Shown here piece after piece: positions 1 through 64,000 of a stretch of DNA of 64,000 nt (the first letter of the stretch is position 1; every line of letters starts with the position of its first letter). The stretch is taken from NCBI RefSeq assembly GCF_019649055.1, contig NW_026570293.1:434001-498000 (forward strand), given 5' to 3'. A program made the position numbers and the translations under genes. The stretch is from Paramacrobiotus metropolitanus (lineage: Eukaryota; Tardigrada; Eutardigrada; Parachela; Macrobiotidae). The notes beneath the pieces are model-generated. The model saw nothing but the letters and a program-made list of their open reading frames with translations. It was not told the origin of the DNA and did no database searches.

Positions 1-250
1 CTTTATCGCTGTACGTAAGCCGCTTCTCTCCTCTCAGTAGTGTCTCATTAAAATCGGCATCAAGTTACATTGTAGGACGGCGTGGCGTAAGAAAGAGCAC
101 AAACCACCTTTGAAATCAAATTTATATATCAAGAAGCGCGCAATCATCCTTACAAATGCAACTATAACATCCAAATATCAGCCCCTGAAAGTGTACAAAA
201 CATTCAGACAGGAACATTGTGAGAATGCCTTAAACAGGAAAACACTCATT

Positions 251-3200
251 TCACGTCTTAGCAGCACGCTTCCGCGGCTTCTCATCCGTATCTTCACGGT
301 TCCGCGGCTTTCCACTCCGGCCGCCGCTGTGCACCTGGTTGCGATGGCGCTCCAGTTTCCATCTGGAGTGGAAGCTCTTCCCGCACAGCGGACAGGGATG
401 CTGGTGGACTGTGCCGATCCCGTGTTTGAGCATGTGCATGCCGAGGGCGTAGCGGTTGCGCTTAACATCGCCGCAGACACTGCAGGCGCACACCGCCTTG
501 GCGTTGTGCAAGCGGCGGTTGTGCCGGCTGAGGCTCAGGTAGGTGTCGAAGGTCTTGGGACAGTGCGGACACAGGAAGCCCTCGTCCTGTCGGTGCATCA
601 CTGCGTGATACCCCAACTGCGGCCAGGAGGGGAAGAGTTGGGCGCAGTACAGGCAGCGCTTGGCGCGGTGATGCTGCAAAGCATCGAAATGAATTCAAGA
701 ATTTTTTTAGATTTTAGACGGCGAAAGAGTTTTTTAGACAGCGGTTATCTATCCAAATGCAACGGGGAAACGCGATATGTGTTATGGGTACAATCCCCGA
801 GCAGGATAGCATCGAAGAAGTGTTTTTGTTATAAAACTCGTTTTTTCTAGTACTCAGTTTGTACTTCCATAACGATACTTATTAAAGGCATCAGAATTTT
901 TTTAAGTTTATTTCTAGAATTAGAAAAAAGATTGTCCCTAAATCTTTTTCGGCTCAGACCGGTCTTCATAGTCGACCGAAGCGAAGGTCTTCTATGTTCA
1001 CGAAAACGGGATTTTTGTCGGTCACGTACAAATTTTTGTAAAATTAATATGATTAATTTTATTTCGTAAATTTTATTTGGATTATTTTGTATTGTAATAC
1101 AAAACTAAAACATATTTGAAAATGTAATTTTTTGAATTGTAATAAATTTGACTGCGACGTTTCATCACAGAGGCAACCATAAGTCGGCTGTCCGTGGTGA
1201 TCTCAGCGAGGGAGGGTAGTCAGATGAAGTCCTGTCTGTGGAGGAAATTCCGAAAAATGGCGATGGAGCGGAATCGAACCGCTGGCTACCGAGTGAGATC
1301 CACGTAGCACAGCCACTGTGCCATCGCCGCTGTTGGCGAAGATCAAGATATTTGTGCTTGAGCTTGAGCCAACCAGGTAGGGCAGCTGCTGTGGGTAAAG
1401 AGGATTCTCCTCTTACAGTTTGAACGATCAAATTATCGTCGGGCTTCGCTTGGGTCTTCTAGTGGTAGATTATTATTGCCTTATTATCTTGTTTTTTTTA
1501 AAGAATAAATAAAACCATGATTTCTATGCATTTAAAACAAAAAATTCTCCTTTTTCTAAAATTCCACTGTTGCGAAAGTTTTTTCGCATATTATTTTTCC
1601 CATTTGTTTTACCAACCATTTCATGGGCAGTCAGCTGTTTCTGCGACGCATACTCCTTTTGACACTCTCCGCACGTAAACTTCCCAACCGGATCCGCGGA
1701 CTTCTCGGGATGCACGTTCCGCAAATGCTGCCCCATAAACTTCACGCTGACATACAGCTCACAATAGGCGCACTTCTCCCGCGGGCGGTAGGTCTTGCGG
1801 TGCTTCTCCACATGGGCGATCAGCGCGGCCATCGTTCCGCACTCCTCCTGACACCCCGGACACGCGGTGGCGCCGCCCTCTTCCACGGCGGCGGCGTCAT
1901 GGCCCCGCGTGTGCAACGCCAACAACGCCGCCGACTCGAAGGAGAACATACACGCCGTGCACACATGCAGCCCCTCCGTCGCCGGCTTCGTCCGCTGCGC
2001 GACGGAATTAGACATCCGGAACGCACGCTGCACGAACCTGGCACCGTTGTCCTTCAATTCAGCGACCTTCTGCAAGACCTCCAAGTACTCCATCAACGAG
2101 TCCGCGCCGGTTGTCGGATCACACTGCTCCAGGAGTTTCGGGAGCTGCTCGAGACGGCTGTTGACGCGGACCTCTAATTTCCGTCCCTCCGTCTTTCGGC
2201 GACCTCCTGACTTCATCGGTGATGCATCCTTCGTACCAATCTGCAGATTCTGCACCGCTTGATCGAACGCTTTATACCGCGCGTTGTACATTTTATACTG
2301 GTACGGATTCACTTCAACCACGGCTTTCAACTCTTCAATCGCTTCTTGTCGCCGGCTTCCCAATTTCCCCAATCTGACGTCGGTGACCCTGTTTTTCTTC
2401 ATGTCAGTGAGGGTGTTTAGGAGTTCCATGTAGCGCTGGAACACCGGTCCGGCGGCGTCGTTGAAACGCAGTTGTGCGTCCGCTGCTTGCGCCAAACAAA
2501 AATGCACGAAGGTTTTCAGAGCGCCGCGGGTATTGCCCACGGCCTCCGGGCCCAGGAGACGCACGACGCTGTCGAAGGCGGCGTTGCGGTGGTTGCCGGG
2601 AGCGTACTGGTACGGGTTGACCTGGACCACCGCTTCCAGGCGTTTCACCGCTTCCGGGTTATCGTGACGGAAGCGGAAGGGACGTTTGCGCTTTTCTGCA
2701 GTAAAATAACGAAACCGTTACACGCACCGTGAAACAGATTATAAGAACAGGATGAATCAACAGTTGGCTTAATTTTCACACGGGGTAAAGGGAGAATAAA
2801 CGACTCGTGCGAATTAACGCCGATTTCCAAAGATTTTGGCTGTTTTTTTCCAATGATGCATTTAAATCATTTAAATTACTGTCTACCAGCGCAAATCAAC
2901 GCACAGGCTAATCAACGCTTTATACGCTTCCTATAATTGACAATACATTTCAGTATTTACTTTCTCACCAAACAACGAGCGGACCAGAATTACACTGTGC
3001 GACAAAAAGGACATGCTTCGCTGTAACGCATAATACGCACACAAGCGCTTTTTTTTCGAATCCGATGCTGCCAATTTGTAACCGCTGTATGGGTTTCTTC
3101 TGCACACGTATTTATTAATTTAACTAATGAAATTTTCTGAACCGTAGACAGTACTCTATTTTTTTATTCTACAGGGTGCCAAAACCTTACTGCGGGGTAT

Positions 3201-4910
3201 CGCTGTGGAAACTGCGGGATCATTCCCTCCATCGCCAGCATCCACTGCCGATGGCATTTCCGCTTCCCCATCTTCTTCTTCTGAGGCGGTTTCCTCTTCC
3301 GAATCACCAGCGTCTCTTTCGCTGTCCGTATCGTCGCTGTCTTCTTCGTTTATTGCCTCCGCGTGTGACGTCAAATCTTCACGTGCCGGTAAACGATCAA
3401 CAGCGTCGGCTGGCGTAATATGTTCGTCCGACGGAAAGGAATCAGGCAAACCGGACGCGGGGACCAGATCATCAACATACGCTGTTGGCCGCGCTATCTT
3501 CATGTTTTTACGATGGCGAACTACGAAATCCACGACAATAAAAAAACAATTGCAGCAACGGAAGACAAACAGCCACTAAATCACCAAATAAATCGAAATA
3601 TTACAACTACTCGTAGCACATAGGGTGAAGTTCACTGAAAGATTTCCTGGGGATATGGGGAGAGGGCTGAACGTTTACGGGCTGGGCTACTCGAAAATAA
3701 ATCAACCAATCAATCACTATCACTCACCAGGCTTCTTATTACTAATCTCCTGCAGACGTCCCGAGATTCCCAAGGCCCTGGCGTAATTAAACGAATACCA
3801 GACTTTCAGTTCTTCCCCCGCTGCAATGTCCCTTTTTGTCGCGAAGTACACCTGTCCGTCGACGTTGTAGGCGGTGAGATTGCATTCAGCGGTGTGGATG
3901 GCCAGTCGGACGAATTGCATCCAGTTGCAGCCGTGAGGGGAGTCCGCGTGGAAGCGCAGGATGCCCTGCAGCGTGGGACGGTCCGGAATGCCGAAGGAAG
4001 ACTGTTGCAGCTTGGCGTGCGGACACAGGACGCCGCGCATCGGTCCGAAGACCGTGCGGGCGGGAAAACTACACTGCGCGCGGACTCCGCAAGGTAACTC
4101 TGTATGTAATACGATCGCAGTTGACGCACAGCCAGAACATCATTGACGGCAGATAAAACAAGGAGGCTTGATAAGAGACATGAAATCAGAAAAGTCGAAA
4201 ATTTTGCAATACACACACCAATCATCACTAAATGAAGATTAGACTTAGTACTTATGGAACAATATAAATAAACGAGAATCGAGAGAATACAAAAAAAATA
4301 AAATACATCTCTTCCAGGATTGATTAAGAATATTCTGTGGGATTCATTGTCCGTTGTCTTACCGTCTTCTGGTGTGCGGATGAAGGAGAAGGACGAAGGG
4401 AGCGTGGCCAGCGCCAAGGGTATCACCTCCGCGTCGGGCACAGAATGTGAATGCAACGGACACGGCTCATCCAGCACATTCCGCGAGCAGTGCCCGCAGC
4501 CACCGTGCGAAGGAGTATTTTCTTTATTTACTGATGGTCGCCCTAAAACAGTCCCCAAGGCTTACAATTCGACTAACAACTTACGGAGAAAAGCGCTCCT
4601 AAAAATTCACGCTTCAGCGTCTATTTTAATGGCAGTAGAAAAAAGATGAGGAAGATAAACATGACCACCAAAGTGAATATAATTCATAGAAATTTAGGAA
4701 ATCCATTTAGGAATTTAGCCACAACCTCCCATGCGAGCCATCTGGCGTGCTCGTACTTCTTTGGGGTTTACCTCCCAAACTCAGCGAAGATGATGTGGGC
4801 AGCAGAGATTTGGCCGCCGCCTTGCTGGAGACCCGTTGGACTGCAGCAGGAGCGCGGGCTGCGGGAGATGCAGAACGTGATGAAACATGGAGGGAAGCGT
4901 TGGGTTCCAT
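251..4910 (-). CDS. PRDM-type PR/SET and C2H2 zinc-finger protein, copy 1
   Basis: Probable nuclear chromatin or DNA-binding protein. Inferred minus-strand exons are 4910-4772, 4542-4363, 4099-3728, 3520-3191, 2695-1617 and 673-251; phases close to about 840 residues. Exon 2 encodes a pre-SET zinc knuckle (CGHC, then CPLHSH), as in some vertebrate PRDM proteins. Exon 3 is a PR/SET domain (CNWMQFVRLA, GEELKVWYSFNYARALGI). Exon 5 opens with KRKR, carries two NPYQY-type repeats and C2H2 fingers; exon 6 has four more. Two oddities: the codon aligned with the initiator ATG of copies 2 and 3 is ACG (4967-4965), with no in-frame ATG between it and an upstream stop, so I start at the conserved internal ATG at 4910. 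The basic run ending exon 1 in the other copies is also missing, because the donor (GTAAAC) lies earlier. It could be functional with a shorter N-terminus or a decaying copy. Family assignment is firm; the start is uncertain. Confidence 0.75.
733..789 (+). mobile_element. Retroelement C-terminal tail remnant (RQRLSIQMQRGNA motif)
   Basis: In one plus frame this short stretch reads RQRLSIQMQRGNAICVMGT. The same signature ends the better preserved fragments at 40020-40548 and 42731-43045. No coding continuation is seen on either side, so it is a short relic lying inside an intron of the PRDM-type gene. Confidence 0.55.
1258..1328 (-). tRNA. tRNA-like sequence, probably a pseudogene or SINE head
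   Basis: On the minus strand there is a perfect 7-bp acceptor stem (GGCGATG with CATCGCC), a D-arm-like hairpin containing an A-box match (TGGCACAGTGG), and a perfect 5-bp T-arm with the B-box GGTTCGATTCC. The region between the D and T arms does not form a standard anticodon arm: the best 17-nt fold pairs only three of five positions and lacks U33. I therefore call it a tRNA-derived relic rather than a working tRNA gene. It lies inside an intron of PRDM-type copy 1, on the same strand as that gene. Confidence 0.45.
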
Positions 4911-5609
4911 CGGGATCGCAGCAGGCAACTCATAGAAAGAGCCACTCGCCACTTCGCTCTTCTCCGTCTGGCAGTTTAACTCCAGCAAAGACACGAAGCT
5001 CAAACTGATTATTTATCATGTCAAAATCAATTTCAAATAAGAAATTATGATTACGTACAAATTACAATCTTAGAAATGCTAAAATTTTTATTTCGCTTAC
5101 GCTCGTACACACTGACAAACACTGTAAAGGCTGTAAGGCTTGACAAACTGCACAGGAAGTGGTTCAGCTGGACCACTGTAACAGACTGCCCGCGGGCGGT
5201 TACACCTTACACGAATGCTGGATGTTTGCTGTTGTCGTAACAGTCGTCTTCTTCAACTTTTTCCAAATGTTCATGTTTCGTTCAGCAACTGCAAAAGCCC
5301 GAAGCTGATATTCATAGAAAAAAATTTACGCTGGATAATTCAAATGTTACAAGTTTAAAACTTTAAAGAAAGAAATCGAAACTGCTATTCGTGGTAAACA
5401 ACGTTGCCAGCCGTTGCAAGCCACCTGCATGCTGCCGGTTAGCCGGATGTGCGCGTGTGTGATGGCGCATGCCAGCCAGACGACGCAACAGAATGACGCC
5501 AGTCGCGTGGATCACTGATTCTCACCATTCCTAGTTTACCTAATTCACAGCTGCTTATGCGTTGTCATGTTTACAATTTTACATGTTTCTGAGTGAGAAC
5601 CGATGAGAA
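4911..5609. other. Upstream region of PRDM-type copy 1
   Basis: Holds the sequence aligned with the N-terminal codons of the paralogues (to 4967) and then non-coding DNA up to the left inverted repeat of the 4.4-kb element. No convincing gene is seen. A promoter for copy 1 would be expected here but no motif can be singled out. Confidence 0.4.
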
Positions 5610-5734
5610 CTAGAAGAAAACGGACCTTATATAAACACAAAATGGCGACGGCTTACGTCATAAACTGGAGTTGGGAGCTGGACTTTCTAGTTACAATTCC
5701 CGGTTGCACTTTATAACTACAGCTCCCAACTCCC
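5610..5734 (+). repeat. Left inverted repeat of the 4.4-kb element
   Basis: Pairs with 9920-10043 on the opposite strand with only a few mismatches. The arm contains a TATA-like box followed by an ATG (AAAATGGCG); the left copy opens a 24-codon ORF, but the reading frame differs in the right copy. The arm may therefore carry a promoter, but that is inference. Confidence 0.7.
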
Positions 5735-5951
5735 ATACATGAGTCATCACAACTGTACACTGTATATATTCGCTACATATGCAGTACTAACATCCGCACA
5801 CAATTCGATGATATTATCAGTGCACAAAATTTTAATTTTTGGTTGTATTATATGATCGGTTGTCTGGATTGTGTTTTCAGTTTAAAGTAAGTATTAAAGG
5901 CACGAAATCATAATAAATCATCATACATAAGCAAGAAAATATACTATCAAA

Positions 5952-6393
5952 ATGGCACGCCTAGTGTGTAAAAAGAACTTTTGTGAAGCAGTTATGGGAA
6001 CATGCATTGTTCTAATGTTAATTTTAATAATATTGCTCGAGGCCTTTTTCGGAGTAAGTCATAATATGAAAACCGGTACCAACAACTGTTCAGCACTGAC
6101 AGTTGAAGATTTAATCAACGGAAATGTCACCCCATGGTCGAGTGTTAAATTCCGTGTCGACAATTCGACGCTTGTAATATGTAAGTCGAAACCGTTTATT
6201 TATTTCTTTTGCGGAAACCTCCAATTTACGCTTATTCCGCGTAATGTTAAACGGATAGTTCACGGTTATATCATTTGGCTGGTCTAGCGGTGCCAGGCTT
6301 TCTAATAGCATTTCCTTCAGGCTTTCGAGGTTCAACTGTCTCCTGGCTTTCTTTGTTAAGGTATAGCATCCCCGAAACTATGTACACATAAAA
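5952..6393 (+). CDS. Possible small signal-anchor protein inside the 4.4-kb element
   Basis: An ATG at 5952 opens a reading frame with a strongly hydrophobic segment (residues about 15-35, rich in Leu, Ile, Val) followed by an acidic stretch with NCS and NST glycosylation sites. A good donor (GTAAGTC) sits at 6180, and an acceptor (TTCCTTCAG) at about 6321-6329 would join a short terminal exon ending near 6393. The protein would be about 95 residues with one membrane segment. It resembles no family I recognise. An overlapping minus-strand ORF (6335-6111) is an alternative, so this call is weak. Confidence 0.3.
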
Positions 6394-6904
6394 AATATAC
6401 CATGTGTTACAACACAATATGAACTAAAAACATCAGCTTCACTTACTTCGTGTACAAGAAATTCATAATTTCTGCAGCTAGCGGAGTAATTGTTAATAGA
6501 AATGCACCTTTAGCTCCAGTGGAAAAAAAATTTGCGGCGACCCTGGCGGACTTTTTCCAGTTGATCTGCACGCACGCATAAGCATGCACGCAATAGACCA
6601 TAAGACTGCAAATAACTGTCAAAATTGGTTACACAGTATGGTCATAATGTACAGTGATAAAGAAAATAATATTCCATCGTAGCGGTTAGTTTTTATGATT
6701 ATTTATGAATAAATAAGCTGAGAATAGAGGAAATAGTAATGACCACTAAAAAGCAATTATATTTTATTCACTGTACGTTGAAAGGCTTTGACGAGCCTGA
6801 TGCGTTAAAGTGCTCCTCCATAGTGTAAAAGAATGTAAACAACTTGTTGAATCAAACAGTGAAAGTGAACCAATATAACTGTGCAGTGTACAGTAGTATC
6901 CATA

Positions 6905-6962
6905 CGAGGACCATTGGGTGCTGTGAACATACCCTTCACGATTAGGCTGCGATGAACATCCG
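6905..6962 (+). repeat. Left terminal inverted repeat of the Tigger-like element
   Basis: The 58-bp arm is the reverse complement of 9358-9415 except for about two bases. It directly abuts a TA dinucleotide. Confidence 0.9.
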
Positions 6963-7175
6963 ACTAGTCTGCAGCTCGCAACACTACTGGCATCACGGTC
7001 TGAATTTTAAAATTAAATCCAAGTTTAAAACGCACAACATCCAGTACGAGTACATATTTGTTTATTTCTTGTTATGTTCTATTTTTGATTTGTTGTAATG
7101 ATGTTTGTTTTACTTTTTTTCTAATAAATCTGATTTGTTACGTGTACTAAATCCAACTGTCCAAAAATATCAGCT

Positions 7176-9139
7176 ATGGATCTAGTCTCTAGAGCTTGTC
7201 ATAATGCTGCTATGGATGCAGCAGTCAAGTCATGTCAGGAGGGAATTTTATCGCAGGCTTCTGCCGCAAAGGTCTACAGAGTTAATCGCACGACACTAGG
7301 AAGACGACTGAAAGGAATTGTGCCTCAACAGAATGGGCAATGGCAGCGGATATTTACTGATCCTGAGGAGAACTTCATTGCGGACACCATGCTGCGCTGT
7401 GCAAGGCTTGGAGTGCCTCTAAATAAACCGATGTTAAAACGGATTATTCCTCCACTGTTGAGAGAAAAAGGTAAAACGCTTTAAAATAATGCTTTTGGCG
7501 CCGATAAAATTGCAGTATCGTAAAGAAAAAAAATTCCGTTATTTGGCTCTTGTTCACGCATCACACGTTTGTAGGTTTTGCCGTCGAGAAACAACGTTTT
7601 ACGGAGGATTGGCACTATGGCTTTTTAAAGCGTCACCCAGAAATTAAACAGCGCATTTCTCACAGTGCAAACCGGAAAAAATCACGTGAATGGACCGTAA
7701 AAAACCGCCAAGGATGGCTTAAGAAGCTGAGCGAGCTGCACATGAGCGGATACCTGGAGGACCCTCGCGGTGTCTGGAATTTTGATGAGTCTGCATTTCA
7801 AGTGGCAGAGCGAGTTACTTCGGTTTATGCAAGAAAAGGGACAAAAGATGTACTCTCTTATTTTGATGGTAACGACAGAGAGCTGGTTACTGTTCTGGCT
7901 GGCGGAAACGCTGCGGGAGAGATTATGAGACCGTTAATTCTGTTCGATGGCAAGGTGATGATGGCTTCTCGACTGGACGGAACCGATGATCGCTGTTATG
8001 TCGGGGTTAACAATTCAGGGATTATGGACACGGAGACATTTGTTAATTACCTTCGACGCGTAGTCATTCCTGCCATGACAGCGGAAAAGGTAATTCAGAA
8101 ACATCACGGTAATAAAAGAACTCACAAGCATAAACATTATTATACAACTAATAATAATGACGTTATTTAGTATTATTATTATAAGACCCATAATAGTTAA
8201 ATTGATTATTTTTAATTTCTGCGTAGCCAATGGCACAGTGCAGATAAATAAATAAGTATTAAAATTATCATTTGTAGAACGTTATCTTCTTGGATGGCCA
8301 TAGTTCCCATATGCTGAACGATGAATTCATTCACGAGTGTTTGATGTCGGAAAAAGATATTACCGTAGTGATTTTTCCCTCTGGACAGACTGATAAACTG
8401 CAGCCCATGGACATTAAAGTTTTCGGGCCAGTTAAGAAGTACTGGCGGGATTACTTGCGACTGCAGCCACTCTTATTGGACGAAGCGGTAAAAACTTTAA
8501 CATTTAGTGGTAATGTGCCCGTGAGTATAATTTCCATTTAAAATACAGATATCCAAGCAGAATTTTGCGAAACACTTGATGGCAAAATGGAACGATTTCA
8601 ACATGCCGTCAAATATAATTTCCGGTTTCAAAGCATCGGGGATTTTTCCATATAATCCAGAGAACGTGTGTCGCGCTGTGGATGAGCCCACCAATGATGT
8701 AAACCCCGAAACATTACAGCAGGACCAACCTGAACTGTTAACCTTTCGCGAAGTTTATGCAAACGAATTGATGGAACTCAAACAGTTTGTTCGCGTGAAA
8801 TTTCATGCGCCTAATTCTACGGCTGAAGAAATCGCAGAAATCCTTGTTGATAAGATGGAAGGGTTTAAGCCAACTGTGGCGCCTGGTAACATTGCCCAAG
8901 GATTTTTCGACCGTCTGACAGAGCTCCACCCTCGAAAGGAAAAAAGACCCACTGACCAACGTTTGCGGATGGATAGCGGAGCGATTATCACGAGCTCAGA
9001 GTTTCAGAAAGCGCGTGCCGAACATCAGCAAAAACGCCAGAAAGTTCCACAGAAATCTAATGGCCGTGCTGTGTTGGGCAATCTTACGAATACGCCAACA
9101 AAAGTTACCAAACGGACTTTCAAAAAACGCAAAATTTAA
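7176..9139 (+). CDS. Tigger/pogo-type transposase, DDE superfamily endonuclease
   Basis: Catalyses cut-and-paste transposition into TA sites. Exons 7176-7470, 7575-8089, 8278-8520 and 8549-9139 have matching phases and give 547 residues. An N-terminal helix-turn-helix of pipsqueak type lies at about residues 5-50 (ILSQASAAKVYRVNRTTLGRRL), followed by a CENP-B-like DNA-binding region (FLKRHPEIKQRIS). The DDE_1 catalytic domain shows three acidic sites: D in WNFDES, D in FLDGHSSH and D in KLQPMDIKVF. The basic C-terminus suits nuclear localisation. No stop or frameshift is seen, so the enzyme may be active or only recently silenced. Length fits pogo/Tigger transposases (about 450-600 residues). 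Confidence 0.88.
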
Positions 9140-9357
9140 CTGAAAACGTATTATGTGCAAATTTTTGTGTTGTACTCGTTCGGGCTAATAATAGGTATTT
9201 TGTTCTGTGACTTGAAATTGTGAAGCACTATGATCTTCTAAAATGTGGTTTGAAGATCCAATAATTTTTTTCTGAACCGTAATTTGTCGAAATAGACGGT
9301 AAAAACAGTTTAGAATAACATTTTTACCAAAATAAAATTTTCTGTAAAGTCAGTTCC

Positions 9358-9415
9358 CGGGTGTTCATCGCAGCCTAAACGTGAAGGGTATGTTCACAGC
9401 ACCCAATGGTCCTCG
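9358..9415 (-). repeat. Right terminal inverted repeat of the Tigger-like element
   Basis: Partner of 6905-6962, followed by the TA target duplication at 9416-9417. Confidence 0.9.
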
Positions 9416-9584
9416 TACAGTACACTGGGCACATGTCGAGTTTCACAGTTATATCCAAGTCGTGCACAATCCAGATAAGCAATTAAACTACTCGGTAAGT
9501 TGGCAAATAATTATGTATATTACAAGTGCACAGCATTACTACAAGTGTTTTCAATAATTAAGAGACGCGCATGGTGTGTAGCAC

Positions 9585-9825
9585 CATAGCTGACGAGCTA
9601 GCTGCGCTAATGTGCCAGTGCCGCTGCATGCGGTAAAAGAATGTAAACAACCACTTGCACGCGTGCAACACGGCTGCACAGGTAGCTGCATCTGGGCTGC
9701 GAGCCTCCTTGAGGTTTGCACAGCATGTGTATCAGTGATACACTGGCTGGCTATCGCTGACGAGCCAGCTGAGCTAATGTGCTAGTGCCGCTCCATGCGG
9801 TAAAAGAATGTAAACAACTTGTGTG
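9585..9825 (+). repeat. Tandem subterminal repeats of the 4.4-kb element
   Basis: Two copies, about 165 bp apart, of a segment reading GCTGACGAGC, then AGCTAATGTGC, then GCGGTAAAAGAATGTAAAC. A third, diverged copy lies at about 6790-6850 at the other end. Subterminal repeats often bind the mobilising transposase; that role is inferred. Confidence 0.6.
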
Positions 9826-9919
9826 TGTGAATATCAGTAAGTGAGTAAATTAGGTAGTGTACTTCTATACAGTGTACATATGCAGTAATCATATGCTGCA
9901 GTTGTGCTGAATCATATGC

Positions 9920-10043
9920 TGCAGTTGGGAGCTGCAAGTACAATGTACAACCGGGAATTGTAACTAGAAAGTCCAGCTCCCAACTCCAGTTTATGACGTA
10001 ACCGACGCCATTTTGTGTTTATATAAGGTCCGTTTTCTTCTAG
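9920..10043 (-). repeat. Right inverted repeat of the 4.4-kb element
   Basis: Reverse complement of 5610-5734 with few differences, including the TATATAAA box. Confidence 0.7.
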
Positions 10044-11133
10044 AACTGTTACAATGGTGCACGTAAGGAATGTGGCTACATTATTGTGATCAGTACGAGA
10101 ATGTTCGTTGGATCTGTACGCGAAGGATACGTGATTTCTGTCGGTCATATTTAATCGCTTGTTAATGCTTTACACAATATCATTACTTTACATCGAATCT
10201 GGAGTTCAGTCTGTTATCCGTTAATCATTAAAAACGTTAACATCCAGTTATCGCGCAGTGCACGGTTACGAGTCTAACAACGTGAGAAGGCATAGCGCTA
10301 CTACGGTGAATCAAAATTTTGATTCACCGGAGTAATACTACTCCTTCTCACGTATGTACTGTACTCTTTCCATTATGCCCGTGACGAGCGGCTGCGACTA
10401 CCGTAAAAATATAGTCGTCAACCGTAAAAATATACTCGTAGTCATTCACTGTCATTGGGTCTCCGTAAATCTTGGTCCGAATCTTATCACGGCACTTGGA
10501 TGCGGCGAAGGAGATTGCGCCTTTTCAATTTTTGGAGTTTTAACCACCAGAAAATTAAAGCCTTAAAATGGCTTTTTCTTTGGTGGATACAACTCCACGT
10601 TCGTTATCATTCGGTGGACAGCGCCAAGAAACAGCCTAGTAAGTAACTGAAGTTGCATAAGGCGGGGATGTGTTTCCCGGTCTCATCATTCCTTTGGTTA
10701 GCCGGATACAACAAGTATGTAAAGGTCACTGAACGACCACACCGACCAGTCTGGTTTTTCCGAAAATTTAGCGAGGATACAGCTTTTGGCTGTTTTGGAT
10801 GCTTAAATACAGTATCAGCGATGAATCTGTCTACTTTAAATAAGTATCCACGCTAGCACTTGCTGTTATTTTGACGGATTGCCGAATAAAAATCAAGTAT
10901 AGTACATACAGTACTGGTACTACTGTACTACGTGTCCCTCGCTTGTTGGCAAATTCATTCAATTATTTTCATAGAACAAAACAAATCCTCCTGTAACGGC
11001 TTAATACAAAACAAATCACAATGCGTCGTGAACGAAGAACCCAAAAAACCTGGAACGGAAGTTATTCGAATGCTGAAAATGATAAACCACCACCCTCACT
11101 ATGCATTCAAACGCCTCGAAGTACATCGCAAAT
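10044..11133. other. Gene-poor spacer with a perfect-core palindrome
   Basis: Between the 4.4-kb element and the 3' end of PRDM-type copy 2. It holds the palindrome at 10281-10352; short ORFs here show no family features. The 3' UTR of copy 2 should lie at the upper end. Confidence 0.4.
10281..10352. repeat. 72-bp interrupted palindrome
   Basis: The centre CGGTGAATCAAAATTTTGATTCACCG is a perfect 26-bp palindrome (10304-10329). The outer ends CGTGAGAAGG and CCTTCTCACG also pair, with mismatched segments between. It could be a transposon footprint, a tiny foldback element or a cruciform. Confidence 0.7.
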
Positions 11134-14100
11134 TTACGGCCTCCGGTCGTCGACGGCTGCCCGGCTTCTCGAATTTTCCCGCAAACCGCTGCTGTGTTTC
11201 TGGTGGCGATGACGTCCCAGATTCCATTTGGTCTGGAAGCCCTTCCCGCACAGCTCACACGGATATATAAGCGGAACCGTACCGGAATGGTGCTGGAGCG
11301 TGTGCTGCCGCAAGGCGCCATGGTTCCGCTTCACGACGCCACAGATACTGCACACACACACCGCTTTGGCGTCGTGCTGGCCGCGGCAATGCCGGCTCAG
11401 GATGAGGTACGTGGCGAAGATTTTCGGGCAGTGCGGGCACGGAAAACCCTCCGCCTGTTTGTGCTGCATCGCGTGCTGACCCAGTTCCACCCAGGAAGGG
11501 CACAACTGGGCGCAGTACAGGCAGCTCTTGGACCGGTGTTGCTGCAATGCCAAAGATGTAAGAATAAATTCTCTAATTAAACCAAAGGCACTATAACGTC
11601 TGCGTTGCTACCCATTAAAAAATTTGGTAACTTTATAATAATCTCGTGTACAGGCTGGTAAAAAAAAATAATGATTGTCATGTAATCAAATTTTGAAACG
11701 TTTCCCTTATCGAACAACACGCCCAGTACCATGTTTCCGGGGTCCGGGACGCTTATCGATATCGTGAAAATGTCCGCAAATGCGAACAACGTCGAAGTAT
11801 ATTTTATACGACTTTAAACTGAAAATTCTCCTTTACTACACAAACTTGTACCGAAACAACCTTTTATTACGTGATTTCTTTTACGGTACTAACCAGTTTG
11901 TGGGCAGCCAACTGTTTCTCCGCGCCAAACTCTTTCTGACACACTCCGCAGGTGAATTTCCCAGCCGGATCCGCGGACTTCTCGGGATGCTTGATCCTCA
12001 CATGCTGCTCCAAGAACTTCACATCCACATACAGCCCACAATCCGAGCACGGCTGTCGCGGGCGGTAAGCCTTGCGGTGATTCTCCACATGGGCAATCAC
12101 CGCCGTCATCGATCCGCACTCCTCCTGACACCCCGGACACGTGGTGTCCCCGCCCTCCTCCACGGCGGCGGCGTCATGGCCCCGCGTGTGCAACGCCAAC
12201 AACGCCGCCGACTCGAAGGAAAACATACACGCCGTGCACGCGTGCACCCCCTCCGACACCGGTCTCCTCCGTTTTACGAAACAGGACACCGGAGCCGAAC
12301 GCCGCACCGACCTATCCCCGTTGTCCATTAAACCGGCGATTTTTTGCAACACTTCCACATATTCCTTCAACGACGCAGGGGCGTTAGCCGGATCGTACTG
12401 TTCCAGAAGCTGTGGTAGCTGCTCGAGACGTCTTTTAACGCGCTTTTCCAACGCCCGTCCTTCGTATTTCAATTTTGTCACTGACAGCGTCGTCTTGGAA
12501 TACCGCTGCACGGCGGAAACGAAGGCCTTCTCCCTGGAGTCGACGGTATCGTACTGATACGGATTGATTTCCACGACGGCATTCAACTGCCCGCTTGCGT
12601 CCTGTCGACGGCACTGAGCCCGTGAGTCGGTCACTCTGTTTCGCCGCAAACTGGTGAGGGTGTTCAGCAGTGCCATGTAGCGCTGGAACACCGGTCCGGC
12701 GGCGTCGCTGAATTGGTGCGCGGCTTCCGCTGTCATGTTCAAGCAGCGATCAACGAAAGCTTTCAGATTGCTACGGGCGGTTCCCGTGCATTCCTCGCCG
12801 AGGAGGCGCAGGACGGTGTCCCAAGCGTCGCTGCGTTTTTTCCCCGGCGTGAATTGATATGGATTCACCTGGATGACGGCTTCCAGACGGGCCACCGCTT
12901 CGGGGTTGTCGTGGCGGAAGCGGCCGATACGTTTGCGCTTTCCTGAAGCAAAGTAAGGTACACATCAAAACTTACGTTTTTCACGGACGAAAGCGTAAGA
13001 AAACATTAGAAAATATAGAAAACATTGGAAAACATAAGACAGCTTCATCAAATCAACTCACTCTGTGGTATTTCATCGGGAACCGCGTCACTATCCGCTG
13101 CACAGTCATCGCCGTCGTCGAGCTCCGTCGGCATATCGCATCCCCGGGTCTCCGCCGTTTTTTCCAGCTGGACCATCTCCCCGTCAAGAGACGCTGTAGG
13201 CGACAGTTCCGCTTCATCTTTGTCCCATACACTCGCCGCGACTGTTTCGTCGTGTTCTGTCACGTCCGTGCTAGTGGCTGTACCATCGTTTTCGTTTCCT
13301 ATCCGTTCGTGAAGCGATAGATCCCTGCTGGCCGATTGGAGCAGATCGAGTGCGACGGACGCGATATTTTCGTAGAGCTGACACGAGTCGGGCAAACCAT
13401 GCGCAACTACGAGATCATCGCGGTACGATCTCGACAGAATTTTGTCGCCCTTGTTCTTACGACAGCGAACTGAAAGCGGAAAAACATCATATCGCGAAAT
13501 CACAAACAGCTAGGCTCCTATAAAATATGTTGAAATTATCACGAAAAAATAAAAATCGAAACAAATATGATAGATGCATAAAAATAAGTTAAATATTTTC
13601 GTTGGCTGTGACACGTACCGGTATTATTACCGCTCTCCCGTAAGCAACCCGAGATTCTCATTGCTTTGGCGTAATTGACCGAATACCAGACGGTCAGCTC
13701 TTCCCCCGCCACAATGTCCCTCTTTGTGGCGAAGTACACCTGCCCGTCGACGTTGTAGGCAGTGATATTGCATTCGGCGGTGTGGATGGCCAGTCGGACG
13801 AAGTGCATCCAGTTGCAGCCATGAGGGGATTCCGCGTGGAAACGCAGGATACCGTGCAGCGTGGGACGGTCCGGGATGCCGAAGAGGGGCGGCTGCAGCT
13901 TGGCGTGGGGCACAGCACGCCATGCATCGGTCCGAAGACCGTGCGGGAGGGAAAGTTACTCTCTGCGCGGATACCACAAGGTGCAGCTGCAAATGCCATT
14001 GCAATTTAATACAAACATCCCAAAATGTGACAAAAAAAAAACGAAAAAGCGCACGGTTAATAACAAAAATATCGAGAAAAATAAAGTAAATATTTGAAAT

Positions 14101-14855
14101 AACTGGATAGGAATGGCAAAGCCAATCGGAACTTAAATAAAGCCTTTCAGATCTCTTACGATCTTACCATCAGCCTGTGCGCGAATGAAGGAAAGCGACG
14201 CGGGAAGCGTGGCCAGCGCCAAGGGTAGCACCTCGGTGTCGGGTACAGAATGCGAATGCAACGGACACGGTTCATCCAGCACATCGCGCAGGCAGTGCAT
14301 GCATGCATTGCTTGACGGCTTATTCCCGTTATTTATTGGTCGACAAACTAAAATAATCCTTCAAAAAAATAAATCAAGGCTAATAAGTACTTAATAACCA
14401 AGGTAGTGCAGGCTGTAGGGGCACTCGCAGGTACTAGATAATAATAATTACTATTATTGTACATGCGAAAAACGTAGAAGTACTTACTTCGTAATTGTCG
14501 TATTCATATAGTCATACTTAGTCGTACATCAGAATAATATTATCTATTTATAATGGCAATAAATTATAAAATTACAAAAATCAATAACATGCATGATACA
14601 TTGATGCGCTGCGACTGATACTGAAAACACAGACACTGTACCTCTTTCACGTTTCTTGCCCAAACCCGACGTTGATGATGTGGACCGCCGGGATTTGACC
14701 GCAGACGTCCTGGAGACGCGCTGGGCTGGAGAGTGGACTGCGGGAGATGCATCCCGTTTGCACGAAGCCTGCAGCGACGCGTTGAATTCCATCGCATCGG
14801 CTGCAGGAGTTAACAGCTGATAGAAGGAGCTGTCCGCCACTTCGCTATCCTCCAT
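11134..14855 (-). pseudogene. PRDM-type PR/SET and C2H2 zinc-finger gene, copy 2, frameshifted
   Basis: Same architecture as copy 3. Exons are 14855-14642, 14347-14168, 13986-13619, 13469-13062, 12942-11894 and 11541-11134, all with good GT/AG borders. It starts MEDSEVADSS, has the pre-SET knuckle (CMHC, CPLHSH), a PR/SET exon, an acidic linker, RKRKR, two NPYQ repeats and eight C2H2 fingers. The PR/SET exon is 368 nt against 372 nt in the other two copies: one codon shorter plus a single missing base where the paralogues read CPHAK (13905-13912). That shifts the frame and destroys the SET fold. All other exons are open; restoring one base would give about 875 residues. Either a young pseudogene or an assembly error; an internal start could still yield a zinc-finger-only product. 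Confidence 0.75.
11725..11801 (+). repeat. TA-flanked MITE end in an intron of PRDM-type copy 2
   Basis: The reverse strand reads CTTCGACGTTGTTCGCATTTG, then GGACATTTTC, followed by the GTCCCGGACC motif. This is the terminal sequence shared with copies at 17280-17352, 18117-18405, 30175-30826 and 34959-35128. It abuts TA. The other end is not recognised, so this may be a truncated copy. Confidence 0.5.
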
Positions 14856-15590
14856 GGCTAAACCGGCAATTCACGCCAGTACACGACATGCAAATCACTC
14901 GAAACAATCAAAATTTCAAACCCTTACGATACGGTATGTACAACAACAACAAAGTTAGCAGAAAATTATTTTTACTGAAACTCCAGAAACAGAAACTGAT
15001 CGCATTGCAGGCCATGAAAGCTGCACCGGAAACGGGCCAGCGAAATGATTGTACCTGCCAGCTGATGGGTGGCTGCCGCTGTTGACTACTGACAGCGTAG
15101 CCTGTTACCGACTGTCCTGCAGCTTCTACTCATGCTGTTTAATGTTAGAAGTACGTATGAACAGTTACTGCATCTGCATACAACAGAAACTTGGGAAGCA
15201 GGCGAGCCACCCCGGGCCTGTGTTTTCCCGCCCGTTCCCATCCCGAGCCGGAGGTTTCCCTCTACCGCTCTCCGTGAAAAAGCGGGAGCATGGCATTTTG
15301 CAGAATGCAGACTTTTCCCAATTTAACCGAGCCAGTAAAATTCCGGGCCGGCATTGACTCATTGGTGACCGCCCATGGGCTGTCAGTTACCATTTTCAAA
15401 ATTTCGCCACTGGAAAAACAGTGATACTACTCTTGAGTCTTGACTTTTGGCAGTTTTTCGATGTCTTTGTAATTTGTTTATCTCAAAATTGAATTACTTA
15501 AATTGCAGAATTAATTTTGCATTGAAGTTCGCCTTCAGATCAGGTGCGCTGATGTGAACCTGTCAGTTTTCAAGCTCTCAATTATCAGCC
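14856..15590. promoter_or_regulatory. Divergent promoter region between PRDM-type copies 2 and 3
   Basis: The 735 bp separating two head-to-head start codons must contain both promoters and 5' UTRs. There is no clear TATA box close to either start. A GC-rich tract lies at about 15200-15360 in an otherwise AT-rich setting. The shared-promoter role follows from geometry only. Confidence 0.45.
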
Positions 15591-18500
15591 ATGGAGAAGA
15601 GCGAATTGGCGAACAGCTCTTTCTATCTGCTGCTGATGCCTGCTGCGAATACGATGGAACCCAACGTCGATCCGCATTTGCCACCACGTTCTGCATCTCC
15701 CGCCGTCGGCGCTGCTGTTGACGCTCAGCAGGCTTCCAGCACGTCTGCAGCCAAATACTCCGAGCCAGCAGCGACAGCATCACTGGGTGTCGGCAGAAAA
15801 CGGAAAAGAGGTATGCTTAGCATGAATAGCATCTAATTCTAGATCCATCATTGGGAAATCCGTTCATTCCTTCTGCCCGCTCGAATTTGCTGTAGAGTGT
15901 AAAATTTACACTGTAAACACTGGTCTACTCTGTACGTGTTGTTCTGGCGTTTAGAAATTAATTTTGAGCTGTTGAATTTATTATTAATTTCGAGTTATAA
16001 TTTCCATTTTCCTGATGCGAGTAGTTTTCGTCGCAGGTGTGATGTATCAGGTACCTACAGGCTAGATGTGAGTTACTAAATTTAATTTTTGATGATTGTT
16101 TTAGGGCACCACTCTGTAAATAACGAAAACAGCCCGTCGAACGGTGGCTGCGTGCACTGCCTGCGCGATGTGCTGGAGGAGCCGTGTCCGTTGCATTCGC
16201 ATTCTGTGCCCGACACCGAAGTCCTTCCCTTGGCGCTGGCCACGCTCCCTTCGTCGCTTTCCTTCCTTCGCGCGACGCCTGATGGTAAGACAGTACTGAC
16301 TACTGAGTACTAAGACCGCGGGGGTGCTAAGACTGCGGACTAATCAGGAATTAGGTTTGTAAATTACTTAATTGCATTTTTCTTCAATTTTTACCTGTGT
16401 ATCCCTTTATTTTGGATTTATCTGTGTTATTTTAGTCGAGATTTATTATTATTTTTCTGAGATTACTGATCACTATTATTTATTATTATGATTTATTTGT
16501 TTTCTAAATTATTTAGTATTTTCATTTAATATTACTATTTTTTTCCTCTTTTACTTGCTTAAGTTGATTGATATTTTATTTATACAGATAATTATTTAGA
16601 TATTTCCTTGTTTAGATATTTTGGTTTTCTGTCCTTTTTTGCGTTCTGCGTGTAAGTTGTGATGGTGTTGCAGCTTTACCTTGCGGTGTCCGCACACAGA
16701 GCAACCTTCCCGCGCGGACGGTCTTCGGGCCGATGCGCGGCGTAATGTGTCCGCACGCGAAGCGGCGACCGCCGTTTTTCGGCATTCCTGACGGCTCGGC
16801 GCTGCACGGTATGCAGTACTTCCACACGGAATCTCTGAACGGCTGCAACTGGATGCTCTTCGTCCAGCTGGCCTTCAACTCTGCCGAGCACAATCTCACC
16901 GCGTACACTGTGGATGGGCAAGTGTACTTTGCTACGACAAGGGACATTATGGCCGGAGAAGAGCTCAAGATTCGGTATTCCGCCAGTTACGCCAAAGCCA
17001 TGAGCGTCACCGGTTGTCTGCGGGAGATCAGCAATGTTCAGCCGGGTACGTGTTACAGCCAACGAATTAAATTTTTCATTTCATGTACTCATAAATTTGA
17101 TGTGTGTCGTTTGCTCTCGGTACTTCGGCTTCTCGGTATTCTCTGTGTTGTTCCACATAACAAAAACTTTTAATCAACTTACCTAAAATTAGCATTAGCA
17201 TTTTTTTATACAAGCTTGTGTGCTGTGCTGAGACTGATAAAAAATTATCAAGTTTTCTAATGTGGACCGACGGAATACCATTGTTTCGGGGGTCCGGCAC
17301 GCAAATCCATATCGGGAAAATATCTAGAATGCGAAAAACGTCGAAGTATGGAATTAATTATTTTTTGTTATGTTTAGTTCGCCGTGAAACGGCCCGTGAT
17401 AGGAATTTCACCAACACAGCACAACTGGAATCGTATTGTGAAGGTCTCGGAGGGAAGTCCGGTTTGCCGGAATCGTTTCCGTTAGACAGTGATATCATGA
17501 TGACAGACGGTTTTCCCTGTCTGCCAGTGGTACCGAGCAGTTGTACGCTGCAGGAAGAGGAAAGAGAGAACGACGACGCCGGCAATATGAGCACGGCAAA
17601 CCAGCCGACATTGGCTAGTGATGCTGAGGAGGCCGTGAACGATAGCGGTAAAAATTATTTACTGTTTTTGATTTGTCGGTTAACTGCATTATTATGTGGG
17701 TAGGTTTAATTTAGTTTTATCATTACATAATTTTGAAATTGAAGTATACGATATCGACATCTTCTGCACGCTTTGTAATTTATCTTTTTGAAAAACATAA
17801 GTGGAATAGTCGTAGAGAATTGTTGTAGGAGAAAAAAAATGAACGGAATAATTGATTTGTCTGACTGTATGTATACAGACGAAGAAGAACTGGAAAGGTC
17901 ATCTGTGGGTGGGGATGCGTCACAAGCCAGTCCAGTGGCAGAGACGAGCGGTGATAGCATGCCGACGGCACTGCTGGATGCTGGTGAAGGCGACGAAGCG
18001 GATACTAACGCGGTGTCCCACACAGTGCGACGAAGTGAGTCATTAATGTAACTTTAAAAGACCAGCAAGGCGTTGCTGCCTTCGGTTTTTTCGTATATAT
18101 TTGTGTTAATTTCGGTAATTCGACGTTTATCGCAATCCGGACATTTTCGCAATAAAGTAGGGATTCGCATACCGTACACCGGAGACACGATATGTAACAC
18201 ACCCACCTCCGCGTTGTTGCACATGACAGAAACATCGAAAATTGATCATGTGTACAGATATATTGGTGTTCCTATCAACTTGTACACGAGAATCGAGATT
18301 AATTAAAAATATATCAAGTTTCTAATGCGGAACTCCACAGAGAATACTCCGTTGTCCCGTACGCCAACCCATACTGCGAAAACATCCAGAATTCGGAATG
18401 TCCAAAATTCCCGCCAGAATATTAATAATAAGAGCACTAAGCGTCGCCGGGCATAGCATTTTTATCACTAATTCTTTTATTATCATCGTGTTACATTGTT

Positions 18501-20656
18501 GCAGAAAAGCGTAAACGTCCGCCCCGCTTTCGTCCCGAAACCTGCAATCCCGAAGCGGTGGCGCGCTTAGAGGCTATAATCCAGGTGAATCCGTATCAGT
18601 ACGGTCCAGGGAAGCAGCGCCACGCCGCCCTGGACGCCGTCGTGGACCTGCTCAACGAAACAAGCGCGGGTAACACCCGTAGCTCTCTCAAATCCTTCAT
18701 CCGCGACTGCTTACTCACGGCGCCAGAAGCGGTGGAGCATTTCAGCGATACTGCCGAACCGGAGATGCAGCGCTATTTGGTGCTTGTGAAGACCCTCACA
18801 GACTTGCGGAAAGGCAAAGTGATGGACTGGAGGCGCGAGGGCGCTGTTGCCCAACTGGAAGCCGTTGTGAAATTCAATCCCTTCCAGTACGATCTGCTCG
18901 CCCCGCGAATGAAAGCCTTCGTGGCGGCGCTGCAGTCATACACGACCAAGCCACTATCCCCGGCTAAGCTCAAACACGAAGCACGGAAGTTAGAAATCCG
19001 CGTCAAACGGCGTATTGATCACCTGCCGAAGCTAATGAAACAGTACAATCCGACCACCGCCCAGGATTCCTTGAAGGAGTATGTGACAGTGTTGGAGAAG
19101 CTAGTGGAACTGAGGAACAGCGGCGCGAAAACAGTCCGGCGTTCGGTCAAGGTGTCCAATAAGGTCAGATTGCGGACGAAGCCGGCGACGGAGGGGGTCT
19201 ATGCGTGCACGGGGTGTATGTTTTCCTTCGAGTCGGCGGAGTTGTTGGCGTTGCACACGCGGGGCCATGACGCTGCCGCTGTGGAGGAGGGCGGCGGCAC
19301 CACGTGTCCGGGGTGTCAGGAGGAGTGCGGATCGATGACCGCGCTGATCGCCCATGTGGAAAAGCACCGGAAGGCCTACCGCCCGCGGCGGCAGTGCCCG
19401 CATTGTGGGCTGTATGTCAGTGTGAATTTCTTTGACCGGCACGTCAGGACAACGCATCCCGAGAAGTCAGAGGATCCGACAGCGAAATTTGCGTGTGGAA
19501 CGTGTCAGAAAGAGTTTGTCACACAGAAGCAGTTGTGGAGTCATGAAATGCTGGTTGGTAGTAGGACATCTGGACATTGGTTTGTAAGGATAACAATAGG
19601 ATATTAGCATTTTCAGTTTACGTATCAACGTTTTTTATCTTTACGCAAATCGATTACAGATTCATAATCAGCGGATTTCTCGGATCTAGGAAATGTCAAA
19701 ATTGAAAAGGCCAAAACAGAAGTCTGGATGCCGCCCCCAAGTCCCAACCATAACTGCCTTGGGTGGTGGCACTGTAGTCAAAGACAAAAAAATTTGTTTT
19801 TACATTCTAAGCTCCTTCCTATTCAGCCAGAATTTTGTTTTGATCTTTTTTAATTTTCGTAAGTCTTTTCTAGTTCCGAAAAATCCGCTTGTTCTGGATC
19901 TGCGAATTATTTGCGTTAAATGAAAAAGGTTGATGCGTAAGTATGCGTAAGTTGAAATTGCTAATTTCCTCACGAACCCCATGGACTAATGTCAAAGAAA
20001 TGCATCAAAGTTTTTCCTGCATTGACATGCAGCAGAAGTTAAAAGAGACGTGACCCGCTGCATGGTGCCATATTCGGGAACATATACGAAAACTTTCATT
20101 TTTGCGTGTTGTCAAACACTATTTTCAATCGTTTTATTGCATTTCTGTAGCCGAATAATTTGTAAACGTTGGTGTGAAAACCGTTTGTGCGCGCAGTATC
20201 CTGTGGAGAAGTTATGGTTAAAATTAGATTCCGAAAAGGTTAAACTTTCCTGAATCCTGTTTTGCGTTGCAGCAACACCGCACCAAGCACTGCCTGTTCT
20301 GCGCCCAAGTGTTCCCCAACTATATCCAGCTGGGTGAGCACGTGGCGCAGCACCAGCTGCCGGAGGGTTTCCTCTGTCCGCACTGCCCCAAGACCTATGA
20401 CAGCTACACCGTCCTCACCCGCCACCACCGCCGTCTGCACAACCCCAAAGCGGTGTGCGTGTGCAGCGTCTGCGGCGTCATCAAGCTGAATCGCGACGCC
20501 CTGCGCTCCCACATGGTCTCTCACGGGGTCACGGCGCGCCAGCATCCGTGTCCGCTGTGCGGGAAGACCTTCCCGACCAATGCCAGACTGCAGTGCCATC
20601 GGGACCAGGTGCACAGCGGTGCACCGCGGAAACGAAGGGCGAAGAAAGTGAATTGA
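15591..20656 (+). CDS. PRDM-type PR/SET and C2H2 zinc-finger protein, copy 3, intact
   Basis: Probable nuclear histone methyltransferase-like transcription factor. Exons 15591-15810, 16105-16284, 16674-17045, 17378-17647, 17879-18034, 18505-19553 and 20273-20656 total 2,631 nt in frame, giving 876 residues. Order: N-terminal tail ending GRKRKRG (1-74); pre-SET zinc knuckle CVHC and CPLHSH (about 83-100); PR/SET domain (134-257: ARTVFGPMRG, CNWMLFVQLAF, GEELKIRYSASYAKAM); acidic linker (258-399); KKRKR; two NPYQY/NPFQY repeats (about 420-600); four fingers (CTGC, CPGC, CPHC, CGTC) and four more in the last exon (CLFC, CPHC, CSVC, CPLC). Finger 4 is completed across the last intron. Pre-SET plus PR/SET plus C2H2 resembles PRDM4/9/11/15; the NPYQY module is not one I recognise. 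Methyltransferase activity is inferred only. Confidence 0.85.
17205..17352 (+). repeat. MITE fragment in intron 3 of PRDM-type copy 3
   Basis: Contains the family internal motif (AAGCTTGT, then TTATCAAGTTTTCTAATG), the GGGGTCCGGCACGC box and the terminal AAAAACGTCGAAG followed by TA. Aligns with the copies at 30690-30826 and 18230-18405. Confidence 0.55.
18117..18405 (+). repeat. MITE copy with both ends, in an intron of PRDM-type copy 3
   Basis: The left end (ATTCGACGTTTATCGCAATCC, then GGACATTTTCGC) and the right end (GCGAAAACATCC, then GAATTCGGAATGTCC) form diverged inverted repeats about 65 bp long around the internal motif TATCAAGTTTCTAATGCGG. Length about 290 bp; no coding capacity. 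Confidence 0.5.
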
Positions 20657-21904
20657 GTGCTTTTTTTGTTCGCGAATCGTAGAATGTGTGCCATGAAATT
20701 AATAGACTCTCTCTGGATTACTTTGTACATCTTGGATTGTGACTTCCTTATTTTGGCAACAGCATACTCGTCGTGGTTGTGATTCACTTGTGAAGTATTA
20801 GAGTATGAATGCACATCAAATGAATAAACTTGCATTATAGCTGAGTGACGAGTCTAAGCTGACTGAACAGGTTGGCTTCCGCTGAAAATAATTTACTCTC
20901 GGTTCGCATAAGTATGTATTGCGGGTACTAATGGAACTACAAATATTTTTGCCGGTCTACCAGCTACGTACCAATCAGTAAATGGTTGTGGAAATTATAT
21001 TTCCGGATGTATTATTTCAGGTAGTACAATGCGCATAGTCACAATAACACCTCGAAAATGTGAAAACGAGCTTGAATTTTGTGAGTGACAGTGATCGACA
21101 AGATTGATAAAGACACCACGCCTGGAGGATGCGGAAGATCAAGGTTCCAACCAGAAAAATTGCTCTCGGTTTCCGATGCTGAGCTCCGTTCGGAAATAGT
21201 CACGGAAGTACAGATATCATGCACTTTAATGACTTTATGTAGTATCGCAAGGAACGGAACTCACGCATTTCCCGTACACTTTAAATTCCTTACCGGTACA
21301 CTATAAATTACTGAAGTACAGTATTATGCATTACAATATTCAGTTTTTTCAGCTCCCGTAAACCGAGAAGGTCATAAACGCTCTTACCCGTTACATATTC
21401 CTCTGCTACCATTTTCAAAAATTACATACTTGTACAAAATAATAATTTTATTCGCTTCGAGTGTCGTATTATCGCAGTGCTAGACATGCCGGTACCATAT
21501 AATTATTACATTAGCCCCTCGTAAATACCTAATTAAGGTACATTTTTGATAAACTGTAGCTAGTTTCACTTCTTAAATAGGAGGGAATACTCCCAGTTGG
21601 GTTTTCGGATTAATGATTTCAGATTTCATGCACACTATCGGAAGACAAAACGTCAAAAATACAGGTACCAGTAAAGCACTGCAAATCGTGCAAATTACAC
21701 GATCAGTTGCATTCAGTGCTAAAATACACTTCTCGCATTGCCAAAATTAATTGTACTAAGCTTGTCACATACATCGGTTCAGTGTTAAATGAACGGATGA
21801 ATTATTTATTAAATGAATAAAAAACTGCACAGCTTCATACATAGGGGTAGGTCAACATTACTACTGTACACACTGCCAAAGTGAAGTTAATTTGGTCTTC
21901 TTAA
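20657..21904. other. Intergenic spacer without recognised genes
   Basis: Downstream of PRDM-type copy 3. Only short ORFs without family features are present. The 3' UTR of copy 3 may use the AATAAA at about 20822; otherwise I see nothing definite. Confidence 0.4.
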
Positions 21905-22235
21905 TTTAGAGCGCTTTGTGTGCTGAGCGGCTGTGTACTGATTCCAGCAGCTTTAGCTTAGCTTTATAAGCCTTGAAGTTGGTTAACGGCCCCGGAATGT
22001 CCGGTGTCGTGTTATTGGCGGCAGTCCATTGGCTGTACGTACCAGGAATGCAGTATCTCCATGTGCCAGTAATGGGACAAACACAGACCGCCCCATGTCA
22101 CCAGAACGTGCAGTGGTTCGATCCAGACGGTGGGAATCAGATACTGTAGAGATGGCGTAAAGTCGCAGGGCACCGAGGACTCCAAATCATCGTCGTAATA
22201 AAAAGCTGTACGAAAAAGTGAAAACTGAAATTCGC
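21905..22235 (-). pseudogene. 3' fragment of the multi-pass membrane protein gene (frameshifted)
   Basis: The minus strand encodes FYYDDDLESS, then YLIPTVWIEPLHVL, then LHSWYV, matching the last exon of the gene at 29516-31303. After LHSWYV an extra 4 bases (GTACGTACAGCC in place of GTACATTC) shift the frame. The matching C-terminal residues (NTTPDI, KAKLKLLES) continue in another frame. Upstream exons are absent. It lies directly downstream of the broken TIL gene, as part of a duplicated block. Confidence 0.7.
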
Positions 22236-22329
22236 TAAGTGGACACACCAAGCGCTACAGCTTCTAGTGATCAACATAAGTGAAAACAACCGGCAATTCG
22301 AAAAGCTCTGAAGTTCATGTGCTGGTGTG

Positions 22330-23180
22330 TACAGCCGTTATTCTCGGTCCCAAGGGCCAAGCGGCTGGCCCCATGAGTTCACCATATGGTGCAAAGCGGG
22401 CTTTTGCGTAGGCTTCACGGTGACCGGCAGCTTTTTCGTCATCGTCGTTGGCGGCGACGGCGGCGGGCATCTTGACACCAGCTGGCAGTTGTTGGCATTC
22501 ATACATGCTGGCAGTTGTTGGCAATGCGAACATATCCTGGCGGACACGCGCATCCTGGTGTGCAGTATTGGGGTCATTTGGGATTACGGTCACTGCAGGT
22601 CGGGTCGCATAAGCCGCAATGGACGGGTATTTCACCGCAAGGACAGTTCCCGGAATCGGGGCATGGGTTGAACCATCCGTACATGTAAATGTATAAGGGT
22701 CCTTTCATAATAATCGAAGAAACTGGGAAGCTGGAAAGATATAGCTACGACGTCAGTAGTCATTCTGAGAAACATGGGACATCGAGTAAGTAGTAACTGC
22801 TGTTAAATTTCTCCTCCTTAATTAGTATCTGATAAGACACGTTAACGAACGCCCAACGGCACAGTACTCGTTGTTCACCGAGGTTAAAGGAAATGGTGTT
22901 CAGTTCATATACCCCACGGGTTAAAAATTAAAGCAAATGTTTTTCTGTATTTGAAAATCTTGAACTATGGTGACACTAATTACGTGTCGTCGCGTCGGCG
23001 CTTTCGCCATTACATGTACCGTCATGATGTACTTACATAATTCATACATGCTGCAACATTTCTGAGTCTTATTAATTTTTAGATGTAAGAAAATTAATGG
23101 CGGTACGGTTCTGCGCGTTAACGATGCCACTAAGCAGAATGGCCGCGCTGCCGATGACAGCGATCGCTATTGGGAATTCC
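22330..23180 (-). pseudogene. Broken TIL-domain secreted protein gene (copy 1)
   Basis: Exon 1 (about 23180-23090) keeps the family signal peptide (MEFPIAIAVIGSAAILLSG, then NAQNRTA) but then diverges and hits a stop, losing the NRTES-type repeats. The exon 2 region (about 22670-22340) keeps CPCGEI, CGLCDPTCSDRNPK, then TGA exactly where the paralogues have TGT for a TIL cysteine. Further on, a short segment (ATGCCAACAACTGCCAG) is duplicated, shifting the frame. Two independent lesions make this a pseudogene of the family with intact members at 25991, 32875 and 49636. Confidence 0.8.
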
Positions 23181-23269
23181 ATTGGCAGTGCGCTTATTCT
23201 CGGGATTCTTTTGTCAAAGGATGATTATATAGTATATAAGAGCAAATGTCGATGTAGCGGAGTGCGAGC

Positions 23270-23860
23270 GTGCCGTTTCAAATAAATTAGCAAAGTCTGA
23301 TGCTTGTGCCTTGTTGTTTCAGTTTTTATACGCTCTTGCTCAGCTGTCGCTGCCCGCCTTCCGTTAAATGCTACCGTGTGCGTTAAGATTATCGACTCGA
23401 ATTTCGCCTGAAACTTAACTGTTCTGGAAAAATTCCCAGGTGCCCAAATATGACTGACAACATAAATGGTAGTTTGACGACAATCAAGTGCCTTTTTTCT
23501 GTTCACTTAGAACGTGGATTAGGCTCCAGTTGTCGCCTGAGGGCACAAATGGACGTACGAAGCTTTTCCCGGTGTCATTAATTTTATGTGATAAACAGAC
23601 TTAATTACCGTACTTTCACGTAGTTTGCCCTGATCGCAAGTGCGGTGCGTTATGCTGTCTTCCAGCACTTGGAACTTTTCCGCCAAACGTTATTGCCGAC
23701 TTCGTTCTGACTCGTTTAGAATTTTGCCTGCAAACATGTCTGTTCTTATATTATGCACGTCTTTGATGCCAGCTTGACTCATCCAGGCTCTTAATCGTTT
23801 GCTTTACCATAAATTACGTTCAGCAAAACAACATTAGCAGAAAACAATCTGCATGGGATT
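23270..23860. repeat. Duplicated upstream block of TIL copy 1
   Basis: Shares long aligned stretches (TTTATACGCTCTTGCTCAG, AATTCCCAGGTGCC, CTTAATTACC, TTTGACTCGTTTAGAATTTTGCC and CCAGGCTC followed by TAATCG) with 26840-27169 plus 28917-29260, 33950-34500 and 50700-51250. It lies 5' of the TIL start in each case, so it probably holds the promoter of this gene family. Confidence 0.7.
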
Positions 23861-24359
23861 TTAAACATGGCTGAACATTCAACAATTCCTGTCGGGCCCA
23901 AGAATTTAGAGAAAACAGGCGGATAATAAAGCGGCTTTAAAACACGACGGAGAACGTAAGTTTAGCACATGCAACCAGAACGGTACATTTTATCCAACAG
24001 TTTATTCAGCTTCTTGTTCAAAGATTCTGTCGGCAGAAAATTCTGTGGCGTTCTGACCTTTGCCTCTTTCAAGTATCCCTATACTTTTCTAGTGAACACA
24101 TTCGGGGTACATAAAAGATGCAGCAGTGATGGAATGGGTACGGCAGTGATTAAAAGTAGTATTTTTACAGCGTACTATGACATATCTATATTTGTACATA
24201 AAGTTGTACATGAAGGACATAAGGATACTGGGGACACAATCATACAAGTCAAAACACAAGCCCGGAAATATTCAACGAGTAGGAATCGTGCCATAAGTGT
24301 AGACTGATCGGAAGCAGTATTCATATTGCACAGTGAGCACACTGAAGCCTCGAGTTTTA

Positions 24360-24552
24360 GCGCTCGATGAATGTAAGCTTCGATCCGCAGCCATGCTGTG
24401 TCTTCAGTCTTCGTGGATTGGAACAGCAGGATACAATTAAGTAGGTTTTCTTAATATTGTGCGCTCGATGAATGTAACTTCAATCCGCAGCTACGTAAGC
24501 TGTTTTTCCAGTCTTTGTGGATTGGGATAGCAAGATACAATTAAATAGGTCT
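24360..24552 (+). repeat. Tandem duplication of a roughly 100-bp segment
   Basis: Two copies of GCGCTCGATGAATGTAA, then CCGCAGC, CAGTCTT, GTGGATTGG, then ATACAATTAA (24360-24448 and 24460-24548). A single copy is found at 29437-29520 beside the intact membrane protein gene, so the extra copy arose locally. Confidence 0.65.
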
Positions 24553-24564
24553 TGATTCTGAGCG

Positions 24565-24690
24565 CACTGTACATTGAGTGGCAACTGATTCCAGCAGCTT
24601 TATCTTAGCTTCATAAGCCCTGAAACTGGATAACGGCCCCTTTATGTCCGGTGTCGTATTATGGGAGGCTGTCCATTTGCATTTTGCGAT
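24565..24690 (-). pseudogene. Short 3' fragment of the membrane protein gene
   Basis: The minus frame reads WTASHNTTPDIKGPLSSF, then RAYEAKIKLLESVATQ, matching the C-terminus of the gene at 29516-31303 (WTAANNTTPDIQGPLSGF). Nothing upstream of it is preserved. A second truncated copy within the duplicated blocks. Confidence 0.7.
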
Positions 24691-24899
24691 ACCAGAAATG
24701 CAAAATAATATATGTCCGGCCCTTTATGTCCGGTGCAATATGTACACGCTAAATGCTATATTACATTTGAACTTAAGTAACCAGTTTAGAACAAGTAAAA
24801 TAATTCTTCTAGCTCTCTAGAACACTGAACCGTCCTTACAAATATTGCTTAGCAGATTACGTACAGGGAGATTGAAGTTTATGCTACACAATAAATTCG

Positions 24900-25780
24900 A
24901 ACAGCATCAATCAGCAATAAAACCTTTACAACATTGGAACAGACGAAATTCCATGAAGCGACATAGCCACTCAGTGGCTCGGGTGCGCCGTACCAAGAAT
25001 GCTCTATGATCTATCCAAGTGCCGCACCGGCTTTTGGACCGGTGCGGTTGGCCCGCGTGGTCATGCAGGAAATAGATTTCGTCGTGTCCACCCTAGATCC
25101 ACAAACGCCGGGTATGTAATTCTTGCTCCAGGCATATGCAACTATAGTTGTTTTACAGGAAAAATGCTTACTATTAGAATGGCCGTCCGCCAGTTCAAGA
25201 TCTGCGACGGTGTACTCCGCGCTGTTGAAATTCTTTCAAATCCTTCAAACGTTTGCGACGGCACAATCAGCACATAAATCTTGTATGTAGAGAATCTCAA
25301 GGCACAACACTTATGAAAAACCGCAAAAATGATTTTTGAGTTAACCAAAACCCGGCGTAGTTCACGAACGTCGAAAAAATTTAAACCATTATGATTATGA
25401 GACATTAAAAAGAACATGCGTTCTGTAAATTCAGGAAACTCACAATAACAGGCGCATATTTGTCGAACTTCCGGCAGTACTGCGAAGGCGACAACATATA
25501 TAAGCGGTCGCAGTTTCAAACGAAGATGTGTGCATAAGTGTTGCAATTATATTATTCAAATACTGTAGGGTTGTATGCTTGTGGCGTATTATCACACGCT
25601 GTATGTACAACTTGCATCTTTTCTTATACCTTTCGGTTTACCGGCAACCGATCGTAACATCTGTCATACTTATGCATTTATAGAAATTCCTGAAAATATG
25701 GATTCAGTGCATTAAGTTATAAACGCCGCGTTTATAATTTAATTGCGCGTTAAAAATGCGTAATTAAATTGAACAATTGT
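24900..25780. repeat. Segmental duplication partner of 31950-32190
   Basis: Short matching anchors (GCGACATAGCCACTCAGTGGC with GCGACATTGCCACTCAATGGC; ATGCATTTATAGAAATTCCTGAAAAT with ATGCATTTATAGAAATTCGTGAAAAT) occur in the same order before TIL copies 2 and 3. No gene is recognised in this stretch. Confidence 0.5.
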
Positions 25781-25789
25781 GCTTGTAGC

Positions 25790-25988
25790 TAATGCTCCCG
25801 ACATTTCACGTTACTGTGTAACTCTTGAATTTCAGCTACGCTTCTTTTATTCTTCATATTGCAGAGCAAAATATATTCACGTTGTACCAAGACGCAACCG
25901 AAATTTTGTGATACAGATAATTTATGCCGGCCAGTGTCGTTACCATGAGAAACGCTGCGTTGCCTCGTTGGATTACGAAGCCTTCTAC
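25790..25988 (-). mobile_element. Retroelement tail remnant abutting the TIL copy 2 stop
   Basis: The minus strand reads FVIQRGNAAFLMVT followed by an untranslated tail also present at 32190-32385 (AAATTTCGGTTGCG, AAGAATAAA, AAGAAGC). The motif IQRGNAA marks the C-terminus of retroelement proteins found at five other places in the window. It begins within about 10 bp of the TIL copy 2 stop codon. Confidence 0.5.
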
Positions 25989-25990
25989 AT

Positions 25991-26735
25991 CTATCGGCCC
26001 GGGCAAACTGAATTTGGCTGGCAGACGCGCAAAAATCCGGCGCGAACATATCCTGGCGGGCACACGCATACGGGTGTGCAGGAAGTGGAACATCTGGGCT
26101 TCGGGTTGTCGCAGGTTGGTTCGCATAATGCACACGCGCGTGTTTCACCGCAAGGGCAGCCCACACGGGTGGATGGGAGACACCGAGACTGCTGCTCTGC
26201 CATCATAATCTGGATAAGTCCCATAGCCATGCTGAAAAGATTTAGAAGTTCGTATTAGAAACGCAGTGCATGAAGCATAAAGTTACTGCTAGTTTTTGAT
26301 AATTTACTCCTCCATGATGTCTTCCAAACTACCAAACCAACACGGGAGCAAATTTAGCTCATATTTTAGCAGTTTTCGAAGGGAGTGCCACCCCTCGACT
26401 TTTGACTTGTGGATATATGCACAACTCAAAGGTGTGATATCCGTAAACTGCTGGGACGCGTTTCTTAACTAAATGGCTGCACTTGCTCCTTGAAGCATCA
26501 TATCATTTGAGCGCAATGCTGGATGGACGAGCAGAATGCATGCTTACCGGGTTTCGGTACGGTTTCCGACGGATTCTGTGCGATTACCGACGGACTCGGT
26601 AAGGTTCTTCTCGTTAATGATGCCTTCCGCTGGCTTCGCGACGGACGCGGTACGGCTCTGCGCGCTAGCGATGCCACTAACCGCGAGCAAGATCGCCGCA
26701 CTGCCGATGACAGCGATCGTTATCGTGGATTCCAC
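25991..26735 (-). CDS. TIL-domain secreted protein, copy 2 (short form)
   Basis: Likely a secreted cysteine-rich protein; TIL domains are typical of serine protease inhibitors, but the target is unknown. Exons 26735-26548 and 26231-25991 join in phase 2 to give 142 residues. Signal peptide MESTITIAVIGSAAILLAVSG; then a Ser/Thr/Asn region with GNRTESVGNRTE repeats (N-glycosylation sites); then the TIL domain from VGCPCGETRACALC to QPNSVCPGR with the usual ten cysteines. It lacks the proline-rich tail ending in DRYCMMVQPG found in copies 3 and 4: the stop (CCGGGCCGATAG) falls where a retroelement tail begins. Probably functional as a shortened form. Confidence 0.8.
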
Positions 26736-26839
26736 TGCAGCGGCTTATACGCGTGATTTTTTTGTCAGAGAAAAAGTCGGAAATTAACAGTTAAAAACAG
26801 CAAATGCACTATGTTGGATGCGAGCTTGCTGTCTCAAAT

Positions 26840-27169
26840 AAATCAGCGAAGTTGCATGTTTGTAGCTTTTATACGCTCTTGCTCAGTCTGCGACGCTGTC
26901 AAAGCCCGTCTTCCGTGAAGTGCTGCCATGTCTGGTAAATTATCGAATCGGATTTGCCTGAAACTTAAGTGCTGCAGAAGAATTCCCAGGTGCCAAACTA
27001 TGAACTGATAAAATTAATGGTAACTTAACGACAGTCAGCTGCCTATTTTCCTATTCGCTTACAACCGCAAGTAGGCTGAAATTGTCGCCTGAGGATGCCG
27101 ATGTACATACGCAGCTGCTCCGAACTTCCAGGTGTCATTGATTTTGTGTTATAAGCTGTTACTTACTTA
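26840..27169. repeat. Duplicated upstream block of TIL copy 2, proximal half
   Basis: Aligns with 23270-23600 and 33950-34260. It is interrupted at 27169 by the Harbinger-like insertion; the alignment resumes at 28917. Confidence 0.7.
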
Positions 27170-28916
27170 GGCCGAATTCACGCTGACTTCTATCTATCCA
27201 TTTTCTATGGAAGCGCCGCCCAAAACGGCCGATTTTTTAGCAGTATGCGTGAACGCGGCGCGCTTTACTAAATAGATACCTAAATAGGGAGCAGGATTGC
27301 GTTCACACAGACACCTTTGAATAGGTGCAATAAAAGTTATTGTTTAGGCGCCTGCGATAGTCAGTCGAGTTTGCGTGAACACACGCTGCCTATCTGTACT
27401 TATAAGTATAGTTCAAAATACGAGTACATAAACAAAACGCCGAACTAAAATCGAATAAAATCACAGAATGGTAATTATTTTTACATTGTTACTGTTACGA
27501 AGATCGATTATTTAGTAGACTGTAGGACAAAATACGTATAATACTTAACACTTACGGTTCCGTGTGCTTCATAAATTTAATCGAACTAGCATACTGTATA
27601 ATAAAAGTTGCATTTCCAGTATTTCGGTTCTTTGGGTGCCATTTGTTTGCTACCTGGCTTACAATAAAAATTATTGAATGTATTTTCAAGTCAGCGCTTC
27701 AAAAGTGGGCAAAAGCTGAAATCAGTTTTCCAGGTTTAAAAAATGGCGCATCACACAAGACACCAGATATTATTACAGTAAGAGTACTCGTATTTCTATT
27801 TACCCGACAAAAGTCTATCCAGTTGGTTCATTAGTTATTCGGCTTGCCATACGCCTAATATCGGCTCACCATAATGCAGCGCTCAACCGCCTGGAGCGGC
27901 TATTCGCTACCGTCACAGCGGGCGGATGCGTATAACGCCGCCTACTGCTACCGCGGGCGGTTGCCAGTTGCCGATACAGCGGGCGGGTGCCTACTACACA
28001 GCTGATAATACGTTAACTCTCCGCATAGTGTAATCACAGCTTTAATACAATTATTTTGTAATACTCGTTTTAAAAAAAAATTGTTAGAAGGCACGGTCTG
28101 TACTCTGTACACGTATTATGATCGCTGTATAAATCAGTAAAAGTGTAACACATAATAAGGCAATAAAAAAATTTGAAGGAGTTTTTTTACTTTAAAGTAC
28201 AAAAGCTTGTTTCTAATTTTTCAGGGTGTTAGCACAGTTCAAATTTCCATCGTCACCAAGCGGCTGGTCATATTAAGCGATATGTTTATAACTGCAGGGG
28301 CAAACTTACCAGTAGCGATATTCTTTCTTAAATTAAATTTTTCTCCCAGTGAAAATGTATTGTTTTTGCAAGCGGTAGAACTGAGATTTTGTAAGCACAC
28401 ATGTGACATGTAGAACAAAGTATTATCGCGTGCATTATAATTATATTAATTAGGACACTGCACTTATTGCAGGTTTGCTTATGCAGCAAACGCACGGTAC
28501 CATTAAAAAAGTGATAGTAGATTGTTAACTTTAAAGTACGGCTGATGTCTGAAATGGTAACTAAAGGCCAGATCAGTGGTATCCTGGATCAAACATTTTG
28601 TAGGTTATTGCACAATGGTGGTGAAAGCATTTCAATCACAAATGCGTGTATATCCGGGACAAATAGGAACCTCGAGTGGTTCCTATTTGTCTTAACCATT
28701 GTATCTACGGAACAAACGAAAAGGTACCTTTTGATAGGAAAGCACTGTTCAGGCCGCACATTGCTATCTACCAATTAAGAGCTAGGTAATTAACGTTAGC
28801 ATAGATGTGCTGCGTGAACGCAAATTTGGGACCTAATGCAATTAGGCGGTTGTCCCCGGTTGAACTCAAATCCCGCTAAGCAATTAAGATAGATAGGTGT
28901 ATGCGTGAATTCAGCC
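27170..28916. mobile_element. PIF/Harbinger-like insertion with TTA target duplication
   Basis: Ends are imperfect inverted repeats (GGCCGAATTCACGC left, GCGTGAATTCAGCC right, extending to CTATCTATC) flanked by TTA at 27167-27169 and 28917-28919. Paralogous empty sites are seen at 23598, 34258 and 51018 (each reading ACTTAATTA), so the insertion is certain. GC-rich subterminal GCGTGAACGC and GCGTTCACAC motifs support a PIF/Harbinger assignment, as do the 3-bp TTA duplication and the GGC start. No transposase motif is recognisable in the small ORFs (27562-27834, 28207-28413), so it is presumably non-autonomous at 1,747 bp. Confidence 0.75.
28658..28691. repeat. Perfect 14-bp stem hairpin inside the Harbinger-like element
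   Basis: GACAAATAGGAACC and GGTTCCTATTTGTC flank a 6-nt loop. It is a DNA palindrome with no poly-U run, so it is not a typical terminator. Confidence 0.7.
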
Positions 28917-29260
28917 TTAATTACCATATTTCCACGTGGTTTGTCCGTGTCGCAAGTGTGGTGCGACATTATGCTGTCTTCCAACCGTTACGAATTTTCC
29001 GTCAAGTGCTATTAGCTTCTTTGTTTTGACTCGTTCACAATTTTGCCGGCATATGGATTTGTTCTTATAATTGTAACCCATTGATGCCCACTTGACACAT
29101 CCAGGCTCTTAATCGATTGCTTAATTCTTTAACGTTTAAATTCAAATCATTTTACGTAGTATTACGCGAATGCATATTTTGTTATGTTGATGGCCTTTTG
29201 CCCAATAAAGAACTTTACATTGCTTAATCATAAATCACGTCAAGCAAGTCATGCAGTACT
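28917..29260. repeat. Duplicated upstream block of TIL copy 2, distal half
   Basis: Continues the homology to the other TIL upstream blocks (TTAATTACCATATTTCCACG, TGCTGTCTTCCAAC, AACTCGTTCACAATTTTGCC) beyond the insertion. Confidence 0.65.
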
Positions 29261-29515
29261 TGTAGCTGAACACGTATCCTTCCATACGGATCAGACGAAC
29301 ACAAATTTCTCGCGTTATGTGCCAAAACAAATTGTACCTTCCACATTCGGCGGCTCAGTGTTAAATGAAGCACGTAGTATTGTAGAGTATATACTATATA
29401 CTGCATGATCGAGAGCAGACTGAAGTGTGGAGTTCGTCTTGAGCGCTCGATGAATGTAAGCTTCCGCAGGCGTGCAGTTTCTCCAGTCATCATGGAATGG
29501 GATAGCAGGGCACAA

Positions 29516-31303
29516 TTAATTTGGTCTTCTTAATTTAAAACGCATTGCACGTTGAGTGGCTACTGACTCGAGCAGCTTTAGTTTAGCTTCATAAGCCTTG
29601 AAACCGGATAACGGACCCTGTATGTCCGGTGTCGTATTATTGGCGGCAGTCCATTGAATGTACCAGGAATGCAATATCCCCTTCTGCCAGGTATATGACA
29701 AATATAGACCGCAGTTTGTCAACAGAACGTGCAGTGGTTCGATCCAGATGGCGGGTATCAGATAGTGCAGGGATGGCGTGATGTCGCACTTCCGCGCAGA
29801 CTCCGAACCATCGTCATAATAGAAAATTGTATTCAAATACCCTACGAAGAACAAGTGCACCGCGGGAAACATCGTGTATACAACTACCATGGTGGCTCGG
29901 AAACGTCCAAAGAATTTCGACGTCGCGTGATAGCACTTGGTTACGTGGCCCATGTCTGATGGCGAAAGGTCGTGGCCCGAAGATGCGGCACGTAGCCAGC
30001 GCTGGGTTTGAACGGCGCACTTGATCATTGCAATGGAACTCCCCAGAGGCCAGGCTGTATAGGTTAGTAAAGCAATAATTCCAGGTATCGCAAATAACAA
30101 CACCAGGACACACCAGTCCACTGCCGAATGCGGCTGAAAACAAAGTCGTACAGCATAAAGATAATTTGCCATACTTCGACGTTTTTCGTTCTCTGGACAT
30201 TTTCACAATCTCGGTGCGCGTACCGGAAACCGAAGACGCGGAAGTCCTTTTTCCCACGATTTCTTTTGGAAATACTTTTTGAAAATTTCAATTAATTTAG
30301 CTGTACGTGGGTTTTGGTTTTATGCATCGACCCCAGCGCGATCGTCTCCCTCCCTTTTTTCCACAGTAATATAGCGTCAACTTATCGCAACCGAAAAAAA
30401 ATAATGTTTATTTCCATCTCTATGTCTCTTAATGTTACTGCATCTGATCAGTAGTATCCGTTTGGTTGATGTGTTTGTGTTTTGCTGAAGAATGCTTTGT
30501 GTTTTGTTTTGCGATCTTGTACTTGCGATTGTTGTACTCCAATGTCGTTTCACGACTGTTGTCTGTAGCCTAGAGGGGGCTAATGCTCCGTGCAAAGGAC
30601 AATAAACTTCCATTATTATTATGTGGCTTCACAAGATCAAAACTTTTCAAAACTTGATTAAGTGATGATTAGTGTTTTTATTCCAGCTTGTAGACGAGAT
30701 TAATAAAAATTACCAAGTTTTCCTATGTGCAACAACGAAGAGAATAACATAATAATCTGGTGTCCGGTACGCGAATTCATACGGCATTGCCAAAATGTCC
30801 GGAATGTGAAAAACGTCGAACTATTATTTTACGAATAAACTGCTGTCCTGACTAAACAAATTGGGTTATCCTTAATTTGCACTTGTAAGAGCAAAAAGCT
30901 TGCTTATCTAAATGCAATGTATACTTTCACATATGTTTGTGGTTTCGAACTTGAACAATGAACAGTCAAACTCAAAAGCAACGCTTACCAGTTCGCCATT
31001 CCATCCTGGCGATGACATATAATACTTTTTAAAAAAGGGAATTAGTACGTAGAATCTTAAAACTGACAGAGTAGCCAACAGGAATGCGACAAAACTCAGA
31101 AGAATAACACAATTCCATTCTTGGAAAACGGCGCAGAGGCGCCCAGATGTGTTGCGAACCCACGACAGTATGGTCTTCTTGGGATTTGTCCTTTTCTCAA
31201 CATCGGTTATGCGGATAGTGGCGTCCATAGCGGGAAAAACTATAAACTGGCTTTCGAGAAAAATCCAACGGAAAATACTTAAGAAGGTTTGTCCAAAATG
31301 CAC
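29516..31303 (-). CDS. Multi-pass membrane protein of unknown family
   Basis: Two exons, 31303-30989 and 30133-29516, join in phase 0 (donor GTAAGC, acceptor TTTTCAG) to give 310 residues. The start may instead be the Met at 31228 (MDATIRITD). Hydrophobic segments lie at about residues 60-85 (VILLSFVAFLLATLSVL), 111-135 (CVLVLLFAIPGIIALL), 170-195 (FPAVHLFFVGYLNTIFYY) and 215-240 (LIPAIWIEPLHVLL). The cytosolic or lumenal tail is basic. The intron carries a TA-flanked MITE. Two broken 3' copies lie at 21905-22235 and 24565-24690. I recognise no family; a receptor-like or small transporter role cannot be distinguished. Confidence 0.6.
30175..30826. mobile_element. MITE with 65-bp inverted repeats inside an intron
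   Basis: Left end CTTCGACGTTTTTCG, then CTGGACATTTTCACAATCTCG and GTACCGGA (30175-30237); right end GTCCGGTACGCG, then CCAAAATGTCCGGAATGTG and AAAAACGTCGAAC (30757-30826). Both are flanked by TA. Inverted ends and TA duplication point to a Tc1/mariner-type MITE. About 650 bp with no transposase. Confidence 0.65.
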
Positions 31304-32190
31304 GTATAATATGACTACGATTCAATTAAAAAGCAAAGTGCCCAGTGCCATCATTTACGTTATAACAGTACATAGATGTGTAAAAATACATGCAATCGCA
31401 GATATGTAAATTCTACAACAGTAATTGTCAATAATGAGTGCGGTTGAAAATATTTTAGAATCTGACAAGATACATCGTGCGAAATCAACGTGTTTAAATT
31501 TGCATAGGAAATACAATATTCCCTAAAGTTAACTGCCCTAGCTGGATGCTCCGTTTTCACGCTTAGCTTTATGCAGTTCCTCTCGATCGATAATACGGTA
31601 CATGTACTCGTACAATTTTGCACTGTACACTGTGTACAGCATATCTGGGCAGCGCCGCGCTCTACCAGTAAAGAATGCATTCTAGACCATTGCCGTTGCT
31701 CTGAAATCTCACTGACCTCAGTTCGCCCAGATAGCATGGAAGCTTGATCCTCCTTGCAAGGAGATACTGGACACTTAGTACACAAATATTGCTTAATTAG
31801 CTTGTTAAAGTATTTTGTATTACTAAATTTACTCATTAGGCATGATCACCTTTACAATTTTCTCGTGTTTGATAGTGCAACATTTACAGTACATCTACTC
31901 GTAGTCGTGAGCCTTTGCCTGCAACAAGGACCGGTATGCTTCATAATATGTTCGAATAACATCAAGCAGCGCGCGGTACAACGTTCACAGTACTGGAAGG
32001 GGCGAACTTCCAGTAAGCGACATTGCCACTCAATGGCCGTCTGTCGACAGAGTATATTTCCGGTGCAACATACCCGATGAGAACACATGCCGCACCGGAT
32101 GTGTCATATGCATTTATAGAAATTCGTGAAAATCTTCTTCCGTTACACATAGGTTCGGTAATATGTAATCAAACTGAAAACTTGTGCAAT
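31304..32190. other. Spacer upstream of the membrane protein gene
   Basis: No gene recognised. The upper part shows short anchors shared with 24900-25700. Any promoter of the membrane protein gene should lie at the lower end. Confidence 0.35.
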
Positions 32191-32385
32191 TGTAGCTAAT
32201 GTGCCCGACAGTTCAGGTTTCAGTGTAACGTTTGAAGCTTCTTTATTCTTCATAATGCAAAAAAGAAGTTTACTCTGTACCAAAGTCGCAACCGAAATTT
32301 TGTAATACAGATAATCTGTGTTGATCAGTGCCGTTCTCATGATAGATGCCGCGTTGCATCGTTGGATTTCGAAGTTTTGTTCATT
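32190..32385 (-). mobile_element. Retroelement tail remnant (copy of 25790-25988)
   Basis: The minus frame reads FEIQRCNAASIMRT, followed by the same 3' untranslated tail (AAAATTTCGGTTGCG, AAGAATAAAGAAGC). The Gly of the RGNAA motif is replaced by Cys, a sign of decay. Confidence 0.5.
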
Positions 32386-32520
32386 TATCGACCCGCATGC
32401 GCATGGCCCACTGCATCTCTTCAACCCACGATAGATCGCTCCCAGCCAGCAGCGCGGAAAGGAATTTGTCAGCGAGAACCAGTCTTCCGCTGATTTTTTT
32501 CATTTTCAATTTCCCATACA
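32380..32520 (+). pseudogene. Orphan exon-5 remnant of the Cys/Thr-rich gene family
   Basis: CCCACGATAGATCGCTCCCAGCCAGCAGCGCGGAAAGG aligns in two blocks with exon 5 of the gene at 46133 (48300-48360), including about 60 bp of following intron (TCAGCGAGAACCAGT). The donor GT is changed to GA. Only this exon is found here, beside TIL copy 3, so it was carried by a rearrangement. Confidence 0.6.
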
Positions 32521-32874
32521 TGTCATGACTCATCACGTATTACTATTATTCCGCGCTACGCCAGGGTTAAACAAAGAAAAGAATTTTTAGGGAAAATGAA
32601 CTCAAACCCCCGAAAATTCTTTCAAGCTTAAAACGAAATGTCCACTTTAAAGGTCAGATGTATTTCTGATCAAAACTGAGACCTTACACATAAAATGTTT
32701 TTGAAGAAAACACGAATTTGGGGTAAAAACGACAAAGGAACTGGTTTACTTCCTGAACATAAACAATTCTGTTCTTTTAAATCCCTTCTCTCTTTGTTAA
32801 TTTCGAAAGGCTCAGAACTCGCGAAGTTGTAATCTACGCGGGAAACGTGAGTGCAAGCAAAAAACTTTAAGGTT

Positions 32875-33834
32875 CTATTTCCAAAATGTCCAAGGGGCCC
32901 CAGGTTGGACCATCATGCAGTATCGGTCACAGTAGGGGGTGGTGGTGGGCTTCAGAGTGGGCGGCCGGACTGTGACCGGCGGTTTCGGTGTTGGCGGCGG
33001 CGGGCAAATTGACACCGGCTGGCAGCCATTGGTGGCGGTGCGAACTTTTCCTGGCAGGCACACGCATCCGGGTTTGCAGGAGGCGGGACATTTGGGATTG
33101 CGGTTGCTGCAGGTCGGGTCGCATAAGGCACATTTGCCGCGTGTTTCACCGCAAGGGCAGCCCACACGGAGGGATTCCTCCCATTCGGGACAGAAAGGCT
33201 GAGAGAACGGGGGTACCATGCTGTTGAATAACTGGGAAAGCGTCTGCGTCGCGCTGAAAAGATTAAGGAGTTCGTACTGGGAAACGCAGTGAACGAAGTA
33301 TGAAGTAACTGCTAGTTTGTTGTTGAATTTCTCCTCGATGGTGTCTGACAAAATAAGTGACTAACTTGTGAATACATTGAAGTTATATTTTAGCGGCCGT
33401 CGTAAGGAATGCCGCCACTTTACTCTTGACTTGTGGTGTGACACACAATGAAACATCTTAGTGTGTTGTCACTGTGAAATCCTTAAAGTGCAGGGATAAT
33501 TGACTACGTAGTTTTCTTAATTAAACGTTTGTTAATTGAATAGCCACCTTAGCTTGCTGAAGCTTTACTTTATTCTTAACGAAATACTGCTGGAACGGCA
33601 GGACTAGCAAAATGCAAAACGTACTTACGCCCGGCCTGTCGTTGGCATCCCGGCGGTTTGGGTGCGGTTTCCGACTGATTCGGTGCGATTATTGGCGGAT
33701 GCGGTACGGTTCAGCTCGCCGATGATGCCTTCCGCTGGCTTCGCAACGGAAGCGGTACGGTTCTGCGCGTTAGCGATGCCACCAAGTAAGATCACCGCGC
33801 TGCCGATGACAGCGATCGCTACTGTGGATTCCAT
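32875..33834 (-). CDS. TIL-domain secreted protein, copy 3
   Basis: Secreted cysteine-rich protein, probably a protease inhibitor type by its TIL domain. Exons 33834-33629 and 33253-32875 join in phase 2 and give 194 residues. Signal peptide MESTVAIAVIGSAVILLGG (cleavage near NAQ), an Asn-Arg-Thr-rich spacer (NRTASANNRTESVGNRTQ), a linker, then the TIL domain (VGCPCGETRGKCALC to CQPVSICPP). A Pro/Thr-rich segment follows (KPPVTVRPPTLKPTTT), then a short Cys pair PYCDRYCMMVQPG. The start is chosen at the conserved MEST signal peptide rather than the in-frame upstream extension. The final motif is shared exactly with copy 4 and may be a distinct structural tag. Confidence 0.85.
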
Positions 33835-33949
33835 TGGCAGCGGCTTATGCGCGTGATTCTTTTGTCCAATGAGAAAATTGGCGAAGTAACTGTTTATAAC
33901 AGCAAATGCAATATGTTGACTGCGAGCTTGCTGTCTCAAATAAATCAGC

Positions 33950-34500
33950 CAAGTCTCATGTTTGTAGCTTTTATACGCTTTTGCTCGGTCTGCGACGCTG
34001 TCAACGCCCGTCTACCGCCAAGTGCTGCCATGTCTGGTAAATTATCGACTCGAGTTTTGCCCAAAACTTAACTGCTGCAGAAGAATTCCCAGGTGCCAAA
34101 ATATGACTGACAAATTAATGGTAATTTAACGACAGTCAACTGCCTTTTTTCCTATTCGCTTTCAACGTTACATAGGCTCAAATCGTCGCCTAAGGATGCC
34201 GATGTATGTATGAACCTGTTCAAATTTCCGAGTGTCATTAAGTTTATGTTACAAACAGCTACTTAATTATCATATTTCCACGTGATGTGTTCGTGTCACA
34301 AGTGGGGTGCATTGTGCTGTCTTCCAACAGTTACGACTTTTTCGTCAGATGTTATTGACTTCTTTGTTTTGACTCGTTTAGAATTTTGCCGACATATGTA
34401 TCCGTTCTTATAATTGTAACCAACTTGACAAATTGATACATCCAGGCTCGTAATCGATTGCTGACAATGAGCCATAAATCACGTCAAGCAAGTAAGCTGC
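33950..34500. repeat. Duplicated upstream block of TIL copy 3
   Basis: Collinear with the blocks at 23270 and 50700; it contains an uninterrupted version of the Harbinger target site (CTACTTAATTATC at about 34255). Probable promoter-bearing unit of the TIL family. Confidence 0.65.
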
Positions 34501-34958
34501 AGTAGCTGAACACAGTTTTCCTTACTCCTACGTTTAACCGGCAAATACTGTAAATGGAGATTTGTTATAATCTGTACTTCGTATTCATCGCAGTACGTGT
34601 ACCATCAGTTCGATTAACAAATGCCATTTGCCGGATCTGAACCATTCGGGAGAGGAAAAGCATAAGCCAAATAACGCTCATCAAACAGCTGATTTCGCTG
34701 CAAGACCGACAGGATTCCGAAAAATCACGCCCATGGGTTTCTAATACTGAGTAGTCTGTAGACTGTAGTATTACTTCATCCACTGCAATAATTCAATTCA
34801 GCTTCTATTTTTGGCACTATCAAGAGGGAGTCTTGTTTTGTTTCACCAGAAATAGATCTTTGATATTATTATCGCGCTTCTGGATTTCGGAAGCGCGAAA
34901 TCCGTGCCAAAGCTAGTAAACTAGCTAGCTAGTGTTGGTTTGGGTTGTGTTGGGTAGA
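34501..34958. other. Spacer, nothing recognised
   Basis: AT-rich sequence with short ORFs and no family motif. Confidence 0.35.
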
Positions 34959-35128
34959 TACCGGACACCAGACACACGATATTCTCTGCGGTCTTTCGCA
35001 TGACAGAACTTTTCAAAAATTATGTGATAAGTATTGTTTTCTTGTAAGCTTGTGCACGAGATTAATAAAACATTATCAAGTTTTCTCAGAGACTACCGCA
35101 GAGAATACCGCGCCTCTGATGTCCGGTA
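34959..35128. mobile_element. Compact MITE with roughly 33-bp inverted repeats
   Basis: Left end TACCGGACACCAGACACACG then ATATTCTCTGCGGT; the right end reversed reads TACCGGACATCAGAGGCGCG then GTATTCTCTGCGGT. The interior AAGCTTGTGCACGAGATTAATAAAACATTATCAAG is the family core also seen at 17205, 18230 and 30690. About 170 bp with no coding capacity. Confidence 0.65.
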
Positions 35129-36667
35129 CGCGCATCCATCATGTGGAAGTATCTAAAATCTGGCCGATTATGTCAGTGCCACTGATCCGAAATCTTCTAC
35201 GTGGACGTGTCGGGTCGAAGCCGAATTGTACTTGCTTCCATCAAGTTGCACTTGCTTCCATCAAGTTCCATGGAAGGCGGAGTCTCCATTAATTAAGACA
35301 CGTATGTTCGGTCTTCATTTACGGTTGACGACTCCATCAGATTCGGGAACGGATTCGTGATTTTGTGTATATATTTACAGCCATGTCCCAGATCTTCTCT
35401 GGAAATGAATAATTTATACAAACTCACGGTAACTAAGGCTTAGCCAATCCTACCTTTGCATAGCAACACCTTTCCTTAATTCACGTCTATGAACGGCGTA
35501 GGTTTGCCGTTTTTGAATGGATTTAGGTTCAATGCATTTTACTGCATTTGTGATTCTTTAGAAAATGTATCGTGTTTTATTTTCTAAAGTTCAGAAATCC
35601 TTGCAGCCGGAAACAGGATTTTTCCAAACTACTGTACGTTTTGGCGAACGAACGTATAAAATTGAGCATATTATAACCACGTCTTAGAAATTGTACCTGC
35701 GCGGGCGCCGTTGCAGAAGTGATAAGAAGAATTCTTCACTGATAAGAAGCGGAAGTATAACTAAACTACCTGTTACGGCGGGTCTCGGGTTCCTATGGTG
35801 TGCAAGGTCACCGCACCGGCGCTGAAAACGAACCGCTACAAGAACAAAACTGTTGAAATTGTTATACTGGAGTCGTCTATGCAAAGGCAAGATGTTTTTT
35901 GTCATTAGCTCTGATGAAACGCGCTTGTATCTTTCATTTTATTCGTGTATAAACCTTGGGCAGGAAATATGCTTTTCTTTAACTTTACAAGTGGATATAA
36001 GTACTTGAATTAGCTAGCTTGATAATACAAGCTACCTAGCTAATTCAAGTGCTTATATCCACTTGTAAAGTTAAAGAAAATCATATTTTAATGAGATCTG
36101 GTTGGCATACACTTGTGATTAGATTTGCTTGTAATATGTATGTGCCAATGTGCGTAAAACACGCGGCAATATTGAACCTGCCTAGCACGGCGTAAAATTG
36201 TGCCGATATTAGCGGTACATTTGTATAAGCGTAATGATAACATTACATTGACGGCACAAGTTTATATATGGCGTCATAAGTTTGTATATGGCGTCATAGT
36301 ATATACTAGTACCATACCATATTGTTATCATAATTATAATACAACACATTTTAAAGTCGATATTACGGGATGCTGCAAAAAAGAATACCTAATACTAAAA
36401 ACAGTTAAGAAATATCCTTCATAAAATTATAACACATGCCGCTATTCGCATAAATACATTCTGTATTATTCCGAAAAACAGAAACAACATAGTTAAAAGT
36501 GAATTAAACAGAAGAAGTTTATTCATAAAAAATTGTGCCGTAATGAGTGCCGTTATGAGCCACGATTTCCCTCCCTGGCGCGAACTTAATGTACTTCCGC
36601 TGTGGTTCCGTTCCATCGCGAGCAGCATTATGCTCGTCAATCCAGAAATAGAAGCAAGGGTTCCGAA
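35129..36667. other. Spacer with a long palindrome and TGACGCC motifs
   Basis: No gene recognised. It contains the inverted repeat at 35965-36088 and two tandem copies of AAGTTTNTATATGGCGTCATA at about 36258-36300. The 3' UTR of the gene ending at 36668 should lie at the upper end. Confidence 0.4.
35965..36088. repeat. Long near-perfect palindrome, arms about 56-60 bp
   Basis: The arm AAATATG, then TTTTCTTTAACTTTACAAG, TGGATATAAG and CTTGAATTAGCTAG is repeated inverted after a spacer of about 8 nt. Only a few mismatches and one 3-nt indel separate the arms. It encodes nothing. It may be a foldback element or a recent inverted duplication. Confidence 0.8.
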
Positions 36668-38054
36668 TCATATCGCCGATGACATGCCTAATGCACATCT
36701 GGCGAGCCTTGATTTTGCGTTGTGCGAAAAGATGTTAACAGCCGTCTTATCTACCGCCACTTCCCAGCAGTAACCGCATGCATATCCTCCATATTTTTCA
36801 ACATGGTTCGTTTTCTTCTTAAAGGCAGTGGACATTTTATTTTTATAGCCGTGGCTGCGCTGCATCGGTAACACTCGTTCCTCGTGGCCTTCCGGTGCTT
36901 CCCGAATAGTATGCAAGTCCCCATCGTCTATTTCGCACTCGTCCATCAGAACCCAACCGTCACAGTAGCCAGAAATCAGCATTCGCCCATCACGGACCAA
37001 ACGAGTCGCTTCATCGATGCAAAAATAGGAGGTGTCATCGTACATGACAATGGTCTGCTTCTTGCAGCGGGCTTTCTTTGGTTCAGGCTCCGATCCAGGG
37101 CCAGACGTCTGAGGCCTCTTGATCCGCGTTTGCCCTTTCGAAGCCTAAAGCAGCCGGCAAAAGCGTCAAAACTACGTGTGGCGTCAAAATTGTAATGTGG
37201 CGTCAGTAATATATTAGCGGCGTCATGGTAAACCACTGCGGCGTCAGATGTAGTTAAAGGTTTAAGGATATCGACTGACTTCATTTGTATGGAACCCGAA
37301 GTTCCCAGAATCAGATGGTTCGGGAATTTCCGGACTAGCGGCCCGTGCTGCCGACCCGAATAGCAAGCTAGCGCGAGAGCCTCCAGCGGGTGTTGGCTCC
37401 AGTGCCACCGGGTGGACAGACGCGGCGCGCGATGATGCGTGCAATCCGGCACGGCTTCCGCTCTGGCCTCGCTCAACCGCATGGTCTGTAGCCGAACCAG
37501 CTGACAAAGTCACCCGAAGGGCGGCGTTATTGCCGATGGTTTGTGGAAGAGCAGCCAGCGCCGCTTTGGCCTTTCTAAATTCCTCCCTCCTGTATTCCTT
37601 CTCCCTGGCAAGAGCAGCCTCGAACTACATACGAAATCACGATCTGTATCAGATATACGTTCCGTACATATAATTCATGTGCTTACTTGTTCTTCAGACA
37701 AACTGGCAAGCTCTGTTAGATCGCGGTTGCTCCATGGCACATATGCTCCCGATAAGCCCGCCTGACAATGCATGATACTGAGCAAACAGTAATCAATAAC
37801 ATCCGTAAAGGTCTAAAACCCCGCTAACAATTGGGTACCTGAACGTTGCTGTTCGCGGGATTGCTTGCGCTGCTCGTGGTAGTGCGAGAAGCGGATTTTG
37901 CTGCAGGAGAAGAGGAATGTTGGGCGCTACGGGGAGATGATGCGGACATACGGACAGGGCTGCGGGAAGACGAAGCTGCCGTTGCTGGTGTGGCAGATGC
38001 GGCTGGTGCAGTCGTTGACGCCGTGCGGGAGCGCGTGGTGCGTCTGCTGGACAT
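36668..38054 (-). CDS. Ser/Ala-rich, probably nuclear protein of unknown function
   Basis: Four exons, 38054-37839, 37761-37687, 37624-37280 and 37144-36668, are all phase 0 and give 370 residues. The N-terminus is basic and very rich in Ser, Ala, Thr and Arg (MSSRRTTRSRTAS), probably disordered. Exon 3 has a short charged helix likely to be a coiled coil (FEAALAREKEYRREEFRKAK). Exon 4 has a basic patch (PEPKKARCKKQ) suited to nuclear import. It then has a compact C-terminal domain with several Cys/His (MYDDTSYFCIDEATRLVRDG, CDGWVLMDECEID, YACGYCW, FSHN) that could bind zinc. I do not recognise the domain. The third donor (GTCAGT) is unusual, so that junction is the weakest. Intron 3 contains repeated TGACGCC motifs. 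Confidence 0.6.
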
Positions 38055-39060
38055 TATCCTATAAATTAAACGCGTTATTTATGCCAGTAAACCGAGTTTT
38101 GAACTGTGTCTTACAAACGTAAATTGTCTGTAAAAATGGTTCGTTATGTTGCTTTGGGTCGTGAGAAACCTTATACAGCTGTAGATCACAATTTAATTCA
38201 AATTACGTTTAGGTACAGTTAAAGACTTATAGTAACAAATAAATGCGCATGTACTTGTGCGGGTGCTGCACTTACGTGTTGTTACTGGGACGTTGCTCAT
38301 CGATAAGTGGACGATAACTCAATAAAGCGGGCAGAAGAGTGATATTAAACAGATACTGGCAGATGATAGTTACAAGAGGATGATCAGTCGAAGATTTTAC
38401 TTTATGATAACCTAAGTTCTTCGCAAGTTACAGCGGACTGTAATGAATGCATGTGCCAGCTCTGCATACTGCCGTAGCAACTGCATCCTGTTACAGTGTT
38501 GGCCTTCTACGAAGTATGGTACTCAATTACTGTACTCTGCATTGCTCTACGCCGTCTAATTAATCGCTGGCATAGTTATATGCGCTGGCATACAGTACTG
38601 TATTCCCTTGACCGGTTTCTTCTCTCTGACCAGAGAGCATTTAATTAGAGACCGTTACGGTCATAGATAGGAATGCGGTACTAAAATGAGGAATGTGTCT
38701 GCACAGCTGTATTGTGGTTCTCTCTGCTCTCTGTTAAAAATTTGCATACCTAAGTACAATTTTACGGTTTTGAACTTCTTTCTGCTCCTCTGACCATCGT
38801 CCATAATAAAGTAGTATTTATAAATCCTGAGTTTCTATGATTTACCACCTGTTTGTGATGGGCTGGCCAACAAGGCTCAATACCCGCTAAGTAAGTATCT
38901 CTGGCCCCTTTACAATCAGGCGGCCACTTAAAAAATTCAGTAAGTAGGGAAAAGCTCTGAGTCTTCATACTCAAAGTGAGCAAAATACGAGAAAAATACA
39001 GGTATTTTATTCCTCGGCACTCGGCAGCACGGCAGTACGGTTATACACTTAGCGAAATGC
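38055..39060. other. Upstream region of the Ser/Ala-rich protein gene
   Basis: Likely carries its promoter at the lower end; otherwise no recognised gene. A minus ORF at 38762-38983 has no family feature. Confidence 0.35.
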
Positions 39061-39140
39061 CATGCAGAAGACACTGCAGATGCCATGCAAGCAGATGCCA
39101 TGCAGATGCCATGCAGATGCCATGCAGATGCCATGCAAGG
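39050..39140 (+). repeat. 11-bp minisatellite (ATGCCATGCAG)n
   Basis: Five to six imperfect copies of an 11-bp unit lie directly upstream of the inverted exon at 39174. Unit spacing is 11 bp with one 3-nt insertion, so it is not a CRISPR array. Confidence 0.8.
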
Positions 39141-39173
39141 ACATTGTATGCGTCAAAAAATCTTTTCTTGCAG

Positions 39174-39245
39174 GGTGCTGTCATTTACGGATTTGCAGAT
39201 CGAGGTGTGACCTTTAGTGTTTCGGCGGCTCCCGCCACAGGATAA
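39174..39245 (+). pseudogene. Inverted last exon of Cys/Thr-rich copy 1
   Basis: After a plus-strand acceptor (TTTTCTTGCAG) the frame reads GAVIYGFADRGVTFSV, then SAAPATG and stop. This matches exon 6 of the intact gene (FAFANSGGVTFHVSAVPATG). The other five exons of this copy are on the minus strand at higher coordinates, so an inversion separates it from its gene. Confidence 0.75.
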
Positions 39246-40019
39246 CCCTCACTCCTGAGACGCAGTCCAGACATGAGCCAAATTAGGAAAGACTCCTACA
39301 GCTCGGTTTGCAGTTGTGAAAACAGTCGTCATCTTACGAGTCTATCGTAATAATATTAGCAAACATGGTAACGTAGTTTTCTGATGACTGATGGTATTTT
39401 TTTTAACATCATGTGTTCGCAATGCTGAATGCCACAACAGGACACCGAGCTTTTCCTTTTCCACAGCCACTATGCAGTAATTAATGGAGGTTAACAGGAA
39501 TTATAGCACAGATACAATAACGAATGAAGTATACTGCTGTTATGAACAGTGAGCTGTTTCTAGGGGACAGTAAGCAAATAAATAATTTGCTTACCGCGCT
39601 GCTGGCTTCGAGCGTTATCGTGGATGGAACCGGGGGTTTGTCACTGAAGCCGTTAGATGTACAGGTGTACAACTTCCCGTTAATGTAAATATCGGAGAAA
39701 CACTGCTGCAAGTGTTGAAGCGGAATTATTTGCCTCGTATAGCTCATAATATTAAAATTATCTAGAATTAATATTAATATTATTTAGAAAATCGTCTTGT
39801 TTTGTATGCAGTCTGATGTGTAAAAGGACTCAAAACTTTTTATGCAGAATATCCATCGTTTTTTAGTGATAAATAATGCCCAAGAACCAGTTTTTCACTC
39901 ACCAAAGTGTTGCTGGTCACGGTAAGCTGCAAGAAAAAAAGTGAGCAAAGAGAATCAGTGATTTTTAATAGAAATGGATGCGCGTGGCTACCACGGCCTA
40001 AGCTGAAAGAAAAGTTGCG

Positions 40020-40548
40020 GACGAATTCCTACACATAAATGCCTTAATGCCATTGTGAAGCGCAGCCTCGCATCGGCCGGCTTCGAAAATGAATTGGAAC
40101 CTCTCGGTATTTTCCCAACAGACAGCAAGCGTCCAGACGGCGTCACCTTGACACCATGGGAGAGAGGACGCATGTTGGCATGGGACGCTACGTGCGTCAA
40201 CACCATGGCCATTTAGCGACATCCGGACAAGCAGGAGCAGCAGCTGCGCAGGCCGAGCAGGGCAGGATTGAGAAATATCGTAACATCGGTCAGGACTACA
40301 TATTTCGTGCTCTGTGCTTCGAGACGCTTGGACCGCCCGGACCGGATGCTGCCCGCACGATAACGGAATTTGGACAGATGATACGACAGGAAACCGGCGA
40401 AAAACGAGCTACGGAATATCTTCGCCAGCGGATCAGCATAGAAATTCAACGAGGAAATGCAGCATCGATCTTGGGGACAGCGCCGATGGGAGCAAATTTA
40501 GATCAAAGTTTCTCTGTAATTAGGCCGCCTGTGTCGATTGATGCTTAA
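40020..40548 (+). mobile_element. Retroelement C-terminal fragment with nuclease-like motif
   Basis: The first frame (40020-40205) reads HKCLNAIVKRSLASAGF, then KRPDGVTLTPW and LAWDATCVNT. The RPDG plus WDAT spacing resembles a PD-(D/E)XK-type nuclease core found near the C-terminus of some animal retroelement proteins. After a stop (ATTTAG) the homologous frame shifts and continues to 40548 with YIFRALCFETLGPPGP, then TGEKRATEYLRQRIS and IQRGNAASILGT. It is a 5'-truncated, frameshifted copy lying in intron 3 of the disrupted Cys/Thr-rich gene, in the opposite orientation. The family name is not certain. Confidence 0.6.
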
Positions 40549-40789
40549 TGAGTGATTGTTTCCATATCTGTGTTGATCTGAAATCCACTGTTAATTGTAA
40601 TAATAAATACGTTCATTGTGAATGAATTACCGTACTTTGCACAGAATGTTCTGTCTGTCACCTGATTAATGCATTGCTGAACATGTAAACCGAGCCGCTT
40701 TCGAAACAACCAGCCGAATAAAGCAATCGCAAAGTAAAAAAAAATAGAAATGGACTACAGAGTCGAATGTAATGTCAATAGAGTGCTAC
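40549..40789. other. 3' flank of the retroelement fragment
   Basis: No coding signal. An AATAAA at about 40602-40607 and an A-rich run at about 40735-40750 could be the 3' end of the retroelement copy. Confidence 0.4.
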
Positions 40790-41712
40790 CGTTAAAGCGC
40801 CGTTGGGCAGGCCAATGATCTGGAACAGGCAAAAGTTTGTAGGGGTACTATCGGAATCCATCTTTAAAGTTGCCGGAGTGGAGAACGTCGGATAAATACA
40901 GCCGCCACATGCTACAAAAGCATAGACAGACCGACATTACAGTGTGGATGCAATCGTTTCTGGCTGCTGGTGCTGTACACAATTACATTCCAGCCTTCCA
41001 GGTGACTAATTTCTTTCGTAAAGGTACAGAGAAACATGTAGAATGATGGAATGCGCTAAACTAGCCACATGTACTTGGCATGGCTAGTTCACGTCGAATA
41101 CTGATGTAAGAAAATACATTATACTGTATAACGATAGTATTAAGTTAGTACTAATTAATAGTATATATGAATATAATGTGATTACTTCAGTGTATAGCTA
41201 GCGGCCCCCTTGCTGACCGTCAACATCGCGCTTACTACGTACTATAAGCAAAGTCTTTAAAGCTTACGCTCAAGTCGTCTCAGCGGAGGCAGAACTGCCC
41301 CTGCTCCTTCAACTAGGCTCCTAGCAAAGAAAGCCATAAAAACATGTAGCAAGCCCGGGCCTGCATAATGTGTGCCTCTCGAACACAAAGGCGCGCCTTA
41401 CAAAAGAGCATTGTTCGGTCTGTTTAGTTGAAACAAAACAGCCAGATTCCAACTAAGTTCTGCAACGAGCGCAGCAGAACTGTGTGGCGACTTCCTTATT
41501 CCTGCATGAGCACTTACTCGCCTGATACACTGCTGTCTCTCAGAAAGTGAAAGTTTACCTTCGGGAATAACATTGGATTTCTTTCAGCTACGCCGAATGA
41601 ATAACTTTAAATACGAGTAGCAATTATTTATTAAAACATGTGATCTCCGTTTTCATCAAGCTGCAAGCGGTTGTTGCGGTTATTGTGTAAATACACAATA
41701 AGTTTTGTTAAA

Positions 41713-41863
41713 ATGGATCGGCGCATTATTAAAGATCGTGATACCGGTCGACGAAAAATCTTTAATGGGAAGCGTTGGTGTTTAGTTTGCTCTGTAGAAT
41801 CGTGTTCTAATATTGCGGCACTACGAGGTTTTTGTGGATCCCATGCAAAGAATAATGGAGTTG
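41713..41863 (+). CDS. Orphan first exon with a small zinc-binding module
   Basis: From the ATG at 41713 the frame encodes MDRRIIKDRDTGRRKIFNGK, then RWCLVCSVESCSNIAALRGF and CGSHAKNNG, ending at a GTAAGT donor in phase 1. The C-x2-C-x4-C-x9-C-x2-H pattern resembles WRKY19-like zinc fingers and related short animal zinc modules. No downstream exon can be linked by eye, and it lies within intron 2 of the disrupted Cys/Thr-rich gene but on the other strand. Probably the 5' exon of a transposed or broken gene. Confidence 0.4.
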
Positions 41864-42730
41864 GTAAGTTGTTCGGTGAAGTTGGCGGGGTGTTTGTGTG
41901 TGTTTGTGTGTTTGTGATTTTTTTTATTTGTTCAGTCTTTTTGTGTAAAACGGGAATAAAAAGCGGCTGTTTATTTAGTTTTATACTCGTATTTACTGAA
42001 GACTGTATTTAAACAAAGGCTAATCGGTAAAAGTAAAAATTAACTACTAATCGGTAAAAGTAAAAGCAAAGTGCTACTAATCGAAAAAAGTAAAAACTAC
42101 TTACAGGCAACAAAGTCTGCTAGAACAGAGGCCAACAGAAGTTCACTGTATTCTTGTGCCTGTTCCCTTTCGGTATGATGTGCTGCATTTCACACATCTG
42201 CGCGTTTCGGGTAATCTGTATTATGCAGGGATGCCCGGGCTTGCTACACTTTTGTTTACACAGTGAAACAGCCTAGTAAGACTTTGCGAAAAGTGGCCAG
42301 GCCCTGCTCTAAGTTTATAACCAATACCTTTACACAAGGAATTTTTCACCGGGCTTGCACATTTGACTGACGAAGTCACGATGGACAAAGATTAAACATG
42401 GGCAGCTATATACTGCAGCTGCACTTACGGGCTACAGCTTTGCCATCGAAGTCAACAAGAACGCCGTATGTGGCGCATCCAGTGTTCAGCGGTGCCGTTG
42501 TAGTCGTCGTCACCGTGGTGGTCGGAGACGGCGTTGGACATGCCGGTGTCGTGTGGTACACGCTGGACACGTGGTACTTGAGCAACTAGGGCATGTTGTC
42601 GCTGCAGCTGCAGAAAAGAACAGTATTATGTCGTACTAGCCTCTTTATTGATGAAAACCGAAACACAGAAGAGCCAGTAAAAAAAACATTGAGAGCAAGC
42701 GAAAAAGCTACACTTTATAACATCCAGAGT

Positions 42731-43045
42731 TCATTTAACTTTTCCGCTTCCCCCATTGTACGTACCCATGACTGACGCCGCATTGCCCCGTTGTATCTCC
42801 AGAGAAAGTCGCTGTCGGAGGAATTCATGCGAGCGTTTTTCTCCTGTGTGGTCCCACAGGCGCTTTCCTAGCTCCTTGATAAGGGCGATAGCCGATGGTC
42901 CCCACGACCCCATTGTTTCGAAAGCTATCGGGGCGAAAATGTATCTGCCGTTCAAATACAAGTACGTTCTTGACTTCTTTTCTTCCGCCAGAATAGCGGC
43001 CGCTCCCGCATTTGTCGAAGTGGACTTGACACAGTATTATTAACC
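42731..43045 (-). mobile_element. Retroelement C-terminal fragment (second copy)
   Basis: The minus frame reads STSTNAGAAAILAEEKK, then YIFAPIAFETMGSWGP, IKELGKRLWDHTGEKR and FLRQRLSLEIQRGNAASVMG. It aligns with 40020-40548 from its middle to the end. Inserted in intron 1 of the disrupted Cys/Thr-rich gene, on the same strand. No frameshift is seen in this piece, but the upstream part is missing. Confidence 0.65.
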
Positions 43046-43526
43046 AGTGAAGTGTCAAAATCCATCTCTTCATTATGATGCGAACACTCTATACCGTGAC
43101 CTTTAAGTAGTTGGCGATCAACTTACTTGTTGTTGGATACAGTCGACATTTGTTACCATCCTGATACGCTAGCGAGGGATCACAAACGCATTTCCTGTGA
43201 ACGTTACAGATGGAGGCCGAGTCGGCGCAGCGGTGCCCAATCCCGGCACAGTGACAGTTGAGGGCGGCCTTGGCGGTGGGTCCAGCGCAAGCCATCTCGA
43301 AGGCCACGTCGGCTGGACTGCCCACATCCACCAGCTTGCGCGTCATTGCTGGCGTGTCCGCTAGGGCGCTGGAGGCGGCGGTCAGCGAAGGGGACGTGGG
43401 TGGCAGTCTGATAGTTTGTCCGAGAATGTTAATGATACCGAGCGGGAGGACTTGCTGGCCAGTTGTCTCCTGATAAGGCCAAGCTGAGCAGCTTAACGCC
43501 AGATAGATCGCAATAATTCTTGACAT

Positions 43527-44060
43527 TTTACGCACAGCACAGCCAACATTGGAATGATACGGTTAATCAATGCGGAATCGCTTCGTCTCTACGGCGTATT
43601 ACGAAAGTTCAATTCAATGTTTCGTGTCAATATGTTCAATATATTCAATATGTTCAGTTTATGTTTCAATTATGGCAGTTAACAATGGCAGGCGCTCTCG
43701 GTGTTATTATTAAGGCCACAGCGTGCATTGGTGTTTTTATTAAAACCTCAACGATGGCGTCGTTTCCAGCACCTAATTTTGACAATCGTAATCAGGTGCT
43801 ATAATTGCGGTTATGAAGGTTGCTTTTGTTCCTAACTAGGAAAATGCACAAGTGGGTTCATTGTAAGACCGGAACACAGCGCTTAGCAAGGCATGTTTCC
43901 CAAGCCTATGAAGTTTTGAATACTTGTATCTGTTAGCTGCTTAGTATCTTCGAAAATGTTTCATTTGCATTGTGTACGAAACATCGCAAATCAAAAATCA
44001 AGCAACTACATGGCCCCAAGATCATAAAAGGGGCTTTCAGAGGCCCAGGCAAGTGTTCCC
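43527..44060. other. Upstream region of Cys/Thr-rich copy 1
   Basis: Expected promoter region. No TATA box can be assigned with confidence; plus-strand ORFs here look non-coding. Confidence 0.35.
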
Positions 44061-44140
44061 TATAATGGCTTCCGTCACCCACCTGGAGTGTGACGTTACC
44101 GCACTGCATATGGCTAAATCTGGCGCGGTACATAAGCACG

Positions 44141-44181
44141 ATGTTTAGCCACAACGTAAAACTCACGTTGTGGCTAAACAT
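44141..44181. repeat. Perfect 17-bp stem hairpin
   Basis: ATGTTTAGCCACAACGT, a 7-nt loop, then ACGTTGTGGCTAAACAT. The stem uses the inner end of the inverted-repeat element at 44069, duplicated in opposite orientation. Confidence 0.8.
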
Positions 44182-44872
44182 GGTGTTGCGCTGCGGGATT
44201 GTAGATTTTTTATGATTGTCATTTATTAATTCTCAAAAAAAAATTTTCGGGTACGAGTAAGACTTACAAGCCTGTTTCGCACTAGGTCAGCATCTAACCG
44301 TTGAATTTACGTACTACCACGCTTTTGCTCTTAAATGAATATTTCAACCCCATGTGGAAGATAAATACTTTTCCGAAAAAGTCTGCTGTGTGATTTTATT
44401 TCAGTCAGCATTATTAAGTGGGATACCCTCCCATGAAACGTTTTATCCAACGGCAACGACGTTTCGGAAAGTCGTGTGGCAATACTTGGCCCGACCGCAG
44501 GACCACGCATGTGTGTTTTTTTTAAAGCTGTCATGAGAGCCGCTTAATCATCGACGAAGAACCCACCGGTGCAATGAACCTACGGCTGCAGTGTACGTTT
44601 TTGGTGAAATTACCCAAGAAACTTTCGCATTGCTACTTCTGTAGAAGCTGCACGTACCTTTGAGTGCTAGAGCGTTGTGAGCAAAAGTAACCTGGTACAT
44701 GGTACCAAATGTATGGGGGAAAAGCAGGCTACTCGAACCATTCCCCTTGGGAAAAGCAGGCCACTCGAACTACTATACTGCTGCCGTGAGCAGGCTGGAG
44801 TTTTACGTTTTGGCTAAATATGGTGCTTATGGTGTACCGCGCCGGATGTAGCCTTATGTACTGCCGTACATC

Positions 44873-44915
44873 GTTCACATGAAAACATCGTTCACATGAC
44901 ATCGTTTACATGAAA
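44873..44915 (+). repeat. Short tandem repeat (ACATCGTTCACATGAAA)
   Basis: Three imperfect copies of a 14-17 bp unit: ACATCGTTCACATGAAA, ACATCGTTCACATG and ACATCGTTTACATGAAA. Confidence 0.65.
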
Positions 44916-45415
44916 AAGAACTTCTATTCTCGGTAAACTGCAACACATTTTCTGTTCGTTCAATGTATGTTTTTGTAAGCATTCTGGTACCATAGGTAAT
45001 ACAGGTAAGAGAAAACCCTACTCCAACCGTTTCCCTTTGGCTTCTGCCAAGACCCGACGAGCGTGACGTTGTGGCTGAACATAACGCTTAGGTACCGCAC
45101 CAGACTTAACCATACATACTGCCGTAACGTCCCGCTCCAGGTGGGCGACGGCAGCAGTACAGGGAAATGGTTGGAGTACCGTACAATGACTTTCAACTCC
45201 TGTTTATCAGAGTGCTGTACTGCAGTATAGTATTCCAGCGCGAACTTCCTCATTTTATGATTACTTCCTTGCACCATCCTGTTACTTCCTTATATTACTG
45301 TTTTTACTTCCTTGTATGACGTCATTTCTTACTTCCGTAACAAACAGACAGACAGACACTTTTTAATTTCGTCTGAATTAGAGGACCTTCGCTGCGCTCC
45401 GGTCGATTATACCCT

Positions 45416-45856
45416 CTTTTTCCAATGAAAGACAAGTTATGACATAACACATCAACCACCAAACGTGCATGTTGACCGAGTTTATGCTTGCCAACATAAT
45501 TATTGTGAGGTTTCTTAGGTTTCATATTCTCAGCCTATAATTATCTTGACACCCGAGGGTTGCGCGCAGAAACGATACATAACAGTACTCCTGACTTCAC
45601 GAAAGCGGCAGTTTCCCTGACTGTGCAGTGTGCACACAACAATACAAGTACAGTACTGTCTGTAATGTACAGATACAATAATTATATTGGCCTAAAAACA
45701 GTTTGTCGACGCAACACTCGGTTGCTGGTGTAATTATAGGCTGTATATATGAAACCTAAGAAACTGTATAATCAAGTTCGTAGCATAAACTAGGGCGACA
45801 AGCGACCTGCACGTTTGGTTGACATGTCAGCTCATAACTTGAGCTTCATTGGAAAA
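45416..45856. mobile_element. Foldback element with roughly 127-bp arms
   Basis: 45416-45542 and 45731-45856 are imperfect inverted repeats (shared blocks: TCCAATGAAAGACAAGTTATGA with TTCATTGGAAAAATTG reversed, GTTTATGCTTG, TTTCTTAGGTTTCATAT, CCTATAATTA). The 188-bp centre is non-coding. Structure fits a MITE or foldback transposon of about 440 bp. Confidence 0.65.
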
Positions 45857-46132
45857 ATTGTTATAGTTAGGAACAAAAGCAATCTTCACAGCTGCGAAAT
45901 TACAACGTCAGATTACTGCAGAAAGTAGGGGCCCTGGACGACACCATCGTAGTGACCTGAGACTCAGGCCCTGCGTAACAGTACTATTGAAATGAAAGTA
46001 ACTGCCATTGTTAACTGCTTATGACAGAAGACTCTCATATAATAATATGATTATTCGCCGTAGAAACGAAGACGAAGCGATTCCGCGCTGATTAACCGTT
46101 GGATTCCAGCGTTGGCCGTACCGTGTGTAGAA

Positions 46133-48701
46133 ATGTTGAGAATTACTGCAATCTTTCTGGCTTGGAGCAGCTTAGCTTGGCCGTATCGGGAGATGGCTGG
46201 CCAGCAAGTTGTCCCGCTTGGTATTTTTCACTTCTTCGGGCAAAGTATTAGACTGCCTTCCGCGCCCCCTCCGCCGACCGCTGCGCCCAGCGCTCAAGCG
46301 GACACGCCAGCACTGACGCGCAAGTTGGTGGATGTCGGCAGCCCATCCGACGTGGCCTTTGAGATGGCCTGCGCTGGACCCACCGCCAAGGCCGCCCTCA
46401 ACTGTCACTGTGCCGGGATTGGGCACCGCTGTGCCGACTCGGCCTCCATCTGTAATGTTCACCGGAAATGCGTTTGTGATCCCTCGCTGGCGTATCAGGA
46501 TGGTAACAAATGCCGATTATACCCAACAACAAGTAAGTTGATACTTAAAAGTCCCGGTCTACAAAATTGCTTTTAGCAAATTTAATGACATGGTTTGGTT
46601 ACAATTGTTTGGATGGTGATTTTGAAAAATCGAAAAATTACTCCACTGTATTATTAATTACCGTATCACCGATTACTTTATTACAGTAAATTGTTGAGTA
46701 AAAGTATACGATTATGCGTGCTTAAACTCGCTTAAGCTGTAAAGCTGCTGCTCATTAATGCGGAGTTGTTCTGCAGCTGCGACAACGTGCCCGATCTGTC
46801 CAACTGCGACGTGTCCTGAGTGCTTTACCACTGCACCGACATGTACAACGTCGTCTCCGACGACTACTTCCACCACCACAACAACCACGACGACGACCAC
46901 AGCGACACGGCAGGATCCCAGGTGCGCTTCATACGGCGTTCTGACTGACGACACTGGCGTAGCTGTTAGCCGTAAGTAAAGTAACAAATACCGAACTGTC
47001 GCTATTCTATCTTTCTGGATCACTCGTCAGTGCGTCACTATATAAATTCAATAGTGACGTGGGGAGGAGGGGTACACCACCCGGATGCCACGATGATGTC
47101 CGCCTTCACCTGTAAATACAAAGCGCCGTGTTATTATCTAGTCACCTCTACCTGTGATTGGTTGTACGTTAAACTCCTAGCGATGTATGTTGTGTACTAC
47201 TAGAAGTCTATATAAGCTCGAGTGATGTCTAATATCGGTAGCGGTCAGGAATTAGTCGTTTGATTTCTGACATTCTTACTTTTCTGACTTTCATGTGTCG
47301 AGGATTACGATGTGCATTGGATTAAAGGGCAATATTTTCTAAAGGTGACCTAGAAGTTCAGGATTCGAGTCTAATCTTAGCTTTGGGAAACCGCAGTATA
47401 CTCGCGCCGCACAGGCCATCGCCTTTATCTAATCCACGTAAGAACCGAGACCGGAAGTGAGAAGTAAGGCATTCGTTCGTATTTCGCAGGGCTCCTGATA
47501 GGGATTCCTGGTTCCCGAGTTCATACGCATACCTCCATCGATCCTCCAAGTTGTTTTCGCCATACCAGTTTGAGAGAGAAGAGTGCTCATACCGCTAAGC
47601 GTGGCTGGGAAGTGGTCTAAATAGTCGGCCAGACCTTTTAGATACGACAATAGCACGAACACCTACTTTCCAGTTTCCACTAGATACTGATTGTGTTTTG
47701 TTGCAGCATGTGGCGGCTGTCTGCACCCGACATTCTCCACTCCGATCACTTTGAAGATGGATAGTGATACTACGCTAACTGCTTTATGCTTGTACCAGAT
47801 CGTTGGACCGCCCACAAGCGCTTTAACGGTACGTTAATGATAGCATATTTGTAGTCAGTAATTTTATAACGCTAAAAAAGCACTCGTTTAATTGCGCACC
47901 TTTTTTTACTGCAGCTAACCGTAACCAGCGACACTTTGGTGAGTGATACAAGCTACCAATTCTCACGACTGAATTGCAGAGCTGAATTTTTTGCATTTAT
48001 TTTTCCTTTTTTTCGTTTTGCACACGTTCACGCGGAAATTTTTGTAGATTACATCCGATTATTGACCAACCAGACCACCACATTTTTTTTCAAAACAGTA
48101 AACAGTTTTCAAGAACTATCGAAATAACTGCGGGTCAAGGAAGGTCTATATTACTATTACTGTATTATTACTATATATATTATGTAAAATTCTTATTTAC
48201 AATAGTATTGCAATTAATATAATTTCACGTCAACTGCAGCAATGCAATGTCTTGGTTTTTATTAACGGGAAAGAGTATTCTTGTTCATCGATCGGCCCTC
48301 ATAGCGCACTGGCCGTTCCTCCCACGATATCGCTCCCAGCCAGCACTGCGGTAAGAAAATTATCAACGAGAACAGGTTTATCGGTGATTCCATTTCATTA
48401 TTAATTTCGTCTACATTTTTATCTCGCATTCCGCGTTAGGTTACTCCGAAACCGAGAACAGACTTTCTAGAGAGGAAAGTGTCTAAACTGAAAAAGATAG
48501 GTACATTTTATTGTTTTTCATGGTAGAAAATGGGATCTTACACAGAAAACATAAGAGACGATGCCGTGTCGTTTGCATTTATTTTTCAATAATTTATTGT
48601 CATTTACGCGGGTTGTTTTCTATCAGGATGTTGCCTTCTTTGCCTTTGCAAACTCAGGAGGTGTGACCTTCCATGTTTCGGCTGTTCCCGCAACAGGATA
48701 G
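46133..48701 (+). CDS. Secreted Cys/Thr-rich protein, copy 2, intact
   Basis: Likely extracellular. Six exons, 46133-46532, 46777-46971, 47707-47828, 47915-47938, 48240-48350 and 48627-48701, sum to 927 nt in frame, giving 308 residues. A signal peptide covers residues 1-18 (MLRITAIFLAWSSLAW). A Pro-rich linker follows, then a cysteine module at about 80-130 (CHCAGIGHRCADSA, CNVHRKCVCDPSLAYQDGNKC) resembling EGF/EB-type repeats. Exon 2 holds CPICPTATCPECF then a Thr-rich mucin-like tract (about 20 Thr). A C-terminal domain of about 110 residues follows (CASYGVLTDD, CGGCLHPTF, QCNVLVFINGKEYSCSS, GGVTFHVSAVPATG). The start is the ATG before the signal peptide. Family unknown; EGF-like assignment is tentative. 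Confidence 0.8.
46972..47706 (+). other. Intron 2 of the intact Cys/Thr-rich gene
   Basis: A 735-bp intron (GTAAGT to TTGCAG). Minus-strand ORFs inside it (47358-47662) show no family features. Confidence 0.6.
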
Positions 48702-49635
48702 ACCGTGGACACTATCCAAACGAGCGCCAAAGTAGGTGTGGATGGGAGCAGTTTCGAGTGTCCTACTGGGTGGGTAGCGTGTTTTATATTTCGGTTTATC
48801 TTTATTACGGCGTTTGATGCGTGCAGCATCTGCGTTTTCGCTCAAGATCAAGAAAAGTTATGGGTAATGGTTCAGAAACATTTCCAGCTATACAGTATCT
48901 GTACTGTGTACAACATGATGGTACGGTAGTGATCAAGTTGCGAAAACTGTCTCGTGAAAACGGTGACAAATTGAAGCGTTTGGAACTAGGAAACTGTCCT
49001 TGACAGTTACAACTGTGAACATTACTGAGCGAACCGTCGCTGCTGACGCAGACATACTACGTACAGAGTACAGACTCTGTACAGACTCTTAATCTAAGCT
49101 GTACGAATAAAAGTTCGCAGTCAAGTAATTCCGTAGTTTTCTGTGGTAAGCCTCGAGATTTCGTTTGGTGTCGGTGATTTCAAAAATCTTTCAAGCATCA
49201 ATCCCAAAACATATTAGGATTATCCTTAGCTGTCATAAAAAAGACAAGTAAGTGCAAACTGGATAGTGGTATCGGCCCGCAAATCTTGACTTGTCACGAA
49301 GTGTACGGAAATATGCTTAACATACCTACAGCTTCTAATCACACATTAAATACGTATTTAAAAAAATTATTCTGTGGTAAAAATGACAAAGGTGCTTGTC
49401 AACTTCCTGAAAATAAGCACTTCACAGAAATGCAAATGCAAAGAAAAGACAAAAAATAACATGAGAAATAACGTAAGAACAACTCAAGAAAACCAAACAA
49501 AAGCAATAAAACAAACTAACAAAAGCTTCGGACTCGGTCTTTCGAAATTTAGACTCAGATTTGCAGCAATAAGAATCAAAATTTGGCTATGTATTCACAT
49601 TCAGACTTTTAGCATTCAGGATCAGATTCAAACTT
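48702..49635. other. Spacer between convergent genes
   Basis: Between the ends of the Cys/Thr-rich gene and TIL copy 4. No gene is recognised; the ORFs at 48705 and 49374 look non-coding. Confidence 0.4.
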
Positions 49636-50604
49636 TCAGAACCAGCCAGTCAGCCAGCCAGGTTGAACCATCATGCAGTATCGGTCACAGTAAGGGGTGG
49701 TGGTGGGGGGCATCGGCATATTGGGCGGCTTGACTGGGACCGGCGGCTTGATCGGTGGTGGCGGGGGCGGCGGCGGCGGGCAAGTTGACACCGGATCGCA
49801 GCCGTTAGCGGTGCGAACGTATCCTCCCATGCATGCGCATCCGGGTGTGCAGACCGCGGGACATCTGGGATTTCGGTTGCTGCAGGTCATGTCGCAAAAG
49901 GCACACTGGACGCGAATTTCACCACATTTGCAGCCCACTTTGAAGGCTGCGGAGCACTGAGCTAACATGGGTGTTATAACTGGCCGGTATAGGCTGAAAT
50001 GATTTGAAGTTCGTATTGGAAACGCAATTCATGAAGTACGAAGTGACTCTTATCAAAATTAATCAGTTCTCTATCATATCTGGCAAATACTAACAGGTGA
50101 ACCAATGATGTTGGACTCGTATTTAGCAGTTACCCAAGGAAATACGACGCCCTCTTTTCTAACCTGGAGGTTACTCGGTATAGAAACTGAACATTGGCAA
50201 AATTCTTAAAGCGCAATGACACATTCAATAATTGAAAGGCTGCACTTATTCTTGAAACAATACCTTCTGTACTGTATTTGTAACGAAATGCAAGTGCGAA
50301 CTAGCTCAATGCGTGCTTACCGGTCTTCGGTTTCCGTTTGCTTCCCGGCGGATTCGGTACGGTTTCCGACGGATTCGGTACGATTTCCGGTGGATTCGGT
50401 ACGGTTTACGACGGATTCGGTACGGTTTCCAACGGATTCGGGGCGATTACCGGTGCGTTTTGATGGAGATCCGGTACGGTTCTGCAGGTTAATGACGCCT
50501 TCCGCTGGCTTTGCAGTGGATGCGGTACGGTTCTGCGCATCAGCGGTGCCACTGAGCAAGATCACCGCGCTGCCGATGACAGCGATCGCTATTGCAAATC
50601 CCAT
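49636..50604 (-). CDS. TIL-domain secreted protein, copy 4
   Basis: Secreted cysteine-rich protein, probably inhibitor-type. Exons 50604-50321 and 49993-49636 join in phase 2 to give 213 residues. Signal peptide MGFAIAIAVIGSAVILLSG. Then the longest Asn-Arg-Thr region of the family, with about seven NRT(E/A/G)S units arranged with period 6-7 residues and dense N-glycosylation sites. The TIL domain runs from VGCKCGEIRVQCAFC to CDPVSTCPP. A proline tract (eight or more consecutive Pro) with Lys/Val-Pro repeats follows, ending in the family tag PYCDRYCMMVQPG. It lies 16 kb from copy 3. Repeat number in exon 1 varies between copies, suggesting slippage. Confidence 0.85.
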
Positions 50605-50699
50605 CCTGTACTAGTAATTAATTCTCAGAGGACAAAGTGGGCGGAGTACCTCTGTAGCTGTTTACAGCTGTAACTGTATTACGTACAGTATGAGCGTAT

Positions 50700-51250
50700 T
50701 GTCTCCAATAACTATATCAGCGAAGTCTGATGTTTGTAGCTTTTATATGCTCTTTCGCGACGCGCGGTGGTGTCGACGCCCGTCTTCCGTCAAGTGCTAC
50801 CATGTCCGTTAAAATTAATGGCTCGTTTTGACGCGTTGAATTTCGCCAAAAACCTAGCTATTACTATAGAATTCCCAGGTATCATAGTATGACTGGCAAA
50901 GTTAATGGCAACTTTATATTCGCTGGGAACGTTGACTTGGCTCCAATTGTCGCCTGAGGCTGGAGATGTACATGTGACGCTGCTTCGGGTGTCATTAATC
51001 TTGTGCTATAAACAGTTACTTAATTACCATATTCCACGTATGTTGTCCGTGTGGCAAGTGCGGTGCTTTGTGCTGTCTTCCAACAGTTACGACTTCTTCG
51101 TCAAATGGTAATGCCTTCTTTGTTCCGACTCGTTTAGCATTTTGCCTGCCAATGTATCTGTTATTATAATTTTAACCCTTGATGCCAACTTGAGACATCC
51201 AGGCTCGTAATCGAGTGCTTAACCATAAATCACTTCAAGCAAGTCATGCA
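50700..51250. repeat. Duplicated upstream block of TIL copy 4
   Basis: Collinear with the upstream blocks of the other TIL genes (TTTATATGCTCTT, AATTCCCAGGT, CAGTTACTTAATTACCATATT, TGCTGTCTTCCAACAGTTACGAC). Likely contains the conserved promoter. Confidence 0.65.
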
Positions 51251-51686
51251 GTAGCAGAACGTACTCTGTATACTAGCAACTCATGCCTATAGGTAAGTTA
51301 AGGTAACTGGCAAATGAAGGGAGACTTAGCATAATCTGTGGCATTCTGTGCTAAGTGAAATCGCGCCAATCCTTGTATCAGATGTCAAAGGCTGGTTTTG
51401 AAACATTCGGAGCTGGAAACCAGCAGCCGAAGCGCTCAATCACATCAGGCAAGTCATGAAGTAGCAAAACTCAGTTTTTAGTTCTTCTGTACTTATCTGT
51501 AGCTGGCAAATAAACTGTTTTCTCAGAGCCTTGGAAAAAGGCAGCACAGTTTAACGGACAAATAATGTTTGTAATGTATGTGTCCTACGCAATCAAATTA
51601 CTGAATGCCGCATGCGATAAAATAAAGAAGATAAAACCAGCTTACTCACATAGTCATAGAGTCACAGCGGCGATCGAGTTCACGAC

Positions 51687-54600
51687 TCAAAGCTTCGAGA
51701 GCGGAAAAGAAAAGACCATGGGTCTACTGCTGGCAGCGTCCGAGAAAGACCCGGCTGCTTGGTTATATGCATTACCGGCGTCTGATCTGTTAACTTTATT
51801 GATGGTGACCACCAAGTACGAATCTTGCTCACGGGCTGGCAGGGCTGCGGTGAACGTCTCCGTGGTGCGGATGGTGGTCGGCGAGGTGGGTGCGGTAATC
51901 GGTGTAGTGGTCGGCTGCACAAGTTCACGGCCGCTCTGGAACGAGCCTTTTACGAAAGTCACAGACTGCAAGGAAACAAACACTGCTGTTTAAATGCTAA
52001 ATTAGCATTTGCAGATATCTTGGTCATCCGCTAGTATTTTGCGACAGCTCTTTCTAAGTAATCTGTAGGAAATTTTTCAAGGCTTCTTGATCTATCGGTT
52101 ATCAGCATTATTTTTTGGTGTGGGTAAAATACAGAGTATTTCATACTAATGAAGAAAGGAGGCGGCGCAATTGTTACGCGTACCTATATGGAATTCATAA
52201 AGAAATGGTGTGTAGTTGCTATGGAAATGTGTGCAAACCTGCGTTCTGTTGACAAGTGGTATTGTGAACGGCAAATCTTTGTCGTCAAATAGATTCCTCA
52301 AAGCGCTAACCGCTTCCCCGGCGCTCTGGTACATTGTCACGCTGGTTCCACTGATGGTCTTGTCGACCCAGTCTAACACCGTCATCCAGACGCGTAGTTC
52401 GTTCTCCGCATCACCCCGTGTAACCCGGATATCGCTGAACTGCAGCGGTGATGTGGCGGTCAGACTGGATAGCGCATCGCGAATTCCCGCCTCGAAAGCC
52501 GGCATGCTCAATTCCAGTTCCGTGTAATTCTGCACCTTCAAGTCGAACGCGATCATCTGCTCCTTGCCGTTCCGTAAACAGTCCGCAACGTCGAATGCCT
52601 TCCAATTGAAAGGGGCGGTGGTTAGATCGCTGACAGTACTCTGGAGGGTTTCGAGGATCGATCCATTAGAGAATGTCCGATAGGAGACGACTCCCACGAG
52701 CAAGCTCTCACCAGAACTAGAAGACGTCCAGTTCTCCTGCATTAAATGAAAACAGTGTAACAACAGCAACACTTATACGATTTCAGCAAAACGTATAAGA
52801 ATTGCTTAACGTATTATGACTAACTATGACGGTTAACTATGACGGTATTATGACGGTTAACTACATACATTTCATTACGATATTAAGCATCTGTAATTGT
52901 AGAAGTACTCGTAAAACGGGTTTCTTTACCTCAGCAAGACAAGCGACTTAAAAAGTCGATGCTTTTTTGACGCTGCAAGCAAGCTCGCGATTTTTGCGCA
53001 TTACAAGAGTTCTTGTTTGCAGATCTTGTTTAAAACGTTTTGAACAGCGAAACGACTGGCCAATTTTCGTTTGTTACACTTTAAAGTTTCATTTATTATA
53101 AACTTGAACAAGCAAAGGCAAGCTGCATTGTTTCTAACAACATTGTACGAATTTGGGATATTTCCCAGTGTACGTAAAATCTAGTTAACTATATTCTTCA
53201 CTGCTTTCTGGCGCAACAACCTCTTTAACTAATCAATCAAATTGCTTAATGCTGTCCACTGAGAAAGGAGAAACATATTAGAAGATCAGAGACTATCGAC
53301 AAACGGATGTCAGCCAAAGAGAATGACCTACAGATTACAGAGCACAGATTACGGTAAGGTTTTGTGGGGAAACAATTTCATGGGAATTCTTATAATCCAA
53401 GCTACATGTATGATGTTAGTTGTAACTGACCTAGCAGTTTGCATTCGGCCAGCTAGAGAAAATCACTCACAGGTAGCCAATACGTCTCCACAGTGGTGAT
53501 GATGTTCCTCGTGCCGTCGTTATTGCTCCGCTGTGCTGACACCCACACCTGTGCCAGCATCCCGTTGAAATACCGTTGCCCCATGTACAGCGCAGTGGAA
53601 CGCTTCCATTCAAGCATATCGCGGGCAATCTTCAGGTGGACAACTGCCGAGCTGTCGGACCTCTTCGAATTCAGGCCAACACTGCCGACAGCTGACACAT
53701 TACACTCGGCACCGCCCAACAGCCACGTGCCCAGGGGCGTCCTGAACGACAGGTCGTTGTTGTAATCATGGGTCGTCCGGTACAGGGTACGGTTTTTAAC
53801 GGAAGACGACGGCAAGCGAGCTCGGCTGGTCGAGTCCGTAACGAACGAAGCCAACTTGCGCTGTGAGTCAAGGTTGAGCTACAACCCCAAACGCATCAAA
53901 CACAAGATCCAGCTCAGTACATATTCTTAATATAAAATGATGCGGGCGAATTGTGATAATTTCGCGCTGCAAACACGCAGCGCAAGCAACCTGAGCAAAT
54001 GCCGCTTACTTTCACGGTATACACGGCGCTATCCTTTTTGGCCACCGTCAGCATCGTGAGGCTGAACTGGTCCGGGAGGATGGGAGCGGTTGGTTGTTCC
54101 CTTATCCAACCCGGGCAATAAACTCCTGGAGGTGGCTAGAGGAAATTGTGCGCTAGATCGCTAATATTAATTCTAGAGCGATTAATTTGTCTGTACGTAC
54201 TGAAAAGACAGACTTGTCCTTCACATCCGGGTAGTAGTACATAAAATCATACACCTGCATTTTTCCAGCACCTGGGAAAACGTAAAAAAGTATAATTATC
54301 GTAAACTGTACGCAAATTATCAACTACTTTGTTCATAATGTTACAAGAACAACTAATAATAACAGGCGGATATTTACCAAATCCGTCAATTTGTAAACTT
54401 TCAAACCGAATTGGTGTGGCATTCCTTGGATTGCTCGGAGAAGAGACACCGGGAGCGGTATAATAATAGCGATTTCTCCAGGTTATATTCAGGTTATTAT
54501 CGTGCACGCACTGTTCCCACATCTGCACTTGGATAGCTCGAACGGAGGCATCCTGAACACCTTGATCTGTGACCTTACTGGCACTTATATTGCATTTACT

Positions 54601-55434
54601 GGAGATGACAGAATATCCGGCCACCTCCGCAATATAATAGGCATAAGTATTGCATCCCGTTTTCCATAAATCTTCTTTCGTGCACTGCCGCCCTGTAAAA
54701 GCACAGCAATATACGAACTTTTAAAGTAAGAAAAACGTGAGCAAAGACTACTGGTGATCCGCCGTTCTGAAAATATTCTTCAGCATAAAAATCCTAAACG
54801 TGCTAAAGTTCTCCGTATTTACCGGTAGGTATATAAATATGGTTATCTTACAATGCGAAGAAGCTACGAAGAGCACAAAGCAGTGTCATAGCAATTTTAA
54901 AAACGTTTAATGGATTAATTGTTTCATTTTAGGAGAAGCTTAAAAACCTTTTCTGACAAAAACAAAAAAAACCGGCACATTAATATTATCAAAGAAAATG
55001 TATCCAAATTACAAAAATAATACTTAAATACAAAATATCAGTAAACAACTAGCGACTAGCGCACCACCATATTCATCGTTTTCTCCCACGACGCTGAAAG
55101 CATTTCCCGTTATGAAATCGTACACATAGGCGGTCTTGGTGCCCAAAGAGAGGATGTATGTTGCACCTCGTTGGCCCTCTTTTTCAGAATAGCCTTCCGA
55201 ATCAAAGTATCCCCACTCTCCGATCTTGCCTTCCACTTTAATGGTAAACGCTTCCGCTAGTTTTGGTACCGGAGTCTGCTTCGAAGGGGTTGTAAGCGTC
55301 TTGAAGTCGCAGAGGGGATAAATCGAAAAATCGAAAGCAGGGACGTCAGAGGATACGCGGACACTCTCCATTGTCGCGAAATTACCGAGAATCCCTTGGA
55401 AGCATGCAAAGATTGCCACCAACCACGAAATCAT
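51687..55434 (-). CDS. Large secreted protein of unknown family, copy 1
   Basis: Probably extracellular. Seven exons, 55434-55065, 54692-54378, 54271-54201, 54135-54010, 53878-53471, 52736-52239 and 51965-51687, give 688 residues with matched phases. Signal peptide MISWLVAIFACFQGILG. The protein has scattered cysteines and glycosylation sites. Exons 5 and 6 encode the conserved core (LGTWLLGGAECNVSA, YFNGMLAQVWVS, ITTVETYWLP; then VADCLRNGKEQMIAF, ALSSLTATSPLQFSDIRV, DAENELRVWMTV). These patterns suggest a beta-rich lipid-binding-like fold but I cannot name it. The C-terminus is a Thr/Pro-rich stretch (PTTTPITAPTSPTT) and a tail. The end of exon 1 is uncertain by a few codons; the exon 6 donor is GTTTGC, weak beside GTTAGT in copy 2. 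Confidence 0.7.
52740..53470 (-). other. Intron 5 of the large secreted protein gene, copy 1
   Basis: A roughly 735-bp intron with a direct repeat (CTATGACGGT and TATTATGACGGTTAACTA at 52825-52865). No other feature seen. Confidence 0.55.
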
Positions 55435-58190
55435 TCTGGGCTCTGGAAACGGCTGAGAAACTGTTTTCTATCACTGCCAACTTCCTAAGATTAGAACAAT
55501 GAGAGAATCGTGATCTACCACGCTAAAATGAATTCCCAACAAACCCGGTTCGCTTTTTTGAAAACTGGTGCGAAAGCCTGTACGCGACACCAGACCTGCC
55601 CTAAGGAAATTTTGAAACGAGTGCTTCGAGTCAACAAATATACACAGAGAAAACGCCGCACTTGCGTGTGTGTTTTATGGATTTATTTATCATGTAGCAA
55701 ACATGATATGTGCATGTTCTGATCATGCAGCTACATTTAATGGTGTATATGTATATATTCTTGATTCTCTGGTTTTTTCTGATTTTTCAGCAACTTCTAA
55801 TGTTTCTATCTTGTTTCTGTGGCTGCGATTCTTTCCTTCCTAGTCAGTTGCCTTTTGCACACAATGCGACAGCTCAATAAACTGCACAATAATAACAAAT
55901 TAACAAGTCTTAACTCGATACAAGACAGCTTGTCTCGCTTTTCAAAGCCTTTTGTAACAACTTACATCGCACTCATACCCAGAAAAAAGACGTTGATATA
56001 CGAACGTATCTGAACGTGTGTGGATACCCGGCCGTCACTCGATTTTTTAAAAGTGCACACTGTACAGTACATAATGGAGCTGCAGCGTGACATGCCGAAA
56101 AGAGTTCGCGCAGCACATGTAGCTGCAGCCAGGATGCTAATTCGTGCCGGCCGCATCTAAAATTTGCGACTTCTGGAGAGACTGAGCTGAAACGCCAAGG
56201 GGAAGTTGCAATGCTCAGAAGTGGGACATTAACGGTCACCGGCCAAAATCGCACGAACAAATTTTCTGGCAGCGCCTAGTCGGCTAGTGACCCAGAACAG
56301 CTGTCCGGCTGACCATGGATCGCGTTGCGTCCGCTTTGGAGCCGGTAGTATATTAATCCGCTGATGGGTTAATCTTTACCAAACGCGCCAACGCCAGAAG
56401 GTGGAGACTCCTCCACCAGTGCTGCTAAATTCCGATTGGTTATGGAGCTCGGAAAGCGTCTACAGCCCCAACGCTGACGTTCGCTGATAAAAATCGATGG
56501 TAACGCTTGCTTCGAGATCTTTGCTAGTGGCCTTGATGGCTTTTGCAACAGCTTTTTTGGGCAGTAAGGTCCGAAAGTGATACACAGGCTTGTATCAAAT
56601 TGTTAATAGCTTAGTCTACAGAGTACACTTTGCAGAGTAGCGCTATCAAAGAAATTATTCGCGACGCGTTGAAACCTGATCCCAATATCTCAGCCGCCGA
56701 CTGACTACGAATGATATTTGCTGTCTGTCGTTGGTGGAAATATTGGATTTCCATGTCAAACTGGATATAACGATAACGATAACAACGATAACGATAACAA
56801 ACGATGTGTTTCCTCTTCAAAGAGTTGATTAGTTTTGGCTGCTTTTGTCAGTTCAGAGATAATTTTATAAGTAAAAACTGAGAAAAGCGCCGCAATTTCC
56901 GCTGTAGCCTTCAGTCTGCCAGTCCGTGCAGTCCTGTGTTTTGCTAGTCAAATTAATACAGGACTGCGTTTACTATTTACGTAACCCACACACGATTGTC
57001 GCTTTAGTTCGATCCGCACTTGAAAACAGACCGGTGTATTCAAGCAATCATAAACGTACTAACTAGCAGTGTCTTACTGCAATTCAACTGTGTTATCGGG
57101 TGTAGCGGTGCGAAATTGCAGAATCGTAGCAAAAATAACAGAACACTTTGGCTTTATTTTAGCGGTATCTGTCGGTTTGCTTATACAATATTTTTGCTGC
57201 ATAATTATATGACCATCGAAGCGTTTAAAAATAGAGCAGCTAAAGTTATTAATTGCTGCTCTTTATTGCTGTCATCGCACAATAAGGATCAATGCGCTTG
57301 TTACATTTGATACATCCTTGTATCCTTAATACCTATTTGTTGTCACACCCGAGCCACACCCCATTGTTAACTTACGCTCTGATTAATATCATATTGTTCT
57401 GCCCTTATTAATGCAAACGGCTGTGCTCAGTGTTCAGTATATAAGCAGCACCTGCGATGCTGCCAGAAAATGCGCTCTGTTCATTTGGACTTTCCATCTG
57501 TAAAGAGTTGCCACTGGCTGGCTGCTGTTTTGTTGCTAGTAAAGTTGGTTTAGTGATAGTGCCATCTCCGAGTATTGCCTACTAGGCTTCGTATTGCCTA
57601 GACAGTAGTTGTACTATAGCCACAAGTATACTCGTAACACTATCATCCACATTACGCGTTCTCCACAAGGTACTGTATTAATGTACTAGTGAAATTGTGC
57701 AGACAGTGAAAATTGTGCAATTCATACGTAGTTTAATGAAGTATCGAATTTGCTATGGCTACAATATGAAGTATACGAATTGCGGTGCTTGTCAGTGTTG
57801 TCACTTAATTTGTCACTGCTATCAAGAGTACCAACATCAGGTGATCTGCCGTGTTTGTCAGATGTAGTTGCACTGGCGATGTAGCAAAACGTCGCATTCC
57901 GCATTAAACTGTAAGTATAAATGTACTGTATACGCGGCGTACTTTTCGGATTTCGGAAAATCACATTTTTAAAGGGCAATGTCAACGGGCGGTACCATGT
58001 GGGTTGACCTCTAAGCTTCTGGGTTTGGACTATACCTGTTCAAAGTGACACCGTGGCATTGGCGATTAGCACGAAAAAAATGAGTAGTACTTCTACAAGT
58101 GCTAATTCGTTTATGCTAATACATGTATAATTACTCGTATATACTGTAGTTGACTGATTTCCGGCAAAACGTGAATCATCTTGATTAATC
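55435..58190. other. Gene-poor region
   Basis: No gene I can support in about 2.7 kb. It holds the promoter region of the large secreted protein gene, copy 1, at the lower end and a (GATAAC)n simple repeat at 56766-56803. Plus-strand ORFs at 55510, 55819 and 57020 lack family features. Confidence 0.4.
56766..56803 (+). repeat. Simple repeat (GATAAC)n
   Basis: Five to six imperfect 6-bp units (ATAACGATAACGATAACAACGATAACGATAAC). Confidence 0.85.
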
Positions 58191-58199
58191 TGTTTTGCT

Positions 58200-59039
58200 C
58201 ACAACCGATAAATCTGGCACGTCCCGATAGTCTGCATACAAGAGTGAAGCATATTTAGGGGACTGGCGCATGTGAAAGCGAAGGTCACGCAACAGCGCCC
58301 GGTCACAATCTTGATTCGGGTACAGAGTATAATGTTTTAAGAAGCCCCAGTGACGATTACTCCCTCCGCATTGAGAATGTACCGGATCCGTCAACGGAAG
58401 AGATCTACGGCTTCGCGTTTTTCGTGCATTTATTAGGTGCCGACATATTTGCGAACGATATGGCCGCAGCATCAGCCTGAAAAAATAATATGCTGATCAG
58501 TCCGTGACTACGTCCATCATCCGCCTTCTTTTTAAATGGATAGAGGCTCCGCATACCAACCTCCTTTAATTTGTTTCCCTAAGTACTACCTTTTCAAAAC
58601 CTTTGGTTTCTAACACGACCATGCAGCTTAGCCGAATCCCTTGCTTGGGGTCCAATGTCATAATACACTACCGTACTCATCATTGCACCAATAAATGCGC
58701 CAAGAAATACTGGGATCATTTGGAAATATCTTTTCAGACGAAGCTCTGTCCACCCATCCACTACTCCAAAAACAGGCAATATCAGAAAACTATCCAAAAT
58801 CTTTTCTAAAGTAAGTCTTGCCGGTAAGCGGCTGGTGGATTTTCTGGCAGGTTGAACTTCACCTTGATGCATGTTTTAAGTAGGCTCAACTGAACAAACT
58901 CCACCGAATTATACAAATGAATGCACCAAATGAATACCAAATTTACTTCATCTATACATCTACGCGACGCGAGTAGAGCGGTAAAGACATAGCCCGGCAA
59001 TGCCACCGTGACCGTCGTGATGCGCAGGTTCTTTACCAC
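58200..59039 (-). CDS. Possible membrane protein gene fragment
   Basis: Three minus-strand open segments have protein-like composition: 59039-58866 (ITTVTVALPGYVFTALLASR, hydrophobic), 58840-58605 (FQMIPVFLGAFIGAMMSTVV, then YYDIGPQARDS, hydrophobic) and 58482-58188 (RSLPLTDPVHSQCGGSNRHW, then SPKYASLLYADYRD). They may be exons of one gene, but donors between them are weak (GTTTTG) and I could not close the phases with confidence. Family unknown. Confidence 0.3.
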
Positions 59040-59605
59040 TTGGGCAACGCATGCATATGGAATACTAAGTCGTTTTAGAATTTGACAAACAGCTTTTTAA
59101 TGCACTGTTTCGGCAGGGTAAAAAAGGTGGCAATTGCAAGGTCTGGCAAGCGATAAAACTGCCAACTGTCAGAAATTTGAAATGCATCTGGATTCTGACA
59201 TTCAATTGACACAAGCATGTCTGTACGTAGTAGCACCTGAACCATATTTCTTTCGAACGTTTAAACCGCTTTATGACTGCTCTGGAGCACCGGGTCATTC
59301 CAGTTAACGGAAGTGTTACCGGTACGTAATGCCACTACGCATAACGATATCGATAATAATTAATGTATTATCAAATGATATCGAATGATATCGATAATAA
59401 ATGACTTTCTGTAACCGCCTGGCGGCCTGAGCAACTTGCACCACTGTCTGGTTCAGCCGCTGCCTCCCATACGTTACAGTTTTACCGAACAAGGGGCAGT
59501 GTGTATTTGTACGTTTACTGTAGAGTGAGCGTAGAGTAGATCAGGATCTGTGGTACAAAATTAGCTGTCGGGTACAGCACTGCACTGGTATTATATTGTG
59601 GCGGT

Positions 59606-59800
59606 TTGCTGAATCGATATTTATTGTTCGTGAGTGTAACATCGCAAAGAATGAAGCTCACGACAGTTTTCTTACCACTTGGGAAATACGTGCACAGGAA
59701 ATACGGTGTCATGTTAGAATCTGACAAACAGCTTTTTGCCGAATTGTTTCTCAGTTTACGCGCCATGGATCAGCTGTGGGACGATTATCAGTCGGACTGA
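59606..59800 (+). other. Short ORF with a duplicated motif
   Basis: A 64-codon ORF (from MLNRYLLF to WDDYQSD) whose segment ESDKQLFAELF matches, at DNA level, a stretch at about 59078-59115 (TTTAGAATTTGACAAACAGC, then TTTTTAATGCACTGTTTC). This may be a local duplication of an exon of unknown origin. Too short to call. Confidence 0.2.
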
Positions 59801-59869
59801 ATTACTTACCAGTTACCAGCATCGACACTTTAGCTAAGTGGTGATTAAACCAGGGCGATCTGCTTTTCC

Positions 59870-60030
59870 CTCCGGGCTTCGAACAGTTGAACCATTCGGG
59901 CCGGATGCTCCCTGCCTGATCACGTAAGTAGGTAACAAGATACAGCAGGGAACCAGCGAAGAGCGAGCAAGGCAGCGTTGACCCCAGCGGATCGGCACCG
60001 GAATCCAGCAGTCTCCGTTCAGGCGACAGC
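59870..60030 (+). mobile_element. Highly decayed retroelement tail
   Basis: GGGCCGGATGCTCCCTGCCTGATCAC, then ACAGCAGGGAACCAGCGAAGAGCGAGC and AGCGGATCGGCACCGGAATCCAGCAG aligns at the DNA level with 40340-40450 (GGACCGGATGCTGCCCGCACGATAAC, GACAGGAAACCGGCGAAAAACGAGC, AGCGGATCAGCATAGAAATTCAACG). No reading frame is left. Confidence 0.5.
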
Positions 60031-60099
60031 TCCAGGGGGAACAAATTTTCCGGGTTTGTGGACCGCATGTGAGTGACGCTTGCTAATCTTGTCATCTTG

Positions 60100-61613
60100 T
60101 GTACCGCGATGCTATGTTGATTTTCTATAACCTCTTGTGATATGTTATTCGTTGGCTGTGAATGCGATGGAAGCAGCGACTACCGCGAATTCTGCCCCAT
60201 GAAACGGTTTTAGCAGTCATACATAAAATTTTCTCTCAAATTTTCAGTTACGTCTCAATTTCAGATTTTCTCGACAGCCGGTAGCTTTTACTTTTACGTA
60301 TCATACTTTAACAACCAGACAACCCTCTGTTCTCTTTCTCCCCTCGTTCGTTTAGTTGCGCAACCGGATAGGCAAAGGCAGCCAAAAATTGTCAACTCTT
60401 TTCCCAGCTTTAAGAGGGAAGTACGGCATTTGTTCTCGGTACAACAGAGGCGGAAGCCGAAAAAGCTTTACAATAAAGGCAATTCTGCTGGTACAAATAT
60501 AGTATTATACCTGGTTGTGTTATACTGCCACAGGGTAACTACTGATTACGCGGAACGGAAGTATTTAATTCTATACCTTTTGCTGCTGCTGCACACAGTG
60601 CATAGGTAGCGCTCTGCATTACATTCCCAGCGCAACGAGACTAATAGCGTAAAATCTGTACAGTAATTGCGCCTAGCATACAAGTTTGCAGTTAGCACAC
60701 AGTTTTTCTGTTGCAAACAAACATCAGTTTATGTCCCCGTCACAAGCGCAATCCCTTCTTATCCAGATTCAGATCTATATTGCCTCGAATGGGATACACC
60801 AGAGCCGGCAAACCACAAAAGATTGACCAAAACCAATATTATATTCCGAAAGCCCGTAGTCGAAAACCCGGCCAGATAGTGTTCATTTCTTTCAAAACCT
60901 CTCCCGCTTCGAAAGCCAAAGCGGAGGATTTTTGACTACCTTCACCAAATGTAACTAAATTATTACAATAATAGTTATCATCGTGGCATTTTTAACCAGG
61001 CAGTGTTGCCACGTAAACCACCTAAATAAAGTTAAAAAATGAAAGTATTTTCCACTAATTAGAATATCAGAATGAATTTAATTAGCAGACCGTTATTACG
61101 ACAAGAACGACCACATACCTAACGTTGTCATCGAGGACAATTTCTAAACAAGTGCCGGCCGAGCAGCTATCGCTACACTATCACTACTGTGATTGTCTGT
61201 TCAATCAGTGATAGACCGAAGTTGTCACCGAACTACTGCCATCGTTCAGTGCACAAACCCGTTAGTCCAGCGAGTGACCGAAATTCCACTATATTCTAGT
61301 TAAATAGCCCGCTAAGTCAGTGAGTGACCAAACAAATAGAATGGGCAGCTTTCGACAATGTGTTTAGTCATGCTACGCTCATGGCAAGCTGGTCAGGACA
61401 GGTAGCCACACATGGTGAACCGCTTAGACAACATTCATTGTACAAAGCAAGTGACAGAACGAGCTTTTCCCACAGCTACGACTCAAAGGGATAAAAAAAA
61501 TGAGAATGGGATTGATACTGGCAGAAACTAAAAAAGATTCAGCAGCTTGGCTATATGGGCTGCCAGTGGCCGACATACTCACGAATAATATTAATACTAA
61601 CATGCAGATAGAA
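60100..61613. other. Spacer downstream of the large secreted protein gene, copy 2
   Basis: No gene recognised. From about 61424 to 61613 on the minus strand there is residual homology to the lost C-terminal codons of copy 1 (SPYSQAAESF against NAYNQAAGSF), in a different frame. Confidence 0.45.
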
Positions 61614-63859
61614 CTAAGAATTTTGCTCATGGGCAGCAGTGGACGTTTCCGTAGGAGGAATGGTAGTCGGGTGATCCGTTGCGGTGGTAGGATCACGGCT
61701 GCTTTTGATCGAGCCTTTCAGGAAAGTCGCAGACTGCAAGGAAGCAAAAACTACTATTTAATTCTCGTTTTGTATCTGAACCGGTAATCGCTTTATGGCT
61801 AACCACCATTTTTTGGGTTCTCTGAAAAATCTTTGGAAATCATTTCCACCATTTTTTAAACCGCCACTTACGAGAATTTATTGCGTAGTTAACTTGGAAA
61901 CAACTTTCCAGTCCTCAAAGAATAAGCTGACAAATTCATTGCATTGAGCATTTATGAAAAATTTGTATTTGCTACAGCGAAAAGTACTAACCTGCGTTCT
62001 CCTAGCAAACGTTATAGCAAACGTTAGATCCTTTTCGTCAAATAGTCTCCTCAAAGCATTAACCACTTCAGCGGCACTCTGATACTTGATCTTGTTGGTC
62101 CCCCTGGCTGTGTAGTTAACCCAGTCTGACACAGTCACGAAGATACGTAGTTCGTTCTCCGCATCACCCGGCATAACCCTAATATCGGTTAGCTGCGTCG
62201 GCGATGTCGCCGTCAGATTGGACAATGCGTTGCGAATTGCTGTCTCAAAAACCGGCATCCGCATTTCAACTTCCCCGTAATTTTGCACCTTCAAACCAAA
62301 GCTGATCGTCTGCTCTTTGCCGTTCTGCAGACAGTCCACAACGTCAAAAGTCTTCCAGTAGAAAGGTGCGGCGTTGAAATCGCTGACAGTACTCTGGAGG
62401 GCCTCCAGATTCGTTCCGTTCGGGAGTGCCCGATAGCTAACGACTCCCACGAGAATACGATCGCCGGAAGACGCACGGTCTTCCTAAAAAAATGTAGGCT
62501 TACAATTATCGGCAGTTACACGAATTCCAGCTCAAAGTGTCAGCAACTACTTGAATTATGTACTACGCAGTAAGCATAAAGTACTGAACTGCCTAATCCT
62601 GAAGACTTGTGGCGTACAAAAGCTGCAAGTACTGTACATAGTGTAAATCGAACTTGCTCTATACACCTCTTACATACGTTACATTCTTTGCCGCTATCAA
62701 ATGTGCTCCCTGCTATACGAATACAGGTAAATGCAGTATTTATCGTATCGAAACGTTGTTCAGGCTAAAAGAATCGGATAAAAAACGGGAAGCTACCGCA
62801 AAACGGGTACAACGAGGGAAATGCCGAGCTATGGGCACTGCTTCAAGAAGGCACTTCAATACTACGAAAATGAATTGCCGGTCGATCCGCGATTTGAATT
62901 TTTTGTAATAAAATCGACAAACTCAAACAGGGTGCGCGTGCAACAGAAATACATCAAACGCGCATAAACATTTGCAATATTGCGTAATGTGTTCCGATTG
63001 GGACAATTGTCATCTAGCGTCGTTCACCAACAGGTATGCACTAAACGAAGCGAATGTGACTCACATGTAGCCAATACGTCTCCACTGTGGTGGTAATGTT
63101 CATCTTCATGTCATTGTTGCTCCGCTGGGACACCCACACATCTGTCGGCATCCCGTTGAAGTCCCGCTGTCCGGCATACACCGCAGTGGACTGATTCCAT
63201 TCAAAAAGTGCGCGAGCGTTCTTCAGGTAGACAACTGTCGAGCGGTCGGAGTCAATGGGATCCAGGTTAGGATTGTCGATAGCTGAGACGCTACAACCAG
63301 CACCGCTAAGAAGCCACGTGCCCACGGGCATCGTGAACGACAGGCCGCTGTTGTAGTCGAGTAGTGTACGAGAGAAGGTGCGGTTCTGAATGGAGGACGA
63401 CGGGAAGTATGCACCACCCAATGAGTCCGTGATGCACGAGACCAAGGAGTGCGGGAGATCAAAGTTCATCTATAATTCAACAAATGCACGTGCAGGCAAA
63501 TTCGATTACTGCACCTGAATCCTCTATAAACCCGAAAATAAAGGATTTCAAGTTAATGGTTAACGTTCTTGGCAGTGGCAATCAAAGTACGGTGAGAATT
63601 ATGACGATTTTGCGCCGCAAATAACGAACAAGGAAGTAACCCGACCAACAGGACTTACTTTAAGGCGGTACACGGTCTTGTTCGTTTCGGCTAACGTTGT
63701 CATCGTGAGACTGAACTGGTCTGGAAGTATGGGAGCATTCTGTTTCTCCCGCATTCCACTAGTGCTATTGGGTGCCACAATAGTACAGGAAATAAATTTG
63801 AAACTAACGGACGTCCACAAACATAAAATCGTTACAGAGCGAGACATCATTTTTGGCAT
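61614..63859 (-). CDS. Large secreted protein of unknown family, copy 2 (short form)
   Basis: Paralogue of the gene at 51687-55434. Four exons, 63859-63659, 63469-63065, 62483-61992 and 61733-61614, are phase 0 throughout and give 405 residues. They correspond to exons 4-7 of copy 1 (NAPILPDQFSLTM; VGTWLLSGAGCSVSA, DFNGMPTDVWVS; VVDCLQNGKEQTISF, DAENELRIFVTV; SATFLKGSIKSS). No counterparts of copy 1 exons 1-3 are seen. Instead the first exon begins with a hydrophobic leader (MMSRSVTILCLWTSVSF) directly fused to the homologous core. The C-terminus stops about 54 residues early (EQNS then TAG) compared with copy 1. Exon 3 keeps the standard GTTAGT donor. Probably a functional, shortened secreted form. 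Confidence 0.72.
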
Positions 63860-64000
63860 CTGTTTGGTAGAAAAACTGCTGCTGCTCTATAGCATAGAAG
63901 CACTCCCAAACACAATAAGAATTACATAATCTACGATGTTCAAGTCAATTTCGAATTCCGTTCGCCTTCTTGAAACAATATGAAAGGCGTGCATGCAAGG
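63860..64000. other. 5' flank of the large secreted protein gene, copy 2
   Basis: Upstream of the chosen start; upstream exons, if any, could lie beyond the window edge. Confidence 0.4.

Follow-up and report, generated by a model that had tools for sequence, protein, structure and literature searches.

What is the segment that three neighbouring PRDM-type genes of a tardigrade carry between the PR domain and the zinc fingers? The usual description of a PRDM protein is a PR domain combined with zinc fingers. In Paramacrobiotus metropolitanus, a stretch of 64,000 nucleotides (RefSeq assembly GCF_019649055.1, contig NW_026570293.1, positions 434,001 to 498,000 of the forward strand; hereafter the window) holds three PRDM-type paralogues at positions 251-20656. 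A sequence-only reading of this DNA had proposed that all three encode an unrecognised, duplicated domain with an NPYQY-type pattern, helical in character and possibly new.

Layout and identity of the gene trio

The genes and the parts that matter here are as follows, with positions counted from the start of the window.

251-4910, minus strand: copy 1, a PRDM-type gene with 6 coding exons and 840 residues, counted from the first in-frame methionine
11134-14855, minus strand: copy 2, with the same plan as copies 1 and 3
13631-13986, or 13619-13986 with an alternative donor, minus strand: PR exon of copy 2, one base off in frame relative to copies 1 and 3
15591-20656, plus strand: copy 3, an intact PRDM-type gene with 7 coding exons and 876 residues
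15591-15810, 16105-16284, 16674-17045, 17378-17647, 17879-18034, 18505-19553 and 20273-20656, plus strand: coding exons of copy 3
16105-17045, plus strand: zinc knuckle and PR domain of copy 3, on exons 2 and 3 with an intron between them
19200-20656, plus strand: C2H2 fingers of copy 3, on two exons whose intron splits one finger

All introns of copy 3 are GT-AG and its reading frame has no internal stop. The zinc knuckle, PR domain, KRKR, module and C2H2 fingers are all in frame in copies 1 and 3, so the proposal that every copy joins these parts holds for these two and fails for copy 2 as assembled, in which a one-base frame change falls inside the PR domain. The PR exon is 372 nt long in copies 1 and 3; in copy 2 it has 356 or 368 nt, according to the donor used, and either length leaves a remainder of 2 on division by three. 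This change could reflect a recent loss or an error of assembly. The first ATG of copies 2 and 3 (ATGGAG) reads ACGGAG in copy 1, whose frame has its first methionine at 4910.

The Pfam family PRDM2_PR (PF21549) matches copies 1 and 3 with 81.1 and 76.4 bits (cut-off 27), and PF13894 and PF00096 exceed their cut-offs in the same two copies. A strict pattern finds 7 C2H2 fingers C-terminal to the PR domain in each of the three copies, to which one atypical finger can be added by eye in copy 3. A CxxC..CxxH zinc knuckle precedes the PR domain, at residue 62 of copy 1 and residue 89 of copy 3 by pattern, and is also present in the exon 2 translation of copy 2. Among PDB sequences, the N-terminal part of copy 3 has 11 matches, with PRDM4 (3db5, E 3.8e-16) the best and PRDM10 (3ihx, E 1.5e-14) next; with a shorter query the same two lead 14 matches and lie close together (65.0 and 59.3 bits). 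By pairwise PDB scores, the host protein is probably PRDM4/PRDM10-like. Prdm4 is reported to consist of a long N-terminal region, a zinc knuckle, a PR domain and six fingers (PMC3811882). The trio shares with PRDM4 and PRDM10 the PR domain and the C-terminal C2H2 fingers, and with Prdm4 the zinc knuckle before the PR domain; it differs from them in having an acidic linker and a tandem of about 220 residues between PR domain and fingers, and the Prdm4 layout as described has no Myb-like tandem of the kind predicted here (PMC3811882).

The window also contains other features. Between copies 1 and 2 lies a pogo-like DNA transposon (6903-9417) with 60-nt inverted ends that are 97% complementary, carrying a Psq-type helix-turn-helix (39.6 bits) and a DDE_1 piece (37.9 bits). 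It is flanked by an outer inverted-repeat pair at 5610-10043 (42 nt at 98%, 103 nt at 87%), which suggests, because these repeats enclose it, that the transposon is nested inside another element of about 4.4 kb. A search of IMG/VR with the transposon-arm pattern returned no confirmed relative. On the minus strand, two stretches (32875-33360, 22.6 bits; 49636-50028, 17.8 bits) resemble cysteine-rich trypsin-inhibitor-like (TIL) domains, though neither reaches the 24.5 bits that Pfam requires.

A tandem of two related units

The segment from KRKR to the first finger has 231, 221 and 218 residues in copies 1, 2 and 3, each time within one large exon, and consists of two copies of a unit of about 95 residues, called A and B (A1-A3 and B1-B3 by gene copy).

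1968-2660, minus strand: module of copy 1 (unit A 2355-2660, unit B 1968-2354)
12245-12907, minus strand: module of copy 2 (unit A 12611-12907, unit B 12245-12610)
18546-18830, plus strand: unit A of copy 3, residues 414-508, a predicted Myb-type domain
18831-19199, plus strand: unit B of copy 3, residues 509-631, strongly basic, a predicted Myb-type domain (stretch folded: 18831-19130)

The duplication is real. Profiles of units A and B align in hhalign with an E-value of 8.6e-11 (probability 97%), and all nine A/B pairs score above every one of 1000 shuffles (z 8.2-16.4). The pattern NP[YF]Q[YF] occurs six times in the 127,996 six-frame residues of the window, twice in each large exon and always within module units; a unit profile run over 1684 six-frame segments of the window detected just these six units, with 6.6 bits as the next-highest score. 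In copy 3 the module had been placed at residues 417-600 or so, close to the 414-631 found here. The motif that had been written out for both units is looser than stated, with variants that include LEAIIQVNPYQY, LNAVVEINPYQY and NPFQY. Numbered along unit A of copy 1, the residues invariant in all six units are A4, L8, A10, N15, P16, Q18, R25, A28, L48 and Y77.

The module is under purifying selection. Its dN/dS is 0.32-0.35 over the three paralogue pairs (for copy 2, 0.33 with copy 1 and 0.35 with copy 3), which argues that it is translated and constrained, and the large exon has an open frame of 348-359 codons in all three copies. Gene structure, duplication and constraint are shown here. 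In copy 3 the two units differ sharply in isoelectric point (6.1 for A, 10.1 for B); in copies 1 and 2 both are basic (8.7-9.4).

The neighbouring first finger block (1617-1967, 11896-12244 and 19200-19553) is more alike between copies at third codon positions (up to 0.93 per 30 codons) than the module or the second finger block. Its dS of 0.32-0.38 compares with 0.97-1.13 in the module and 0.55-0.90 in the second finger block, and this likeness fits gene conversion in the first block.

Searches for named domains and relatives

No significant match to a named domain came out of Pfam or the PDB sequences. In Pfam, nine window queries and three unit-consensus queries gave no family at cut-off for the module, and neither PF10545 (MADF) nor Myb appeared in any row for these queries; PDB sequence searches with the module gave no credible named-domain match. 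Weak Pfam rows (UBN_AB at 17.0 bits, ALIX_LYPXL_bnd at 18.3, RuvB_N, SBDS_C and others) were set aside as below cut-off and inconsistent between copies, and PDB sequence rows with E-values of 0.009-10 (a CTLA-4 binder, eIF3k, TGA factors and others) were attributed to chance, being confined to long helices or dependent on the query. Alignments of the module and of the large exon found no confirmed relative outside the window in IMG/VR, nor did the search of GTDB contigs; these collections cover viruses, bacteria and archaea and are poor in animals, so that absence there says little. In a limited collection of papers, surveyed for PRDM together with tardigrades or with MADF, no description was found of a protein combining a PR domain, a Myb-like tandem and C2H2 fingers.

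Predicted fold of a single unit

Unit B of copy 3 was folded by AlphaFold2 on an alignment of all six units, unit A rows included. The model has a pLDDT of 88.6 and a pTM of 0.77, with the five models spanning pLDDT 87.1-88.6, and consists of four helices (residues 2-15, 23-37, 44-71 and 79-97), bearing out the expectation that the module is helical. The whole two-unit module, folded from three rows, gave nine helices at a pLDDT of 47.3, and because of this poor value it was dropped from the fold search.

At E-values up to 10, Foldseek returned 143 PDB matches to the unit model, and not one of them reached 0.001. Ranks 1-3 are all the DNA-binding domain of Sap1, with probabilities of 0.87-0.95 and E-values of 0.45-1.1 (not significant); they extend across 99-101 columns with TM-scores of 0.64-0.67 by query and 0.59-0.65 by target. 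Among the best 50 of the 143 matches, ranks 4-50 have probabilities of 0.28 or less. A viral fold library gave 140 matches at E-values up to 10, again none at or below 0.001. The Sap1 domain is reported to be a myb-type helix-turn-helix (helices 1-3) followed by a long fourth helix (PMC6053445). This Schizosaccharomyces pombe domain is the nearest PDB fold to the unit model among the matches listed, and would share with it a Myb-type helix-turn-helix and a fourth helix (PMC6053445); it differs in sequence, with 9-10% identity, and belongs to a fungal replication and mating-type protein. Similar folds do not by themselves demonstrate shared ancestry. The unit fold is thus predicted to be Myb-type, at E-values short of significance. 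The label of an unrecognised or new domain stands insofar as Pfam has no family at cut-off and the PDB no credible sequence match; given the Sap1-like model, the fold itself is probably not new.

Comparison with the MADF domain

The MADF domain is a Myb/SANT-like domain found in Adf-1, with conserved tryptophans in helices 2-4. The units resemble it in helix order and in their NPxxY segment, and units B1-B3 align in a MADF-like register, with 'VKFNPFQYD' opposite 'VKLNPVIYD' in Adf1. The queries were Adf1 and a MADF consensus, both of which Pfam recognised as PF10545 (Adf1 at 79 bits). A search with Adf1 turned up no MADF chain among PDB entries and no confirmed relative in IMG/VR.

In pairwise alignments with Adf1, the fraction of shuffles doing as well was 0.036 for B1, 0.006 for B2 and 0.015 for B3, all in register; A1 (0.14) and A3 (0.70) did not stand out from shuffles, and both A1 and A2 have their best alignment outside the expected register. 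For the six-unit profile, the hhalign alignment with Adf1 spans 25 columns (helices 1-2, probability 3.0%) and that with the MADF consensus 44 columns (helices 2-3, probability 1.2%), both in the expected register. Among plain shuffles, 2 of 300 attained the Adf1 score and 1 of 300 the consensus score; among shuffles that preserve residue class (the hydrophobic pattern), the counts were 1 of 250 and 8 of 250. Reversed sequences scored lower (11.0 against 17.9, and 13.8 against 15.3). With hmmsearch and the unit profile, Adf1 reached 6.3 bits, exceeded by at least 15 of 5000 shuffles. Within the aligned helices a tryptophan occurs in A2 alone; the MADF tryptophans are otherwise absent. By these sequence comparisons, the signal is weak and mixed: the units appear MADF-like at most, and membership of MADF is not established.

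On balance, and by a modest preference, we read the segment as a tandem of divergent Myb-type four-helix domains, possibly related to MADF, in a PRDM4/10-like chromatin regulator. It is also quite conceivable, if short of probable, that the segment is a helical interaction domain particular to its lineage, without kinship to Myb or MADF, whose four helices are a coincidence: this would agree with the lack of a significant family match by sequence, with Foldseek E-values of 0.45 or more and with MADF tests so mixed that A1 and A2 leave the register, but it sits poorly with a fold search whose top three hits are one Myb-type domain matched over nearly full length before a clear drop, and with the in-register MADF-like alignments of B1-B3 and of the profile. 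That the segment is a non-functional stretch mistaken for coding sequence, be it a retained intron or an exon in decay, is very improbable: the frame change in the PR exon of copy 2 and the absence from copy 1 of its paralogues' start codon point that way, against a large exon open in all three copies, a module dN/dS of about 0.33 and a confident unit model.

Discussion

If the segment is a Myb-type tandem, an instructive counterpart is Drosophila Mzfp1 (CG1603), whose layout is reported as (C2H2)-MADF1-MADF2-(C2H2)6 (PMC11229372). As reported there, the finger cluster suffices for site-specific binding, activity needs both MADF domains, and recruitment to heterochromatin depends on MADF2 (PMC11229372). 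The isoelectric points are 6.65 for MADF1 and 9.6 for MADF2; its authors favour protein contacts for these domains, and were unable to demonstrate specific DNA binding by MADF2 in vitro (PMC11229372). Mzfp1 and the trio would be alike in placing two tandem Myb/SANT-like domains before a C2H2 cluster, and the acid and base pairing of the Mzfp1 domains is mirrored by copy 3 only, the units of copies 1 and 2 all being basic (PMC11229372). They differ in that the Mzfp1 domains are recognised as MADF, whereas the trio units are not, and the Mzfp1 layout as described lists no PR domain (PMC11229372).

From this analogy we infer a likely molecular role. The gene has three neighbouring copies, and in each the tandem lies between the acidic linker and the C2H2 fingers. 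The fingers would select the site, and the PR domain would serve as a platform for a chromatin modifier or as the modifier itself. The Myb-like pair may then add a second contact, made with chromatin proteins that act as partners, as is favoured for the Mzfp1 pair; alternatively, basic units such as unit B of copy 3 might contact DNA or nucleosomes. As for the origin of the unit, we tentatively entertain, with less than even confidence, that it is the founding member of a new domain family in animals, a quickly evolving Myb-type branch of which a tandem was recruited by a PRDM4/10-like protein.

The analysis indicates that aligning internal repeats as one family can assign a likely fold to a domain that has no Pfam name. 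With a Myb-like tandem between the PR domain and the fingers, the architecture would be new. Such a layout would parallel the MADF pair of Mzfp1 and suggest that further chromatin-binding parts can be added to PRDM proteins. If this holds true, PRDM would gain a second, structurally distinct chromatin-binding module, in a combination new to the PRDM family.
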